Of a stretch of DNA of 64,000 nucleotides, positions 1-64,000 are shown in pieces. The stretch spans positions 5,704,001 to 5,768,000 of the forward strand of contig NZ_CP030050.1 in the NCBI RefSeq assembly GCF_015291705.1. Reading direction: 5' to 3'. Origin of the DNA: Bradyrhizobium arachidis. Lineage in GTDB: Bacteria; Pseudomonadota; Alphaproteobacteria; Rhizobiales; Xanthobacteraceae. The position numbers and the translations under genes were made by a program. Below the pieces are notes generated by a model. The model was not told where the DNA came from and did no database searches. It saw only the letters and a list, made by a program, of their open reading frames with translations. Position 1 is the first letter of the stretch, and each line of letters starts with the position of its first letter.

Positions 1-97
1 AGAGCTGCGGAATCACCTGCGCCCAGATCGCGATCATCCCGACGAACAGCGTGATCGAGGCGAGTGCGGCGGCTTCTTCCACGAAAATCCTGAACAT
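1..97 (-). CDS. small membrane protein, partial (C-terminus outside window)
   Basis: The reverse strand reads MFRIFVEEAAALASITLF and then a hydrophobic stretch that runs off the left edge, so only about 32 residues are visible. The ATG at 97 was chosen because a GGAG lies six bases upstream; an in-frame ATG at 109 has no such site. The visible part looks like a single N-terminal membrane segment. I do not recognise a family and no function can be given. Confidence 0.55.
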   Translation of the reverse strand, partial: MFRIFVEEAAALASITLFVGMIAIWAQVIPQL

Positions 98-206
98 GGC
101 TGGCTCCATCACTAGAACGTATGAAGAACATTGTTCTCATTTCGTTCTTTGGAGTCAAGCAATCTCAACGACATCGAAATTTGATGGTTAACTTACTGAA
201 ATCAAA

Positions 207-240
207 TAATAAAAAAGCCCCGGCCGACGGCCGGGGCTTT
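207..240 (-). terminator. intrinsic terminator of the outer-membrane protein gene
   Basis: A perfect 12-bp stem (214-225 pairs with 229-240) with a three-base loop is followed, read on the minus strand, by a run of six T and an AT-rich tail. This is a classic rho-independent terminator 30 bases past the stop codon at 270. The A-tract on the other side could also give weak termination from the opposite direction. Confidence 0.9.
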
Positions 241-243
241 CGA

Positions 244-266
244 CGATCGCTCAAAAAGAGCGATCG
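244..266 (-). other. second stem-loop directly after the porin stop codon
   Basis: A nine-base perfect inverted repeat (244-252 with 258-266) has a five-base A loop (T loop in the transcript). It sits between the stop codon and the main terminator, so the mRNA would end in two stacked hairpins. It lacks its own T-tract; a role in 3'-end protection of an abundant porin mRNA is inference. Confidence 0.5.
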
Positions 267-269
267 GTA

Positions 270-989
270 TCAGTAACGGCCGACGAGCGGGCCGCCGAAC
301 TTGTAGTTCAGACGGACGAGACCCATGTCGACGTCCTGCTTGATGTGCTCGGAGCCGGCGAAGCCAGCGAAGGTGACGTCCTTGCCCGACAGGAAGATGT
401 GGTTGTACTCGACGCCAACCGACCAGTTCGGAGCGAAGCCGTACTCGAGGCCGGCACCGACCGTGCCGCCCCAGCGGGTGTCGCTGGTCGAAGCGAGCAG
501 CGGACCACCGAGCGCGAAGATCTCGTACTTGTCGCTGACCACAGCCGCACCACCCTTGACGTAGATGAGCACGTTGTTCCAGGCGTAGCCGACCTGGCCG
601 GTGATCAGACCGAACGCGTCGATCTTGGTGCGGTTGCGGGTGGCGAACAGCGCGCTGGCGTTGTCGCCGGAGAAGTCGGCCCAGTTGCCCTGGCCTTCAA
701 CGCCGAACACCCACTGGCCGGACTGCCAGCGATAGCCGACCTGGCCACCGACCGTGCCGCCGGTCGCATCGTGCGAGCCTTCGCGGCCGACGCCGACGAA
801 ATCCCAGGTCGCATGCGAGGAACCGCCGCCGCCGTTGATACCGATGTAGAAGCCGCTCCAGTCATAGATCGTCGCGACCATCGCGGGCGCCTTGGTGTAA
901 GGACGCGCAGCGAGATCAGCAGCCAGCGCCGGCGCAGTCGCGCTGAGCGCGACGAGGCTCACAGCGGCAAGCAACAGATTCTTTTTCAT
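270..989 (-). CDS. outer-membrane beta-barrel protein (Omp25/Omp31-like)
   Basis: This 239-residue protein starts with a clear Sec signal peptide (MKKNLLLAAVSLVALS, cleavage near APALAADL). It continues with the YDWSGFYIGINGG motif typical of rhizobial Omp25/31 and RopB-like opacity porins. Alternating hydrophobic and aromatic strands follow, and it ends in a short strand near FGGPLVGRY. Such proteins form an eight-stranded barrel in the outer membrane and help envelope stability. A GGGA lies upstream of the ATG. The gene stands alone and ends in a strong terminator, which fits high expression. The exact paralogue cannot be told, as Bradyrhizobium genomes carry many. Confidence 0.9.
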   Translation of the reverse strand: MKKNLLLAAVSLVALSATAPALAADLAARPYTKAPAMVATIYDWSGFYIGINGGGGSSHATWDFVGVGREGSHDATGGTVGGQVGYRWQSGQWVFGVEGQGNWADFSGDNASALFATRNRTKIDAFGLITGQVGYAWNNVLIYVKGGAAVVSDKYEIFALGGPLLASTSDTRWGGTVGAGLEYGFAPNWSVGVEYNHIFLSGKDVTFAGFAGSEHIKQDVDMGLVRLNYKFGGPLVGRY

Positions 990-1242
990 TTGATTCCCGT
1001 TCCAGTTTCTTCAGTAGGCCCCCGGGCCGTGTTGTCGTCATAGCAGTGATCGACAGAATTGCTGTAACCTCGACGCCACAGTGAGAGCCAAAGGCCCTTG
1101 CTACGTTAATGCATGTTTAGCAGCGCGCGCGGGAAACTCTTTGAAACAAGTGTTTTCACGAGTTCCAATGTCGACTACACGACATTCATCGCGTGCGCGC
1201 GTAACGAAGTCGCGCGCACAAACGCGTGATTGGAGAATTGAA

Positions 1243-1545
1243 ATGCGTGGACGAATTACTCTCCCCATTGTCGCCACATTTTCGCTCGCTCTCGCCACAT
1301 TCGCGCTCGACGCAAGCACGCCCGCGCGCGCGTTCGGAACCAATCATGCGTTCTGCCTCACGGGCGACGAATGGCCGGGACTGAGCAATTGCAGGTTCGA
1401 CAGCTACGCGCAGTGTCAGGCAAGCGCATCGGGCCGCGCTCTGACCTGCATCGCCAATCCCTACTTCGCAGGCCAGAGCGATGATCCCTATGCGTATCAG
1501 AACCGACCGCGCACATTCACGCCGGGCTATTTCTCGTCGCGCTGA
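1243..1545 (+). CDS. DUF3551 family secreted protein
   Basis: A 100-residue protein with an N-terminal signal peptide (MRGRITLPIVATFSLALATF, then ASTPARAF). Its small cysteine-containing mature part, FCLTGDEWPGLSNCRFDSYA then QCQASASGRALTCIANPYF, matches the DUF3551 pattern (conserved C...C..Y..C....G....C..NP). The ATG at 1243 was preferred over an upstream in-frame ATG at 1081 because TGGAGA lies just before it and the signal peptide begins there. Function of the family is unknown. It is followed one base later by a second DUF3551 gene. Confidence 0.75.
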   Translation: MRGRITLPIVATFSLALATFALDASTPARAFGTNHAFCLTGDEWPGLSNCRFDSYAQCQASASGRALTCIANPYFAGQSDDPYAYQNRPRTFTPGYFSSR

Positions 1546-1546
1546 G

Positions 1547-1795
1547 ATGCACCGCACATCCCTTGCGCTCGTTGCGATCAGCGCGCTCTTCATGAGCACG
1601 CATGCGCGCGCGCAGACTTATGATCCGAACTATCCCGTCTGCATGCAGATCTACGGTCAGGTCGGCTATTTCGATTGCCGCTACGCCTCGCTCGAGCAGT
1701 GCAAGTTTCTCGCCGTCGGACGTTCGGCGAGCTGCGTCGTGAACCCGTATTTCGCTCAGGCAAAACCTGCTCGGCGGTCGAGACGCGCCAATTAG
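1547..1795 (+). CDS. DUF3551 family secreted protein (second tandem copy)
   Basis: An 82-residue protein with a signal peptide (MHRTSLALVAISALFMS, then THARAQ). Its mature part keeps the same cysteine spacing as its neighbour (VCMQIYGQ..YFDCRYASLEQC..SCVVNPYFAQ). The start codon is read from the sequence TGAGATG, where the upstream stop and this ATG are one base apart, implying translational coupling. The two genes are probably an old tandem duplication. Function is unknown; the paired cysteines suggest disulfide bonds in the periplasm. Confidence 0.7.
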   Translation: MHRTSLALVAISALFMSTHARAQTYDPNYPVCMQIYGQVGYFDCRYASLEQCKFLAVGRSASCVVNPYFAQAKPARRSRRAN

Positions 1796-1901
1796 GGTAG
1801 CTTGCGTCATCCTCAACGTTTAGGCGCATCAGGACGTGCGATGACGGCCTTTGAATGAGTTACGTTGGAGCCCCTTAACGTTTGTGCCCGAGAATGCGGT
1901 C

Positions 1902-3233
1902 ATGCGACGCCAGCTCATCGCCTCAGCCCTTTGTGCCATCATCTCGTATCTCGGCTCGCTGCTGACGGTCGGCGCTGTCGAGCGGATAAATGGTAACGAT
2001 CCAGCCAGCCAAACGCAGGATGCTGCACCGGTGGGTCCGGGCCCGCTCAGGCTCGCAAAATTGTTTCATCAAAGGATGCAAATCGATTTCAGGCAGCTCT
2101 CGATGGTCTCGCCGGATGGTCGCGCCATCATGTACCTTCAGGGCGGCAGCCACTTCGCGGTGGAACGCAAGCTCTTGCATGTCGCGCGGCTGGATACGCA
2201 GGATGGCTGGAGCAGCTACGCATTGAACATGGGCGCGTTGTGGCAGTTCGGCGGGGCCGACAATTCTATCCCGGCTTATGGATGGGCGTCCGATTCATCG
2301 GGCATCTGGACCGCAACACGGGAAGAGATCGGCCCCGGCGGAATTTCCGGCTCAGGCCTGCAACCCCTGTTCATCTCGCTTGAAGACGGCAGCATCCGAC
2401 TGTTTGATCCACCTCGTCACGAGGCGGGTCCGCTGGACGGCCTGTTGTGGGCGGGCGGCGACGGACTGGCCCTCGCCTATTTCGGTGCAAGAGGCCCGTC
2501 ATATCAGCCGCAGCGCCACGATAGACATCCAACATTCGCAATGATCGATGCAAAACGCGCCGCTGTGCTGGACACGCTTCCGTTCGATGTCTTCAAGGGC
2601 CTCAAGGACGCCTACTACATCGCTAACGTCAACAACGCTGCGGTCACAAGGCTGCAAAACGGCAAGTTGCGCGCTCTGTTGAGCGCGCTCGACCAGTGGG
2701 TCGTGTGGACGCAGGGCGAACCGCCTCACATTCTCGCCAGCCCGTATCCCGATCGCGGTGAGCGCCACAACAAGATGGTCATCTCGCGCGACGGATCCCG
2801 CCTCCTGGTCGCGCGGCTCCGCTGCGACGCTGGCACCGTCGATGTCGAGACAGGCCCCCCTTTTCGTAGAAGGCCTCCCTCGCCAGCCTGCAAGCCGGTC
2901 GAAAGCGTCGTCGCGGCGCTGTACGATCTCGACACGGGGCATCAGCTCTGGGACGTTCGGGCCACAGTCAACCGACCCGGCTTTCATCCAAATCCGGCAA
3001 TCAGCGAGGATGGGCGCTATGCGCTCGTCGGACTTCCGTACGAAGGCACCGATGCGCCCGCTGCAATTGCCTTGGTTGCCATGAGCGATGGAAAGGTCGT
3101 GCAGCGCATCCGCCCGCCGGGATCGGGACCGGTGGACGCGATCGGCTTCCTTGGAGGAGACCGCGGCATATGGATACACGACTATATCGAAGGCTCGACC
3201 GCGCTCTATGCTTTCGATTCCCGCGCGCAATGA
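1902..3233 (+). CDS. secreted WD40/PQQ-like propeller protein, unknown function
   Basis: A 443-residue protein with a hydrophobic N-terminus (MRRQLIASALCAIISYLGSL). The ATG at 1902 puts the signal peptide at the start; an in-frame ATG at 1851 would give 17 more residues. The body has repeated blade-like strands such as QLSMVSPDGRAIMYL, MVISRDGSRLLVARL, AISEDGRYALVGL and AIGFLGGDRGIWI, where an S.DG.....V motif recurs. This suggests a beta-propeller in the periplasm. No catalytic motif was recognised and the neighbours do not suggest a role. Confidence 0.6.
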   Translation: MRRQLIASALCAIISYLGSLLTVGAVERINGNDPASQTQDAAPVGPGPLRLAKLFHQRMQIDFRQLSMVSPDGRAIMYLQGGSHFAVERKLLHVARLDTQDGWSSYALNMGALWQFGGADNSIPAYGWASDSSGIWTATREEIGPGGISGSGLQPLFISLEDGSIRLFDPPRHEAGPLDGLLWAGGDGLALAYFGARGPSYQPQRHDRHPTFAMIDAKRAAVLDTLPFDVFKGLKDAYYIANVNNAAVTRLQNGKLRALLSALDQWVVWTQGEPPHILASPYPDRGERHNKMVISRDGSRLLVARLRCDAGTVDVETGPPFRRRPPSPACKPVESVVAALYDLDTGHQLWDVRATVNRPGFHPNPAISEDGRYALVGLPYEGTDAPAAIALVAMSDGKVVQRIRPPGSGPVDAIGFLGGDRGIWIHDYIEGSTALYAFDSRAQ

Positions 3234-3406
3234 CGCTCGGGCGCGGAATGGCCACGCCCAAACCGGGATGCAGCTATGCGGCAGGCTCCGCATTGCAGCC
3301 GTAGTGTTGACGCGGGCTGATCCGGGTTTAAGTTCAACGGACAAATCTTGCAGGGATGGTGACGTTCGCTGGGCTGGTTCCCGTTGACGCCACCAATGCA
3401 GGACAC

Positions 3407-4717
3407 ATGACGACCTCGCACTCCGCGACCTCGCCCCGCGCGAACTCATCCTCGGCTTCCGCGCCCCCTCACCTCGCCGTCATCCTGTTCTCGCTCGCAA
3501 TGGGCGGCTTTGCGATCGGAACCACCGAATTCGCGTCGATGAGCCTGCTGCCGTTCTTCGCCGCCGACCTCCATATCGACGAGCCGGCCGCAGGACACGC
3601 GATCAGCGCCTATGCGCTCGGCGTGGTGCTGGGCGCACCGCTGATTGCCGTAGCTGGCGCACGCTTCGCGCGGCGCACGCAGCTATTGGTGCTGATGGCC
3701 GTGTTCGCGCTCGGCAACGCTCTCACCGCGCTGGCACCTGGCTTCGGCTGGATGATCGCGGCACGCTTCCTCTCGGGGCTGCCGCATGGTGCCTATTTCG
3801 GCATCGCTGCGCTGGTCGCGGCCTCGCTCGTTCCCCAGCATCGCCGCTCCCAGGCGATCGGCCAGGTCATGCTTGGCCTCACCATAGCCACGATCATCGG
3901 CGTGCCGCTGGCCAATCTGATCGGCCAGGCGGTCGGCTGGCGCGCGAGTTTTGGTCTCGTCTCTGTGCTGGCGTTGCTGACGGTGTTGCTTTGCGCGCTG
4001 TTCGCGCCGCGCGACCAGGCCGGCAAGTCCGACCCGCTGCGCGAGCTCGGTGCACTCCGAAGCGGACGCGTCTGGATCACGCTGGCGATCGGCGCCATTG
4101 GCTTTGGCGGCATGTTTGCCGTCTACACCTATCTGGCGACGACATTGATCGAGGTCACCAGGGTCAGCCCTGCCGTGATCCCGTTCTTTCTCGCGATATT
4201 CGGTATCGGCGCCACGCTCGGCAATCTGTTCGTGCCGCGCTTCGCCGACCGCGCCTTGATGCCGACGGCGGGCGTGATCCTGCTGTTCGCTGCGGTCGCG
4301 CTGCTGCTGTTTCCGCTGGCCGCCGGCAATCCCTGGCTGCTCGCGGCGGACGTCTTCGCGATCGGCGCCAGCGTCTCGCTCGGCGCCATCCTCCAGACCC
4401 GGCTGATGGACGTGGCGGGCGATGCACAGGCGCTCGCTGCCGCGCTGAACCATTCGGCGTTCAACACCGCCAATGCGCTCGGTCCCTTCCTCGGCGGCCT
4501 CGCCATTCGCGAGGGGCTGGGCTGGACCTCGACCGGGCCAGTCGGCGCCGTGCTTGCGCTGCTCGGTTTCCTGATCTGGATCGTCGCCTGGCGAGACGCC
4601 AAGTCTGCGCCGGTCGTGGTCAATACCCCGCCCTTGACCTCGCCCTTGGCTCCAGCACGACCGGCGCCACCGCTTGCGCCGGATCACCGCAGCCGTGCAA
4701 AGGATCCGGTCGCATAG
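3407..4717 (+). CDS. MFS exporter, DHA1 (AraJ/NepI-like) family
   Basis: A 436-residue protein with 12 predicted membrane segments. It opens with FSLAMGGFAIGTTEFASM, the TM1 motif of the DHA1 sugar/nucleoside/drug efflux group. The loop motif GARFARRTQLL is motif A of major facilitator proteins. It acts in the inner membrane as a proton-coupled exporter; the substrate is not known. The ATG at 3407 begins a hydrophilic Ser/Ala-rich tail before TM1; an in-frame ATG at 3356 would add 17 residues. The C-terminal tail is proline-rich. The next gene converges on it 12 bases away. Confidence 0.85.
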   Translation: MTTSHSATSPRANSSSASAPPHLAVILFSLAMGGFAIGTTEFASMSLLPFFAADLHIDEPAAGHAISAYALGVVLGAPLIAVAGARFARRTQLLVLMAVFALGNALTALAPGFGWMIAARFLSGLPHGAYFGIAALVAASLVPQHRRSQAIGQVMLGLTIATIIGVPLANLIGQAVGWRASFGLVSVLALLTVLLCALFAPRDQAGKSDPLRELGALRSGRVWITLAIGAIGFGGMFAVYTYLATTLIEVTRVSPAVIPFFLAIFGIGATLGNLFVPRFADRALMPTAGVILLFAAVALLLFPLAAGNPWLLAADVFAIGASVSLGAILQTRLMDVAGDAQALAAALNHSAFNTANALGPFLGGLAIREGLGWTSTGPVGAVLALLGFLIWIVAWRDAKSAPVVVNTPPLTSPLAPARPAPPLAPDHRSRAKDPVA

Positions 4718-4729
4718 CGCGACTTCGGC

Positions 4730-5368
4730 TCAGCTTGGCCAGGGCGTGTTGCGGATGCGCGTGCACGCGTTCGGCTTGCGGAAGGAGGGATCGTGATCCT
4801 CGATGTAGTCGAAGTTCACCGTCCCGAACGTGGTCTGCGGCTTCTTCAGCGCTGAGCAGGTCTGCACCTTCAGGAACTCGTTCTTGAAATCGCCGCGCGG
4901 AAACGCTGATATCACCTGCTCGCGCTGCTCCGGCGTATACTCGTCGAACCCAACGCCGACGACGTCCACCAGCACTCCCGCGTTGGTGAGCGCGATCTCC
5001 GGCCGCATATATTGCGGAATGCCGGGAGTGGTGTGCAGCGCGATCGCCTCCCACACCAGATCGGCTTGCGCCTCGCCGATGTCGCGCGCCCGGAGGAAGT
5101 CACGCGCGGCATCCGCACCGTCGACCTCGAACCGCTTGGTCTGCGTATGGTAGTGATCGACCAGGCCGAGATCGTGGAACAGCGCCGCGACATAGAGCAG
5201 CTCGGCATCGAACTTCAGCTTTTGACGCTGTCCCTTCATCGCGCCGAACACGTAGACGCGAACGGAATGGTTGAACAGCATCTCGTCCTCGTAACTGCGC
5301 ACCAGTTCTGTTGCCTCGCGCGCCAGCTTGCTGTCGGGAATCTTCACGCCGGAGATCACGCTCGTCAT
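4730..5368 (-). CDS. HD-domain hydrolase (cyanamide-hydratase-like group)
   Basis: A 212-residue soluble protein with metal-ligand motifs of the HD superfamily: FNHSVRVYVFG (first His), AALFHDLGLVDHY (the HD pair), then EAIALHTTPGI (later His). The pattern resembles the HD-type cyanamide hydratase/phosphohydrolase group. The ATG at 5368 has AGGAG upstream at good spacing; a TTG at 5392 is the alternative. It follows the AhpD-like gene by 50 bases on the same strand and both diverge from a MocR-type regulator, suggesting one regulated unit. The substrate is unknown. Confidence 0.75.
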   Translation of the reverse strand: MTSVISGVKIPDSKLAREATELVRSYEDEMLFNHSVRVYVFGAMKGQRQKLKFDAELLYVAALFHDLGLVDHYHTQTKRFEVDGADAARDFLRARDIGEAQADLVWEAIALHTTPGIPQYMRPEIALTNAGVLVDVVGVGFDEYTPEQREQVISAFPRGDFKNEFLKVQTCSALKKPQTTFGTVNFDYIEDHDPSFRKPNACTRIRNTPWPS

Positions 5369-5418
5369 CTTCAAGCTCCTGCTTTGCAACAAGGTCGATC
5401 GATTGCGCTCGCGGCGCG

Positions 5419-5880
5419 TCAGGCTGCCTTTTCCGATACGGCCCGCGGCGTCTTGCGGAAGCTGATCGCCATGCGGTTGTACGTGTTCATCAGGCCGATC
5501 GCGATGGTGAGATCGACGAGCTCGCGCTCCTCGAACACCGTCCGGGCGGCCTCATAGGCCTGATCCGGCACGCCGGTATCCGCAACGCGCGTCACCGTCT
5601 CGGCCCATGCCAGAGCCGCGCGCTCGCGCGCGTCGAAGAGATCACCGGCTTCCGGCCACGCCTGCAGCAGGGCGAGCTTTTCGATCTTCAGCCCGCTCTT
5701 GAGCAGATCGCGCATGTGCAGGTCGAGGCAGTAGGCGCAGTTGTTGATCTGCGATACCCGCAGATAGACGAGGTTGAACAACGCCGCGGGAAGATCGCTC
5801 TGCATGATGTAGCCGTAGACGCCGCCCAACGCTTTCACGCCTGCCGGTGCGATGCGGTCGTAGTCGAGGCGCCCAGTCAT
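5419..5880 (-). CDS. carboxymuconolactone decarboxylase / AhpD-like protein
   Basis: A 153-residue protein with the AhpD signature CAYCLDLHMRD, i.e. CxxC followed by His, in a helical fold. Members act as alkylhydroperoxidase-type reductases or as carboxymuconolactone decarboxylases; the presence of both cysteines favours a redox role. The later segment (ERELVDLTIAIGLMNTYNRM) matches the family C-terminus. It lies first in a two-gene unit with the HD hydrolase and is divergent from a regulator 119 bases away, which likely controls it. Confidence 0.85.
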   Translation of the reverse strand: MTGRLDYDRIAPAGVKALGGVYGYIMQSDLPAALFNLVYLRVSQINNCAYCLDLHMRDLLKSGLKIEKLALLQAWPEAGDLFDARERAALAWAETVTRVADTGVPDQAYEAARTVFEERELVDLTIAIGLMNTYNRMAISFRKTPRAVSEKAA

Positions 5881-5952
5881 TGTCTTGCTCCTTGATGATC
5901 ATTCGTGAGGGTCTGGCCCTTTTTCTCCCTCCCTAGGTGCCCCTGCCGTAGT

Positions 5953-5994
5953 CCAAGGAAAAGCACCAAGAACGCACAAAAATCGTGTACCAAG
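5953..5994 (+). promoter_or_regulatory. possible regulator binding site (three CCAAG direct repeats)
   Basis: The pentamer CCAAG occurs at 5953-5957, 5966-5970 and 5990-5994, all in the same orientation, in the short gap between the divergent AhpD-like and MocR genes. MocR/PdxR regulators usually bind direct repeats beside their own gene, so this could be the operator. The repeat is short and could be chance. Confidence 0.25.
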
Positions 5995-5998
5995 GGGC

Positions 5999-7405
5999 AT
6001 GACCAAACCGCTGCGGCTGGAGCTCGATCGGTCCGCCAGGACGCCGTTGGCAGAGCAGATCCACAACGGGATCAGGGCCGCCATCGAGAACGGCGTGCTC
6101 GCACCGGGCGCCCGTCTGCCCTCCTGGCAGGACCTCGCCGCCCAGCTTGGCGTCGCGCGCGGCACCGTGCGTTCGGCCTATGAAAAGCTCTCCTCCGCCC
6201 AGCTGATCGTCGCCGGCCGCGCGACCGGAACGCATGTCGCCGATCGGCTCTCCTTCCCCGTTCGGCAGGACAAGGCCCCGGACCCCGGCTCGTTCATGGA
6301 AATGTACCGCGAGCTCACCGCGGGGCCGGCCTTCTTCCAGATGGGCGTGCCCGGCCAGGCAACCTTGCCTGCAACGCTGCTGGCGAGGATCCGCGCACAG
6401 GCGGTTCGCGTCGAAATGAGCGCGCCGGCGATCTATCCGGATCCGCGCGGCGAGCTGGAGTTGCGGCGCGAGATCGCGGCCTACCTTGCGCTGGCACGCG
6501 GAATCGCGTGCGCGCCGTCCCAGATCGTCATCACCGGCGGTTTCAGCGGCGGCCTTGGTCTCGCGCTCCGGGTGCTCGGCCTCGAGCAGGAGAAGGTGTG
6601 GATGGAGGACCCGGGCTTCCCGTTCACCCGCCACGGCCTCGAGCTGGCGCGATTATCGGTCGTGCCGATCCCGGTCGATGCGGATGGCATCGACGTCACT
6701 TATGGGCTGCAACATGCCCCTGACGCTGCGCTGGCCGTCGTGACGCCAGGGCAGCAGGCGCCACTCGGATCGACGCTGTCGCTGGAAAGACGCGCGCGTC
6801 TGCTCGACTGGGCCGCACAGGGCAAGGCGTGGGTGATCGAGGACGACTATCTCAGCGAGCTCCAGCTCAAGGGCCGCGCCACGCCGGCGCTCGCCTCGCT
6901 CGACCGCGCCGGCCGCGTCATTCACATCGGCTCCTTCAGCAAGACCGTGACGCCGACGTTACGGCTCGGCTTTGTCGTTGCGCCCACAGCTCTCGCCTCG
7001 CGCTTTGCCGAAGCCGCAGCCTGCCTTGCGCCGGCGCCCGGGCCCGCGGTGCAGCTGGCGATGGCCGATTTCATCCGCGAGGGTCATTATCTGCGGCATC
7101 TTCGACGCACCAAGCGGGCCTACGCAGCGCAAGCCGATACGTTGCTGAAACTGCTCCGCGCCCGCACCGCCAATGTCGCACTTGCAGGATTGGCCGCAGT
7201 CCTGCGCCTGCCGAACGGAACATCCGACCTCTCCATCGCCAGGGAAGCGGCATCGTTCGGACTGGCGCCTACGCCGCTGTCGCTGTGGTATGCGTCCGAG
7301 GCATCGGCGCGGCCGGGACTGCTGCTGGGTATCGCCACATCTCCACAAAAGCGCATCGAGGCGTCCTGCGAGAAGCTATTCGAGATCATCGAACGCCAAG
7401 TATGA
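5999..7405 (+). CDS. MocR/PdxR-type GntR regulator with aminotransferase domain
   Basis: This 468-residue protein joins an N-terminal winged helix of the GntR family (about residues 10-80; PLAEQIHNGIRAAIENGVL, then LGVARGTVRSAYEKL) to a class I aminotransferase fold that binds PLP. The PLP lysine is visible in GSFSKTVTPTLRLGFV, and VIEDDYLSEL is the aspartate region contacting the cofactor pyridine. MocR proteins sense PLP or an amino-compound and regulate a divergent gene. Here the divergent unit encodes the AhpD-like and HD proteins rather than PLP-synthesis genes, so the ligand is not obvious. Confidence 0.85.
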   Translation: MTKPLRLELDRSARTPLAEQIHNGIRAAIENGVLAPGARLPSWQDLAAQLGVARGTVRSAYEKLSSAQLIVAGRATGTHVADRLSFPVRQDKAPDPGSFMEMYRELTAGPAFFQMGVPGQATLPATLLARIRAQAVRVEMSAPAIYPDPRGELELRREIAAYLALARGIACAPSQIVITGGFSGGLGLALRVLGLEQEKVWMEDPGFPFTRHGLELARLSVVPIPVDADGIDVTYGLQHAPDAALAVVTPGQQAPLGSTLSLERRARLLDWAAQGKAWVIEDDYLSELQLKGRATPALASLDRAGRVIHIGSFSKTVTPTLRLGFVVAPTALASRFAEAAACLAPAPGPAVQLAMADFIREGHYLRHLRRTKRAYAAQADTLLKLLRARTANVALAGLAAVLRLPNGTSDLSIAREAASFGLAPTPLSLWYASEASARPGLLLGIATSPQKRIEASCEKLFEIIERQV

Positions 7406-7513
7406 CCGATCCGGCCATTGTCGCCAAAGCGGAGCAATGACGTCACCGAAAGTTGTAAGTAAACCGGCCCTCACGTAATATCGGCGACAACCGTTCCCCG
7501 CGTGCCCCATCAC

Positions 7514-8770
7514 ATGCTTGCCCGTATCCTGTTTCTCGTGGCTTCACTGTCGCTTCCCTGCGCATTGCACGCCGAAGAAACAGCGGCTGAGAAGGCCGGA
7601 TTTGCGCCCACGTTGACGATTTATCTTGCCAGGGGAGCGCCGGACGCGTGCGGGCCGGGCTGCGACCGCTGGATCGCCATCGAGGGCAAGATCGACGAAA
7701 ACGCCGCAGCGCGCGTTCGCCACTTCCTGGCCGCTGTCAAGGATACGCAGCGTCCGATCTACCTCCATTCACCCGGCGGCAACGTGGAGCAATCCTATCT
7801 CATCGGGCGGCTGCTGCGCAGCCGCAAGGCGGTCGCCCGGGTCGGCCGAACCATCGTGACCGCGTGCGCCGCGGAGACGCAGGTGGACGCTGAGTGCCTG
7901 AAGCTGAAGACTGCAGGCGGCGAGATCGAGGCCCAGCTCACCACCTACCATGCGATGTGCAACTCGGCCTGCGGTTACCTGTTTCTCGGAGCGACATCGC
8001 GCGAGGTGGCGCCCGATGCGGTGCTGGCGGTCCATAACTCCCGGCTCGTCCTCAACATTCAAAGAGAACCGCCTCCGGAGGTGCTCGCAGAAATCAGGCA
8101 GCGCCGGATGGCGACTGCCGAACGCGTCCGCGCCGCGTTCATTGCGGCGATGGGGATCAGCCGCGAGCTCGATGACCTCATCCGGACCGTAACCTACGAA
8201 AACCTGCACGTGCTGACGCGCGCCGAGCTCTATCGTTTCGGGATCGACACGCGGCCCTTTGCCGAAGGGATGTGGAGGCTGGAGACGGGGGCACGGCCCT
8301 TCATCAGCAAGATCGCCGTGACGAAGACGGAAAACGGCTCGTCATTCCGGACGATGGAGTGGCGCATGTATTGCGAAAGCAGGAATCGCGTGCCGCTGAT
8401 GTTCGCGGGTGACATCGACAAGGCGAGCACCGGCAAAAGCACGATATCGATGACGGCGGATGCCGACCCGAACAAGGAGGCGGGAGGGTCTCCTGTAAAC
8501 GCCGGGAAGTACGAAATGTGGAGTGGCAGCGTCGACCGCGACATGGTCTCGACGATACTGGCATCTCGCTCGCTGCATGTCCGTCAAACCACGACCATGC
8601 CGGACGAAAAGACCGACACGACAGGACTAGCCATCGACCTGACAGGCCTGGCGCCCATGTGGCCACGGCTTGTGACGGCGTGTTCGTCGGTGGCGGCCAA
8701 GCCGAAGAGTCCCTGGCCGGCAATTCCGCCGGGCGCCGGCGCCAAACCGGCGGCCGCGCCGGCGCAATAG
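7514..8770 (+). CDS. exported ClpP/crotonase-fold protein, putative serine protease
   Basis: A 418-residue protein with a signal peptide (MLARILFLVASLSLPCA, then LHAEE). The first half resembles periplasmic ClpP-like proteins common in Bradyrhizobium: IYLHSPGGNVEQSYLIGRLL gives the SPGG turn, and MCNSACGYLFLGATSREVA holds the expected Ser in a CxSAC context. A His in AVLAVHNSR could complete the active site. The C-terminal half has no recognised domain and ends in a Pro/Ala-rich tail. The ATG at 7514 is preferred over a GTG at 7502. Substrate unknown; protease activity is inference from the fold. Confidence 0.65.
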   Translation: MLARILFLVASLSLPCALHAEETAAEKAGFAPTLTIYLARGAPDACGPGCDRWIAIEGKIDENAAARVRHFLAAVKDTQRPIYLHSPGGNVEQSYLIGRLLRSRKAVARVGRTIVTACAAETQVDAECLKLKTAGGEIEAQLTTYHAMCNSACGYLFLGATSREVAPDAVLAVHNSRLVLNIQREPPPEVLAEIRQRRMATAERVRAAFIAAMGISRELDDLIRTVTYENLHVLTRAELYRFGIDTRPFAEGMWRLETGARPFISKIAVTKTENGSSFRTMEWRMYCESRNRVPLMFAGDIDKASTGKSTISMTADADPNKEAGGSPVNAGKYEMWSGSVDRDMVSTILASRSLHVRQTTTMPDEKTDTTGLAIDLTGLAPMWPRLVTACSSVAAKPKSPWPAIPPGAGAKPAAAPAQ

Positions 8771-8802
8771 GTGGAAGCCCCGGTTTGGATGGAGCCGGCG
8801 GA

Positions 8803-11800
8803 TCAAAGCTCGTCAAGCAGACTGCGGACCTTGGCTGCCAGATCTTCGATCGCAAACGGCTTGGAGAGCAGATGCTTGCCGGCATCGAGCATGCCGTTAT
8901 GAACGATGGCATTGCGCGTATAGCCTGTTGTGAACAGCACTTTCAGTCCAGGGTGTCGTTTCAACAGCTCGGCTGCCAGCTCGGCGCCCGTCATTTCAGG
9001 CATCACGACATCCGTAAACAGCAGATTCGGAACGGGACCGTCTTCGATCTTCCTGATCGCCTCTTTCGCGCCTGCCGCTTCGAAGACGGTGTAGCCGAGT
9101 TCGCGCAGACTTTCCGACGAGATGTTGCGCACACGTTCATCATCCTCGACGACGAGAATGGTCTCCTTGAAGTCCGCGCCGGGATGCACCGTGCTCTCCA
9201 AGGCCTCCCGAATTTTCTCATCGCCGACGAAGCGCGGCAGGTAGACCTTGACGGTCGTGCCGACGCCGACCTCCGAGTAGATTTTCACGTGGCCGCCTGA
9301 CTGCCTCACGAAACCATAGACCTGGCTCAGTCCAAGGCCGGTCCCCTTGCCCACTTCCTTGGTCGTGAAGAACGGGTCGAACACCCTGCCCAGCACGTCG
9401 TTCGCTATTCCGACGCCGTTATCCGTCACGGCAATGAGGACATATTGCCCGGGCGCCAGTGCGTATTCGCGAGCATATCTTTGATCGATCGACGCGTTGC
9501 TTGTTTCGATGGTCAGCTTGCCGCCCTTGGGCATGGCATCGCGGGCATTGACCGCCAGATTAAGCACCGCGCTTTCCAGTTGCGCAGGGTCCGCTCTGAC
9601 GCGCCAGAGACCGGCCGCCAGAACCGTTTCGAGTCGAATGAGCTCGCCAAGCGATCGGTCGAGCAGTTCGCTCATGCCGCCGATCATCTTGTTGATGTCC
9701 ATGATTTCAGGCGCAAGCGGCTGCTGGCGGGAGAAGGCCAGCAGCCTCTGCGTCAAGGTGGCTGCGCGGTTCGCTCCGTCAATGGCCCCATCGATGAAGC
9801 GGTCGATGTTGACCTCGCCCTTTCCGAGCCGCCGCTTGGCGAGGTTCAAGCTGCCGAGAATGACGGCCAGCATATTGTTGAAGTCGTGGGCGATGCCTCC
9901 GGTCAACTGCCCCACGGCTTCCATCTTTTGAGCCTGCCGCAGCTGCTCCTCGGCTTTCATGCGTTCGGCAATCTCGTCGGCAACCCGCTGCTCCAGCTCG
10001 GCATTGAGCATCTGGAGCCGGGCCAGAAGGCGCGCATTGTCGATGGCGGTTGCGGCATGGCCGGCGATGCCGAGCAACGCGGACTCGTGTTCGGCCTGAA
10101 ATTTTCCGGTTTCACCGTGACCGAAGAACAGTCCGCCGAGCACTTCACCGCTTCGCGAGACCACGGGGACTGCCAAATAGGATCGAACGGGAAGATGGCC
10201 CTCGGGCATGCCCTTCCGCGGCACATTCTTGCCATAGCGAGGGTCCTGCAGGATGTCGTCGGACCTGACCACCGCCGTCCCCTTGAAGGTCGGCTCGAAC
10301 ACGGCGGTGTTGCGCGGCATCGGAAAGTTTTCAAACGCGGATCTAGGCGCGCCAGACAATGCATAGAGCATGTAGCTGCCGCCGTCCTGCGTCAGCACGT
10401 TGTAGAAAAACGCCCCGAACTGCGCGCCCGACAGTTCGACGCCGGCGTCCGTGACGACCTGAACGATCCTCTCGAGCTCACGTTCGCGCGCGACCGAGGC
10501 GCCCGTGTCGTTCAGAATTCTCAGATGACGCTCGGACTTTTTCTTCTCGGTGATATCCAGGACCGTGCCGATGAACCGGACAGCGCGACCGTTGGAAAAG
10601 AGAGCATCGCCGGTGGCGGCGATCCAGCGTTCGACACCGTCCTCGATGCCGACCGTCCGATACTCGATGTTGTAGGTTGCCGGGGACTCCGGCGACAGGG
10701 CCTTGGAAACAGCCTCATGCGCGCGGTCCCTGTCCTCGGGATGCAGGCCCTTCAGGAAGGCCCCTTCATAGCTGACGTCCGCATCGGCGGACAAACCGAA
10801 CAATGCCTTGCAGCGGTCGTCCCATCGCAAGACGTCGTTGATCGGGTCATAGTCCCAGGTGCCGATCCCGGCAGCGCCGTTCGCAAGACTGAGCCGTTCG
10901 GCAGCCTCCCGCGCAGCCTCTTCCGATCGAACGCGCTCGATGTGCGCCCAAGATCGCTCGGTCACCTCGGTGAGCAGAACGAGTTCGCGCCGGGTCCAAA
11001 GGTGCGGCCCGCGGTGATGAATTGCCATCAACGCGGTCAGGCGCCCCTCCTTGACGAAGGGCATGCAGATCGTGGAGCCGATGCCGATCCTCTGGAACGT
11101 GGCCGCTTCCTCTGGTGCAATCTCCTTCAGATTGTCATTGATGACGAGCGGCCTGCCGGCACTCAGCTCCTGAACCGCCTTCTTGCCGAAATCGGCGAGG
11201 CTGTAGTGCCCCACGATGTGGATCGCCCCCGGGGGCGCCCAATCCCCGCGTATGGTGAAGCCATCCTCGTCGGGGTCCATATCGGCATAGGCGCAGCTCG
11301 ACACGCCGAGATGCTCACCGAGCATCCTTGTCGTCACCGCAAGGACACCGTCCGCATCGCGGGTCTTGGCGGTCGCCTTGTTGAGCGCATCCAAAAAGAG
11401 CAGGCGTCCTTCGTTCTCGCGGACGGACGTCTCCGCGCGCCGACGCTCGACGGCCGTGCGCGTGCGCTCGGCAACTTCGCGGATGAGCTCGAGCTCTTCC
11501 GAGATCCATTCCCGAGGCGTTGCATGGTTGAGGTAGAGCAGAGCCACGACCCCATCGGGCTCCGAGATCGGCATATTGACGAATGCACGGGCTGAGATCG
11601 CCTCGAGCGCCCGCGCGCGATCGCCGACGCGCGGGTCCTTCTCTGCGTCGGCACAAATGACGGTGTCGCCGCGCTTGAGGTCGTCGATGTAACTGCCATA
11701 GTCGCGGAAGTGCAGCACGCCGGCGAGGCTCAAAATGCCGGGCGCATTCCAATCGCGGTTGATGGTGATGGTTTCGGCCGACGTGTCGACCGTACCGTAG

Positions 11801-11949
11801 CCCGCCCGACTCACATCGAGGCTGCGGCCGAGCAGCTCCGCCGCGGCATAGGCGAGATCGTCGGGATTGCTGATCTCCCGGATGTAGTCGCCAAGGGTGG
11901 CAAGGACGGAGTTGCGATCGGTCAAATGCGCCCCGGTCGCCGTCGTCAT
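8803..11949 (-). CDS. hybrid sensor histidine kinase (GAF-GAF-PAS-GAF-HisKA-HATPase-REC)
   Basis: A 1048-residue soluble kinase. In order: two GAF domains (about 15-330), one PAS/PAC (about 350-470; GIGTWDYDPINDVLRWDD), a third GAF (about 485-630), a short coiled coil, then HisKA with the phospho-acceptor in LTGGIAHDFNNMLAV (His about 688). The ATPase domain follows with N box LNLAVNARDAM, VTDNGVGI and GKGTGLGLSQV, and a C-terminal receiver has its Asp in LLFTDVVMP (about 980). No membrane segment or signal peptide is visible, so it likely senses a cytoplasmic signal. The ATG at 11949 has GGTGGAG close by; an upstream start at 12036 is less likely. No partner output regulator is adjacent. Confidence 0.85.
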   Translation of the reverse strand: MTTATGAHLTDRNSVLATLGDYIREISNPDDLAYAAAELLGRSLDVSRAGYGTVDTSAETITINRDWNAPGILSLAGVLHFRDYGSYIDDLKRGDTVICADAEKDPRVGDRARALEAISARAFVNMPISEPDGVVALLYLNHATPREWISEELELIREVAERTRTAVERRRAETSVRENEGRLLFLDALNKATAKTRDADGVLAVTTRMLGEHLGVSSCAYADMDPDEDGFTIRGDWAPPGAIHIVGHYSLADFGKKAVQELSAGRPLVINDNLKEIAPEEAATFQRIGIGSTICMPFVKEGRLTALMAIHHRGPHLWTRRELVLLTEVTERSWAHIERVRSEEAAREAAERLSLANGAAGIGTWDYDPINDVLRWDDRCKALFGLSADADVSYEGAFLKGLHPEDRDRAHEAVSKALSPESPATYNIEYRTVGIEDGVERWIAATGDALFSNGRAVRFIGTVLDITEKKKSERHLRILNDTGASVARERELERIVQVVTDAGVELSGAQFGAFFYNVLTQDGGSYMLYALSGAPRSAFENFPMPRNTAVFEPTFKGTAVVRSDDILQDPRYGKNVPRKGMPEGHLPVRSYLAVPVVSRSGEVLGGLFFGHGETGKFQAEHESALLGIAGHAATAIDNARLLARLQMLNAELEQRVADEIAERMKAEEQLRQAQKMEAVGQLTGGIAHDFNNMLAVILGSLNLAKRRLGKGEVNIDRFIDGAIDGANRAATLTQRLLAFSRQQPLAPEIMDINKMIGGMSELLDRSLGELIRLETVLAAGLWRVRADPAQLESAVLNLAVNARDAMPKGGKLTIETSNASIDQRYAREYALAPGQYVLIAVTDNGVGIANDVLGRVFDPFFTTKEVGKGTGLGLSQVYGFVRQSGGHVKIYSEVGVGTTVKVYLPRFVGDEKIREALESTVHPGADFKETILVVEDDERVRNISSESLRELGYTVFEAAGAKEAIRKIEDGPVPNLLFTDVVMPEMTGAELAAELLKRHPGLKVLFTTGYTRNAIVHNGMLDAGKHLLSKPFAIEDLAAKVRSLLDEL

Positions 11950-12145
11950 CGCTCCACCCCCGACAATTCCCTCTCCCGGCCAAATCTGGATGGAAACGAC
12001 CATTCGCGCCACTCTCCACTTCAGGAGATGGCCCACCCGACTGCCCTCTAACTACCTGAGGGCGTTTAGGTTCCCTTGCGTTGAGAGACTGCCGGCGTGC
12101 TTGCCTCGCGCTCGGCTCCCGACGTCGTCGTTGTGCTCGATGCCC

Positions 12146-12919
12146 CTACACCGGCGTATAGATCACGAGCTTCAGCGCGGGATCGTCATTGGCCTGGAAG
12201 CTGGTGTGCTCGAACCGGAGCAGGCCCCTGGTCGGATGGTTCATGGTCTTGAGGCCCGACGAGGTGCTGCGGATCTCGTGCGCCTCCCACCATTTGACGA
12301 ACTCCGGACTGCCCTCGCGCAGCCGCATCAGCAATTCGGCGAAGGCGGGATCGCCGGCCCAGACGTCGTGGGTGGCGCGAAACATCGCGACCATGCTCTT
12401 GGCGACGTCGCTCCAGCCCGCGCCGTAGAACTTTCGCGTCTGCTTGTTGGTCAGCACCAGCAGCAGCGTATTGCGATCCTGCTCGGGCAACTGCCCGAAG
12501 GCGAAGACCTCCTCGGCGGCATCGTTCCAGGCCAATACGTCCCAGCGCCGCCCGGTGATGTAGGCCGGATGTGGCAGGCTCTCGATCATGCGCCGAATGG
12601 GCGCCGGCACGACCTCGCGCGTGAACGCGCGCTTGTCGCCGTCGCGCGCCAGCGCCTTCAGATGCGCGTGCTCGGTCTTGGTCAGGCGCAGCGCGCGGGC
12701 GAGCGCGTCGATGGTGGTGACGGAGGGACTGACGGTGCGGCCTTGCTCGAGGCGGATGTACCAGTCGACACCGATGCCGGCGAGCTGGGCGACCTCCTCG
12801 CGGCGCAGCCCCGCGGTGCGCCGCCGGCGGCCGGCCGGAAGCCCGACGGTCTTCGGTGACAGCTTCTCGCGGCGGGACCTGAGGAAGTCGCCGAATTCGA
12901 CGCGGCGTGGGTCGGCCAT
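12146..12919 (-). CDS. XRE-family regulator with MmyB-like ligand domain
   Basis: This 257-residue protein has an N-terminal helix-turn-helix (LRREEVAQLAGIGVDWYIRL, then EQGRTVSPS). A MmyB-like C-terminal domain follows (about 110-255; ITGRRWDVLAWNDAAEEVF, then MFRATHDVWAGDPAF). This arrangement is common in actinobacterial and proteobacterial regulators that control a divergent oxidoreductase. The reading frame stays open upstream to 14062 through the neighbouring gene, but the ATG at 12919 begins the conserved domain. It is divergent from the reductase gene at 13031, its probable target. Confidence 0.85.
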   Translation of the reverse strand: MADPRRVEFGDFLRSRREKLSPKTVGLPAGRRRRTAGLRREEVAQLAGIGVDWYIRLEQGRTVSPSVTTIDALARALRLTKTEHAHLKALARDGDKRAFTREVVPAPIRRMIESLPHPAYITGRRWDVLAWNDAAEEVFAFGQLPEQDRNTLLLVLTNKQTRKFYGAGWSDVAKSMVAMFRATHDVWAGDPAFAELLMRLREGSPEFVKWWEAHEIRSTSSGLKTMNHPTRGLLRFEHTSFQANDDPALKLVIYTPV

Positions 12920-13030
12920 GATGTCGCTCCTCGCGATGGAGGGTCTTTGGAATACTAGGATAATACCAGGCCTTCCTGGCCCTTCCAAGGCGGCGCATAT
13001 CCGCTTCACCCGACTTTGAGGTGAAACATC

Positions 13031-14110
13031 ATGAAAGCTGCCGTACTCAAATCCTTTGGATCGCCGCTGGTGATCGAGAATGCCCCCGATCCGGTGCTCG
13101 GCACCGGCGAGGTCGTCGTCGACGTCGTCGCGACGCGCGTCTTGTCCTACATGAACGAGGTGTTCGACGGGACCCGCAACTACGCGCTCGACCTGCCGAT
13201 CATCCCGGGCCCCGGCGGCATCGGGCGGGTGCGCGCGATCGGTCCGGATGCGACCAAGCTTGCCGTCGGCGACTGGGTGTTCTGCGATCCGACCGTGCGT
13301 TCGCGCGACGATGTCGTCGCGCCTGATATCGCGCTGCAGGGGCTCACGGCCGCCGGCCCCGGCGGCATGCGCCTGCAACGGCATTTTCGCCACGGCTCGT
13401 TCGCCGAGCAGATGCGCGTGCCGACCGAGAACGTCAAACGCCTCGGCGCAATCACGTCGGAGGAAGCCACGCAATGGTGCGCGCTGGGGACGCTGCTGGT
13501 TCCCTATGGCGGCTTCCTCGCCGCCAACCTGCAAGCAGGCGAAACCGTGCTGGTGAGCGGGGCCACCGGCAATTTCGGCAGCGCTGCGGTGTCGGTCGCA
13601 CTCGCGATGGGCGCCGCCTGCGTGGTGACGCCGGGCCGCAACGAAAAGATCCTCGCCGACCTCGTCCGCCGCTTCGGCAGCCGCGTGAAGCCGGTCAGGC
13701 TCACCGGCAATGAGGACGACGACCGCGAAGCGATGAAGCGCGCCGCGCCGGGGCCGATCGATTGCGTGTTCGACATCATGCCGCCCTCGGTGAGCCCGAT
13801 TGTCGTGCGCGCGGCCGTGATGACGGTGCGCGCCTATGGCCGTGTCGTGCTGATGGGCGGCGTCGGCATGGCCGGTGGTCCCGGCCTCGAACTGCCCTAC
13901 CCCTGGCTCATGCGCAACTGCATCAGCATCCACGGCGTCTGGATGTATCCGCCGGATGCAGCAAGCCGCCTGATCGCGCTGGTGCGGTCCGGGCTGCTGC
14001 GCCTCGACGAATACCAGACGACGGCGTTCGATCTCGACCATGCCAACGAGGCGGTGGCCCATGCCGCGGCCAATGGCGGACCGTTCAGATTGACGGTGAT
14101 CAGGCCGTAA
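13031..14110 (+). CDS. medium-chain dehydrogenase/reductase, zinc-independent
   Basis: A 359-residue MDR enzyme. The N-terminal catalytic domain begins MKAAVLKSFGSPLVIENAP; the Rossmann domain has the nucleotide-binding motif ETVLVSGATGNFGSAAVSVA. The catalytic zinc cysteine expected near residue 40 of alcohol dehydrogenases is absent (VVATRVLSYMNEVFDG), which places it nearer the quinone oxidoreductase-like branch using NADPH. The ATG is preceded by GAGGTG. Control by the divergent XRE regulator is likely. Substrate unknown. Confidence 0.8.
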   Translation: MKAAVLKSFGSPLVIENAPDPVLGTGEVVVDVVATRVLSYMNEVFDGTRNYALDLPIIPGPGGIGRVRAIGPDATKLAVGDWVFCDPTVRSRDDVVAPDIALQGLTAAGPGGMRLQRHFRHGSFAEQMRVPTENVKRLGAITSEEATQWCALGTLLVPYGGFLAANLQAGETVLVSGATGNFGSAAVSVALAMGAACVVTPGRNEKILADLVRRFGSRVKPVRLTGNEDDDREAMKRAAPGPIDCVFDIMPPSVSPIVVRAAVMTVRAYGRVVLMGGVGMAGGPGLELPYPWLMRNCISIHGVWMYPPDAASRLIALVRSGLLRLDEYQTTAFDLDHANEAVAHAAANGGPFRLTVIRP

Positions 14111-14240
14111 TCGGCCTGCCCGCTGCGGCGATGCGCCGTCGCGGCGGGTTGACCTGACACGTCAAGGGATTGGCATGCGTCATCCCGCTTGCAGCCGGCA
14201 GTGTCCGGCTACTGTGCATGGGGTTGTTTTCGTAAGTTTG

Positions 14241-14942
14241 TTATTCGAGCTCGACGACCTGGCCGTTCGACAGCGACACCCGCCGGTCCATGCGGCCGGC
14301 GAGCTCCATGTTGTGGGTCGCGATCAGCATCGAGACCTGGGTCGCCTTGACCAGCTGCATCAGCGCCTGGAACACGTGCTCGGCCGTGCCGGGGTCGAGA
14401 TTGCCGGTCGGCTCGTCCGCAAACAGCACGCGCGGCGCGTTGGCGACCGCGCGCGCGATCGCGACGCGCTGCTGCTCGCCGCCTGACAACTCGGCCGGGC
14501 GATGGGTGATGCGGTCGCCAAGGCCGAGATAGCCGAGGATCTCCTTGGCGCGCTTGACGCTCTCGGATTTCTTCAGGCCGCGGATCATCTGCGGCATCAT
14601 CACGTTCTCCAGCGCCGAGAACTCCGGCAGGAGGCGGTGCGACTGGTAGACGAAGCCGATGTCGGTGCGGCGCAGCTGGGTGCGCTCGATGTCGGGCAGC
14701 TGCGAGGTCGGCGCGCCGTTGACGTAGACCTCGCCGGAATCCGGGGCCTCGAGCAGCCCCGCAATGTGCAGCAGCGTGGACTTGCCCGAGCCCGAGGGCG
14801 CCACCAGCGCGACGGACTGGCCCGGCCACAGCGCGAGCTTGGCGCCGTCGAGGATCGTCAGCGGCACCTCGCCCTGCAAGTACTGCCGCTTTATCTCGTG
14901 GAGATAAATGACCGGTACATCGTCAGCCCCCTGCTGCTCCAT
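14241..14942 (-). CDS. lolD: lipoprotein-releasing ABC transporter ATPase LolD
   Basis: This 233-residue ATPase carries Walker [19 protein letters not shown]-loop [20 protein letters not shown], signature [15 protein letters not shown] and Walker [13 protein letters not shown]. The [16 protein letters not shown] pattern is characteristic of LolD in the MacB/LolD subfamily. With the permease it extracts outer-membrane lipoproteins from the inner membrane and passes them to LolA. It lies seven bases after the permease stop codon, in the order proS-lolC-lolD. Confidence 0.92.
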
Positions 14943-14949
14943 CAGCCCC

Positions 14950-16230
14950 TCACTCGTACCGGAGCGCTTCGACGGGATCGAGGCGCGCGGCGCGCCAGGA
15001 CGGGTAGAGCGTCGCCAGGAACGACAGCGTCAGCGCCATGATGACGACCGCCGTGGTCTCGCCGATGTCGATCTCGGCAGGCAGCTTCGACAGGAAGTAG
15101 AGCTCCGGCGAGAACAGCTCGGTCGAGGTCAGCCAGGACAGGAATTGCCGGATCGATTCGATGTTGAGGCAGATCACGAGGCCGACGAAGAAGCCGACCA
15201 GCGTACCGACCACGCCGATCGAGGCGCCGGTGATCAGGAAGATGCGCATGATCGAGCCTTGCGATGCCCCCATGGTGCGCAGGATCGCGATGTCGCTGCC
15301 CTTGTCCTTCACCAGCATGATCAGGCCGGAGACGATGTTGAGGGCGGCGACCAGCACGATCATGGTCAGGATCAGGAACATCACGTTGCGCTCGACCTGG
15401 AGCGCATTGAAGAACGTCGAGTTGCGTTGCCGCCAGTCGACCAGGAACACCGGGCGGCCCGCGGCCTCCGTCACCGCCGTGCGGAAGGCGTCGATCTTGT
15501 CGGGGTTGGTGGTGAACACCTCGATCGAGGTGACGTCGCTGCTGCGGTTGAAATAGGCCTGCGCCTCCGCCAGCGGCATGAACACGAAGCCGAGATCGTA
15601 TTCGGACATGCCGATCTCGAACACGGCGACGATCTTGTACGGCTTGATGCGCGGCGTCGTGCCCATTGGCGTGACCGCGCCCTTCGGCGCCACCAGCGTC
15701 ACGCTGTCGCCGGCATGCAGCGACAGCTGGTCGGCGAGCCGCCGGCCGATCGCGACGCCCTGCCCCTCGTCAAAGCCCTCGAGCGAGCCCTGCTTGATGT
15801 TCTTGGCGATCGAGGTGAGGTTGTTGAGGTCGTCGGAGCGGATGCCGCGCACCAGCACGCCCGAGGCGTTCCACGGCGATGACGCCAGCGCCTGGCCGTC
15901 GACCACGGGCGCGGCAAGCCGGATGCCCTGGACCTGGCTGATGCGGTCGGCGACGTCCTTCCAGTCGGTCAGCGGGGATTCCAGCGGCTGCACCAGGATG
16001 TGGCCGTTGAGGCCGAGGATCTTGTCGAGCAGCTCTTTGCGGAAGCCGTTCATCACGGCCATGACGATGATCAGCGTCGCCACGCCGAGCATGATGCCGA
16101 GGAAGGAGAACCCGGCGATGACCGAGATGAATCCCTCCTTGCGGCGCGCCCGCAAATAGCGCGCCGACAGCATCCACTCGAATGGCGCGAAAGGCGCGGT
16201 TTGCTTGGTTTCGGTCATGGTCTCATCCAT
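14950..16230 (-). CDS. lolC: lipoprotein-releasing ABC transporter permease (LolC/LolE)
   Basis: A 426-residue inner-membrane permease with an N-terminal TM ([20 protein letters not shown]), a large periplasmic domain and three C-terminal TMs, the FtsX/MacB topology. [20 protein letters not shown] is the conserved LolC/LolE start. One permease gene is present, so it may work as a homodimer or with a subunit elsewhere. The ATG at 16230 gives the family length; the frame stays open to 16362. The C-terminus [12 protein letters not shown] is typical. It sits between proS and lolD. Confidence 0.92.
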
Positions 16231-16303
16231 CGCTCGATAATCCCATGATTCGGGGTCAATTGTGGCCGGATTGGCGGCCGCGATCTCGGGCGATGAACAA
16301 TAT

Positions 16304-17623
16304 TCAGCCGACCAGGCGGGCGACCGCGTCCGCAGGCGACATGGTCTCGCGGGCGCCGTCATTGCGCTTCTTGATCTCGACCTTGCCGTCGGCGAGGCCC
16401 TTCGGCCCGATCATGATCTGCCAGGGGATGCCGATCAGGTCGGCGGCGGCGAATTTGGCGCCGGCGCGCTGGTCGGTGTCGTCGTAGAGCACGTCGACGC
16501 CCTTGGCGGTGAGCTCCGCATAGAGCTTCTCGCAGGCCGCATCGACCGCGGCATCGCCCTGCTTGAGGTTGAGGATCGCCACGCGGAACGGCGCCACCGC
16601 CTCCGGCCATTTGATGCCGGCATCGTCATGGCAGGCCTCGATGATGGCGCCAAGCAGGCGCGAGACGCCGACGCCGTAGGAACCGCCATGGATCGGCACG
16701 TCGACGCCATCGGGACCCGCCACCAGCGCCTTCATCGCGTCGGAATACTTCGTGCCGAAATAGAAGATCTGACCGACCTCGATGCCGCGGGTGTTCACCC
16801 GCTTCTCCGCCGGCACTTCCTGCTCGAAGCGCGCAGCGTCGTGGACGTCTTCCGTCGCCGCATAGACCGAGGTCCACTGCTTGATGATCGGCGTCAGGTC
16901 GCTGTCATAGTCGACGTCCTCGCCCGGCACCGGCAGGTCCAGCACGTCGCGATTGATGAACACGCCGGATTCGCCGGTCTCCGCAAGCACGATGAACTCG
17001 TGGCTGAGATCGCCGCCGATCGGGCCGGTCTCGGCGCGCATCGGGATCGCCTTCAGCCCCATCCGCGCGAAGGTGCGCAAATAAGCGACGAACATCTTGT
17101 TGTAGGCGACGCGGGCCGCGGCCTCGTTGAGGTCGAACGAATAGGCGTCCTTCATCAGGAACTCGCGGCCGCGCATCACGCCGAAACGCGGACGCTGCTC
17201 GTCGCGGAATTTCCATTGAATATGATAGAGATTGAGCGGCAGGTTCTTGTACGACTTCACGTAGGCGCGGAAGATCTCGGTGATCATTTCCTCGTTGGTC
17301 GGCCCGTACAACAGCTCGCGCTTGTGGCGGTCGGCGATGCGCAGCATCTCCGGACCGTAGGCGTCGTAGCGGCCGCTCTCGCGCCAGAGGTCGGCGAGCT
17401 GGAGCGTCGGCATCAGCAGTTCCAGCGCACCGGAGCGGTCCTGCTCCTCGCGCACGATCTGCTCGATCTTCTTGAGCACGCGGAAGCCGAGCGGCAGCCA
17501 GGCATAGATGCCGGCCGCTTCCTGCCGGATCATGCCGGCGCGCAGCATCAGCCGATGCGAGACGATCTCCGCCTCTTTCGGATTTTCCTTCAGAATGGGC
17601 AGAAAGAACCGCGACAACCGCAT
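16304..17623 (-). CDS. proS: prolyl-tRNA synthetase, short alphaproteobacterial form
   Basis: A 439-residue class II synthetase charging tRNA-Pro. Motif 1 region lies in [20 protein letters not shown], motif 2 in [20 protein letters not shown], and motif 3 in [15 protein letters not shown]; the anticodon-binding domain fills the last 100 residues. At 439 residues it lacks the about 180-residue cis-editing insertion of E. coli ProS, as is usual in alphaproteobacteria. It heads the proS-lolC-lolD unit. Confidence 0.95.
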
Positions 17624-17765
17624 GGCAATACTCGAGGAATCAGTGAGGGCTTGCAGTGAAAGCGGATTGGGAGCGAAAACACAAGGCCGGGAATGAGGAA
17701 AAGCCGCTAACGCGGCGAAATTCCTGTCATTTTTCCGTTGCCTTCAGGTTCGACTTGAACCTCGT

Positions 17766-19328
17766 CTAGGGTGGCGCCACCTCGAGATCGTCCTCGAGCG
17801 TGATCTTCTCGAAATCGGTCACCAGCGCGTCGATCCGCACATGCCAGCGGCCGGCAAAGGGCAGCTCGACCTTGCGCACGTGCCAATAGCCGTCCGGTCC
17901 GAGCTCAGCATTGCGTTCCATCGGCTCGATGCCGCGCTCGGGCAGGCTCAGGGTCAAGGTCGCCTCCTTGGCCGCAAGCGGCGTCGCCTCCCCGGTCATG
18001 AGCTGGAGCACGAAGTCGTCGATGCCAGCCTTGCCCGGCGAGACCAGCACCTGGAACATCGCCTTGTCGCTATGAATGTGGATCGCCAGCGGCGTGTCCG
18101 GAACAATGGTCCGCGGCGGCGGCGTGAACCGCCAGCCGGCGACGGTGGCGAAGATGGCGAGCGCGATGCTGCATTCGAGCAGGATCGAGCGCTTGAGCGC
18201 AGGCGTCGATGTCTCGTCCCGGGCCAGAGCGGGTGTCAGCCGGAACCGATTCAACGCCGCAAGCGCCAGCAATCCCGTGACGAGTACAAGCTTGATCGAG
18301 AGGACGAGCCCGTAGCGGGTCTCGACCAGCGCTGCCGGCTTTTCGAGCTGAACGATCGCAAGCGCGAGACCGGTCGAGGCCAGCACGCCAACCGCCAGCG
18401 CAGCGAGGCGGGAGAAGCGGTTCACGACGGGGAGCGATGCAGTCGCCGGCTTCGACATCAGCGCGATGAGCGGCGCGAGGGCACCGATCCAGATGGTGAC
18501 GCCGAGCCCGTGGAGAAAGATCGCCGGCCGGGTCAGCGCCTCCGGCGGAGCCGTTGCAGCGTGCCCGGTCGTGGCGAGCGACAGACCGACGCCGATGAAC
18601 GCGACGATCGCGAGAGCCCGCGCGTACCATGCGCTCCGCAGCGCCATCCAAGCGAGCAGCATCGCCGCGATGGCAATGAGCAGCGCGGGGCCGGCGCTGG
18701 TCGCGAACGCAACCTTCCAGGGAGCGGCCGTCGCAAGCGCCGCCAGCGGCAGGCCGAGCAGATCGAGGCCCAACGCGCCAAGGGACGCAATTGCGCCCGC
18801 AAGGCCGATGGCGAGCGCGACGCGCGGAACGGTCATGCCGATCATCGACCACGCAATCCAGCGCGCAAAGAACACGCCGCCGACACCGACAAACAGACCT
18901 AGGTAGAGGCCGATCCGCGCCAGCCAGATCAGCGCGTTCAAGGCGCCACCCAAGGTGACCGGAGGCTTTGTCGCCGTCGGCATGCCGATCGAAAAGATCA
19001 CGGATCCCGAGACGGGATGACCGTCCTGCGAGATCACGCGGTAGCTGACCACGGCCGTCCCCTGCGGCAGGTCCGGCGGCATCGCGACCGAGATGGTCTC
19101 ACCCGATGCATTGACGCGCGCATCGTCCCGCGCCCTGCCCGTGCCGTCGATCAGCTGGATCGCGCCGGGCGTCACCGCCTCGTTGAAGCGCAGCTCCACC
19201 GCTTTCGGCGCGCTCGCAAGCATGCTGCCGCTCGCCGGCTCGACCGAGACGAGCGCCGCATGCGCCGACGCCCCGGTCGCGAAGCCGACAGTGAGAAGCA
19301 GCGTCGCAAGCGCGGCGATGAGGCGCAT
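17766..19328 (-). CDS. CopC-CopD fusion (YcnJ/PcuE-like) copper transport protein
   Basis: This 520-residue protein starts with a signal peptide ending at ...GASA, so mature CopC would begin with His (HAALVSVEPASG), the known Cu(II)-binding N-terminal histidine. SQDGHPVSGSVIF holds the second copper site. A CopD-type membrane region of about eight helices follows (about 130-410). A periplasmic tail from about residue 417 begins HIHSDKAMFQVLVSPGKAG. Homologues (YcnJ in Bacillus, PcuE in B. japonicum) import copper. It is the last gene of the copper operon; its ATG overlaps the preceding stop (TGATG). Confidence 0.88.
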   Translation of the reverse strand: MRLIAALATLLLTVGFATGASAHAALVSVEPASGSMLASAPKAVELRFNEAVTPGAIQLIDGTGRARDDARVNASGETISVAMPPDLPQGTAVVSYRVISQDGHPVSGSVIFSIGMPTATKPPVTLGGALNALIWLARIGLYLGLFVGVGGVFFARWIAWSMIGMTVPRVALAIGLAGAIASLGALGLDLLGLPLAALATAAPWKVAFATSAGPALLIAIAAMLLAWMALRSAWYARALAIVAFIGVGLSLATTGHAATAPPEALTRPAIFLHGLGVTIWIGALAPLIALMSKPATASLPVVNRFSRLAALAVGVLASTGLALAIVQLEKPAALVETRYGLVLSIKLVLVTGLLALAALNRFRLTPALARDETSTPALKRSILLECSIALAIFATVAGWRFTPPPRTIVPDTPLAIHIHSDKAMFQVLVSPGKAGIDDFVLQLMTGEATPLAAKEATLTLSLPERGIEPMERNAELGPDGYWHVRKVELPFAGRWHVRIDALVTDFEKITLEDDLEVAPP

Positions 19329-19846
19329 CAGGGTTTGGGCAGCAGCTTCACGCCAGGCGCGGGCGAGTTGCCCTCATGCGAATGCCCTGCCCCTTCCGCC
19401 GGGATCTCGATCCAGCGGCTGACGCCGGTCTCGCATTCCTGGACGACGGGGAAGTACAGCGTCGTGTTTGGCTTCAAGCTGTCGGTGAGGAAGCTGCTGA
19501 TGACGAACTCATCGTAATTGTGATCCGGCAGCTTGCCGCCGGACCAGGCCACCTCCTTGACGCCGGAGGAGAGCTTGTTGCCGTGATAGTCGTACTCGTT
19601 GGCATATTTGCCCTCGACGACATCGACGCTCCAGCCCGCCTTCGGCATCGGCTTCACCGCGAGCACCCCTTCCGGGATCTGCACGCGGATCTTCACCGTG
19701 GGCGAGCCCTTGCAGCCGTGTGGCACGGCGAACACGGCCTTGTAATAGGAGCCAACCGCCGCCTGCTTGGTCTCCAGTGTGATATGCGCCGCCGCCGGGG
19801 TCGCGGTGAGCGCGGCCATCAGGATCAGGCAGGATCGCTTCGACAT
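19328..19846 (-). CDS. YcnI-like (DUF1775) periplasmic copper-binding protein
   Basis: A 172-residue protein whose signal peptide (MSKRSCLILMAALTATPAAA) is followed directly by HITLETKQAAVGSYY. YcnI proteins bind Cu(II) through this mature N-terminal histidine plus a Glu and Trp. VPHGCKGSPTVKIRVQIPEG is the conserved family core. The ATG at 19846 has AAGAGG upstream; an ATG at 19870 overlapping the previous stop is the alternative. It probably hands copper to the downstream CopCD permease. Confidence 0.85.
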   Translation of the reverse strand: MSKRSCLILMAALTATPAAAHITLETKQAAVGSYYKAVFAVPHGCKGSPTVKIRVQIPEGVLAVKPMPKAGWSVDVVEGKYANEYDYHGNKLSSGVKEVAWSGGKLPDHNYDEFVISSFLTDSLKPNTTLYFPVVQECETGVSRWIEIPAEGAGHSHEGNSPAPGVKLLPKP

Positions 19847-19866
19847 GTTCAACCTCTTCAGCGGGG

Positions 19867-20289
19867 TCATTTGATCAGGATCGGCGATTCAACGCTGACA
19901 TGGTCGGCGTCGGAGATCGAGATTCCGAGACCCAGCATCCAACGCCCGGGCGTCAACTGCGCCACCTTCACGCGCCAGCTGTCTTCACCGTCGCGCGACG
20001 CCTCGACCGGCGCGAGCTTCCGGCCGGATTGCGTATCGACGAGGGTCACCGACACGGCTTTCGCCGAGAGCGGCGTCTCGTCGGTGGTTTCAAGCTGGAT
20101 CGCGATCTCGACCGGGCCGGCGCGGCCTGGCGAGACCGTGACATTGGCCATCGCCTTCTCGGTGTGCAGATGGGTGAAGAAGCTGTCGTCGTCGGTCGCC
20201 GCCGCAAGCGGTGTGGCGGCAACCGACAGCAACGCAGCCATCGCGAGCGCGAGGCCCGCAAGATTTCGACGCGAGGTCATGGGAAGCAT
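19867..20289 (-). CDS. periplasmic protein homologous to the CopCD C-terminal domain
   Basis: A 140-residue exported protein (MLPMTSRRNLAGLALAMAAL then TPLAAA). Its mature part HLHTEKAMANVTVSPGRAG aligns by eye with the tail of the CopC-CopD fusion in the same operon (HIHSDKAMFQVLVSPGKAG), and the match continues through TPLSAK/TPLAAK and PGRWMLG/AGRWHVR. The HxH and Met could bind copper. The ATG at 20289 has GAGG seven bases upstream; starts at 20301 and 20280 are also possible. It may correspond to PcuD-type periplasmic proteins, but that is not certain. Confidence 0.65.
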   Translation of the reverse strand: MLPMTSRRNLAGLALAMAALLSVAATPLAAATDDDSFFTHLHTEKAMANVTVSPGRAGPVEIAIQLETTDETPLSAKAVSVTLVDTQSGRKLAPVEASRDGEDSWRVKVAQLTPGRWMLGLGISISDADHVSVESPILIK

Positions 20290-20300
20290 GATCGGCCTCA

Positions 20301-20831
20301 TCACATCTTCATTCCCGAATGATCCGGCGTTTTCTTCATCTCATGGCCGGAATGGCCTGCATCGCCAGGCGCCTGCGCGCCGACGCCCTGCACGTCGAGC
20401 GAGACCGCGACCTTGCCGGCCTTTTCGAACTCCAGCGTCAGCGGCACCTTGTCGCCCTGCTTGAACGGCCCCTTCAGCTCTTGGAGCATCAAATGATAGC
20501 CGCCGGGGGCGAGCTTTACCGTCTTGCCGGGATCGATCACGAGCCCCTTGTCGAGCGGACGCATCTTCATCACGCCATTGTCCATCGCCATCTCATGGAC
20601 CTCGGCCTTGCCGGCGATATCGGCGGACACACTGACCAGCTTGTCCGCCGTCGTTCCCTTGTTCTCGATCGTCAGGTAACCGCCGGCGACCTTGGCCCCA
20701 CCCGGCGTCGCCCGGCTCCACGCCTGCGAGATGACGAGATCGCCGGCCTTGACGTCCTCGGCGGCCGCAGGTGCCGCGCAAAGTGCGAGCGCGACCGCCG
20801 CGAGCATCACATCTTTCAACATCGTCTTCAT
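20301..20831 (-). CDS. PCu(A)C periplasmic copper chaperone
   Basis: A 176-residue exported protein (signal MKTMLKDVMLAAVALALCAA). It has the PCu(A)C copper motif: His in VHEMAMDNGVMKMR, ten residues to a Met, and a later HLM pair in PGGYHLMLQELK. A His/Met-rich tail (GHSGHEMKKTPDHSGMKM) could bind extra copper. The family delivers Cu(I) to cytochrome oxidase subunit II; the B. japonicum homologue is PcuC. The ATG has GGAAGA upstream. It sits centrally in the copper operon, next to a thioredoxin-like protein that could keep CuA cysteines reduced. Confidence 0.9.
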   Translation of the reverse strand: MKTMLKDVMLAAVALALCAAPAAAEDVKAGDLVISQAWSRATPGGAKVAGGYLTIENKGTTADKLVSVSADIAGKAEVHEMAMDNGVMKMRPLDKGLVIDPGKTVKLAPGGYHLMLQELKGPFKQGDKVPLTLEFEKAGKVAVSLDVQGVGAQAPGDAGHSGHEMKKTPDHSGMKM

Positions 20832-20860
20832 ATCGGTCTTCCCGTTTTGCAGATTGAATT

Positions 20861-21358
20861 TCAGTGGGTGCCGAGCTGTTGGCCCGACCATTTTTCGAGA
20901 TCGGCCATCTCGGCCGAGCCTTCGATCGTCGTGACGGTCCCGTCCCGCGAGATCAGCATTGTCCGAGGGATATCGCCCTGCCAGGCAGGATCAATCTCGA
21001 ATCGCAAGCGCTCGACGAAGCCGTCGCTGAAGATGAAATTCTCGGTCGACGATAGCCCCGCCTTGTCGAGCATCGACTGCGTGGCGGCCGGCAGATTCGG
21101 CACGAGGTCGGCACTGATTGTGACCACATCGATCCCGGGATGGTCCTTTGCAAACCGCCCAAGCTCCGGCAGCTCGACCTTGCAGGGCCCGCAAGTCACG
21201 CCCCAGAAATGCACCAGCGTCGGGCGGCCGGCATGGCCCTTCAGCATGCTTTGCCACGTACCACGCTCAAACGGTTTGAGGGCCGGCGCCGCCGCGAGCG
21301 TAGCGGCCGACGCGACCAGGATCCCCAGGCCCAGAATGCCGGCAAATCGATATGTCAT
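20861..21358 (-). CDS. TlpA/ResA-like periplasmic thioredoxin
   Basis: A 165-residue protein with an N-terminal signal or anchor (MTYRFAGILGLGILVASAAT) and a thioredoxin fold with active site WGVTCGPCKVELPEL. The cis-Pro region is seen in DIPRTMLISRDG. TlpA-type proteins reduce cysteines of apo-cytochromes or the CuA site, which fits the PCu(A)C gene just downstream. Its ATG overlaps the preceding stop as ATGA, and GAGG lies at good spacing. Confidence 0.85.
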   Translation of the reverse strand: MTYRFAGILGLGILVASAATLAAAPALKPFERGTWQSMLKGHAGRPTLVHFWGVTCGPCKVELPELGRFAKDHPGIDVVTISADLVPNLPAATQSMLDKAGLSSTENFIFSDGFVERLRFEIDPAWQGDIPRTMLISRDGTVTTIEGSAEMADLEKWSGQQLGTH

Positions 21359-22566
21359 GGTTGATCCTCGATCGCTGTAAGCCGATAGCCATCCGCCTTC
21401 GTCATCCATGACAGGTAGACCTGCCGGCCATTGGACACCAGCAAGGGGTGGTCGGAGGTGTCTGTCGTGCTCGATATCGTCTTCGGCGGCGACCAGCTCT
21501 CTCCGTCATCTCGGGAGATCGTCATCTGGACCGAGGTCTTCTCGCCATCGAACTCCTTCCAGACCATCACCGTTCCGGCGGGGCCCGCGAGCACGTAGGG
21601 GCGCGTCGGATTGCGGCCGGGCTTCCCCAGCCCCATCGGCGAAGAGAACGTGCGGCCTTCGTCGCGCGAATGCGCGTAGAACAATCCCTTCCGCGCCTTG
21701 CCGTTCGTGTACCAGGCGACGTGATAGGTCCCGTTCGGCGCAACCGTGAGGCTCGGCCCGTGATGCGGGCAGGCGTTGATCTGCCACTCATCGTTGCTGA
21801 CCCGGCGGATGTCGCCTGGAGTCGCGACGTCGGTGAAGGTCATGACCGCATGATCGCGGACGCCGCCTTCAAACATGTTCCTGAAAATCACGGCCGGTCG
21901 CCCAGGCGCCGCGAATGTCAGTCCCAACCGGCAGCATTCGCAGGTGCCTTCGCGCGCCAATCGGGCCTCCGCGAAGGTGGTGCCGCGGTCGCTGGACGAA
22001 GCAAAGAACAGCCCCGCCCCCTCGTACTTCTGTCCCGCCTCCTTCGCGAGAACGCGATTGCGCTTGTCGAGCCATGCCGCGAAGACCGTTCCGTCCTGAT
22101 CGAGCGCCAGCGCCTCAAAACGCTGGCTCTCGTTGCTGGCGGTGATCGGCTTCAGCTCGGCAAAGCTCTTCCCGCCATCGGCCGAGCGCGTATAGAGCAC
22201 CTGGCCGTTGAAGGCCTCATCCCTGAAGATCGAGAACGCGAGCGCGATGCCACCCTTGCGATCGACCACGATCTTCGGCCGCGCGTCCGGGCCCCAGTCG
22301 AGGTTCAGCCGCTTCGTCGTGACCTGGACGGGAGCCGAGAAACTCTGCCCCGCATCCCGCGAGCTTGCCACAGAGACCTGCCCGCCCGCCATCCAGACCA
22401 ACCACAATGTACCGTCCGGAGCGAATGCGGGTGTCACCTTGGTCGCACAGCGTAGCGTCGGCTCGTCGCAAGCCGCCTCCGATGCATGCTGACCGTGCAT
22501 CTGTGCGAGCGCCGCACCATGCAAGAACGCAAGAGTGACGATTGCGAGCAAGCCAGTTCGGATCAT
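21355..22566 (-). CDS. exported Asp-box (BNR) beta-propeller, sialidase-like fold
   Basis: A 403-residue protein with signal peptide MIRTGLLAIVTLAFLHGAAL. Five Asp-box motifs S.D.G..F/W are visible (SRDAGQSF, SADGGKSF, SSDRGTTF, SRDEGRTF, SRDDGESW), indicating a six-bladed sialidase-like propeller. Such proteins are often labelled exo-alpha-sialidase, but no sialidase arginine triad was verified. Cysteine and histidine clusters, CECC at about 209-212 and ACPHHG at about 265-270, are unusual for the fold and suggest metal binding. The ATG at 22566 has GAAGGGA upstream; an ATG overlapping the TonB stop lies at 22596. Confidence 0.75.
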   Translation of the reverse strand: MIRTGLLAIVTLAFLHGAALAQMHGQHASEAACDEPTLRCATKVTPAFAPDGTLWLVWMAGGQVSVASSRDAGQSFSAPVQVTTKRLNLDWGPDARPKIVVDRKGGIALAFSIFRDEAFNGQVLYTRSADGGKSFAELKPITASNESQRFEALALDQDGTVFAAWLDKRNRVLAKEAGQKYEGAGLFFASSSDRGTTFAEARLAREGTCECCRLGLTFAAPGRPAVIFRNMFEGGVRDHAVMTFTDVATPGDIRRVSNDEWQINACPHHGPSLTVAPNGTYHVAWYTNGKARKGLFYAHSRDEGRTFSSPMGLGKPGRNPTRPYVLAGPAGTVMVWKEFDGEKTSVQMTISRDDGESWSPPKTISSTTDTSDHPLLVSNGRQVYLSWMTKADGYRLTAIEDQP

Positions 22567-22592
22567 GGCCCGATTCCCTTCGAGAGCCCGGC

Positions 22593-24992
22593 TCATTTGA
22601 ATGCCACCTTCATACCTGCAACGAAGGTGCGCGGCGAGCCTGCGTAGATCGAACCGGTCGTATTTGCGAGGACGCTCGCAGGATTTTGAAGGCCTGCTGC
22701 TGTCACCGTGTTGGCGATGTTGTTTGCCGAGGCAACGTAGGTGCGGTCGAACACGTTCCTGACTTCGAGAAACAGGTTCAGCGATCTGAATGTGTCCGAC
22801 ACAAGATCGGTCTTGTAGTGAACGTTCACATTCACCAGCTCATAGCCTGGCGCTTTCAGCAGATTCGCGTTGTCCATGTAGAATGAGTCCTTCCACTGGA
22901 TCTCGACGAAGCCACCAAGGCCCGCCAGCGACCCGGCGAACTCGTCGTAGCCGACCCGGGCCGTCAGTTCGTTGGGCGAGATGCCGGGGATCTTGTTGCC
23001 TGCCCGGTTGAAGCTGAACACCGCACCATTGGTGATGTTCTCGACATACTCGGTGTAGACCTCGTCGAGGTAGGTATATGCCGCCATGAACCGCCAGCCC
23101 GGATAGAACTTCCAATCCGCCGCAAGCTCGACGCCGCGATGCTCCGATCGCGGGGCGTTGAAGGTATAGGATATGCCGTTGATCGGAGTTGCCTGACTGA
23201 CGATCTCGTTGCGGAAGAACTCGTAGAAGCCGGTCGCGCTCAGCTTGAGCGCATTGTTGGGCGTCCAGTCGAATCCGAGGTCGTAGCCAAGATTCTTCTG
23301 GGTTTGAAGCTGTGTATTGTTGCCCGACAAGCCGGTCGGAAGGACGAAAAGATTAGAGACCTGCGGGGTGCCGTATCCTGTGGCGACCCGTCCGCGGAAC
23401 AGCCACTCGTTGTTGAGATTGTAGAGGAGCGCCAACTCCGGCGCGGCATTCTGAAACTGCCGATCCGCCGTCGTGAGGGTTGTGGTGGTAATGCCGGTGG
23501 GGCCGGCGTATGCGTATGCCGTGTTGATACCCTTCAGGAGGGTTGTCTCCCAACCGATGCCGGCGACCGCAGTCAGTGCCGCAGTGAGCTTGAGCTCTTC
23601 CCTGGCACGAACACCATAGTTGGTGGTCTCGCTATAGAGATTGCTCGACAATCTGCCGAGCGTTGCATTGCCACCCGGCATCACGTTCCACGTATCGCTC
23701 GAGGCCGTCAGAGTATTGTAGAAGGCGCCGAAGAACGTGGTGGACTCGAGGCCGACAATCTCGCCGCGCTTGGTGACGTCGCTCATAAAATTGTATGAGG
23801 GAAAATCTCCGATGGCGCTGGTCGCGCCGGTCGGCTGGTTGATGTTCCTGTCGTCAAAGACGAACTGATTGCGCCAGGTCGTGGTGTTGTCGAAATCGTG
23901 CTCCCAGCGACCACCGACGATGGTGCGGCGATCATTGCGGCCGAGCCCGGCCTGCACAGCCGTTTCCTTGTCCGTGCCTGCCGCCGTATTAAAACCGTTG
24001 TTGAACAGCGTGACCGTACCGCATCCGGCCGCGGCCGTGGCACCGGTCGCGCAGCCCTGCTGGAACGGGTTTTGATAGTACTGGTTCAGCGACTGCCGGA
24101 TCGGCAGCCGCGCGCTGAGGTCGTTGTTGATGATCTTGACCGTGAAGCGATCGTCCGGCGTCGCCTTGAGCGTGCCGAGGAAGTTGACGGTCTGCGTGTT
24201 GAACCAGCTGTTGCCGATGTAACCGTCGCCGCGTGTGTCGCTCGCGAATAGCGAGCCCTCGAAATTTCCGACCTTCTTGCCTGCGGCAAGGTAATCGTTG
24301 AGATAGCCGTAGCTGCCGCCGTCGACGCCATATTCGACGCCGTCGATCGTGCCGCCCGGCCGCGTCCGGAAATTGAGCGCGCCGCCGGTCGCGTAGTTGC
24401 CGTAGAGCGCCGACGAGGGACCACGGACGACGTCGATCGCACCATAGGCATGGGGGTCGATCAGGTCGCTCCGCGACAGGCCGTCCGGCTGCGTCACCGG
24501 AAAGCCGTCGTCGAAGATCACGAGATTGCGGATACCAAAGCCGTTCCTCGCGTTGGACCCGCGAATCGAGATGCCGAAATCGCGCGGGCCATTCCCCTGC
24601 TTGATCGAGATGCCCGGGCTGTCCCGCAGGACGTCGCTGACCGAGAACGCGGGACGATTATCGAACTGGCTGCGATCGATGGTCGTCGCGGTCTGGCCGG
24701 ATGGCGCTTGATTGAGACTGTCGCGCGCTGCGCTGGCAGTCACGGTCCTGTTCTGGGTCGGCGCACCGGCGCTTGCGCTCGGCGCAACGGGTTTCGGCGC
24801 GCGGCTCGCGGACACGGATCGCGGTTTCGAGGCCCGGACGACCGGTTTGGCGCGAGCCGCCTGCGGCGCCTCGACAGTCACAGCGGGGAGCTCAGTGTTG
24901 CGGCTTTGCGCGAAGGCTCCGCTCGACGACGCAAGCAGCGCGGCCTGAATGGCAACGAGGCTCACGCCACGACGGGCATGACAAACTGACAT
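22593..24992 (-). CDS. TonB-dependent outer-membrane receptor, likely copper
   Basis: A 799-residue receptor with signal peptide (MSVCHARRGVSLVAIQAALL), an Ala/Pro-rich linker, a plug domain (about 115-240; FSVSDVLRDSPGISIKQGNG, then SALYGNYATGGALNFRT) and a 22-strand barrel ending in VAGMKVAFK with a C-terminal aromatic. The ATG at 24992 is preceded by AGGAAT. The position at the head of a copper operon matches PcuB of B. japonicum, a TonB receptor induced by copper starvation; the copper assignment rests on context. Confidence 0.88.
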   Translation of the reverse strand: MSVCHARRGVSLVAIQAALLASSSGAFAQSRNTELPAVTVEAPQAARAKPVVRASKPRSVSASRAPKPVAPSASAGAPTQNRTVTASAARDSLNQAPSGQTATTIDRSQFDNRPAFSVSDVLRDSPGISIKQGNGPRDFGISIRGSNARNGFGIRNLVIFDDGFPVTQPDGLSRSDLIDPHAYGAIDVVRGPSSALYGNYATGGALNFRTRPGGTIDGVEYGVDGGSYGYLNDYLAAGKKVGNFEGSLFASDTRGDGYIGNSWFNTQTVNFLGTLKATPDDRFTVKIINNDLSARLPIRQSLNQYYQNPFQQGCATGATAAAGCGTVTLFNNGFNTAAGTDKETAVQAGLGRNDRRTIVGGRWEHDFDNTTTWRNQFVFDDRNINQPTGATSAIGDFPSYNFMSDVTKRGEIVGLESTTFFGAFYNTLTASSDTWNVMPGGNATLGRLSSNLYSETTNYGVRAREELKLTAALTAVAGIGWETTLLKGINTAYAYAGPTGITTTTLTTADRQFQNAAPELALLYNLNNEWLFRGRVATGYGTPQVSNLFVLPTGLSGNNTQLQTQKNLGYDLGFDWTPNNALKLSATGFYEFFRNEIVSQATPINGISYTFNAPRSEHRGVELAADWKFYPGWRFMAAYTYLDEVYTEYVENITNGAVFSFNRAGNKIPGISPNELTARVGYDEFAGSLAGLGGFVEIQWKDSFYMDNANLLKAPGYELVNVNVHYKTDLVSDTFRSLNLFLEVRNVFDRTYVASANNIANTVTAAGLQNPASVLANTTGSIYAGSPRTFVAGMKVAFK

Positions 24993-25076
24993 GGGGCATT
25001 CCTGATGCCGGCTTTCGCTCCGGCCAATCGACAACATCAATCGCCGCCGGACGGACCGCGGCGATCACGAGGGTCG

Positions 25077-25454
25077 TCAGGAAAGATGAGGAGGCGCGCG
25101 CGCCTGGGTGTTCGAGCCCTTATCGGCGGCAACGAGGGTCACCTCGGCGGCACGCCACGACACGCGCTCGGCGTGGCGGAGGGGAACGGAGAATGCGAGC
25201 TGCGGCGGCGAATCGAGCGAGGCGCCCGCCTGCGCCAGGCAACACAACGCGCAGGCCGCGCCATGCGCGGTCGGTGTGCCGGTCCGATCGTTCGGACCAC
25301 CGCCCTGTTCGCCCACGCTGTGGCAGATGACGGCGGCCGACAACGGATCGGCCACGGCCTGGCCGGCCGACCAGCACGCGGCGATCGGTGCCAGCACCTG
25401 CATCGCCAGGGCGAGCAGGACGAGAGGCAGGAATTTTTGCAGCCGTGCGCGCAT
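25077..25454 (-). CDS. DUF2946 family protein
   Basis: A 125-residue protein with an N-terminal hydrophobic segment (LQKFLPLVLLALAMQVLAPI). It has the DUF2946 features of a conserved CHSVG motif and a cysteine cluster in HGAACALCCLAQAG. DUF2946 genes often lie beside TonB receptors and copper genes; the His and Cys residues could bind copper. It is the first gene of the operon, 84 bases before the TonB receptor. The ATG has only a weak ribosome site. Confidence 0.7.
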   Translation of the reverse strand: MRARLQKFLPLVLLALAMQVLAPIAACWSAGQAVADPLSAAVICHSVGEQGGGPNDRTGTPTAHGAACALCCLAQAGASLDSPPQLAFSVPLRHAERVSWRAAEVTLVAADKGSNTQARAPPHLS

Positions 25455-25885
25455 CCACCGGACCGTTCGTTCGTGCGCTAACTAAACACCCGGCCGGGGG
25501 ACGAGTCGAGGTCAGTTCCGCCGCCTTCTTGGTCCAGCGCAAATTTGCCGGAAACTGTGATCGGGCCGCCCCACGGGACCGGGCGCCCGGCATTTGAGGC
25601 AGCGGCCAAAGCCTGCCCTATCCACAGATTTCTTATATTTGTCATATGCTTACGAGGTAAACAGCCCGATCATTTCGTCCATTGCTCGAATTTTGAACAT
25701 TCGTTGCCGAAAATGATGACAAGTGAGAAAAGTTGATCTAGCATCCTCTTGCTCAGGCCTGACCGCGAGGTCGACGTCTGGTGGTCCAAGTCTCGGGAGG
25801 AGCCCCTGGCGCGCAAAACGCAGCGTCGCCCCGTCAATCAAGATCAAATCTTAAGATCGGGGATAATAGGGTCGACACAATTTTT
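25455..25885. other. 431-bp region without a convincing gene
   Basis: No open frame here looks coding on either strand. It must hold the promoter of the minus-strand copper operon, but I could not identify clear -35/-10 boxes or a known metal-responsive operator. The right half leads into a strong plus-strand terminator, so it may also carry a small plus-strand RNA gene. Confidence 0.4.
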
Positions 25886-25914
25886 GAGCGGGGCCAGGGC
25901 CCCGCTCTTTTTTT
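25886..25914 (+). terminator. intrinsic terminator with no annotated gene upstream
   Basis: A nine-base perfect GC-rich stem (25886-25894 with 25899-25907), a four-base loop and seven T follow one another on the plus strand. No plus-strand gene ends here; the only gene upstream is antisense. It would end a non-coding transcript, or attenuate the globin gene that starts 16 bases later. Confidence 0.8.
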
Positions 25915-25929
25915 GTCTGGGTGGCTCCA

Positions 25930-26332
25930 GTGAGCGCTTCCTCTGATCCGATCGAACAGAGTTTTGAGATCGCGGCATCGCGCTGCGCCGATCTCACGCC
26001 GCTCGTCTACCAGCGTCTGTTCGAACAGCATCCGGAAACGCACGATGTTCCGCGCGCAAGGCCGCGAGCTGGTGATGGGAGCGATGCTTGCCCTGACCAT
26101 CGAGGCAATCCTCGACTTTGCGGGTGAGCGCCGCGGGCATTTCCGGCTGATCGCCTGCGAAGTCGCCTCGCACGATGGTTACGGCACGCCGCGCGAGCTG
26201 TTCATCGCTTTCTTCGGCATCATCAGGGATACGCTGTGCGATCTCCTCGGCGACGAATGGTCGGCCGAGATGGCGCAGGCCTGGGACCAGCTGCTCCCAG
26301 ATATCGATGCATTCGCCACCGCTCCCGCCTGA
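25930..26332 (+). pseudogene. globin-like gene with a frameshift
   Basis: The first frame, from a GTG at 25930, reads VSASSDPIEQSFEIAASRC and LVYQRLFEQHPETH, which looks like the N-terminal half of a rhizobial globin. The rest of the fold continues in the next frame from about 26045 (MFRAQGRELVMGAMLALTIE, GHFRLIACEVASHDGYGTP) and ends at 26332 after WDQLLPDIDAFA. Joining them needs a one-base correction near 26044. Either the gene is broken or the sequence has an error. A strong terminator sits just upstream of the start. Confidence 0.6.
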
Positions 26333-26473
26333 CGCTTTGCGCTGCACCAACGCAAAGCTGCGGCGATCCCGCGGCTGATTGCAGATTGAGTGGCACCAAC
26401 TCTTGTGAGAGACTTTCGGACATCGGTCGCGCAAGCAATGACGCGCCGACGATAAGAGATATGGGAGCGAGCG

Positions 26474-27496
26474 ATGTCCGGGACGAAAGATTTCTCGACG
26501 ACGAGGCGCGATCTTCTTCAGGCGGCAGCGGCCGCCGGCGCCGGGGCTGCCCTCTTCGGCAGCATGGGCATAAACCCCGCATTGGCAGCCGAGGTCGGAC
26601 GCAGCGAGAAGCCGCTGAAGGCGGCGTTCTCCAATGCAGGCCTCCAGGCGACCTGGTGCGCGCAAGGCAAGCAGGCCGCGGAATTCTGGGGCAAGCTGTT
26701 CAATGTCGAGGTCACCTGGTTCGACGGCCAGCTCGACGCGGTGAAGCAGCGCGCCGCGATCGACAACATGGCCTCGCAGAAATGGGATTTCGTCGCGATC
26801 CAGGCCTTCGGCATCGGCACCCTCACCCAGCCCGTGCAGAAGATGATCGACGCCGGCACGCCCGTGATCGACATGGACACGCTTATTGCTCCCCTCGATC
26901 AAATTAACGTCCACTCCTTCCTCGCCCCCGACAACGAGTTCATGGGCGCCTCGGTGACGCAGGCGCTGTGCAACGCCATGGGCGGCAAGGGCAAGATCAT
27001 CATGACGCAAGGCGCGCTCGGCCACACCGGCGCGCAGGGGCGCGCGAAAGGCTTCAACACTGTGGTGAAGCAGTTCCCGAACATCGAGGTGCTCGACACC
27101 CAGCCGGCGGACTGGGACGTCTCCAAGACTGCGCGCCTCTGGGAAACCTATCTCACCAAGTATCCGCAGATCGACGCGGCGTTCTTCCACAATGACGACA
27201 TGGCGCTTGCGGCGGCCAACATCATGAAGGCCCGCAATCGCACCAACATCCTGATCGGCGGCGTCGATGCCATGCCGCCGGCGATCCAGGCGGTGAGCGA
27301 GGGCCGCATGTTCGCGACCGTCCGAAATCCGTCCTGCCGCATCCATGGCGGCGCCATCATCGCGGGCGTCTCCGCCGTGGTCGGCGGCGAGAAGAGCGGC
27401 CAGGGCATCCCCAAGAACGTCGTCACCGACGGCCCGGTCGTGACCAAGGCCAACGCCGCCGGGATGCAGTGGATGCAGGATCACTTCCTGATCTGA
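26474..27496 (+). CDS. sugar-type ABC transporter substrate-binding protein
   Basis: A 340-residue periplasmic binding protein of the RbsB/peripla_BP_4 type. The N-terminus carries a Tat signal with twin arginines (TTRRDLLQAAAAAGAGAALF). The core has the usual two lobes, with NAGLQATWCAQGKQAAEFWG, VIDMDTLI and AAFFHNDDMALAAANIM near the hinge and ligand cleft. GGGAG lies before the ATG. The ATPase and permease genes follow at seven and 11 bases. The ligand (a pentose, polyol or related compound) cannot be read from sequence alone. Confidence 0.85.
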   Translation: MSGTKDFSTTRRDLLQAAAAAGAGAALFGSMGINPALAAEVGRSEKPLKAAFSNAGLQATWCAQGKQAAEFWGKLFNVEVTWFDGQLDAVKQRAAIDNMASQKWDFVAIQAFGIGTLTQPVQKMIDAGTPVIDMDTLIAPLDQINVHSFLAPDNEFMGASVTQALCNAMGGKGKIIMTQGALGHTGAQGRAKGFNTVVKQFPNIEVLDTQPADWDVSKTARLWETYLTKYPQIDAAFFHNDDMALAAANIMKARNRTNILIGGVDAMPPAIQAVSEGRMFATVRNPSCRIHGGAIIAGVSAVVGGEKSGQGIPKNVVTDGPVVTKANAAGMQWMQDHFLI

Positions 27497-27502
27497 GCTT
27501 CC

Positions 27503-29005
27503 ATGTCAGCGGGTCGTTCGCCCATCCTGGAACTGCAGGGCATCACGAAGAGCTTCGGCGGCGTCGAAGCGCTTCGTGGTGTCGACTTCGCGCTTCATCC
27601 CGGCGAGATCCACGGTCTCGTCGGCGAGAACGGCGCCGGCAAAAGCACGCTGATGAAGATCATCGCCGGCGTGCACACCGAGTTCTCCGGCCGCTTCCTG
27701 ATCGATGGCCAAGAGACACATTTCCGCTCGGCCCGCGACGCGCATGCCGCCGGCATCGCCATGGTGCATCAGGAGCTTTCCGTCGCGCCTGACCTGACGG
27801 TCGCCGAGAACGTCTTCCTCGGCAACCAGCCGACCAACGCGCTTGGCCTCGTGCAATGGCGGCGGATGGCGCGCGAGGCCGGCGAGCAGCTTGCCCGCTT
27901 CGGCATCGACGTCGATCCGATGACGAGGCTGGGTGACTTACCCATCGGGCTGCAGCAGCTGATCGAGATCGCGCGCGTGCTGTTTTCCGGCGCCCGCATC
28001 GTCATCCTGGACGAGCCGACCTCCGCCCTCTCGCCGCCCGAGGTCGAGCGACTGTTCGCAACCCTCCGGCGCTTGCGCGAGGAAGGCACCAGCATCGTCT
28101 TCATCTCGCATTTCATCGAGGACATCCTTCGCGTGTCCGACACCGTGACCGTGTTCCGCAACGGACGGAAGGTCGCGGAGACAGCAAGCGCCGCGACCAG
28201 CAAGGGCGCGCTGATCGAGGCCATGATCGGCCGTGGCGGCGAGGCGCTCGAGCACAGCTACACCGACGATCTGATGCTGCCGCAGCCGAGCGACAACGCG
28301 GTGGTCCTGAAGGTCGACCAGCTGTCGCTGTCGCGCAGCCTGAAGGACATCTCCTTCGAGGCGCGTGCCGGCGAGGTGCTCGGCATCTACGGCTTCATGG
28401 GCTGCGGGCAACAAGAATTGTCCCGCATCCTGTTCGGCAAGCTCAAGCCTGATAGCGGCACCCTTGCCGTTGAGGGCACGCCAAAATCCTTCGCCAGTAC
28501 GGCGGCGGCGCGGCGCGCCGGGGTAGCGCTGGTGCCGGAGAGCCGGCGCGACATGCTGTTTCACCAGGAGCCGGTCTACAAGAACATCTCGATCAGCATT
28601 CTCGATCGCATCTCCTCCCTGCTGCTCAAGCCGGCGCAGGAGCGCGACATCGCAAAGTGCCAGGTCGAGCAGTTGCAGATCCGGCCGCCGGTGGTCGGCC
28701 TCGACCTCGGCATGCTCTCCGGGGGCAACCAGCAGAAGGTCGCGCTGGCGAAATGGCTGACCTACCCGCCAAAGCTCCTTGTGCTGTGCGAGCCGACCCG
28801 CGGCATGGATGTCGGCGCCAAGAACGACGTCATCAACATCGTCCGCGACCTCCGCACAAAAGGGCTCGCGATCATCGTGCTGTCGACCGAGCCGGAAACG
28901 GTACTGTCGCTGGCCGACCGCGTCCTCGTGCTCAAGCGCGGCGAAGTGGTACGGGAATTCAGGAACGAGCCGGTCAGCAAGGACCGCCTGCTGGAAGCGG
29001 CGTGA
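27503..29005 (+). CDS. sugar ABC transporter ATPase (RbsA/XylG-like)
   Basis: A 500-residue protein with two ABC cassettes. The first has Walker A GLVGENGAGKSTLMKIIAG and Walker B IVILDEPTSALS. The second has the degenerate P-loop typical of the family (YGFMGCGQQELSRILFG) and signature LSGGNQQKVALAKWL with VLCEPTRGMDVGAK. It powers import with the permease next door. Start ATG follows the binding-protein stop by six bases. Confidence 0.92.
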   Translation: MSAGRSPILELQGITKSFGGVEALRGVDFALHPGEIHGLVGENGAGKSTLMKIIAGVHTEFSGRFLIDGQETHFRSARDAHAAGIAMVHQELSVAPDLTVAENVFLGNQPTNALGLVQWRRMAREAGEQLARFGIDVDPMTRLGDLPIGLQQLIEIARVLFSGARIVILDEPTSALSPPEVERLFATLRRLREEGTSIVFISHFIEDILRVSDTVTVFRNGRKVAETASAATSKGALIEAMIGRGGEALEHSYTDDLMLPQPSDNAVVLKVDQLSLSRSLKDISFEARAGEVLGIYGFMGCGQQELSRILFGKLKPDSGTLAVEGTPKSFASTAAARRAGVALVPESRRDMLFHQEPVYKNISISILDRISSLLLKPAQERDIAKCQVEQLQIRPPVVGLDLGMLSGGNQQKVALAKWLTYPPKLLVLCEPTRGMDVGAKNDVINIVRDLRTKGLAIIVLSTEPETVLSLADRVLVLKRGEVVREFRNEPVSKDRLLEAA

Positions 29006-29016
29006 CGGAGAAGCAC

Positions 29017-30042
29017 ATGAGCAGCGAGACGGCTTTGGCGGCGGGGCAGCGGGCGCGGGGCCTTGCACCCTTCCTGCGCTCGCAGATGCGCAACATCGCC
29101 CCGTTCCTGACGCTGATCTTCCTGTCCGCCTTCTTCGCCTTCGCAAGTCCCTCCTTCGCCACGCTCGACAATCTCGGCAACATCCTGACGCAGGTGTCAG
29201 TGACCGGCATCATCGCCGTCGGCCTCACCTTCGTGATCCTCTGCGCGGAGATCGACCTGTCGATCGCCAGCATCGCCAACGTCACGGGCATCGCGGTCGC
29301 CTACTTCACGCTGCAGGAGTCCTACGTCAACATCGCCAATATCCCCCTGCCCGGCGCGGTCGCGATCATCCTCTCGATCCTGCTCTGCGCATTGCTCGGC
29401 CTCGTCAATGCGCTGGGGCTGACCGTGATCGGTATCCCCTCCTTCATCATGACGCTGGCAATGATGCAGATCGCGGCCGGCATCTCGGCGCTGCTGGTGC
29501 GCGGCCAGATCGCCTACAAGGTGCCGAGCCTGATCACGACGCTCGGCTCGGGCTCGATCGGCGGCATCCCCTGGATCGTCATCGTCGCCGCCATCATGCT
29601 GCTCGGCGGCCACCTCGTGCTGACCTACACGCGCTTCGGCCGCTACGTCTACATGGTCGGCGGCAATCGCGAGGCTGCCGAATATGCCGGTCTCAACGTC
29701 AAGCTCATCCTAGGCGCCGTCATGGTGATCTCGGCGGTGTGCTCCGGCATCGGCGGCATGCTCGGCGTTGCCCATTTCGGCAGCGCGCAGCAGAACGAGT
29801 TCGACACGTACCTGCTCGACTCCATCGCTGCGGTCGTGGTCGGCGGCACCAGCCTGTTCGGCGGCCGCGGCGGCATCGGCAACACCATCGTCGGGCTTTT
29901 CGTTCTCGGAGTTCTCAATAACGGCCTCGACCACGTCAACATCGACAGCTTCTTGAAGATCCTGATCCGTGGCCTGATCCTGCTGGCGGCGCTGGTCATC
30001 AACGTCTATGCGCAGCGCTTGCGAGAAAAAACGGCGGAATAG
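29017..30042 (+). CDS. sugar ABC transporter permease (RbsC-like)
   Basis: A 341-residue inner-membrane permease of the BPD_transp_2 family with eight to ten hydrophobic segments. The family motif NREAAEYAGLNVKLILGAVM is the loop that contacts the ATPase, and VVGGTSLFGGRGGIGNTIVG is the conserved C-terminal motif. The ATG at 29017 has ACGGAG upstream; the frame stays open upstream but overlaps the ATPase gene. It is the last gene of the operon. The 244 bases that follow to 30286 hold nothing I recognise. Confidence 0.92.
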   Translation: MSSETALAAGQRARGLAPFLRSQMRNIAPFLTLIFLSAFFAFASPSFATLDNLGNILTQVSVTGIIAVGLTFVILCAEIDLSIASIANVTGIAVAYFTLQESYVNIANIPLPGAVAIILSILLCALLGLVNALGLTVIGIPSFIMTLAMMQIAAGISALLVRGQIAYKVPSLITTLGSGSIGGIPWIVIVAAIMLLGGHLVLTYTRFGRYVYMVGGNREAAEYAGLNVKLILGAVMVISAVCSGIGGMLGVAHFGSAQQNEFDTYLLDSIAAVVVGGTSLFGGRGGIGNTIVGLFVLGVLNNGLDHVNIDSFLKILIRGLILLAALVINVYAQRLREKTAE

Positions 30043-30286
30043 ACGGCCGCCCAAACAAAAGTACGAAAACAACCCCATGCACAGTACAAATCATTGCGGA
30101 ATTTGGCGCGGAGCGAGTCTGAGCCGACGCCGTGGCGACATTTGACTCGTCGGGCAAAACAGGAGCATGATGTCATCATCGGTCAAGCGCTCAAGCAGTG
30201 AGCCTAGACCGGCGGCAGCTCTTCCGTCGTGGCGACTTGTGACCTCATCCGCGCTTTCACGCCACACTCATTCCCAGGCGTTTGAA

Positions 30287-31087
30287 TCACGACTCAACAG
30301 TTAACCAGCCAAGCTCGAACAGCCGACGGACGACATGATCGTAGGGTTGGCTCTGCGTGATCTGCTCTTTGGTCATACCGAAATTCGAAATAGCGCCGCT
30401 CTCGATCAACTCACCGACGAACCAAAGAAAAACGGCATACATCTTTGGTCGATCCGTTTCGTTCAGCGGCCCGTTCTGCACGAGCTCGTAGAGCGATTGA
30501 AGTCGCAGACGATTTGCGTCGGGCAGCAGGTGGATAATGCGCTCGCGCGGGAGCGCAAACGTGGCCTGCACGTACGACGCGACCAGAAACAGTTTTTCGA
30601 AACCGAACTGTCTGACGACGGGAAGCAGTATTGCGTATAGTTGCCGCGCCTCCGGAGGCGCGGCGGCGATCAGTGCATCGTGCGGTTGCCTTTGCCCCGT
30701 CAGGACGGGCTCTGCCACCGCGATCACGTCGGTTGATCCGGCCGGCGGATCGCCATTGTGTTGGCGGATCATGGCCATCACAGAGATGAACATGGCCTGA
30801 TCCGGATTGAAGCCCAGGAAGCCGCCGCCGAAGCCGGGAGATATTCCAAGGGAGCCAAGCTGGAGGGCCACCTGGTCACGGATCACCTGATGTCGGCCGG
30901 CGGCATCGGCCCGTCGTCTCAAGTCCTCTGCCTGTGCGATGATCTCCACGGGCAGCTTTTGCCACGACCACCGCGCCAACAGGGCTGCATGGGCCACATT
31001 CTGGTGCATCCAGATGTCCCAGATTTTTCCTAGGAACCCCTGATATGGATTCTTCGGCTGGAAAAGCTTGCTGAGGATTCCGAAAAT
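30287..31087 (-). CDS. unrecognised helical protein, likely AUU start
   Basis: From the first ATG at 31009 the protein has 240 residues, but the coding-like frame runs 26 codons further (FGILSKLFQPKNPYQGFLGK) back to an ATT at 31087. That ATT has GGGAGG five bases upstream and no ATG, GTG or TTG lies in frame between the upstream stop and 31009. I therefore place the start at AUU, giving 266 residues. The protein looks mostly helical, with a Gly/Phe patch (GISPGFGGGFLGFNPDQAMF). It has no family I know. It is the last gene of the ankyrin-CHAT-EACC1 cassette, so a role as partner or effector is possible. Confidence 0.6.
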   Translation of the reverse strand: MFGILSKLFQPKNPYQGFLGKIWDIWMHQNVAHAALLARWSWQKLPVEIIAQAEDLRRRADAAGRHQVIRDQVALQLGSLGISPGFGGGFLGFNPDQAMFISVMAMIRQHNGDPPAGSTDVIAVAEPVLTGQRQPHDALIAAAPPEARQLYAILLPVVRQFGFEKLFLVASYVQATFALPRERIIHLLPDANRLRLQSLYELVQNGPLNETDRPKMYAVFLWFVGELIESGAISNFGMTKEQITQSQPYDHVVRRLFELGWLTVES

Positions 31088-31098
31088 GGGAGCCTCCC
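31085..31098 (-). promoter_or_regulatory. ribosome binding site GGGAGG with ATT start codon
   Basis: On the minus strand GGGAGG (31098-31093) is followed by five bases and ATT (31087-31085). An ATG pair further upstream (31103 and 31100) reads a different frame and lacks a good ribosome site. AUU starts are known from infC, where they make translation sensitive to IF3. Confidence 0.45.
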
Positions 31099-31144
31099 AT
31101 CATTGAAGTGCAATGAGCGGCGGTGACCTTTGACTTTCGCGCTT

Positions 31145-31519
31145 TCAGTGCCTGCGGGGGGCTCGCAATTCCTTGTCGATCTCCTCCGGCGTAACGCTCT
31201 CCAGCGAGCGCGGCCTTCCGCCGATCTCGACCTTAATAGCGCGGATCAACGCCCCACCCTCGGTGACCATTTTGCGCAAGGCAGCAAGAAGCTTTGCTCC
31301 GGCTCCAACCGCGCCGGCCATGGCAGTCAGCAGGACCGCGAGATGGGCGACCGCGACGGGATCGAGATTTGCCTCCGAATCCACGGCCATGCCGTCGATC
31401 GCAACACCGCTTACATCCCCGAGGCTCGCGCGCGCCAACGCGGTGATCTCGTCTTCGTGTTTCGCGGCGATTTTCGGATCCTGGTCCCCGTTGATTTCGA
31501 CGTAAATCTGCAAACTCAT
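31145..31519 (-). CDS. EACC1-like small protein (conflict-system constant component)
   Basis: A 124-residue protein starting MSLQIYVEINGDQDPKIAAK, then a hydrophobic Ala/Gly-rich central helix (AHLAVLLTAMAGAVGAGAK, LLAALRKMV) and a strand-rich end (IRAIKVEIGGRPRSLE, VTPEEIDKEL). The pattern I.VE..GD.D.....L.. plus a Gly/Ala helix before a terminal strand pair resembles EACC1, described as a constant component of NTP-dependent conflict systems. This is judged by eye. It lies 15 bases after the CHAT gene and 57 bases before the last cassette gene. Confidence 0.5.
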   Translation of the reverse strand: MSLQIYVEINGDQDPKIAAKHEDEITALARASLGDVSGVAIDGMAVDSEANLDPVAVAHLAVLLTAMAGAVGAGAKLLAALRKMVTEGGALIRAIKVEIGGRPRSLESVTPEEIDKELRAPRRH

Positions 31520-31534
31520 CGCAACCTCCGTACG

Positions 31535-33124
31535 TTATGCTTTCATGCCAAATTGCACCGCCGTGAACGGGGCCCATTCGTACTTTTGCTGATGGAGAGG
31601 GTCCTTGTAGAGTTCCCGCGCTGCTCTTTGGATGCTTGTGGCGGCATCCGCACCATTGACCCAGGCGTCGTACACGAGGCCTGCCATCGACTTTGCGGCG
31701 CGGACCTTGGCATTCCAGAGCGATCCGATGACCTGGCGCGCCCCGGCGACGCGAAAGGCGGCCTGGAGTCCGAACAGATCGTCCCCGGGCCAAAATTGAA
31801 TTCCCATCCCGCCGACGGCCCGCTGCCCGGAGCAGCACGCGACGAGCACGACAAGATCGGCGGGAACGCGAGATCTGGAGATCATGTCTGCAGTCAGCCG
31901 TTCCGACCCCAGTTGCAGGAACGACTCTCCGGGGACATCGCCCTGTGCGGACGTGCCATGGCAAGCCAGCAGCAAGAAGGCGGCATGGTCCAGCTCACCG
32001 CCGGCCAGCATCCCTGCAAGTGTATTGCAGACGCCCGGCTCCGTGAGCCGATTGGCCGGAAGTCCGCGAGCCTCGTGCCTCGCAACGATTTCTTCGGCGA
32101 CGCCGTCAAATCCCCTGGTCGGTTGAGCGGTGGGATAATAGTCAATGCCCGCGGCAACCACGCCTTGCCCGTCGGTGACCGGTATACGACGATGGATGGC
32201 CCCGAGATTTGGGATCGTCGTCCAGGGATAACTTAAACCGAGACGACTTCCCCCGAACCTGAGCAAGCTGAAGGGAATCGCATGAAGCGACCGATGCGGG
32301 AGGATGAACAGCTTCCGGGCGTTCGCCAGTCGCGACGTCACCAGGGAGGGTAACAGCACTGGAAGCAAGACATCGAGCAAATCAGCCTCTTCGGACGTGA
32401 AGCTCCAGCCTCCGATTCCGCCGTTTCGAAGATGGGCCGAGAACGACTCCAGAATGCGCAAAGCCTCTGGATTGACCGTCACCGGCACCGACTGCAACGA
32501 ATTTCGCTCGACGGTCGCGACCAGAAGCCGGCCGGCTCCCAACCAGGTGTAGACAATGGCGAGCTCGCCAATCGCCAGCGCCTTCTGAACCAGCTTCAAA
32601 TCCAACGGCGGTTCACCTGGCAGCGCGGGCCGCTGGTTCTCAGCCGCCTTCAGCGCGCACGCCAGACGTCCAGCGGCCAAGGCGGCCGAGGTCGCGCTCT
32701 CGAAGATGCGAATGCGATCCAGCATCGAGGTTGCCCGGAGAATTGGATCCGTTGTTCGTTCACGATGCTGCCGGGCCAGCTCGATCGCGCGCTGCGTCAG
32801 ATCGTAGGCGCGATCCGGCTGGGGCTCCTTGTCCTTCAAGGCGGCGTCCGCCTCGATCGTGAGCGAGAGCGCCGTAACGTTCGGCGCCGTCGTCTCGTCT
32901 ACCAGCTCGCGCGCCTGCACGGCAAAGCATCGCGCCTTGGCAGGCTCATCATCGAGCCAGGTGTCGGACAATTCCACCAGGGAAGCGGCTTTGATAGTGC
33001 GCTGTGGCAGCGCGGCCGCTTGCGCTACGAGCCCTTCGGCCGCCGTACGCCTGTCGCGCCCCGACACGCCCGACAGGCGCTGCATTCGAACCTCAGTCAG
33101 GAGCTGGTTGACCGCCAGGAGCAC
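31535..33124 (-). CDS. CHAT-domain caspase-like protease with helical-repeat N-terminus
   Basis: This 529-residue protein has an Ala/Leu-rich N-terminal half of TPR-like helices (about 25-200; RAYDLTQRAIELARQHRERT). The CHAT peptidase domain begins near 185. Its dyad is visible: His389 in FLLLACHGTSAQG and Cys430 in LVVLVACCSGQRAVGG, with LFILPHRSLHAIPFSLLRF and FRVAGARQVIGSLWNAK as conserved flanks. CHAT proteases act as effectors that cleave host or partner proteins in defence and cell death systems. Translation seems coupled to the ankyrin gene two bases upstream, using a GTG at 33124; an ATG at 33085 is possible. Confidence 0.85.
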   Translation of the reverse strand: MLLAVNQLLTEVRMQRLSGVSGRDRRTAAEGLVAQAAALPQRTIKAASLVELSDTWLDDEPAKARCFAVQARELVDETTAPNVTALSLTIEADAALKDKEPQPDRAYDLTQRAIELARQHRERTTDPILRATSMLDRIRIFESATSAALAAGRLACALKAAENQRPALPGEPPLDLKLVQKALAIGELAIVYTWLGAGRLLVATVERNSLQSVPVTVNPEALRILESFSAHLRNGGIGGWSFTSEEADLLDVLLPVLLPSLVTSRLANARKLFILPHRSLHAIPFSLLRFGGSRLGLSYPWTTIPNLGAIHRRIPVTDGQGVVAAGIDYYPTAQPTRGFDGVAEEIVARHEARGLPANRLTEPGVCNTLAGMLAGGELDHAAFLLLACHGTSAQGDVPGESFLQLGSERLTADMISRSRVPADLVVLVACCSGQRAVGGMGIQFWPGDDLFGLQAAFRVAGARQVIGSLWNAKVRAAKSMAGLVYDAWVNGADAATSIQRAARELYKDPLHQQKYEWAPFTAVQFGMKA

Positions 33125-33128
33125 GCCA

Positions 33129-34367
33129 CTACTTCCCTTGGGTCTGCAGTTTATGATCTACAATGAGGCGGGCATAACGATCCGCCTCGCTCGGGTTGCC
33201 GAGGTTGGCCTTGTCGACCGGGCCATAGGCATTCTTCAAGCCGAAGTATAACCGGTAGAAAAGCAGCCTGAGCTTCAGGATGTTGCCGGCACGCTGCACC
33301 AGCTGAGGGCCATTTCCGGCATCGCTCATCATCGATGCCATTATCTCGTTGAAGATCGTGCCGGGGGCTGGCGGCTCCTTGTAACCTGCCTGTCTCAGGG
33401 TGGCTTCCGCGTCCTTGAATGTCGCGATCGCCGCCAGTTGATTGCGGACTTGCAGCTGGATTTCACCCAGCTGGATCAAATGAGACGCTCTCGAAACAGT
33501 GGATGGAGGTGCCGAGGCGACCGCCGCCCGCGCGCGCTCTTGCCGCTGCTCGACATTGCCGGACGCAACGTGGAGGCACGCTGCCGCGTTATCGGCAGCG
33601 TCCCGGGCTTCCGCCCAAAGGCCGGCCCTTTCGAAGATGGCCTGCGCCGCCTTGTATTGAGCCGCGGCGCGACCCGGCTGCTCCAGCACGGTATCGAGGA
33701 TGAAGGCGGAGAGCCGAGAACATTCAGCCGCTTGCGCGAGAGGCGACGCCTGCCACCCGCCAGCCGGCACCGACTGACCCGCAAGAGTCAAAAAGTCGGC
33801 TTCGATCTGCTTCAATTCCACGATTGTCGTCTCGTCCACCCGCATCGACGACACTCCAAACGCTCCCGCAGCAGCTGACGGTAGACTCCAGCTCATTGAG
33901 GCGAACGTGACTTTCAGGCTCGCATGCCGAAGCCGCGCATCCGCATCGAGGAACGCATTAATTTGGCGCATGGCATCTGAGCCGGCACTCGGCCTTCGTC
34001 GAAGGCGACTGAAGACCGCGCGATAATCATTGAGCGCGGCCATGTCCGACGCGGTTCTTCCGTTCGCGTCACGCAGATCCGGATCGGCGCCATGCTCGAG
34101 CAATACCTCCACGGCGGCGAGTTGCCCCGCCGTCGCGGCGGACATGAGCGCGGTGACGCCCTGATCGCCGACAGAGTTCGGATCGGCTCCCCGCAACAGC
34201 ATCAGACGGAGAACATCGACTTGCCCACGTTGAGCCAAGAGATTGAGCAATGTCGGCCCGCCCAAATAAATGTTTGGCGGCATTCCTCTGTCCAGCGCCT
34301 CGGCACCGACCGCCACATCGCCCTTGATAGCCGCTCCGGCAACTCTCAGGATCTCTTCTTCTGTCAT
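33129..34367 (-). CDS. ankyrin-repeat/TPR protein
   Basis: A 412-residue soluble protein. Residues about 30-125 form ankyrin repeats: TLLNLLAQRGQVDVLRLMLL then RGADPN, and TALMSAATAGQLAAVEVLLE then HGADPDLRDANGRTASDMA. The rest is helical with TPR-like pairs (about 220-330; AAQYKAAQAIFERAGLWAEA, RASHLIQLGEIQLQV). No catalytic motif was seen, so it is probably a scaffold or sensor for the CHAT protease encoded next. The ATG at 34367 has GGTGAG upstream; the frame extends to 34382. First gene of the cassette. Confidence 0.75.
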   Translation of the reverse strand: MTEEEILRVAGAAIKGDVAVGAEALDRGMPPNIYLGGPTLLNLLAQRGQVDVLRLMLLRGADPNSVGDQGVTALMSAATAGQLAAVEVLLEHGADPDLRDANGRTASDMAALNDYRAVFSRLRRRPSAGSDAMRQINAFLDADARLRHASLKVTFASMSWSLPSAAAGAFGVSSMRVDETTIVELKQIEADFLTLAGQSVPAGGWQASPLAQAAECSRLSAFILDTVLEQPGRAAAQYKAAQAIFERAGLWAEARDAADNAAACLHVASGNVEQRQERARAAVASAPPSTVSRASHLIQLGEIQLQVRNQLAAIATFKDAEATLRQAGYKEPPAPGTIFNEIMASMMSDAGNGPQLVQRAGNILKLRLLFYRLYFGLKNAYGPVDKANLGNPSEADRYARLIVDHKLQTQGK

Positions 34368-34853
34368 GCGCTTGCTCACCAACTTCGCAGATTGAAGCGA
34401 GCCGGACCAGCCATACGCGATTGGCTCGTCGACGTTGGACCAGCCTTGGAAGCTCCATCAACGGCAAGAAGGTGTGGCCGGCGCTGCGGGCCACGTCCCG
34501 TCGCCTATTGTGGTTGGCATACGCGCCCCCCAAAAGTCCAAGCACGTCGAGGATCGAGAGGGTTCGCTGAAGCCGAAGGTTCTTACTCCCGGAAAGGCTT
34601 CAACAAGCATTTCCTGCGGCGCAACCCGAGGGTGAATCTAGCATGGCATACTCCGTCGTGACAGCCGCCGCCCGCTCCGCGCATCTACAACTTAAGCGCG
34701 TTTCCGCCCGTAGCGTGTGAACCAATTCACCACGAACATGCGATCTTCAGCCCGCCGAAATCGTCGCTCTTATGGCTAGCATCTTCGGCATATGACGGCA
34801 TCACCCGAACGGGTGATGAGCGACGAAGACTGCAAGGAAGTGTCTCGGCCTTC
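34368..34853. other. intergenic region upstream of the CHAT cassette, with a palindrome
   Basis: About 490 bases with no convincing gene. It must contain the cassette promoter (minus strand). A perfect eight-base inverted repeat, CATCACCC (34799-34806) and GGGTGATG (34811-34818), with a four-base loop, could be an operator or hairpin. It has no T-tract on the minus strand side and lies over 400 bases from the cassette start. Confidence 0.4.
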
Positions 34854-34893
34854 GCCCTTCGAGGGCCGCTGAAGAAGCGGCCACCTCAGGGTG
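34854..34893. repeat. intergenic hairpin repeat overlapping the ABC ATPase stop codon
   Basis: An imperfect palindrome with core GGCCGCT/AGCGGCC and outer arms CCT/AGG. It ends in CCTCAGGGTGACGG, a phrase that resembles dispersed intergenic repeats of Bradyrhizobium and Rhodopseudomonas. The stop codon of the last peptide-ABC gene (34886-34888) lies inside it, so the element probably also acts as that operon's 3' hairpin. Copy number elsewhere in the genome cannot be seen. Confidence 0.4.
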
Positions 34894-35921
34894 ACGGTGA
34901 TAGAGAGACGCTCGCTGCACCGATCTCGTCTGCACGCCAGCACCTCACCGCATGCCCATCGGCGCGCGTTTCCAGCACCGGCCCCGGCTCGTGGCGGCAC
35001 ACATCTTCGGCATAACGACATCTCGGGCTGAAGGCGCATCCATTCGGCGGATTGAGCGGATTGGGAAGGTCGCCGCCGGTCGTCGCCAGCGGCGCATGGC
35101 GCAAGGGGTCGGGGATGGCTGATATCAGAGCCTGCGTATAGGGGTGCGCGGGACGTTCAAATATCTCGCGCCAGTCGCCGTTCTCGACGATGCGGCCGAG
35201 ATACATCACGGCGACGCGGTCGCTCATGTGCTCGACGACGCCGAGGTCGTGGCTGATCATGATGTAGGAGAGACCGAGCGTATCCTTCAATTCCAGGAGC
35301 AGATTGATGATCTGGGCGCGGATCGAGACGTCGAGCGCCGAGACCGGCTCGTCGCAGATGACGATCTTGGGATTGAGGATCAGCGCGCGCGCGATGCCGA
35401 TGCGCTGACGCTGGCCGCCGGAGAACTCGTGCGGATAGCGGTCGGCCTGCTCGGGCCGCAGGCCGACATGCCGCAGCATGGTCGCGACGCGGTCCTCGAT
35501 CTCGCTCTTTGCGGTCACGCCATGCACACGCAGGGGATCTTCGAGCGTGCGGCGAACGGTCTGGCGCGGGTTGAGCGAGGCGTAGGGATCCTGAAATACG
35601 ATCTGCACGATGCGGGCTAGCGCCTTGCGATCACCGGATGGCCTGCCGGTCACGACCTGCCCGTCCAGCACGATGCGGCCGCGCGTCGGCGTCAGCAGGC
35701 CCAGGATCGACAAGGCGACCGTCGACTTGCCCGAGCCGGACTCACCGACGAGGCCGAGACATTCGCCCCGCTTCAGCTTGAGATCGACCCCGTCGACGGC
35801 GCGCAGCAACCGCCGGCCGCGGCCCAGCAAGCCGCCGCCCATCGGAAAATGAACCGCAAGATCCTCGACGCTGAGGATGAGATCGTCGTCCACCCTGCCC
35901 TCACGCGATTTGTTCTTGGGC

Positions 35922-35929
<8 letters not shown>
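34886..35929 (-). CDS. peptide-type ABC transporter ATPase (DppF/OppF-like)
   Basis: A 347-residue ATPase with Walker A GLVGESGSGKSTVALSILGL, Q-loop VQIVFQDPYASLNPRQTV, signature FSGGQRQRIGIARAL and Walker B IVICDEPVSALD. The C-terminal oligopeptide extension (CAFSPRCRYAEDVCRHEP) with its cysteines is typical of Dpp/Opp ATPases and may carry an Fe-S cluster. Its ATG overlaps the stop of the DppD-like gene. Last gene of a five-gene importer. Confidence 0.9.
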
Positions 35930-36898
<969 letters not shown>

Positions 36899-36902
<4 letters not shown>

Positions 36903-37720
36903 GTCCGCCGGCTCCGCGATTGGGGATCGAGGATGTCGCGCAGGCCGTCGCCGAGCAAATTGAGGCCGAGCACGGTCAGGAAGATCGCAAGGCCCGGAAA
37001 GATCGAGAGCCACGGCGCCGTCGTGATCTGGTCGCGGGCATCAGAGAGCATGCTGCCCCAGCTCGGAAACGGCGGGCGGACGCCGAGGCCGAGGAACGAC
37101 AAGGCGGCTTCGGACAGGACTGCGCTGCCCATGCCGAGCGTGCCGATCACGACGATCGGCCCGAGCATGTTTGGCAGCAGCTGCGTGACCATGATGCGCA
37201 GATCGCCATAGCCGAGCACGGTCGCCGCCTGCACGTAGCCCTGGCTCCGCAGCGACAGCGCCGAGGCCCGCGCGATCCGGCAGGTGAAGGACCAGTTGGT
37301 CAGGCCGAGCGCGATCAGGAGGCTGGTCAGGCCGGGGCCGAGCACCGCCATGATGGCGAGCGCGAAGATCAGCGAGGGGATCGCGAGCATGAGGTTGGTG
37401 AGCGCGTTGACAAAATCGTCCCACCAGCCGCCCCAATATCCGGCGCTCAGGCCCAGGGCCACGCCGATCACGCTGTTGATGAGCTGCGAGACGATGCCGA
37501 CCGTCAGCGAGACGCGCGCGCCGTAGACGACACGAGAATAGATGTCGCGGCCCTGGTCGTCCGTGCCGAACCACCAGGTCCAGCTCGGGGGCTCTTCCGC
37601 GTTCATCAGATTGGCGTCGAGGACCGGATCGGTGTGCGCCAGCCAGGGCGCGAGCAGGCCGACGAGGATCGCGAGCGCGAACAGCGCGCCGCCGATGATG
37701 AGATTGGCGCGGAGCTTCAT
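36899..37720 (-). CDS. peptide-type ABC transporter permease (DppC-like)
   Basis: A 273-residue permease with six membrane segments. Residues near the N-terminus read WWFGTDDQGRDIYSRVVYGA, the DppC/OppC hallmark, and the EAA loop is AATVLGYGDLRIMVTQLLPN. The ATG at 37720 overlaps the DppB-like stop (37717); the longer frame to 38359 runs over that gene and is rejected. Confidence 0.9.
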
Positions 37721-38640
37721 GCGTATCTGATCCTTGGATCGATCACGCCGTAGAGCACGTCGATCAAGAGATTGATCGCGAGAAAGGCCAGCACCACCAC
37801 GAGAATGGAGCCCTGAACCGCCGGAATGTCGCGCTGAAGGACACTGTCGACAAGCAGCGAGCCGATGCCCGGCCAGGAGAACAGTTTCTCGACGACGACG
37901 GCCTGCCCCATCAGACCGCCGAACTGCAGGCCGACGGTGGTGAGAATGATGACGAGCGCGTTGCGCATCACGTGCCATCTCACGACACGGGTCTCGCTCA
38001 TGCCCTTGGAGCGCGCGGTGCGGACGAAATCCGCGGTCATGATCTCGAGGACCGCGGCGCGCGTCGTGCGGGCAAACAGCGCCATCGGCGAGACGCCAAG
38101 CGTCACGGCCGGCAGCAGCAGATATTGCAGTCCCCCGTCGCCATAGCCGAAACTCGGCAGCCAGCCGAGCTTCAACGCGAACAGATACATCAGCACCAGG
38201 CCGAGCCAGAACTTGGCGATGGAAAGACCCGACACCGCCACCACCATGGCAAGCGTATCGACGATGCCGCCGGGCCTCAGCGCGGCGACGAAGCCAAGCG
38301 GCACGCCGATCAGAATCGCAAACGCCATGGCAGCGAAGATCAGCTGCAGCGTCGGCCATGCCCGTTTGGCGATCATGGTGATAACAGGCTCGCGGGTCCG
38401 GAACGAGGTGCCGAAATCGCCTGTCGCGAGCTTGGCGATGTAGGCGCCGAACCGCACATAGACGGGATCATCGAGACCTAGCTGCTTTTTCATGCGCAGC
38501 TCGACCTGCGGATCGCTGTCGTCGCTCATGCTCGAGACGATACTGCCGGGCACGACGCTGAACAGCACGAAGACCAGTAGCACGACGGCGAGCACGGTCG
38601 GAATGGTTTGCAGCAGGCGACGGAGCAGGAACGAGAGCAT
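37717..38640 (-). CDS. peptide-type ABC transporter permease (DppB-like)
   Basis: A 307-residue inner-membrane permease starting MLSFLLRRLLQTIPTVLAVV, the standard DppB opening, with six TMs. Its EAA loop region is DFVRTARSKGMSETRVVRWH, followed by VEKLFSWPGIGSLLVDSVLQ. It pairs with the DppC-like permease with a four-base overlap and is separated from the binding protein by 60 bases. Confidence 0.92.
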   Translation of the reverse strand: MLSFLLRRLLQTIPTVLAVVLLVFVLFSVVPGSIVSSMSDDSDPQVELRMKKQLGLDDPVYVRFGAYIAKLATGDFGTSFRTREPVITMIAKRAWPTLQLIFAAMAFAILIGVPLGFVAALRPGGIVDTLAMVVAVSGLSIAKFWLGLVLMYLFALKLGWLPSFGYGDGGLQYLLLPAVTLGVSPMALFARTTRAAVLEIMTADFVRTARSKGMSETRVVRWHVMRNALVIILTTVGLQFGGLMGQAVVVEKLFSWPGIGSLLVDSVLQRDIPAVQGSILVVVLAFLAINLLIDVLYGVIDPRIRYA

Positions 38641-38700
38641 CTCAAGCTTTCCTCTCTCCCTGCATCGTTCGGCGCGATGGAGGGAGCGCGAGAGCGTATG

Positions 38701-40287
38701 TCACTTCGCGGGCGAGGTCTCGTCGACCCAGAGGTCCTCGACGTTCTGATGGGTCAGCTCTGTCGCATTCAGCTGAACGCCCTTGAGCCACGGCTGCACC
38801 GCCATCACCGCCTTGTTGTAGTTGAAGAACCAGACCGGCGCCTCCTCGTAGAGCAGCGCATTGGCCTTTTGCAGCAGCTCGGTGCGCTTTGCGGCGTCGT
38901 CGGCCTGCCCGGCCGCATCGATCAGCTTGTCGAACTCCGGGTTCTTGTAGTTCATGTAGTTGCAGGCCGGCTGCGGCGTCGACGAGTGGAAGCATTTGAG
39001 CGCGGCCTGGGGATCCGGGCCGCTCTGCTGGGAGTAGATGAAGGCCTGGTAGTCGCCGCTGCGAACCACTTCGGCCAGTACCGCGGTCTCGACCTGCTTG
39101 ACCTTCGCCTTGATGCCGACCTTGTCGAGCATCGGGATCACGGCCGAGACGATCGGCAGGCCCCAGCTTTCGTTCTGGCTGGTGGTCCATTCGAACTCGA
39201 AGCCGGAGGGATAGCCCGCCTCGCTCAGCAGCTGCTTGGCCTTGGCGGGATCGTAGGGGTACGGCTTCATCGCCTTGTCGTAGGCGGGCGAGGTCAGCGG
39301 CAGCCAGCTGGTGGCGCGATAGGCCTTGCCCTTGACCAGCTTGTTGATGATCAGGTCGGTGTCGATCGCGTAGTTGATCGCCTGCCGGACCCGCTTGTCG
39401 GCGAACGGCTTGAAGGCGGGATTCATGCCCATGTAGCGCGTGAAGACCTCGGCGACCTCGACGATGGTGCCCTTGAGATTGGCGTCGGACTGGTAGGCGA
39501 CGTATTGCGCAGGTCCCAGCACCGAGGTGTCGATCTCCTTGTTGCGGAAGGCGACGTCGCGCGCCGCGGCCTCGGCCATGATCGACACGACGATCTTGTC
39601 GGCGTAGGGCTTGCCGGGCTTGTAGAACCGGTCCCACCGCTCCAGCACGATGCGCGATCCCGGCACATGCTCGACGAATTTGAACGGCCCGAGGCCGATC
39701 GGATGCTGGATGAAGCTGTCCTTGGCGGCCTCGTCGGCGGGATAGATCGAGGTCAGCGCGGTGAAGAAGTAGAAGCCCGGATCGACCTTCTCGGTCAGCT
39801 TCATCTCGAGGGTGAAGTCGTCGATCTTCTTCAGGCCGGAGATTTCCTTGGCCTGGCCCTTCTCGACCGCAGCCGCCCCCTCGATCACGCGGACGAAGCG
39901 CGCGCCGGGAAAGGCCTTGGTGCCGTCCATGATGCGGTTGAAGGACCAGATGATGTCGTCGGCCGTCATCCTGCGGCCATTGTGGAAATACGCGTCGTCG
40001 CGGAGCTTGAAGGTGTAGACGAGACCGCCGCCCGAGACGACGACCTCCTTGGCAAGCTCCGGAACCGGCTTTCCTTCCGCGGAATCCCAGATGTAGAGCG
40101 AGCGATGCAGGGCCTTGGCGTAGATCTCGTCCTGAGCGCGCTGCGTGGTGTGAATGTCGAGACTGGTGAAGCTCGAGCCGTAAGGCGCGGTCATGCGGAT
40201 GGTTCCGCCCTTGCGCGGGGTCTGGGCCTCAACGGATCCGGTGAGCGCCAGTGCCAAACCCGCGACGATCGCAATCATCCTGAACAT
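38701..40287 (-). CDS. peptide-type ABC transporter substrate-binding protein
   Basis: A 528-residue family 5 extracellular solute-binding protein with signal peptide MFRMIAIVAGLALALTGSVE. Conserved parts include VYTFKLRDDAYFHNGRRMTA, the SBP_bac_5 signature region, and VRQAINYAIDTDLIINKLVK. It probably binds a peptide, opine or similar compound; ligand specificity cannot be read. The ATG at 40287 (or 40290) sits after GGGGGA. First gene of the operon, divergent from the exported protein at 40548. Confidence 0.88.
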   Translation of the reverse strand: MFRMIAIVAGLALALTGSVEAQTPRKGGTIRMTAPYGSSFTSLDIHTTQRAQDEIYAKALHRSLYIWDSAEGKPVPELAKEVVVSGGGLVYTFKLRDDAYFHNGRRMTADDIIWSFNRIMDGTKAFPGARFVRVIEGAAAVEKGQAKEISGLKKIDDFTLEMKLTEKVDPGFYFFTALTSIYPADEAAKDSFIQHPIGLGPFKFVEHVPGSRIVLERWDRFYKPGKPYADKIVVSIMAEAAARDVAFRNKEIDTSVLGPAQYVAYQSDANLKGTIVEVAEVFTRYMGMNPAFKPFADKRVRQAINYAIDTDLIINKLVKGKAYRATSWLPLTSPAYDKAMKPYPYDPAKAKQLLSEAGYPSGFEFEWTTSQNESWGLPIVSAVIPMLDKVGIKAKVKQVETAVLAEVVRSGDYQAFIYSQQSGPDPQAALKCFHSSTPQPACNYMNYKNPEFDKLIDAAGQADDAAKRTELLQKANALLYEEAPVWFFNYNKAVMAVQPWLKGVQLNATELTHQNVEDLWVDETSPAK

Positions 40288-40547
40288 CATGTGTCCCCCA
40301 ACAACGCAGGCATTCCGATCAGGGATTTGATCATTCGTCGGCCGTCGAACGCAAGCTTCGTTTTGATGGCGACCGATGCCGGTTCCGGAAGGCCGCGATG
40401 CAGACCTCGGTCGGGTTGCATCCCCCGCCGATGCAAGCCGCCGATTGACGCGGTGCGTCATCGGGCGACCAGGGCCAGTGAACATTTTTCGCGATCGACG
40501 CGACCAAGCTCAGGATCGTTATCTGAGCCCCAGGGATCGCGGAAAAA

Positions 40548-41432
40548 ATGAAGCGTCGAACGTTAGGTATCTTGGTCGCCGGCAGCCTGGTCGCTGCAAC
40601 AGCGGCGATGGCGATCCCCGTCACGCCGGACCCTGCCCGGGACAATCCGACTGACACCATCCACGCCGGCTGGTCCCACACCTCGCGATCAAACGGGTAT
40701 GTCGACGATACCTGGTGGGCGGTCAGGGACCGTTGCGCCCCCGACTATCTCGGTGAGCGCCTGCTCTGCAACGCCGTTGGCGGGCTGGCACGGGCCACAA
40801 GCCGGACCTTCGAGGGCAAGATGTCTGAATATGTGGGTCTGCCGCTCCCCGACGGCTGGGGCCTGATGACCGCGAAGAATTCGCCCTTCATCCGGTCGTC
40901 TCACGTCGAGACGCCGCTCGATCTCAAGGCCGTGCTCGGCTTCTATCGCGCCGCACTCGGCGGGCGCGGCTGGGAGGAGAATGACGGCGCGGCGGTCGAG
41001 CCCGATCGGGCCGTGATCGCCTTCACGACTTCAGATGGACCGGCCTCGCTCCGGCTCACCCGTCAGGATGGCAAGACCACCGCAGATCTTTCGCTGCGCA
41101 AGCCGGCGGTCGCGACATCAGGCATTCTGCCCGAGCCGGGGCAAGTGAGGCTGTTGCTCGGTAACAAGACCGATCAAGCGGCCGAAATCACCGTCAATGA
41201 GCGAACCATCAAGCTGGCGGCGCGCGCCGGAGAAAAACTGGCGCACTCCGACGCTGCTGCGGGCGAATTGCCTGATAGCCAGAAGATCGATCTGCCGCCG
41301 GGCAGGTACAAGGTCATCATCAAGCCGGACGGTAGCGCGGCGCAGAAGCGCGAGTTCGAGGTTGCGGCCAACGAGACCTGGGGCCTGCTGGTTGGCCCGG
41401 ACGGCGTCCCGCTGCCGATGCGGCTGTATTGA
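40548..41432 (+). CDS. exported protein of unknown function
   Basis: A 294-residue protein with a signal peptide (MKRRTLGILVAGSLVAATAA, then MAIPVTP). The first half has four cysteine-spaced turns (RDRCAPDYLGERLLCNAVGG). The middle (ETPLDLKAVLGFYRAALGGR, GWEENDGAAV) resembles a short lipoprotein-like domain seen in many exported proteins. The end resembles a beta-sandwich (IDLPPGRYKVIIKPDGSAAQ). I do not recognise a family and the neighbours give no clue. Confidence 0.6.
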   Translation: MKRRTLGILVAGSLVAATAAMAIPVTPDPARDNPTDTIHAGWSHTSRSNGYVDDTWWAVRDRCAPDYLGERLLCNAVGGLARATSRTFEGKMSEYVGLPLPDGWGLMTAKNSPFIRSSHVETPLDLKAVLGFYRAALGGRGWEENDGAAVEPDRAVIAFTTSDGPASLRLTRQDGKTTADLSLRKPAVATSGILPEPGQVRLLLGNKTDQAAEITVNERTIKLAARAGEKLAHSDAAAGELPDSQKIDLPPGRYKVIIKPDGSAAQKREFEVAANETWGLLVGPDGVPLPMRLY

Positions 41433-41464
41433 GGCGCGACGATCCCTCACCTCGCGCGACGTCT

Positions 41465-42754
41465 TCAGCCTGACAATTCCGGCAGCCAGTCCCGCAGCTT
41501 TCGGGCAGAGCCGGTGACATCAGTGATCGTCCGGAACGCTGGCGCTTCCACCATCATCCCGCGCGCGAGCCGCACGGCGCGGGCTTCGCTGATCGCCCGC
41601 GTCTTCGGGTTCTCGATCAGCTCGAAATCGATGTTGTGGGCGAGGCCGAAGATGCGGCGGATGGTCTTGGCGGCGGCGAAGCCGACCGTGTCGGTGAAAA
41701 GCCGCTGCATGTAGGCTTGCCGCTCGGCCTCGAGGCGCATCGCGCCCTTCTCGCCGGTAAAGAGTGAGACCGGATAGGCATCGCCCGTCGGCCCTGCCCG
41801 CCAGAGGTCGAGGAATTTGCGGGCGAACTCGTTCCAGACCTGCTCGACGCTCTCCAGCACCCAGACCTCGAATTCGCGCCTCTCGCCCGGCGTCCGCTCG
41901 TGGCCGGCGGAGGCGAAATAGGCCATCAGCAGATTGGCGAGCACGGCGCCGACGTCGAACCCCATCGGGCCGTAGAACGCGAATTCGGGGTCGATGACGC
42001 GCGTCTGGCTGTCCGTAACCATGATCGAGCCGGTGTGGAGGTCGCCGTGGAGCAGTCCTTCCGGGCTTGCCATGAACTTCAGCTTCAGCCGCGAGATCGC
42101 GACATGCAGCTCCATGTCATCGCGCAAGGATGCGGCGAGGCCATCGAGATAAGGCGCGGTCCAGCGGTTCTGCTCGGCGATGCGGTAGGGATCGGTGAAG
42201 ATCAGGTCCTCGGTGATCTTACAGAGCGCGTGGTTGCCGGCGAACGCAGCGATGCCTTCCTTCTTCTCGGCCGCCGACAGCGCGAGGTCGGAGGTGAAGA
42301 ACAGGGTGCGCGCCATGAAGGTGGTGATGTCGTCGACGAAGCGCGGATAGTGGGTTGCCGCGACGAGCCCCTTGCGCATGATGATGTGCGGCTCGAGCAG
42401 CTCCATCACCGTCAGCGCCAGCGTCTCGTTGTGGTGCAGCAGCGCCGGCACGAGCCCGGGCGCGAGCTCGGCCTGCCGGGACAAGGCCAGGAATTCGTAG
42501 TGAGCCCGCGACAGGGGCAGCGGCCAGCTCTCGCCGACGAGCCGGACGTAAGGCAGCGCCTGCTTCACCGCGATGCCGCCGCGCGCACCCTTGACGATGA
42601 AGACGAGGTTGAGATTGCCGTCGCCGACCTCGGTGATGGCCCAGGCGGCCGGCTCGCCGCCGAGGAGCGCTGTGATGTCAGGCAGGCCCGCGAGATAGTC
42701 CCGCAAGGCCGCCTCATGCAGAATCCGATAGTCCCCCGCCTGCCCTTGCGTCAT
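41465..42754 (-). CDS. mtnK: 5-methylthioribose kinase
   Basis: A 429-residue kinase of the APH-like fold that phosphorylates S-methyl-5-thioribose in methionine salvage. Diagnostic motifs: ITEVGDGNLNLVFIV (nucleotide loop), LLHGDLHTGSIMV (catalytic Asp region) and VIDPEFAFYGPMGFDVGAVL (metal-binding). Length matches MtnK. It usually pairs with mtnA (isomerase); no mtnA is seen in this window. It is the last gene in a run of short minus-strand genes behind the nuo tail. Confidence 0.92.
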   Translation of the reverse strand: MTQGQAGDYRILHEAALRDYLAGLPDITALLGGEPAAWAITEVGDGNLNLVFIVKGARGGIAVKQALPYVRLVGESWPLPLSRAHYEFLALSRQAELAPGLVPALLHHNETLALTVMELLEPHIIMRKGLVAATHYPRFVDDITTFMARTLFFTSDLALSAAEKKEGIAAFAGNHALCKITEDLIFTDPYRIAEQNRWTAPYLDGLAASLRDDMELHVAISRLKLKFMASPEGLLHGDLHTGSIMVTDSQTRVIDPEFAFYGPMGFDVGAVLANLLMAYFASAGHERTPGERREFEVWVLESVEQVWNEFARKFLDLWRAGPTGDAYPVSLFTGEKGAMRLEAERQAYMQRLFTDTVGFAAAKTIRRIFGLAHNIDFELIENPKTRAISEARAVRLARGMMVEAPAFRTITDVTGSARKLRDWLPELSG

Positions 42755-42787
42755 GACGATCCCATCCCATCTGTAGAGACCGGATCG

Positions 42788-43135
42788 TTACTCCCGCTCC
42801 AGGAAGCTCGAGCCGATCTCGGCCTTTCTTTTGATCGGATCGTAATCGCAATAGACGAGGTCCGCCACCAGCGTGTAGCTGGCGCTGATGTTGTATTTGT
42901 CGAGCTTGACCGAGTTCAGCCCGATCACCGAGGTGCTCTTGCCGCCGTTCCACTTGAACGGCGTCGAGCTCTTGGCCTGCTCGCAGGCCATCACCGCCTC
43001 GTTGAAGACGTAGCCCTCGACGAACGCCTTCAGGGTGCGCACCTGCGCCGCCATCCTCCATTCGAAATAGCCGATGGCCCCGAGCCCCGCGACGATCAGC
43101 ACCAGCAGTGCGACGACGATCCGCTGAAAAGTCAT
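42788..43135 (-). CDS. small membrane-anchored protein, unknown
   Basis: A 115-residue protein with one N-terminal membrane helix (IVVALLVLIVAGLGAIGYF) and a periplasmic part with two cysteines (AVMACEQAKSSTPF, VADLVYCDYDPIKRKAEIGS). The ATG at 43135 has GGGGGGAA upstream. It lies between DUF1467 and mtnK with short gaps, so probably co-transcribed. No known family. Confidence 0.6.
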   Translation of the reverse strand: MTFQRIVVALLVLIVAGLGAIGYFEWRMAAQVRTLKAFVEGYVFNEAVMACEQAKSSTPFKWNGGKSTSVIGLNSVKLDKYNISASYTLVADLVYCDYDPIKRKAEIGSSFLERE

Positions 43136-43170
43136 TCGTTCCCCCCGAAACAACGACGCAAATCAAAAAC

Positions 43171-43446
43171 CTAGAACGGCATTCCCATCAATTTCGACAG
43201 GCGCTCGATCGAAAGATAGCCGGCGTGATAGGCGGCCATGCCGAGGCCGTAGATGATCGCCGAGATGATCGTGGTCCAGATCAGCTTGCGGCCCATCCGG
43301 GTCAGGATCGGGGCGCCGGGATCGGTGCCGGGCGCGCCGACGCCGTCCTCATGCTGGCTGCGCACGCCGAACGGCAGCGTCAGGAACAGCGCGATCCACC
43401 AGATGACGAAGTAGATCGCGATCGCGGTCGATATCTGGATGGCCAT
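43171..43446 (-). CDS. DUF1467 family membrane protein
   Basis: A 91-residue protein with two membrane helices (IAIYFVIWWIALFLTLPFGV and IWTTIISAIIYGLGMAAY) joined by a hydrophilic loop. The IYFVIWWI...LPFGVRSQ motif is the DUF1467 signature, found next to mce and rnj in many Rhizobiales. Function unknown. It follows mce by nine bases. Confidence 0.85.
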   Translation of the reverse strand: MAIQISTAIAIYFVIWWIALFLTLPFGVRSQHEDGVGAPGTDPGAPILTRMGRKLIWTTIISAIIYGLGMAAYHAGYLSIERLSKLMGMPF

Positions 43447-43455
43447 GGGGCGGCC

Positions 43456-43860
<405 letters not shown>

Positions 43861-43902
43861 GTTTCTTCTCCCTCAAGGCATGATCCGGAGACCACGCCCA
43901 AT

Positions 43903-45576
43903 CTACACTGTCAGGACATGTACCAGACAGGGGGGCTTTTTGCCCCAATGTTCGTTGATCACGGCACGGACGGCGCGGCGCACCGATTCACCCAGCGCGT
44001 CCGGATCGCGCCGGCGCGCCCGCGGCAGGCCCTCGATGGTGGACATCACGGCGTCGAAGACGATGTCGTCAAAGGCCTCGCCGGCCCTGTTCTTCTCGGG
44101 GATGCCGACCAGATCGACCTCGGGATCGTCGGCGAGCTCGCCCTGCTCGGTCATGGCGATGGCGACGAAGGCGCAGCCGGAGAACGCCATGCGGCGTCGC
44201 TCGATCACGGCGCGGGACTTGGAGTCCTCCAGGATCGTGCCGTCCTTGTAGAGACGGCCCGACGGCACCTCGCCGACCACGCCGGGATCGCCCGGGCCGA
44301 GCTTGACGAGGTCGCCATTGCGGACGACCAGGACGCGCGGCACGCCGGCGGCGCGCGCGAGCTTGGCGTGCTCGTTCAGGTGCAGGGCCTCGCCATGGAC
44401 GGGGATCAGCAGCTGCGGCTTCACCCAGGAGATCATGTCGCGCAGCTCGTCTCGGCGCGGGTGGCCGGAGACGTGGACCAGATGGTCGCGGTCGGTGAGG
44501 ACCTCGACGCCCTGGAGCACCAGATTGTTGATGATCGAGCCGACCGCCTTCTCGTTGCCGGGAATGGTGCGCGAGGAGAAGATCACGCTGTCGCCGCGGT
44601 TCAGCGTGATCTCGGGATGGTCGTCATTGGCGATGCGCGCCAGCGCGGCGCGCGGCTCGCCCTGGCTGCCGGTGCAGAGCGCCAGCACCTTGTCCTGCGG
44701 CAGATGGCCGTAGACCTCGGGCGAGCGGAAATTCTGCACGCCGTCGAGATAGCCGGTCTCGCGCGCGACCTGCACCACGCGCTCCATGGCGCGGCCGACC
44801 ACGACGACCTCGCGGTCGGCGGCTTTCGCAGCATCGGCGACAGCTTTGATGCGGGCGACATTGGAGGCAAAGGTCGTCACCGCGACGCGGCCCTTGGCGG
44901 CTTTCACCAGGTCTATGATGGTCCGGGCGACCTCGGCTTCGGAAGGCGAGCGGCCGTCGCGCACGGCGTTGGTGGAATCGCCGATCAAGGCGAGCACGCC
45001 CTCCTCGCCGAGCTCCCGCAGCCGCTTCTCGTCGGTGGGACGTCCCAGCGTCGGGGTCGGGTCGATCTTCCAGTCGCCGGTATGCAGCACCGTGCCTGCC
45101 TCGGTGTGGATCGCCAGCGCGTGCGCTTCGGGAATGGAATGCGCGACGGGGATGAACTCGACGTTGAACGGGCCGACGTCGACGCGGCCGCCGGATGGGA
45201 TCACGGTGACCGGGATCTCCGGCGCATTGCGCTCGGCGGCGCATTTGGCCTCGAACAGCGCGGCGCTGAACTGCGTCGCGTAGATCGGGCATTTCAGCTT
45301 CGGCCAGAGGTCGATGATGGCGCCGAAATGGTCCTCGTGGGCATGGGTCAGCACCAGGCCCATCAGGTTCTTGCGTTCCTTCTCCAGGAAGCTGATGTCG
45401 GGCATAATCAGGTCGATGCCCGGCAGATGCTCCTCGTCGCCGAAGGAGACGCCGAGATCGACCGCCAGCCAGGCGCGCTGGTGGCGGTTGCCGAGGCCGT
45501 AGATCGACAGGTTCATGCCGATCTCGCCGACACCGCCGAGCGGCGCAAACACCAGTTCGTCGGGCCTTGCCATCAC
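43903..45576 (-). CDS. rnj: ribonuclease J
   Basis: A 557-residue metallo-beta-lactamase/beta-CASP RNase. The zinc motif HxHxDH is visible in LVLTHAHEDHFGAIIDLWP, with further ligands in VLHTGDWKIDPTP and VHVSGHPRRDELRDMI. RNase J has 5'-to-3' exonuclease and endonuclease activity and helps mature rRNA and degrade mRNA. Its start overlaps the birA stop by four bases. Confidence 0.93.
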   Translation of the reverse strand: MMARPDELVFAPLGGVGEIGMNLSIYGLGNRHQRAWLAVDLGVSFGDEEHLPGIDLIMPDISFLEKERKNLMGLVLTHAHEDHFGAIIDLWPKLKCPIYATQFSAALFEAKCAAERNAPEIPVTVIPSGGRVDVGPFNVEFIPVAHSIPEAHALAIHTEAGTVLHTGDWKIDPTPTLGRPTDEKRLRELGEEGVLALIGDSTNAVRDGRSPSEAEVARTIIDLVKAAKGRVAVTTFASNVARIKAVADAAKAADREVVVVGRAMERVVQVARETGYLDGVQNFRSPEVYGHLPQDKVLALCTGSQGEPRAALARIANDDHPEITLNRGDSVIFSSRTIPGNEKAVGSIINNLVLQGVEVLTDRDHLVHVSGHPRRDELRDMISWVKPQLLIPVHGEALHLNEHAKLARAAGVPRVLVVRNGDLVKLGPGDPGVVGEVPSGRLYKDGTILEDSKSRAVIERRRMAFSGCAFVAIAMTEQGELADDPEVDLVGIPEKNRAGEAFDDIVFDAVMSTIEGLPRARRRDPDALGESVRRAVRAVINEHWGKKPPCLVHVLTV

Positions 45577-46379
45577 GCAGCCCCCACCGAGCGGACCGGG
45601 CCGAAGAACACCTCGCCTGCGGCCACCGGCACAAGGCGGCCCTCCGCGGTGCGGACGATCAGGCAGCCGGTGTCGTCGATGGTGTCAAAAATGCCTTCCA
45701 GCGTCATGGTTCCCGTGTGAATAGCGACGCGCTCGCCAAGGCCGGCGGCGCGCTCCAGCCACAGCTTACGGATTTCGGCAAAGCCGCGGCCATTGTCCCA
45801 AATGCCGCGGAACTCGACCCAGGCGTCGGACAGCGCCGAGAACAGCTCCTCCGCGCCAATCTGGACGCCGAGGGCGGCCAGCGACACCGCGGGCGTCGGC
45901 GTGCCCTCGGGCGCGGCGACGACATTGGTGCCCATGCCGGCGACGACCGCCAGCCGGTCGCCGATGGCCTCGGCCTCGAGCGCGATGCCGACCAGCTTCT
46001 TGCCGCCGGCGAGCACGTCGTTCGGCCATTTCAGGGCATAGCGGGGACGGCCCTCGCCGAGGCGCAAGGCGGCTTCCAGGCTGACCTTCTCCAGCGCCGC
46101 CTCCTGCGCCAGCCCGGCCGCGAACCCGAGGGTGGCGGCGACGGCCGGGGCGACGTCCATGACTTCGAGGATGCTGGCGGCGAGATTGCCCTTGGGTGCG
46201 ATCCAGGCGCGCTGGCGGCGGCCGCGGCCGGCGGTCTGCTCATCCGTGACGAACCACATCGGGCCGCGTTCGCCGGCCCGCGCGTGCTCGATCGCATCGG
46301 TGTTGGTCGAGCCGGTCCGTCCGAAGGCCGCGAGCTTGTAGCCCGCGGACTGTGCGCGAGGACCGAGCGCGAATGCCAT
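45573..46379 (-). CDS. birA: biotin-protein ligase (class I, no DNA-binding domain)
   Basis: A 268-residue enzyme that attaches biotin to carboxylase carrier domains. The biotin/AMP loop is in GRGRRQRAWIAPKGNLAASI and the catalytic KWPND motif in LKWPNDVLAGGKKLVGI. There is no N-terminal winged helix, so it is a group I enzyme that does not act as a repressor. It starts one base after nuoN and overlaps rnj. Confidence 0.92.
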   Translation of the reverse strand: MAFALGPRAQSAGYKLAAFGRTGSTNTDAIEHARAGERGPMWFVTDEQTAGRGRRQRAWIAPKGNLAASILEVMDVAPAVAATLGFAAGLAQEAALEKVSLEAALRLGEGRPRYALKWPNDVLAGGKKLVGIALEAEAIGDRLAVVAGMGTNVVAAPEGTPTPAVSLAALGVQIGAEELFSALSDAWVEFRGIWDNGRGFAEIRKLWLERAAGLGERVAIHTGTMTLEGIFDTIDDTGCLIVRTAEGRLVPVAAGEVFFGPVRSVGAA

Positions 46380-46380
46380 C

Positions 46381-47817
46381 CTAGAACAGCGACTTTGCCG
46401 CGGCGGAGGCGACGCTCACCACCGGACCCGCAAACAGCGCGAACAGCAGGTTGAATACCCCTGTGACCGCCATCACCGTCTTCACCTCGATCCGAACCGG
46501 GTCGACCTGGCCGGCCGGCTCGTCGAAATACATCGTCTTGACGATCGAGAGATAGTAGTAGGCGCCGACGACGCTGGTCAGCACGCCGATGACGGCGAGC
46601 GTGAACAGATTGGCCTTGATGGCGGCGACGAAGACGTACCACTTGCCGAAGAAGCCGGCGAGCGGCGGCACGCCCGCAAGCGAGAACAGCAGCATCGCGA
46701 ACAGGAAGGCGAGCATCGGATTGGTCCGCGACAGACCGGCGAAATCGCTGATCTGCTCCACCGCCTGGCCGTTGCGCTTCATGGCGAGGATGATCGAGAA
46801 CGAGCCGAGCGTCATCGCGACATAGATCACGATGTACATCAGGACGCCTTGCGCGCCCTCCGGCGTGCCGGAGGCGAGACCGACCAGCGCGAAACCCATA
46901 TGGCCGATCGAGGAATAGGCCATCAGGCGCTTGATGTTGGTCTGGCCGATCGCGGCGAAGGAGCCGAGCGCCATCGAGGCGATCGCCACGAACACCAGGA
47001 TCTGCTGCCACTGCGAGACGATGCCCGGGAATGCGGTCAGCGTGACGCGGGTGAAGACGGCGAGCGCGGCCACCTTCGGCGCCGAAGCGAAGAAGGCGGT
47101 GACCGGGGTCGGCGCGCCTTCGTAAACGTCAGGCGTCCACATGTGGAACGGCACGGCCGAGACCTTGAAGCAGAGGCCGGCGAGCAGGAACACCAGGCCG
47201 AACACCAGGCCGACATTCGCCATCGTCGCGGCCTGGGCGATGCCGGTGAAGGTGACGGTGCCGGTGAAGCCATAGATCAGCGAAGCGCCATAGAGCAGCA
47301 TGCCCGAGGACAGCGCGCCGAGCACGAAATACTTCAGGCCGGCTTCGGTCGACTTGGCATTGTCGCGGTTCGAGGCCGCCACGACATAGAGCGCGAGCGA
47401 CATCAGCTCGAGGCCGAGATAGAGCGAGATCAGGTCGCCGGCCGAGATCAGCACCATCATGCCGAGCGTCGAGAGCAGCACCAGGATGGCGTATTCGAAG
47501 ATGCGGCGCGACGGATCGGACAGGAACTCGGCCGACAGGATCAGCGTCGCGGCCGAGCCGATCAGCGCCATGATCTTCATGAAGCGGGCGAAGTCGTCGA
47601 CGATGAAGCTGCCGCCGAACGTCACCTGCTTGCCGGCAGGCTGCGCGTAAGCGAGCACGCCGACCACGACGAGGAGCACGACCGCCAGCGAGGTGACCGC
47701 GCCGGTCGTCCCCTGCCCGCGATAGGCTCCCAGCATCAGAAGCGCCATCGCGCCGACCGCGAGCACGATCTCGGGCAGCACCGGCGCCAGTTGATAACCT
47801 GCAGTCTCAAAGCTCAT
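46381..47817 (-). CDS. nuoN: NADH-quinone oxidoreductase subunit N
   Basis: A 478-residue antiporter-like Complex I subunit with about 14 membrane helices. Typical motifs include FVLGALSSGMLLYGASLIYG, VPFHMWTPDVYEGAPTPVTA and YSSIGHMGFALVGLASG. It is one of the three proton-pumping subunits. Last nuo gene in the operon, followed directly by birA. Confidence 0.95.
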   Translation of the reverse strand: MSFETAGYQLAPVLPEIVLAVGAMALLMLGAYRGQGTTGAVTSLAVVLLVVVGVLAYAQPAGKQVTFGGSFIVDDFARFMKIMALIGSAATLILSAEFLSDPSRRIFEYAILVLLSTLGMMVLISAGDLISLYLGLELMSLALYVVAASNRDNAKSTEAGLKYFVLGALSSGMLLYGASLIYGFTGTVTFTGIAQAATMANVGLVFGLVFLLAGLCFKVSAVPFHMWTPDVYEGAPTPVTAFFASAPKVAALAVFTRVTLTAFPGIVSQWQQILVFVAIASMALGSFAAIGQTNIKRLMAYSSIGHMGFALVGLASGTPEGAQGVLMYIVIYVAMTLGSFSIILAMKRNGQAVEQISDFAGLSRTNPMLAFLFAMLLFSLAGVPPLAGFFGKWYVFVAAIKANLFTLAVIGVLTSVVGAYYYLSIVKTMYFDEPAGQVDPVRIEVKTVMAVTGVFNLLFALFAGPVVSVASAAAKSLF

Positions 47818-47839
47818 GGCGATATCCTGACCTGCCCGA

Positions 47840-49348
47840 TCACTGGAGCAGTGCGGCGGCCTTCACGGCCGTCACAGCGGTGTTGTAGTTGTTGACGAGT
47901 TGCTGGACCGAGGCGGCCGACATGTCGAGCACCGGCTTCGGATAGACGCCGAACAGGATCGTCAGCGCGATCATCGGGAACAGCGTCACGCATTCGCGCA
48001 AGGTGAGATCCTTCATGCTCATCAGCGACGGCTTCACCAGCGCGCCGAACACGACCTTGCGGTAGAGCCACAGCGCGTAGGCCGCCGACAGGATGACGCC
48101 GAAGGTGGCGAAGAACGCGGTCGGGATCGAGACCTTGAAGGTGCCGAGCAGCGTCATGAACTCGCCGACGAAGCCGCTCGTGCCGGGCAGACCGACATTG
48201 GCCATGGTGAAGACCATGAAGGTCATCGCGTAGAGCGGCATCCGGTTGACGAGGCCGCCATAGGCCGCGATCTCGCGGGTGTGCATGCGGTCGTAGACGA
48301 TGCCGACGCAGAGGAACAGCGCGCCGGAGACGATGCCGTGCGAGATCATCTGGAACATGCCGCCGGCGACACCCTGCATGGTGCCGGCGAAGATGCCCAT
48401 GGTGACGAAGCCCATATGCGCGACCGAGGAGTACGCGATCAGCTTCTTCATGTCCTCCTGCATCAGCGCCACCAGCGAGGTGTAGATGATGGCGATGGCC
48501 GAGAGCGTGAAGATCAGCGGCGCGAAGTCGTGCGAGGCCAGCGGGAACATCGGCAGCGAGAAGCGCAGGAAGCCGTAGCCTCCCATCTTCAGCAGGATCG
48601 CGGCGAGGACCACCGAGCCCGCGGTCGGTGCCTCGACGTGCGCGTCGGGCAGCCAGGTGTGCACCGGCCACATCGGCATCTTCACCGCGAAGGAGGCGAA
48701 GAACGCCAGCCAGGCCCAGGTCTGCAACGACCGCGGCACGGCGGTGTGCATCAGGGTCGGAATATCAGTGGTGCCGCCGTTCCAGTACAGCGCCATGATG
48801 GCGAGCAGCATCAGGACCGAGCCGAGGAAGGTGTAGAGGAAGAACTTGAAGGAAGCGTAGACCCGGCGCGGACCGCCCCAAATGCCGATGATCAGGAACA
48901 TCGGGATCAGGCCGCCCTCGAAGAACAGGTAGAACAGCACGAGATCGAGCGCCGAGAAGGTGCCGATCATCAGCGTTTCCAGGATCAGGAACGCCATCAT
49001 GTATTCGCGGACGCGGCTCGTGATCGCCTTCCAGCTCGCGATGATGCAGAACGGCATCACGGCGGTGGTCAGGATCAGCAGCGGCAGCGAGATGCCGTCG
49101 ACGCCCATGTGGTAGGTGATGCCGGTGGCGAGCCAGCTCGCCTTCTCGACGAACTGGAAGTCGGCGCTCGAGGGATCGAAGCGCAACACCAGGATCACCG
49201 ACACCGCGAAGGTGATCAGCGTGGTCCAGAGCGCAATCCAGCGCGAGTTGCGCTTGGCCGCCTCGTCATCGCCGCGGCTGAGATAGACGATCAGCGCGCC
49301 GACCAGCGGCAGAAACGTCGTAACCGAAAGGATGGGCCAGGTTGTCAT
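47840..49348 (-). CDS. nuoM: NADH-quinone oxidoreductase subunit M
   Basis: A 502-residue membrane subunit of Complex I related to Mrp antiporters. [20 protein letters not shown] and [17 protein letters not shown] are the core motifs, and the conserved lysine and glutamate helices are present. Starts one base after the nuoL stop. Confidence 0.95.
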
Positions 49349-51421
49349 TTACTGGCCTCCAAAGCCGAACATGAACCAGGTGATCAGGCCGGCGGCACCG
49401 ATCAGCATGGCGAACGCATAGTGATAGAGATAGCCGGTCTGGATCTTCACGACGTTGCGGGTGACGTCCAGCACGCGGGCGGAGACGCCGTCGGGACCGA
49501 GGCCGTCGATGATGAAGCCGTCGCCCTTCTTCCAGAGCTGGTAGCCGATCCACTTCGCCGGACGGACGAAGATGAGGTCGTAGAGCTCGTCGAAGTACCA
49601 TTTGTTGAGCAGGAACTGGTACAGCATCGGCTGCTCTGCGGCGAGCCGAACGGGGATGTAGGGCCGGCGGATGTAGAACAGGTACGAGACGAGGAAGCCC
49701 AGCACCATCATCACCGTCGGCAGGAAGGCGATGGTCTCGGGGATGTGGTGCATCTCCTCGATGATGTGCGGGTTCATCTTGACGGACTCGCGGAAGAACT
49801 CCTCGACGCCGTGACCGGCGAACAGCTCCTTGAACGGGAAGCCCGCGACGATCGAGCCGACCGCGAGCACGCCGATCGGGATCAGGATCCAGAGCGGGGC
49901 CTCATGCGCGGCTTCGTAATGATGCTCGTCATGCGGCTCGCCGTGGAAGGTCTTGAAGATCAGGCGCCAGGAGTAGAACGAGGTCAGGCCGGCGGCGACG
50001 ACCGTCATCAGGAAGCCGTACACCGCGAACGGATTGTGCGAGGCGTAGGCGGACTCGATGATCGCGTCCTTGGAGAAGTAGCCGGCGGTGAGCGGGAAGC
50101 CGGTCAGCGCCAGCGTGCCGACCACCATCACCGCGTAGGTGTAGGGGATCTTGCGCCAGAGGCCGCCCATGTTGCGGATGTCCTGCTCGTGGTGCATCGC
50201 GTAGATCACCGAGCCGGAGCCCAAGAACAACAGCGCCTTGAAGAAGGCGTGCGTGAACAGGTGGAACATGCCCACCGAATAGGCCCCTGCTCCCATCGCC
50301 ACGAACATGTAGCCGAGCTGCGAACAGGTCGAGTAGGCGACGATGCGCTTGATGTCGTTCTGGACGAGGCCGATGGTCGCCGCGAAGAACGCGGTGGTGG
50401 CGCCAAAGAACATCACCACGGCTTGCGCGGTCGGAGCGAGCTCGAACAGCGGCGACAGGCGCGCCACCATGAACACGCCGGCGGTGACCATGGTCGCGGC
50501 GTGGATCAGCGCCGACACCGGGGTCGGGCCTTCCATCGCGTCCGGCAACCAGGTGTGCAGCAGGAACTGCGCCGACTTGCCCATCGCGCCCATGAACAGC
50601 AGGAGGCAGGTCAGGGTCAGCGCATCAGCGTGCCAGCCGAGGAAGTTGATGGTCTTGCCGGTCAGGCTCGGCGCCTGGTGGAAGATCGTCTCGAAATCGG
50701 TCGAGGCGGTCAGATAGAAGATCGCGAAGATGCCGAGCGCAAAGCCGAAGTCGCCGACGCGGTTGACCACGAAGGCCTTGATCGCGGCCGCGTTCGCCGA
50801 GGGCTTCTGGTACCAGAAGCCGATCAGCAGATAGCTGGCAAGACCCACGCCTTCCCAGCCGAAGAACAGCTGGACCAAATTGTCCGCCGTCACCAGCATC
50901 AGCATGGCGAAGGTGAACAGCGAGAGATAGCCGAAGAAGCGCGGCCGGTACGGGTCCTCGTCCATGTAGCCGATGGAATAGAGGTGCACGAGCGAGGACA
51001 CGGTCGTCACCACCACCAGCATCACCGCCGTGAGGGTGTCGACACGGAGCGTCCACCAGACCTGGAGGTCGCCGGAGAAGATAAAGGGCAGCAGCTGGAT
51101 CCGGCCGTCGTGGTGCATGAAGCCGACATCGACCAGCGTCATCCAGGACAGCGCGGCCGCGACGAACAACAGTCCGGTGGTGATCAGCTCGGCAGCGCGC
51201 GAGCCCGCCGCCGCCGGCTCAACCGGGCCGTGGTCGTCGTGAGCGTGATCGTCGTGACCATGGTCGTCATGAGCAGCCGACGCATGCGCGTCGCCATGGC
51301 CGTGATCGCCGTGATGCTCGACCTCGTCACCCGAGGGGTTGCGGGCATGCGCGCCGACCAGGGAGATGAGCCCGGCCAGAATGGCGCCCAGCAGGGGCAG
51401 GAAAACGATTGCCTGAACCAT
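49349..51421 (-). CDS. nuoL: NADH-quinone oxidoreductase subunit L (histidine-rich loop)
   Basis: A 690-residue membrane subunit with the lateral helix and antiporter core. The motif [20 protein letters not shown] is diagnostic. An unusual His/Asp-rich stretch lies early (residues about 35-64, 11 histidines), after the first membrane helix. It is longer than the roughly 610-residue E. coli subunit, partly because of this insertion. Confidence 0.95.
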
Positions 51422-51429
51422 TTGAGAGC

Positions 51430-51738
51430 TCAGCCCTTCATCAGATTGACGTCCTCAACCGCGATCGAGCCGCGGTTGCGGAAATAGACCACCAGGATGG
51501 CGAGACCGATCGCGGCTTCCGCCGCGGCCACAGTCAAGACCAGAAGCGCGAAGACCTGGCCGACGATGTCGCCGAGGAAGGTCGAGAACGCCACGAGGTT
51601 GATGTTGACCGAGAGCAGGATCAGCTCGATCGACATCAGGATGACGATGATGTTCTTGCGGTTCAGGAAGATGCCGAGGATCCCGAGCGTGAACAGGATC
51701 GCGCCGACGGCAAGATAGTGTCCGAGCCCGATCGTCAT
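51430..51738 (-). CDS. nuoK: NADH-quinone oxidoreductase subunit K
   Basis: A 102-residue subunit with three membrane helices ([37 protein letters not shown]). The two conserved Glu residues used in proton transfer lie in MSIELILLS and [14 protein letters not shown]. The ATG at 51738 overlaps the nuoJ stop as ATGA. Confidence 0.95.
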
Positions 51739-52373
51739 TTCACCCACTCCGCCGCATCGGCGTCCGAGAGCCCCTGCCCCGATGCCACCTTGCGCATCGC
51801 CATCGCCATTTCGGGCGTGCGTGCGTTCTGAACGTTGATGTCCTGCCGCTTCACGCTCGCCTTGTGGCGCAGCGTCAGCACGATGGCGCCGATCATGGCG
51901 ACCAGCAGCACCATGCCCGCGAGCTGGAAATAGTGGATGTACTTGGTATAGAGCACGAGCCCGAGCGCCTCGGTGTTGGAGACGTTGGTCGGGATCGCCG
52001 CCGTGATCGTCTTGGAGACGCCGGGGTTGATGACCCAGAAGCCGACGGTGAGCAGCAGCTCGAACAGGAAGATGCCGCCGATCACGAGGCCGACCGGCAG
52101 GTACTGGATGAAGCCTTCGCGCAGCTCGAGGAAGTCGACGTCGAGCATCATGATGACGAACAGGAACAGCACCGCGACGGCGCCGACATAGACGACGATC
52201 AGGATCATCGCGAGGAATTCGGCGCCCATCAGCACGAACAGGCCGGAGGCGTTGACGAAGGCCAGGATCAGGTACAGCACGGAGTGCACGGGATTGCGCG
52301 AGACAATCACCATCACCGCCGAGGCGACGCAGACGCCGGCGAACAGATAGAAGAACAGCGCGGGAAGGATCAT
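51735..52373 (-). CDS. nuoJ: NADH-quinone oxidoreductase subunit J
   Basis: A 212-residue membrane subunit with about five helices ([20 protein letters not shown] holds the pi-bulge helix TM3). The C-terminal hydrophilic tail is longer than in E. coli, as in other alphaproteobacteria. Ten bases after nuoI. Confidence 0.94.
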
Positions 52374-52382
52374 GCCCTCACC

Positions 52383-52877
52383 TCACCGGTACGGCGCGTC
52401 GAGCTCGATCGCTTTCGCGATCTCGCGTTCCCAGCGGTCGCCGTTGGCGAGCAGCTTGGCCTTGTCATAGAACAGTTCCTCGCGGGTCTCGGTCGCGAAC
52501 TCGAAGTTCGGACCTTCGACGATGGCGTCGACCGGACAGGCCTCCTGGCAGAGGCCGCAATAGATGCACTTCACCATGTCGATGTCGTAGCGCACGGTGC
52601 GGCGGGTGCCGTCGTTGCGGCGCGGCCCGGCCTCGATGGTGATGGCCTGGGCAGGGCAGACCGCTTCGCACAGCTTGCAGGCGATGCAGCGCTCTTCGCC
52701 GTTCGGATAGCGGCGCAGCGCATGCTCACCGCGGAAGCGCGGCGAGATCGGCCCCTTCTCGAACGGATAGTTCAGCGTCGGCTTCGGCTGGAAGAAATAG
52801 CGCATGGCGAGGAAGAACGCCGAGACGAATTCCGACAGCAGAAGCGAGCGTGCAGTGGCGTTGATGTTGATACCCAT
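52383..52877 (-). CDS. nuoI: NADH-quinone oxidoreductase subunit I
   Basis: A 164-residue ferredoxin-like subunit with two 4Fe-4S clusters: [16 protein letters not shown] and [16 protein letters not shown]. It passes electrons in the peripheral arm toward cluster N2. The ATG at 52877 gives the standard N-terminus [13 protein letters not shown]. Confidence 0.95.
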
Positions 52878-52887
52878 GGCGGGGCCC

Positions 52888-53955
52888 TCACTTCGGCGCG
52901 ATGCCGGCGAAGTGCAGCACACCGGCCACCACGATCACCATCGCCAGCGAGATCGGCAGGAACACCTTCCAGCCGAGACGCATCAGTTGATCGTAGCGGT
53001 AGCGCGGCACGATCGCCTTCGCCATCGCGAACAGGAAGAACATGAAGAACAGTTTCAGCGCGAACCAGATGATCCCCGGCACCCAGTTGAAGGGCGGCAG
53101 GTCGACCGGCGGCAGCCAGCCTCCGAGGAACAGGATGGTCGCCATCGCGCACATCGTGACGATCGCGACGTACTCGCCGAGCATGAACAGCAGGTACGGC
53201 GTCGAGCCGTATTCGACCATGAAGCCGGCGACGAGCTCGGATTCCGCCTCGACGAGGTCGAAGGGCGGACGGTTGGTTTCCGCCAGCGCCGAGACGTAGA
53301 ACACCACGAACATCGGGAACAGCGGCCAGACGTACCAGTTCAGGATGGTGAGTTGCGGCAGCCCGATCAGGCTGGCAAGGCCGCGGGCGTGCTGGGCCTC
53401 GACCACGGCCGAGAGGTTCAGCGTGCCGGCGCAGAGCAGCACCGTGATGATGACGAAGCCGATCGAGACTTCATAGGACACCATCTGCGCCGCCGAGCGC
53501 AGCGCGGCGAGGAACGGATATTTCGAGTTCGACGACCACCCGGCCATGATGATGCCGTAGATCGACAGCGACGAGATCGCGAAGATGAAGAGGATGCCGA
53601 CATTGATGTCGGAGATCACCCAGCCGAGATTGGTCGGGATCACCGCCCAGGCCGCGAGCGCGAGCACGCACGACACCAGCGGCGCCAGCAGGAACACGCC
53701 CTTGTTGGCGCCGGCCGGGATGATCGGCTCCTTCAGCACGAACTTCAGAAGGTCCGCGAAGGATTGCAGCAGGCCCCAGGGGCCGACCACGTTCGGGCCG
53801 CGGCGGATCTGCACCGCCGCCCAGATCTTGCGGTCGGCGAGCAGGATGTAGGCGATCGCGACCAGGAGGACGACGAGCACCAGCACGCTCTCCGCGACCA
53901 TGATGATCAGCGGCCAGAGGAAACCGGTCCAGAATGCGCTTTCAAAGAATTCCAT
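52888..53955 (-). CDS. nuoH: NADH-quinone oxidoreductase subunit H
   Basis: A 355-residue membrane subunit at the quinone site. Motifs [19 protein letters not shown] and [20 protein letters not shown] are diagnostic. Eight or nine membrane helices. Located between nuoG and nuoI. Confidence 0.95.
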
Positions 53956-53965
53956 CAGATCACGC

Positions 53966-56041
53966 TCACTCCGCTGCGGTCAGCATCTGCCCGGAGGCAA
54001 GCCGCGAGCATTCCGCCATCACGGCGGACGCACGCGCGATTGGGTTGGTCAAATAGAAGTCCTCGATCGCCGCCTTGAACGGCGCCTTCTCGGGCGAGCC
54101 GCCCTTCCCCGCCAGCTTCTTGATCTGGTCGGCGGAGCCGGCCTCGATCTGGTCGAGCCGGATCAGATGCGGCACCGCCTTGAAGATCGCCTGGCGCAGC
54201 GCCGGCAACGAGTCGTAGCCGAGCTTCTTGCCGAGCGCTTCCGACAGAGCACGGATAATCGCCCAGTCCTCGCGGGCTTCGCCCGGCGGGAACGCGGCGC
54301 GGCCGGTCATCTGCACGCGGCCTTCGGTGTTGACGTAGATCGCGGACTTCTCGGTATAGGCGGCGGCCGGCAGGATCACGTCGGCGCGGTGCGCGCCGCG
54401 ATCGCCGTGGGTGCCGATATAGACGACGAAGGTGCTATCAGGCGCCTTGATCTCGTCGGCCCCGAGCAGGAACAGCAAGTCCAGCGTGCCGAACGTCGTC
54501 ATCTGCGCGGCGTTCAGGCCCCCGGCCGAGGCGGTGAAGCCGATATCGAGCGCGCCGACGCGCGAAGCGGTCTCGTGCAGCACGCCAAAGCCGTTCCAGC
54601 CGTCCTTCACCGCGCCGACGTCGAGCGCGAGCTTGGCGGCGGCGGCCAGAATGGCGGCGCCGTCGTGGCGCGAGGCCGCGCCCGCGCCGACCAGGATGAT
54701 CGGGTTCTTGGCGTTCTTGAGCACGTCCATGAAGGAATGCCTGCCCGCCGCGAGCTCACCGAGCGTGTCGGTGCCCGCGCCGAGATGGTCATAGTCATAG
54801 GTGAGATCGGCCTTGGCACCGATCACGCCGACCTTGAAGCCGCCGGCGCGCCAGCGCTTGCGGATGCGGGCGTTGAATACCGCCGCCTCTTTGCGCGGAT
54901 TGGCGCCGATGATCAGCAGCGCATCGGCGTGCTCGACGCCGGCGAGCGTCGGATTGAAGATGTACGAGCCGCGGCCGAGCGCGGGATCGAAGGCGTCGCC
55001 GCCCTGCACCGCCAGATTGCTCGAGCCGAACTTGGCGAGCAGGTCCTTGAGCGCAAACATCTCCTCGACGCCGGCGAGATCGCCGGCGATCGTGCCGATG
55101 CGCTTGCCGTCGGTGCGGCCCGCCTTGGAGGCGATCGCGGCGAAGGCTTCCTGCCAGCTCGCCGCGCGCAGCTTGCCGGCCTCGCGGATATAGGGCCGGT
55201 CGAGGCGCTGGGTGCGCAGGCCGTCGACGATGTGGCGGGTCTTGTCGGAGATCCACTCCTCGTTCACGGCCTCGTTGATGCGCGGCAGCACGCGCATCAC
55301 CTCGCGGCCGCGGGTATCGACGCGGATCGCAGAGCCGAGGCCGTCCATGACATCGATCGACTGGGTCTTGCCGAGCTCCCACGGGCGCGCCGCGAAGGCA
55401 TAGGGCTTCGAGGTCAGCGCACCGACCGGGCAGATGTCGACGAGATTGCCCTGCAATTCCGACGTCAGCGCGTGCTCGAGATAGGTCGTGATCTCCATGT
55501 CCTCGCCGCGGCCAGTGGCGCCCATTTCGGGCGCGCCGGCGACTTCCGCCGAGAAGCGGACGCAGCGCGTGCACTGGATGCAGCGGTTCATCGAGGTCTT
55601 GACCAGCGCGCCGAGGTACTTGTCCTCGACCGCGCGCTTGTTCTCGGCGAAGCGGCTGGTGTCGACACCATAGCCCATCGCCTGGTCCTGAAGATCGCAC
55701 TCGCCGCCCTGGTCGCAGATCGGGCAGTCCAGCGGATGGTTGATGAGAAGGAATTCCATCACGCCTTCGCGTGCCTTCTTCACCATCGGCGAACGCGTGG
55801 AAATCTCCGGCGGCTCGCCCTTGGGACCCGGACGGCAGTCGCGCACGCCCCAGGCGCAGCTCGCGACCGGCTTCGGGCCGCCCTTCACCTCGACGAGGCA
55901 CATCCGGCAATTGCCGGCGATCGACAGCCGCTCGTGATAGCAGAAGCGCGGAATCTCGGCGCCGGCCGCTTCGCACGCCTGAAGCAGCGTGTACTCGGCG
56001 GGGACATCGATCTCTTTGCCGTCGATGATGAGCTTGGTCAT
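53966..56041 (-). CDS. nuoG: NADH-quinone oxidoreductase subunit G
   Basis: A 691-residue Fe-S subunit. The N-terminal 2Fe-2S ligands lie in [17 protein letters not shown]; then [18 protein letters not shown] and [16 protein letters not shown] give further clusters; the rest is a molybdopterin-oxidoreductase-like domain without cofactor. It follows nuoF by five bases. Confidence 0.95.
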
Positions 56042-56046
56042 GTCTC

Positions 56047-57372
<1,326 letters not shown>

Positions 57373-57387
57373 TTCAGTGCTTTCCGA

Positions 57388-57552
57388 TCAACGGTTGGCT
57401 TGCTTGTAGGCAAGCCCGGCGGCGCAGACGCCAAACGTCAGCGCCCAGAGCAGGCTGGATTCCAGCGACGCGTTCAGGCTGAAGCGTTGCAGGAGAAAGA
57501 TGAAGGCGGCCGCCACGGCGGCATGCATTGCGATGAAGCCCCACTTCTTCAT
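57388..57552 (-). CDS. small membrane protein between nuoE and nuoF
   Basis: A 54-residue protein with two hydrophobic helices (FIAMHAAVAAAFIFLLQRF and SSLLWALTFGVCAAGLAY). The ATG at 57552 is preceded by GGGGAG with seven-base spacing. Small proteins at this spot are seen in some alphaproteobacterial nuo operons; no domain known to me. It could be an accessory subunit or an assembly helper. Confidence 0.6.
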   Translation of the reverse strand: MKKWGFIAMHAAVAAAFIFLLQRFSLNASLESSLLWALTFGVCAAGLAYKQANR

Positions 57553-57593
57553 GGCACCGCTCCCCTCCACCGAAGGCTGCGAGAGACCACGCA

Positions 57594-58205
57594 TCAGGTG
57601 ATCTCCTTCAACGTGGTCGGCCCGGTGATCGGCGCCGAGAACTGGCGGCCGTTCTGCGGGCCGGGCTTGGGCGGATTGCCCGACGCGAAGCCGTCGAGCA
57701 CCTTGCCGAAGCTTTCCTTGGTCAGGTCCTCATAAGTATCCTTGCCGATCAGCACCATCGGCGCGTTCACGCAGGCGCCCAGGCACTCGACCTCTTCCCA
57801 GCTGAAATTGCCGTCCTTGGAGAGGTGGAAGGGCTCGTGATGGATGCGGTGCTCGCAGACGTGGATCAGATCCTCGGCGCCGCGCAGCCGGCACGGCGTG
57901 GTGCCGCAGACCTGGACGTGGGCCTTCTTGCCGACCGGGGCGAGCTGGAACATCGTGTAGAAGGTCGCGACTTCCAGCACGCGGATATAGGGCATGTCGA
58001 GCAGGTCGGCGACCGCGCGGATCGCGGCTTCCGACACCCAGCCTTCGTGCTGCTCCTGGACGCGCCAGAGGATCGCGATCACTGCAGAAGCCTGTCGGCC
58101 GGCCGGATATTTCGCGATCTGCTGCTTGGCGAATGCGAGGTTCTCCTCCGTGAACGCAAAGCTCGCGGGCTGGACTTCCTTCGGTGCTAATCGGCGAACG
58201 GACAT
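57594..58205 (-). CDS. nuoE: NADH-quinone oxidoreductase subunit E
   Basis: A 203-residue thioredoxin-like 2Fe-2S subunit. Cluster ligands lie in [16 protein letters not shown] and [18 protein letters not shown]. It has a Pro/Gly-rich C-terminal extension. The upstream neighbour is the FkbM gene, not nuoD. Confidence 0.95.
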
Positions 58206-58215
58206 CTCTTATCTC

Positions 58216-59178
58216 TCACTGCATACGGCGCGCGGTCTTGGCATTCAGGGTATCAATCCTGTCCTGCCAGAACGCGCTTGCGGTGCCGAAAACGTTGTAG
58301 CCGACGTGGGTCGAGACCTTGATGCGGTCGAGGATCGACAGCTCGGTCACGGTCTCCAGACGGTTGCTGCGCGGATCGAACACGATCAGCTTCAGCGGGG
58401 TCTGTTCGAGGATGTAGCGCGACACCGCATGCGAGCGGTCGCTGCCGTGCTCCTCGCACATGATGACGCTGTCGGCCTCAAGCAGCCGGGCGCCACCCTT
58501 GATCGCCTCGATCTCGACGCCCTCGACGTCGAGCTTGATCAGGTATTTGCCGGTGCTTGCGACCTTGCCGTCGTCGATCAGATTGTCGAGCGCGAGGACA
58601 GGCACTTCCTCGCCGCCATCAGACGGATCGCCGGCGATGCTGAAGGCTTCGTGCTTGGTGCCTGACAGACGCGCGGTGCCGCGCGTGGCGCCGATCGCGC
58701 ACTTCATGGTTTCGAAGCGACCACCGTTGACGCGGGCATTGTTGGCGAGTTTCGGATAGTTCTGGCCCGACGGCTCGATCGCGATCGCCTTGTGCGAACC
58801 GAACGGCTTGCTCGACACCAGCACCGACCAGTAGCCGTAGTTCGCGCCGCAATCGAGCAGCGTGTAGTCGACGTCGACGCTATCGGCGAACAGCAGCTCG
58901 AGCTCGTCCTCGTAATTGTACGAGCGGTTGAGCAGCTTGCTCCAATAGCCATCGCCGTAGGGAAACTCGAACACGGCGTCGGGATTGAGCCTGATCGCGA
59001 TGTTGCGCTCCGGCAGCGTCTTTCGCAGCAGGTTGGCGCAGGCGATGTAGCCCATGTGCGAGAAGTGCGAGGAGATCTTCGATCCCGTCACCAGCGCCAA
59101 GGCAGCCGTCCGCTCCCACAGGTTGGCCCCTTCAAGGGCCCCCGAGGCTCGGTCAAACTGGATTGGCGCCTGCCCCAT
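58216..59178 (-). CDS. FkbM-family SAM methyltransferase inside the nuo operon
   Basis: A 320-residue protein with a class I methyltransferase fold. Motif I is LLDCGANYGYWSVLVSSKPF, followed by AIAIEPSGQNYPKLANNARV and the FkbM signature LIKLDVEGVEIEAIKGGARL. The family methylates hydroxyls on sugars or lipids. The ATG at 59178 shares its A with the nuoD stop (TGATG), so it is translationally coupled to nuoD. It ends ten bases before nuoE. Target unknown. Confidence 0.8.
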   Translation of the reverse strand: MGQAPIQFDRASGALEGANLWERTAALALVTGSKISSHFSHMGYIACANLLRKTLPERNIAIRLNPDAVFEFPYGDGYWSKLLNRSYNYEDELELLFADSVDVDYTLLDCGANYGYWSVLVSSKPFGSHKAIAIEPSGQNYPKLANNARVNGGRFETMKCAIGATRGTARLSGTKHEAFSIAGDPSDGGEEVPVLALDNLIDDGKVASTGKYLIKLDVEGVEIEAIKGGARLLEADSVIMCEEHGSDRSHAVSRYILEQTPLKLIVFDPRSNRLETVTELSILDRIKVSTHVGYNVFGTASAFWQDRIDTLNAKTARRMQ

Positions 59179-60374
59179 CACCGATCGACCTCTCCGAACA
59201 CGATGTCGAGCGAGCCGAGAATCGCCGAGACGTCGGCGAGCAGGTGGCCGCGGCAGATGTGGTCCATGGCCTGCAGATGGGCAAAGCCCGGCGCGCGGAT
59301 CTTGCACTTGTAGGGCTTGTTGGTTCCGTCGGAGACGAGATAAACGCCGAACTCACCCTTGGGCGCTTCGACGGCGGCATAGACTTCGCCGGCCGGCACG
59401 TGAACGCCCTCGGTGTAGAGCTTGAAGTGGTGGATCAGCGCTTCCATCGAGCGCTTCATCTCGCCGCGGCGCGGCGGCGCGACCTTGTTGTCGGCGACGA
59501 CGACGGGGCCCTTGCCATCCGGCGCGTTCAGCTTCTGGATGCACTGCCTCATGATGCGCACGGACTGGCGCATCTCTTCCATGCGGATCAGGTAGCGGTC
59601 GTAGCAGTCGCCGTTCTTGCCGATCGGAATGTCGAAATCCATCTCGGCGTAGCACTCATAGGGTTGCGACTTGCGCAGGTCCCAGGCCGCGCCCGAGCCG
59701 CGCACCATCACGCCCGAGAAACCCCACTCCCAGGCTTCCTTCAGCGGCACCACGCCGATATCGACGTTGCGCTGCTTGAAGATGCGGTTGGCGGTGAGCA
59801 GGCGATCGAGGTCGTCGACGACCTTCAGGAACGGATCGCACCACGCCTCGATGTCGTCGACCAGCTTCTGCGGCAGGTCCTGATGCACGCCGCCGACGCG
59901 GAAGAAGGCTGCGTGCATGCGGCTGCCGGAGGCGCGCTCGTAGAATACCATCAGCTTCTCGCGCTCTTCGAAGCCCCACAGCGGCGGGGTCAGCGCGCCG
60001 ACGTCCATCGCCTGCGTGGTGACATTGAGAAGGTGAGAGAGAATGCGGCCGATCTCGCAATAGAGCACGCGGATCAGCTGGCCGCGGCGCGGCACCTCGA
60101 TGCCGAGCAGCTTTTCGGCGGCGAGGCAGAAGGCGTGCTCCTGGTTCATCGGCGCGACGTAATCGAGGCGATCGAAATACGGGATCGCCTGGAGATAGGT
60201 CTTCTGCTCGATCAGCTTCTCGGTACCGCGGTGAAGCAGGCCGATATGGGGATCGACGCGGGCGACGATTTCGCCGTCAAGCTCCAGCACCAGACGCAAC
60301 ACACCGTGCGCCGCCGGATGCTGCGGTCCAAAGTTGATCGTAAAATTGCGAAGCTGTTCAGGTTGCTCGTTCAT
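59178..60374 (-). CDS. nuoD: NADH-quinone oxidoreductase subunit D
   Basis: A 398-residue 49-kDa subunit at the quinone site. [20 protein letters not shown] and [20 protein letters not shown] are diagnostic, with the His and Tyr residues used in quinone binding in the GPQHPAAHG loop and MRQSV region. C-terminus [14 protein letters not shown]. Follows nuoC by two bases. Confidence 0.95.
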
Positions 60375-60376
60375 GA

Positions 60377-60988
60377 TCAGGCCTTCGGTCCTGCCTTCTC
60401 GTCACCGGGAAGCGGATAGTCCGCCCCTTCCCATGGCGAGAGGAAATCGAACTTGCGGAATTCCTGGTTGAGCCGGACCGGCTCGTACACCACCCGCTTC
60501 TCCTGGTCGTCGTAGCGAACCTCGACGAAGCCGGTGAGCGGGAAATCCTTGCGCAGCGGATGGCCCTCGAAACCGTAATCGGTAAGCAGGCGGCGCATGT
60601 CGGGATGGCCGACGAAGAACACGCCGTAGAGATCGTAGGCCTCGCGCTCGAACCAGTCGGCGCCGGGGAATTCGTCGATCAGCGACGGAACCTGCGTGGT
60701 CTCGTCGGCGGCGACGCGGAGCCGGATCCGCGTGTTCAGGGTCGGTGACAGGAAGTGATAGATCACGTCGAAGCGCTTTTCGCGCGAGGGATAGTCGACC
60801 GCCGTGATGTCGGTGATGTTGACGAAACGGCAGCTCGGATCGTGGCGGAGGTGCTTGACCACCTCGACGATCTTGCTGGCCTCGACATCAACCGTGAGCT
60901 GGTTGAAGGCCACCGTGTGACCGGTGGCGGCGCCCGGAAGCGCGCTAACGATCGTTTGCCCAAGGGCGTCGAGCTTGCCGTCGTCCAT
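60377..60988 (-). CDS. nuoC: NADH-quinone oxidoreductase subunit C
   Basis: A 203-residue 30-kDa subunit with the signature [20 protein letters not shown] and the segment [19 protein letters not shown]. It is separate from nuoD, as in alphaproteobacteria, rather than fused. Confidence 0.95.
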
Positions 60989-60999
60989 GACGTAAAACC

Positions 61000-61587
61000 T
61001 TAGCGTTCGATGGTGCCGGTGCGCCGGATCTTCTTCTGGAGCAGCAGCACGCCGTAGAGCAGCGCTTCCGCCGTGGGCGGGCAGCCCGGCACGTAGATGT
61101 CGATCGGCACGATGCGGTCGCAGCCGCGCACGACCGAGTAGGAATAGTGATAGTAGCCGCCGCCATTGGCGCAGGAGCCCATCGAGATGACGTAGCGCGG
61201 CTCCGGCATCTGGTCGTAGACCTTGCGCAGCGCCGGCGCCATCTTGTTGGTCAGCGTTCCCGCGACGATCATCACGTCGGACTGGCGCGGCGAGGCACGC
61301 GGGGCGAAGCCGAAGCGCTCGACGTCATAGCGCGGCATCGACACCTGCATCATCTCGACCGCGCAGCAGGCGAGACCGAAGGTCATCCACATCAGGGAGC
61401 CGGTGCGGGCCCAGGTGATGAGGTCGTCGGTCGCGGCCACGAAGAAGCCCTTGTCGGACAGCTCGTGATTGACCTCGAGGAAGAACGGATCATTGGCCCC
61501 GACCGGCTTGCCGGTCGACGGATCCAGGATGCCCTTGGGGGCCGGCGCGACGACCGGACCGGTGGACGTTGCAGGGTTCAATCCCAT
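61000..61587 (-). CDS. nuoB: NADH-quinone oxidoreductase subunit B
   Basis: A 195-residue subunit carrying the terminal cluster N2. The ligands lie in [13 protein letters not shown] (the tandem cysteines), [14 protein letters not shown] and [15 protein letters not shown]. The ATG at 61587 overlaps the nuoA end by ten bases. Confidence 0.95.
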
Positions 61588-61943
61588 TCGAGTGCCCCTT
61601 TCTTCCATTCATAGGCGAACCCGACCGTCAGCACGGCGAGGAACACCACCATGGACCAGAAGCCGGTCGCGCCAAGCTTGCCGAACGCCACCGCCCAGGG
61701 AAACAGGAACGCCACCTCGAGGTCGAAGATGATGAAGAGGATGGCGACCAGATAGAAGCGGACGTCGAACTTCATGCGGGCGTCGTCGAAGGCGTTGAAA
61801 CCGCACTCATACGCCGACAGCTTTTCCGGGTCCGGCTGCTGGAACGCGACGATGAAGGGCGCGATCAGCAGCACCAGGCCGATGAGGCCCGCTACCCCTA
61901 TAAAAACGACGAGTGGAAGATAGTTCTGTAAGATGCCGCTCAT
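61578..61943 (-). CDS. nuoA: NADH-quinone oxidoreductase subunit A
   Basis: A 121-residue membrane subunit with three helices. [20 protein letters not shown] holds the conserved loop that contacts the quinone channel, and [13 protein letters not shown] is the typical helix. First gene of the 14-gene nuo run. Confidence 0.95.
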
Positions 61944-61998
61944 TGACGAGCCCTTTTTCCCGCAGCCTCGGGACAGCCACGGATTCGTCCGATTTGGA

Positions 61999-62028
61999 AT
62001 TATTCTGAGCCTTAGCGCAGTGCACCAA
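61999..62028 (-). promoter_or_regulatory. possible promoter of the nuo operon
   Basis: On the minus strand TTGGTG (62028-62023) and AATAAT (62004-61999) are 18 bases apart, close to a housekeeping -35/-10 pair, about 56 bases upstream of the nuoA start. No other candidate looked better in the 200-base gap. The rest of the gap (62029-62145) holds nothing I recognise. Confidence 0.35.
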
Positions 62029-62145
62029 TGGGCGCAAGACACGCTCTATTTAGGCCCTTTTGCCGCCCCCTGAACCGTGGAAACCCCGGAATCACCCCGC
62101 GGCTGGTATGGAGCAGATCGACCGCCCCAGCAAGGGTGATCCCGA

Positions 62146-62391
62146 TCAGTTCACGCGCGCTCGGCGGTGACGTCCGCTGTTGGAGCGGCTCACTTTATTT
62201 AAGCCGCGGCGCAGCAAAATCCAGCTTACAACGAAGACAGGCGCCCCTACCGTCACCCAGGCGACATATTGGCCAGGCTCGCCCCAGAGCAGCGCGGCCA
62301 GGAGGCCGGTGATGGTCGCGGCCGCGAGCAGGATAGGTGCAGCAAAGACACGTATCCACAGGCGCGATCGGTCAGAGGAGCCATGCATCAC
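62146..62391 (-). CDS. small membrane protein downstream of PepSY gene
   Basis: An 81-residue protein with two hydrophobic segments (IRVFAAPILLAAATITGLLA and YVAWVTVGAPVFVVSWILL) and a basic C-terminal tail. Its ATG overlaps the stop of the PepSY gene. Proteins of this kind often follow PepSY genes near siderophore receptors; function unknown. Confidence 0.6.
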   Translation of the reverse strand: MMHGSSDRSRLWIRVFAAPILLAAATITGLLAALLWGEPGQYVAWVTVGAPVFVVSWILLRRGLNKVSRSNSGRHRRARVN

Positions 62392-63524
62392 GACGGGACC
62401 GGGGCTCGTCTGGCGAATGCGTCGGACTTCGCTGACACGCGCTTGCGCCGGCGCGCCACCCAGAGATAGAGACCGCTGCCGATCACAACGATGGTGAGCA
62501 GGTCGAGCGCGGCCCAGATCACCTTCAGCGGCATCCCGCCATAATCGCCGAAATGCAGCGGCTGCGAGATCAGAAGCGCCTGGAGACAGAGCGGCAGCGC
62601 CCGGCTGTCGGCCACCTCCCCGGTCTCGCCATCGAGCAGCACCGGCTTGAGCAGCCGCGCCGTCAGCGCGGTGTCGCCGCGCATGAAGGCGGCGAAATGA
62701 TGCGAGGAGGTGAAGGGCGTGCCCGGGAACGCGATGAAGGCGATCTCCATGCCGGGCGCTGTCTGTCTGGCGCGCGCAACGACGTCATCGAGCGAGGCTA
62801 GACGCGTCGGCGGCGGCTTGCCGGCATAGGGCGCGACCATGCTGGCGAGCTCGGTCGCCTTCCACTGGTTCAGCATCAGCTCGGCCCAGGTGTTGACGAC
62901 GCCGGTCAAGCCCACCACCAGCGCCCAGGCGATCGTCACGACCCCGATCAGATTGTGCCAGTCGAGCCAGCGGACGCGGCGCGAGGCGCTGTCCCGAATG
63001 GTTGCAAAGCGCAGGCGGCGGGTGAACGGCCAGTACAGCACCACGCCGGAGACGATGGCGATCGCAAACAATAGGCCCATCCCGCCGAGGAACAGCTTGC
63101 CGGGCTGACCTGCAAACATGTCGGTGTGCAGCTTGAGCATGATCAGCATCGGCCCGACGCCGACCGGCCCGAGCAGTTTTGTCGAGACAGCATCGAAGGC
63201 GCGCACCGTCGTATTGTCCGGCAGCCCGTCGACGGCGCTGTTGGTAAAGGCGGTGACGATCCCGGGCTCGTCCTTGTCCCAGGAGATATATTGCAGCACG
63301 CGGCCGGGATCGGCGGCGAGCGCGGCGTCGGCGATGGCTTGCGTCGTCGCGCGCGCCGCGCCCGCATGAGCTTCGGGCTGGGGGGCATAGCCCAGGAGCT
63401 CATCGATCTCGTGATGGAAGATCAGCGGCAGGCCGGTCAGGCAGAGCAGCAGCAGGAAGACGGTCGAGATCAGGCTGGTCCAAGTGTGGACCACGGACCA
63501 GAGCCTGACCGTGCGCGCCTTCAC
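62388..63524 (-). CDS. PepSY-associated membrane protein (PiuB-like)
   Basis: A 378-residue protein with four membrane helices (HTWTSLISTVFLLLLCLTGL; FLGGMGLLFAIAIVSGVVLY; WALVVGLTGVVNTWAELML; LLTIVVIGSGLYLWVARRR), the PepSY_TM family layout, and a periplasmic domain between helices. Members near TonB receptors are thought to help reduce or release iron from siderophores. It follows the receptor gene by 22 bases. Confidence 0.85.
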   Translation of the reverse strand: MKARTVRLWSVVHTWTSLISTVFLLLLCLTGLPLIFHHEIDELLGYAPQPEAHAGAARATTQAIADAALAADPGRVLQYISWDKDEPGIVTAFTNSAVDGLPDNTTVRAFDAVSTKLLGPVGVGPMLIMLKLHTDMFAGQPGKLFLGGMGLLFAIAIVSGVVLYWPFTRRLRFATIRDSASRRVRWLDWHNLIGVVTIAWALVVGLTGVVNTWAELMLNQWKATELASMVAPYAGKPPPTRLASLDDVVARARQTAPGMEIAFIAFPGTPFTSSHHFAAFMRGDTALTARLLKPVLLDGETGEVADSRALPLCLQALLISQPLHFGDYGGMPLKVIWAALDLLTIVVIGSGLYLWVARRRKRVSAKSDAFARRAPVPS

Positions 63525-63546
63525 GCCGCCCTCCCCGCGCCTGCGC

Positions 63547-64000
63547 CTACCATTTGTAGGAGACGCTGGCGGTGACGCGCCGGCGGTCGCCGTAGAAGCA
63601 GGACGTCGCCGACGCGCAGCTCGCGACGTAGATCTTGTCGGTCAGGTTGATCACGTTGAGAGCCGTGCGCCAGTTCTGCCACTCGTAATGGAGTGCGAGG
63701 TCGCCGAGCACGACAGCGGGAACCTCGAGCGTGTTGGCGGCGTCGGCCCAGGAGGAGCCGACATAGCGAACGCCGCCACCGAAACCGAATCCCTCGAGCG
63801 GCCCATCCTTGAAGGTGTAGTCCGCCCAGCCCGAGACCAGCAGCTCCGGCGTGTTGGTCGGGGTCTTGCCGACCAGCGACGGGTCGAGATCCCTACTGGT
63901 GAACAGGTGATAGGCCGTGAAGGCACCGATCAGCTTCAGCTCCCTGGTGGCGTTGGCCACCGCTTCGAGCTCGATGCCGCGCGAGGTCACCTCGCCGGTC
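63547..64000 (-). CDS. TonB-dependent siderophore receptor, C-terminal part
   Basis: The last 151 or so residues of a receptor whose start lies outside the window. The frame reads TGEVTSRGIELEAVANATRE at the edge, then FGGGVRYVGSSWADAANTLE and NVINLTDKIYVASCASATSC, ending in RRRVTASVSYKW with the C-terminal aromatic. The TSRGIELE and NLTDKIYV phrases are typical of FhuA-like siderophore receptors. It heads the iron-uptake unit with the PepSY gene. Confidence 0.85.
   Translation of the reverse strand, partial: TGEVTSRGIELEAVANATRELKLIGAFTAYHLFTSRDLDPSLVGKTPTNTPELLVSGWADYTFKDGPLEGFGFGGGVRYVGSSWADAANTLEVPAVVLGDLALHYEWQNWRTALNVINLTDKIYVASCASATSCFYGDRRRVTASVSYKW

What the first reader, a model, noticed from the sequence alone, without database searches (positions are those of the whole stretch)
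30287..34367. Candidate conflict cassette: ankyrin/TPR protein, CHAT protease, EACC1-like protein and an unknown helical protein
Four minus-strand genes with very short gaps encode a putative sensor or scaffold (ankyrin plus TPR), a CHAT protease with an intact His389/Cys430 pair, a 124-residue EACC1-like protein and a 266-residue protein of no known family. CHAT effectors with repeat-protein sensors and EACC1 components are known from predicted NTP-dependent conflict systems, but I do not know this four-part combination as a described system. No ATPase gene is present in the cassette, which makes it different from the classical versions. The EACC1 call is by eye, and the defence role is inference.
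Basis: partly seen in the sequence, partly recalled or inferred. Interest (0 to 1): 0.85.

Follow-up and report, generated by a model that had tools for sequence, protein, structure and literature searches.

The report
CHAT-protease operon with new partner
A soil bacterium carries a compact four-gene operon built around a caspase-like protease, whose last gene belongs to an uncharacterised protein family seen beside such proteases in three different operon types, so it is probably a form of bacterial immunity that needs a laboratory test.

Summary
Four minus-strand genes are confirmed at 30287-34367: an ankyrin protein (A), a CHAT protease (B), a 124-aa protein (C) and a 266-aa helical protein (D). 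The two other genomes with C (3 of 265 searched, own included) carry all four in the same order beside the same transporter genes. All evolve under purifying selection; CHAT's H389 and C430 are invariant in five homologues.

The cassette is a discrete insertion: one relative has about 130 bp where the window has 4.67 kb. Others carry unrelated cargo there, in one case the anti-phage gene PD-Lambda-4.

The EACC1 label is not supported: no Pfam hit and no significant profile match; only layout and a hydrophobic segment agree. AlphaFold suggests a ferredoxin-like fold for C. TPRs in A are not detected.

New result: D, without a significant family or structure match, sits beside CHAT in all five loci read, in three operon types: Ank-CHAT-C-D, CHAT-179aa-D and CHAT-lipase-D. 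D, not C, is the constant CHAT partner.

Best reading: an ATPase-free, CHAT-centred conflict operon, probably abortive anti-phage defence, in which A senses, CHAT is activated and D is its partner and likely substrate. The defence role and cleavage of D are inferred, not shown.

The parts
33129..34367 (-).
   Evidence: Pfam Ank_4 E 7e-13, Ank_2 3e-12; no TPR hit in residues 130-412; orthologues 71-73% identical, highest dN/dS of the four, 0.26-0.38
31535..33124 (-). Gene B, 529 aa: CHAT (caspase-like) protease, GTG start, H389/C430 dyad
   Evidence: Pfam CHAT E 3e-26, residues 255-523; H389, G390, T391 and C430 invariant in 5 of 5 aligned homologues; profile of the five hits Csx29/TPR-CHAT chains in the PDB, best E 5e-5
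31145..31519 (-). Gene C, 124 aa: predicted ferredoxin-like alpha/beta protein with a central small-residue hydrophobic stretch (residues 55-73); EACC1 label not supported by sequence
30287..31087 (-). Gene D, 266 aa from an ATT start: helical protein of no named family; core of about 190 aa shared with distant homologues, plus a C-terminal extension; constant CHAT partner, proposed substrate or effector
   Evidence: 20 proteins (own included) found in a word-based search of 5.8 billion; homologues beside CHAT in 3 operon types; AlphaFold2 pLDDT 80, residues 66-92 below 50; no PDB fold match at E below 0.001
31088..31103 (-). Ribosome-binding region of D: ATGATGGGAGGCTCCC before the ATT start
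   Evidence: Identical in L020 and L021
30180..34851 (.). Extent of the insertion relative to the empty site: cassette plus its edges, 4672 bp
   Evidence: Flanks conserved up to about 30179 and from about 34843-34935; 130 bp between them in G121 (L067); GC 0.614, only 1 of 119 sliding windows of that size is as low

Best explanation
The locus is a horizontally moved, ATPase-free, CHAT-protease-centred conflict operon. Most likely it acts by abortive infection: the ankyrin protein A binds an infection cue (inferred), which relieves or activates the CHAT protease B (inferred from the intact, conserved dyad). CHAT then cleaves its operon partner D (inferred), plausibly in the conserved but poorly ordered Gly-rich stretch at residues 66-92 that joins two helical parts, releasing a fragment that stops growth. 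C is a small, probably ferredoxin-like accessory whose place other D-containing operons fill with a lipase or a different small protein. Shown here: the gene set, its co-occurrence in three genomes, selection, the intact dyad, the insertion site and the CHAT-D association. Not shown: phage protection, protease activity, the trigger and cleavage of D.
For: All four genes are in the same order in L020 and L021, with protein identities to the window of A 71-73%, B 82-83%, C 84-85%, D 77-84%. C is present in 3 of 265 genus genomes, own included. D homologues have CHAT two genes upstream in 5 of 5 loci whose neighbourhood was read: the window, L020, L021, L019 and L084; the first three are close orthologues, so these are three independent types. 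Between types the D proteins match at E 4e-31 to 4e-45, while the CHAT domains share 27-37% identity over 43-225 residues. The catalytic His and Cys are invariant. The slot is empty in G121 and variable elsewhere, and holds PD-Lambda-4 in G008 (E 4e-248 for one piece, 5e-55 for the other). GC is low for the window. A CHAT-lipase-D operon exists (LCAT E 6e-16); phospholipases act as membrane-degrading effectors in CBASS defence (PMC13092281, passage seen). CHAT proteases are listed for Borvo and type III-E CRISPR defence (PMC10952713, one passage seen).
Against: PADLOC has no specific model for any of the four or for the six L019 and L084 proteins. Most cargo at the slot elsewhere shows no defence match: of 81 slot ORFs of at least 90 aa scanned with PADLOC, the two PD-Lambda-4 pieces match strongly (10 scanned), and one hit each to PD-T4-2_B (E 4e-8) and mad2 (E 8e-6) appears among the other 71. 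No tRNA in the window and no repeat pair marking the cassette ends was recognised. A protease-substrate relation between B and D is inferred from gene pairing alone. The system is rare, so few independent contexts support it; D was found in only 3 of 391 family genomes.
Confidence: 0.6

Rival explanations
1. A divergent EACC1 (System 4) two-gene conflict system: C is a true but unrecognisable EACC1, CHAT stands in for the caspase, and A and D are added parts. C would sit in the membrane as sensor and trigger CHAT autoproteolysis.
For: C and EACC1 are of similar length, and both carry a central hydrophobic small-residue stretch at a similar place (19-residue hydropathy at least 1.6 in 11 of 11 C and 22 of 25 EACC1); both neighbour a caspase-superfamily protease. 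The best hhalign path falls in register, C 53-92 to EACC1 54-93.
Against: None of 11 C homologues hits PF19953. hhalign probability 0.8%; in the repeat the score of 15.1 is exceeded by at least 8 of 100 column-shuffled profiles, top 21.9. Gene order is reversed. C is not found by sequence in the other D-CHAT operons read. AlphaFold gives a ferredoxin-like fold, not one transmembrane helix, though on a shallow alignment.
Confidence: 0.2
2. A stress or housekeeping regulatory protease operon (CHAT processing a cellular target) that happens to sit in a variable intergenic site and has nothing to do with phage.
For: The slot also holds what look like LysR-type regulators and metabolic genes, judged by eye from the ORFs. 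CHAT and ankyrin proteins also occur outside immunity (general knowledge). PADLOC finds nothing specific.
Against: Patchy distribution, 3 of 265 genus genomes; discrete insertion and low GC; the parallel CHAT-lipase-D operon looks like an effector set; PD-Lambda-4 in the same slot.
Confidence: 0.25
3. D, not CHAT, is the immunity or inhibitor part: a toxin-antitoxin-like set in which D holds CHAT inactive, and loss of D during infection frees the protease.
For: D is the constant partner while the middle gene varies; it lies downstream of CHAT in all five loci read, as an inhibitor may.
Against: No direct evidence; the conserved, low-confidence stretch at 66-92 fits a cleavage or docking site as well.
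Confidence: 0.2

Closest known systems
Craspase (type III-E CRISPR, Csx29 TPR-CHAT protease with Csx30 substrate)
   Same: Caspase-like CHAT protease with an operon partner; the profile of B and its relatives hits Csx29 chains in the PDB (best E 5e-5)
   Different: NCBIfam Csx29 match only 19.9 bits against a cut-off of 300; no array-like repeat family in 29900-35000 (the rest of the genome was not checked); D's profile matches no solved chain at E up to 1
EACC1-caspase two-gene systems (Kaur et al. 2020, System 4, PMC7159879, passages seen)
   Same: Small protein with a central small-residue hydrophobic stretch next to a caspase-superfamily protease
   Different: No significant sequence match to EACC1; order reversed; extra genes A and D; CHAT rather than an N-terminal caspase with variable C-terminal domains
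Borvo (CHAT-domain defence system; PMC10952713, one passage seen)
   Same: CHAT protease in phage defence
   Different: Four genes here; no PADLOC hit for B at E up to 1. That Borvo is a single gene and has a model in that library is recalled, not checked
SAVED-CHAT / caspase-like cascades of type III CRISPR (recalled, from no call)
   Same: Proteolytic signalling by CHAT proteases
   Different: No SAVED or other cyclic-nucleotide-binding domain among the Pfam hits of the four proteins

Membership tests
CHAT protease family (PF12770) | CHAT domain above the Pfam cut-off | tested here: met
   92.8 bits against a cut-off of 24, residues 255-523
CHAT protease family (PF12770) | Catalytic His and Cys conserved | tested here: met
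   H389 and C430 invariant in 5 of 5 aligned homologues; activity not tested
Ankyrin-repeat proteins | Ankyrin repeats above cut-off in A | tested here: met
   Five Pfam ankyrin models above their cut-offs
TPR proteins | TPR repeats in A | tested here: inconclusive
   No TPR model hit at E up to 10, whole protein or residues 130-412; divergent TPRs can escape Pfam
EACC1 (PF19953) | Sequence profile match | tested here: not met
   0 of 11 members hit; hhalign probability 0.8%, below shuffled controls. The C alignment is shallow (Neff 1.6), so remote homology is not excluded
EACC1 (PF19953) | Single conserved hydrophobic helix with a small-residue patch between alpha/beta ends | tested here: inconclusive
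   Hydrophobic small-residue segment present in 11 of 11, but modelled as a strand plus helix of a ferredoxin-like fold
EACC1 two-gene system | EACC1 gene 5' of the caspase gene (as described in PMC7159879) | tested here: not met
   C lies 3' of CHAT in the window, L020 and L021
Type III-E CRISPR Craspase (Csx29) | Csx29 above the family cut-off | tested here: not met
   19.9 bits against 300
Known anti-phage system in PADLOC-DB | Specific match of the operon genes | tested here: not met
   For A three matches over the ankyrin region and one weak 'Effector' hit (E 0.003); none for B, C, D at E up to 1
Anti-phage defence system | Protection against phage | not testable with these tools
   Needs plaque assays
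NTP-dependent conflict systems | NTPase component in the operon | tested here: not met
   No NTPase family among the Pfam hits of the four genes

The most novel reading that the evidence does not exclude
D founds a new family of dedicated CHAT-protease substrates or effectors. It defines an undescribed class of ATPase-free, CRISPR-free caspase-like immune operons in which the sensor part and the middle module (ferredoxin-like protein, LCAT-type lipase, 179-aa protein) are exchangeable while the CHAT-D pair stays fixed.
Probability: 0.35. Interest if true: 0.78.

Novelty: new variant of a known kind. Interest (0 to 1): 0.62.

Why it matters
CHAT proteases are common in bacteria, but few have a known trigger or substrate (general knowledge). 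A small protein family that keeps the company of CHAT in three different operon types is a direct candidate for the substrate or regulator of such proteases, and can be tested with two purified proteins. If it is confirmed, it would add a simple protease-based immune module without ATPase or CRISPR guide, comparable in logic to animal caspase signalling.

Tried and rejected

Rows dropped: of 15 slot regions fetched, L066 and L074 were left out of the slot census because their sugar-transporter-side flank did not align simply. ORFs were called by my own rule (longest first, little overlap): 90 ORFs, of which the 81 of at least 90 aa (7 of them from G259 beyond the cassette) were scanned with PADLOC, 10 at E up to 0.01 and 71 at E up to 1e-5. 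A GC3 value for the flank 35922-36945 was computed out of frame and is ignored.
Full report
The four genes are real. On the minus strand the window encodes A (33129-34367, 412 aa), B (31535-33124, 529 aa), C (31145-31519, 124 aa) and D (30287-31087, 266 aa) with gaps of 4, 15 and 57 nt.

They are under selection and travel together. A search with C over 265 genomes of the genus finds it in 3 (own, G259, G135). In both others all four genes are present in the same order. Among the three genomes dN/dS is A 0.26-0.38, B 0.19-0.29, C 0.09-0.17, D 0.17-0.24: purifying selection on all, weakest on the proposed sensor. Database proteins from Bradyrhizobium sp. cf659 with neighbouring locus numbers match C and D (P0005, P0019), a further likely carrier whose DNA I did not read.

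The locus is a discrete insertion. Fifteen regions carrying the flanking oligopeptide-type transporter gene were fetched; 13 gave a clear slot. In G121 the two flanks, matching the window up to 30179 and from about 34852, are 130 bp apart; in the other 12 the gap is 1.4 to 10.9 kb of DNA not matching the cassette. In G259 the cassette lies in the same slot, with 5.7 kb of other DNA on its sugar-transporter side; in G135 it lies beside the same oligopeptide-transporter genes, but the contig ends before the other flank is seen. Cassette DNA is 82-83% identical to the window's, flanks 89-91%. The cassette's GC is 0.614 against a mean of 0.644; only 1 of 119 sliding windows of that size is as low, and that one may overlap the cassette. 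In G008 the slot carries PD-Lambda-4, split over two overlapping ORFs (E 4e-248 and 5e-55), a published phage-defence gene (table in PMC10952713, passage seen). This is the main support for defence, and it is one slot of 13: among 71 further slot ORFs there are two weaker PADLOC hits, to PD-T4-2_B (E 4e-8) and mad2 (E 8e-6), which I did not follow.

D is the constant partner of CHAT. Only 20 proteins, own included, matched D in a search of 5.8 billion that needs shared short words, several at 36-47% identity over a core of about 190 residues. Distant homologues with readable neighbourhoods were found in two places. In a proteobacterial MAG (L019) D follows a CHAT protein of about 780 aa and a 179-aa protein. 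In another Bradyrhizobium, G168 (L084), it follows an 870-aa CHAT protein with weak TPR matches (under the Pfam cut-offs) and a 451-aa LCAT-type lipase (E 6e-16). Thus 5 of 5 loci whose neighbourhood was read, in three operon types, have CHAT two genes upstream of D. Between types the D cores share 32-39% identity (E 4e-31 to 4e-45) while CHAT domains share 27-37% over 43-225 residues. H389, G390, T391 and C430 are invariant in the five CHAT proteins aligned.

How it may work. AlphaFold2 models D as helical (pLDDT 80) with residues 66-92 below pLDDT 50, yet L77, G78, G81, I82 and P84 in that stretch are invariant across ten homologues. A conserved but poorly modelled link between helical parts is what a protease site or docking motif could look like; it could also be a part that folds only in a complex. 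With the Craspase precedent (CHAT cleaves the operon protein Csx30; PMC10952713 passage) I propose that infection is sensed by A, CHAT is switched on and D is cut to release a growth-stopping piece. Each of these steps is inference. The lipase in the sister operon suggests that membrane damage is one outcome there, also inference.

A small point on gene starts: D has no ATG, GTG or TTG in its first 26 codons. Its predicted start is ATT behind GGGAGG, identical in the three genomes, and distant relatives begin with Met where these read Ile.

Verdict: observation mostly right, EACC1 and TPR labels not supported, defence plausible, and the interesting part is the CHAT-D pair. Nothing seen in four literature searches describes this set (listings capped at 20 in three of them). 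I rate it a new variant of CHAT-protease conflict systems.

Noticed in passing
L071:3965-7766 (genome G008): The same chromosomal slot holds a PD-Lambda-4 homologue split over two overlapping ORFs (PADLOC E 4e-248 and 5e-55).
   Followed up: partly
L084:9077-13752 (genome G168): CHAT protein with weak TPR matches, LCAT-type lipase and D homologue in one minus-strand operon; looks like a sister conflict system with a membrane-attacking effector.
   Followed up: partly
L019:1055-4644 and 5136-6200: CHAT, 179-aa protein and D homologue in a proteobacterial MAG; a RelA/SpoT-domain gene lies next to them on the other strand.
   Followed up: partly
window 31085-31103: D appears to start at ATT; the upstream ATGATG is out of frame, while a relative (P0015) begins with MM some residues earlier, so it may have it in frame; its DNA was not seen.
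   Followed up: partly
window 30179 / 34852 boundary: The intergenic site between a sugar-type and an oligopeptide-type ABC transporter (named by eye) is a variable cargo slot across Bradyrhizobium (130 bp to 10.9 kb in 13 genomes).
   Followed up: partly
L035:1426-1839: EACC1's published 'transmembrane helix' lies where C is modelled as a strand plus helix of a ferredoxin-like fold; EACC1 may share that fold instead of spanning a membrane. Not modelled here.
   Followed up: no
G000:C1:9474503-9475525 (L001): A second, better-scoring CHAT gene in the window's own genome (883-aa open frame).
   Followed up: no
L084:2099-3259: A Fic-family gene (E 2e-18) lies about 6 kb from the CHAT-lipase-D operon of G168.
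   Followed up: no
NZ_LT559118.1: A record of 11.85 Mb is listed among plasmids; by size it is a chromosome.
   Followed up: no
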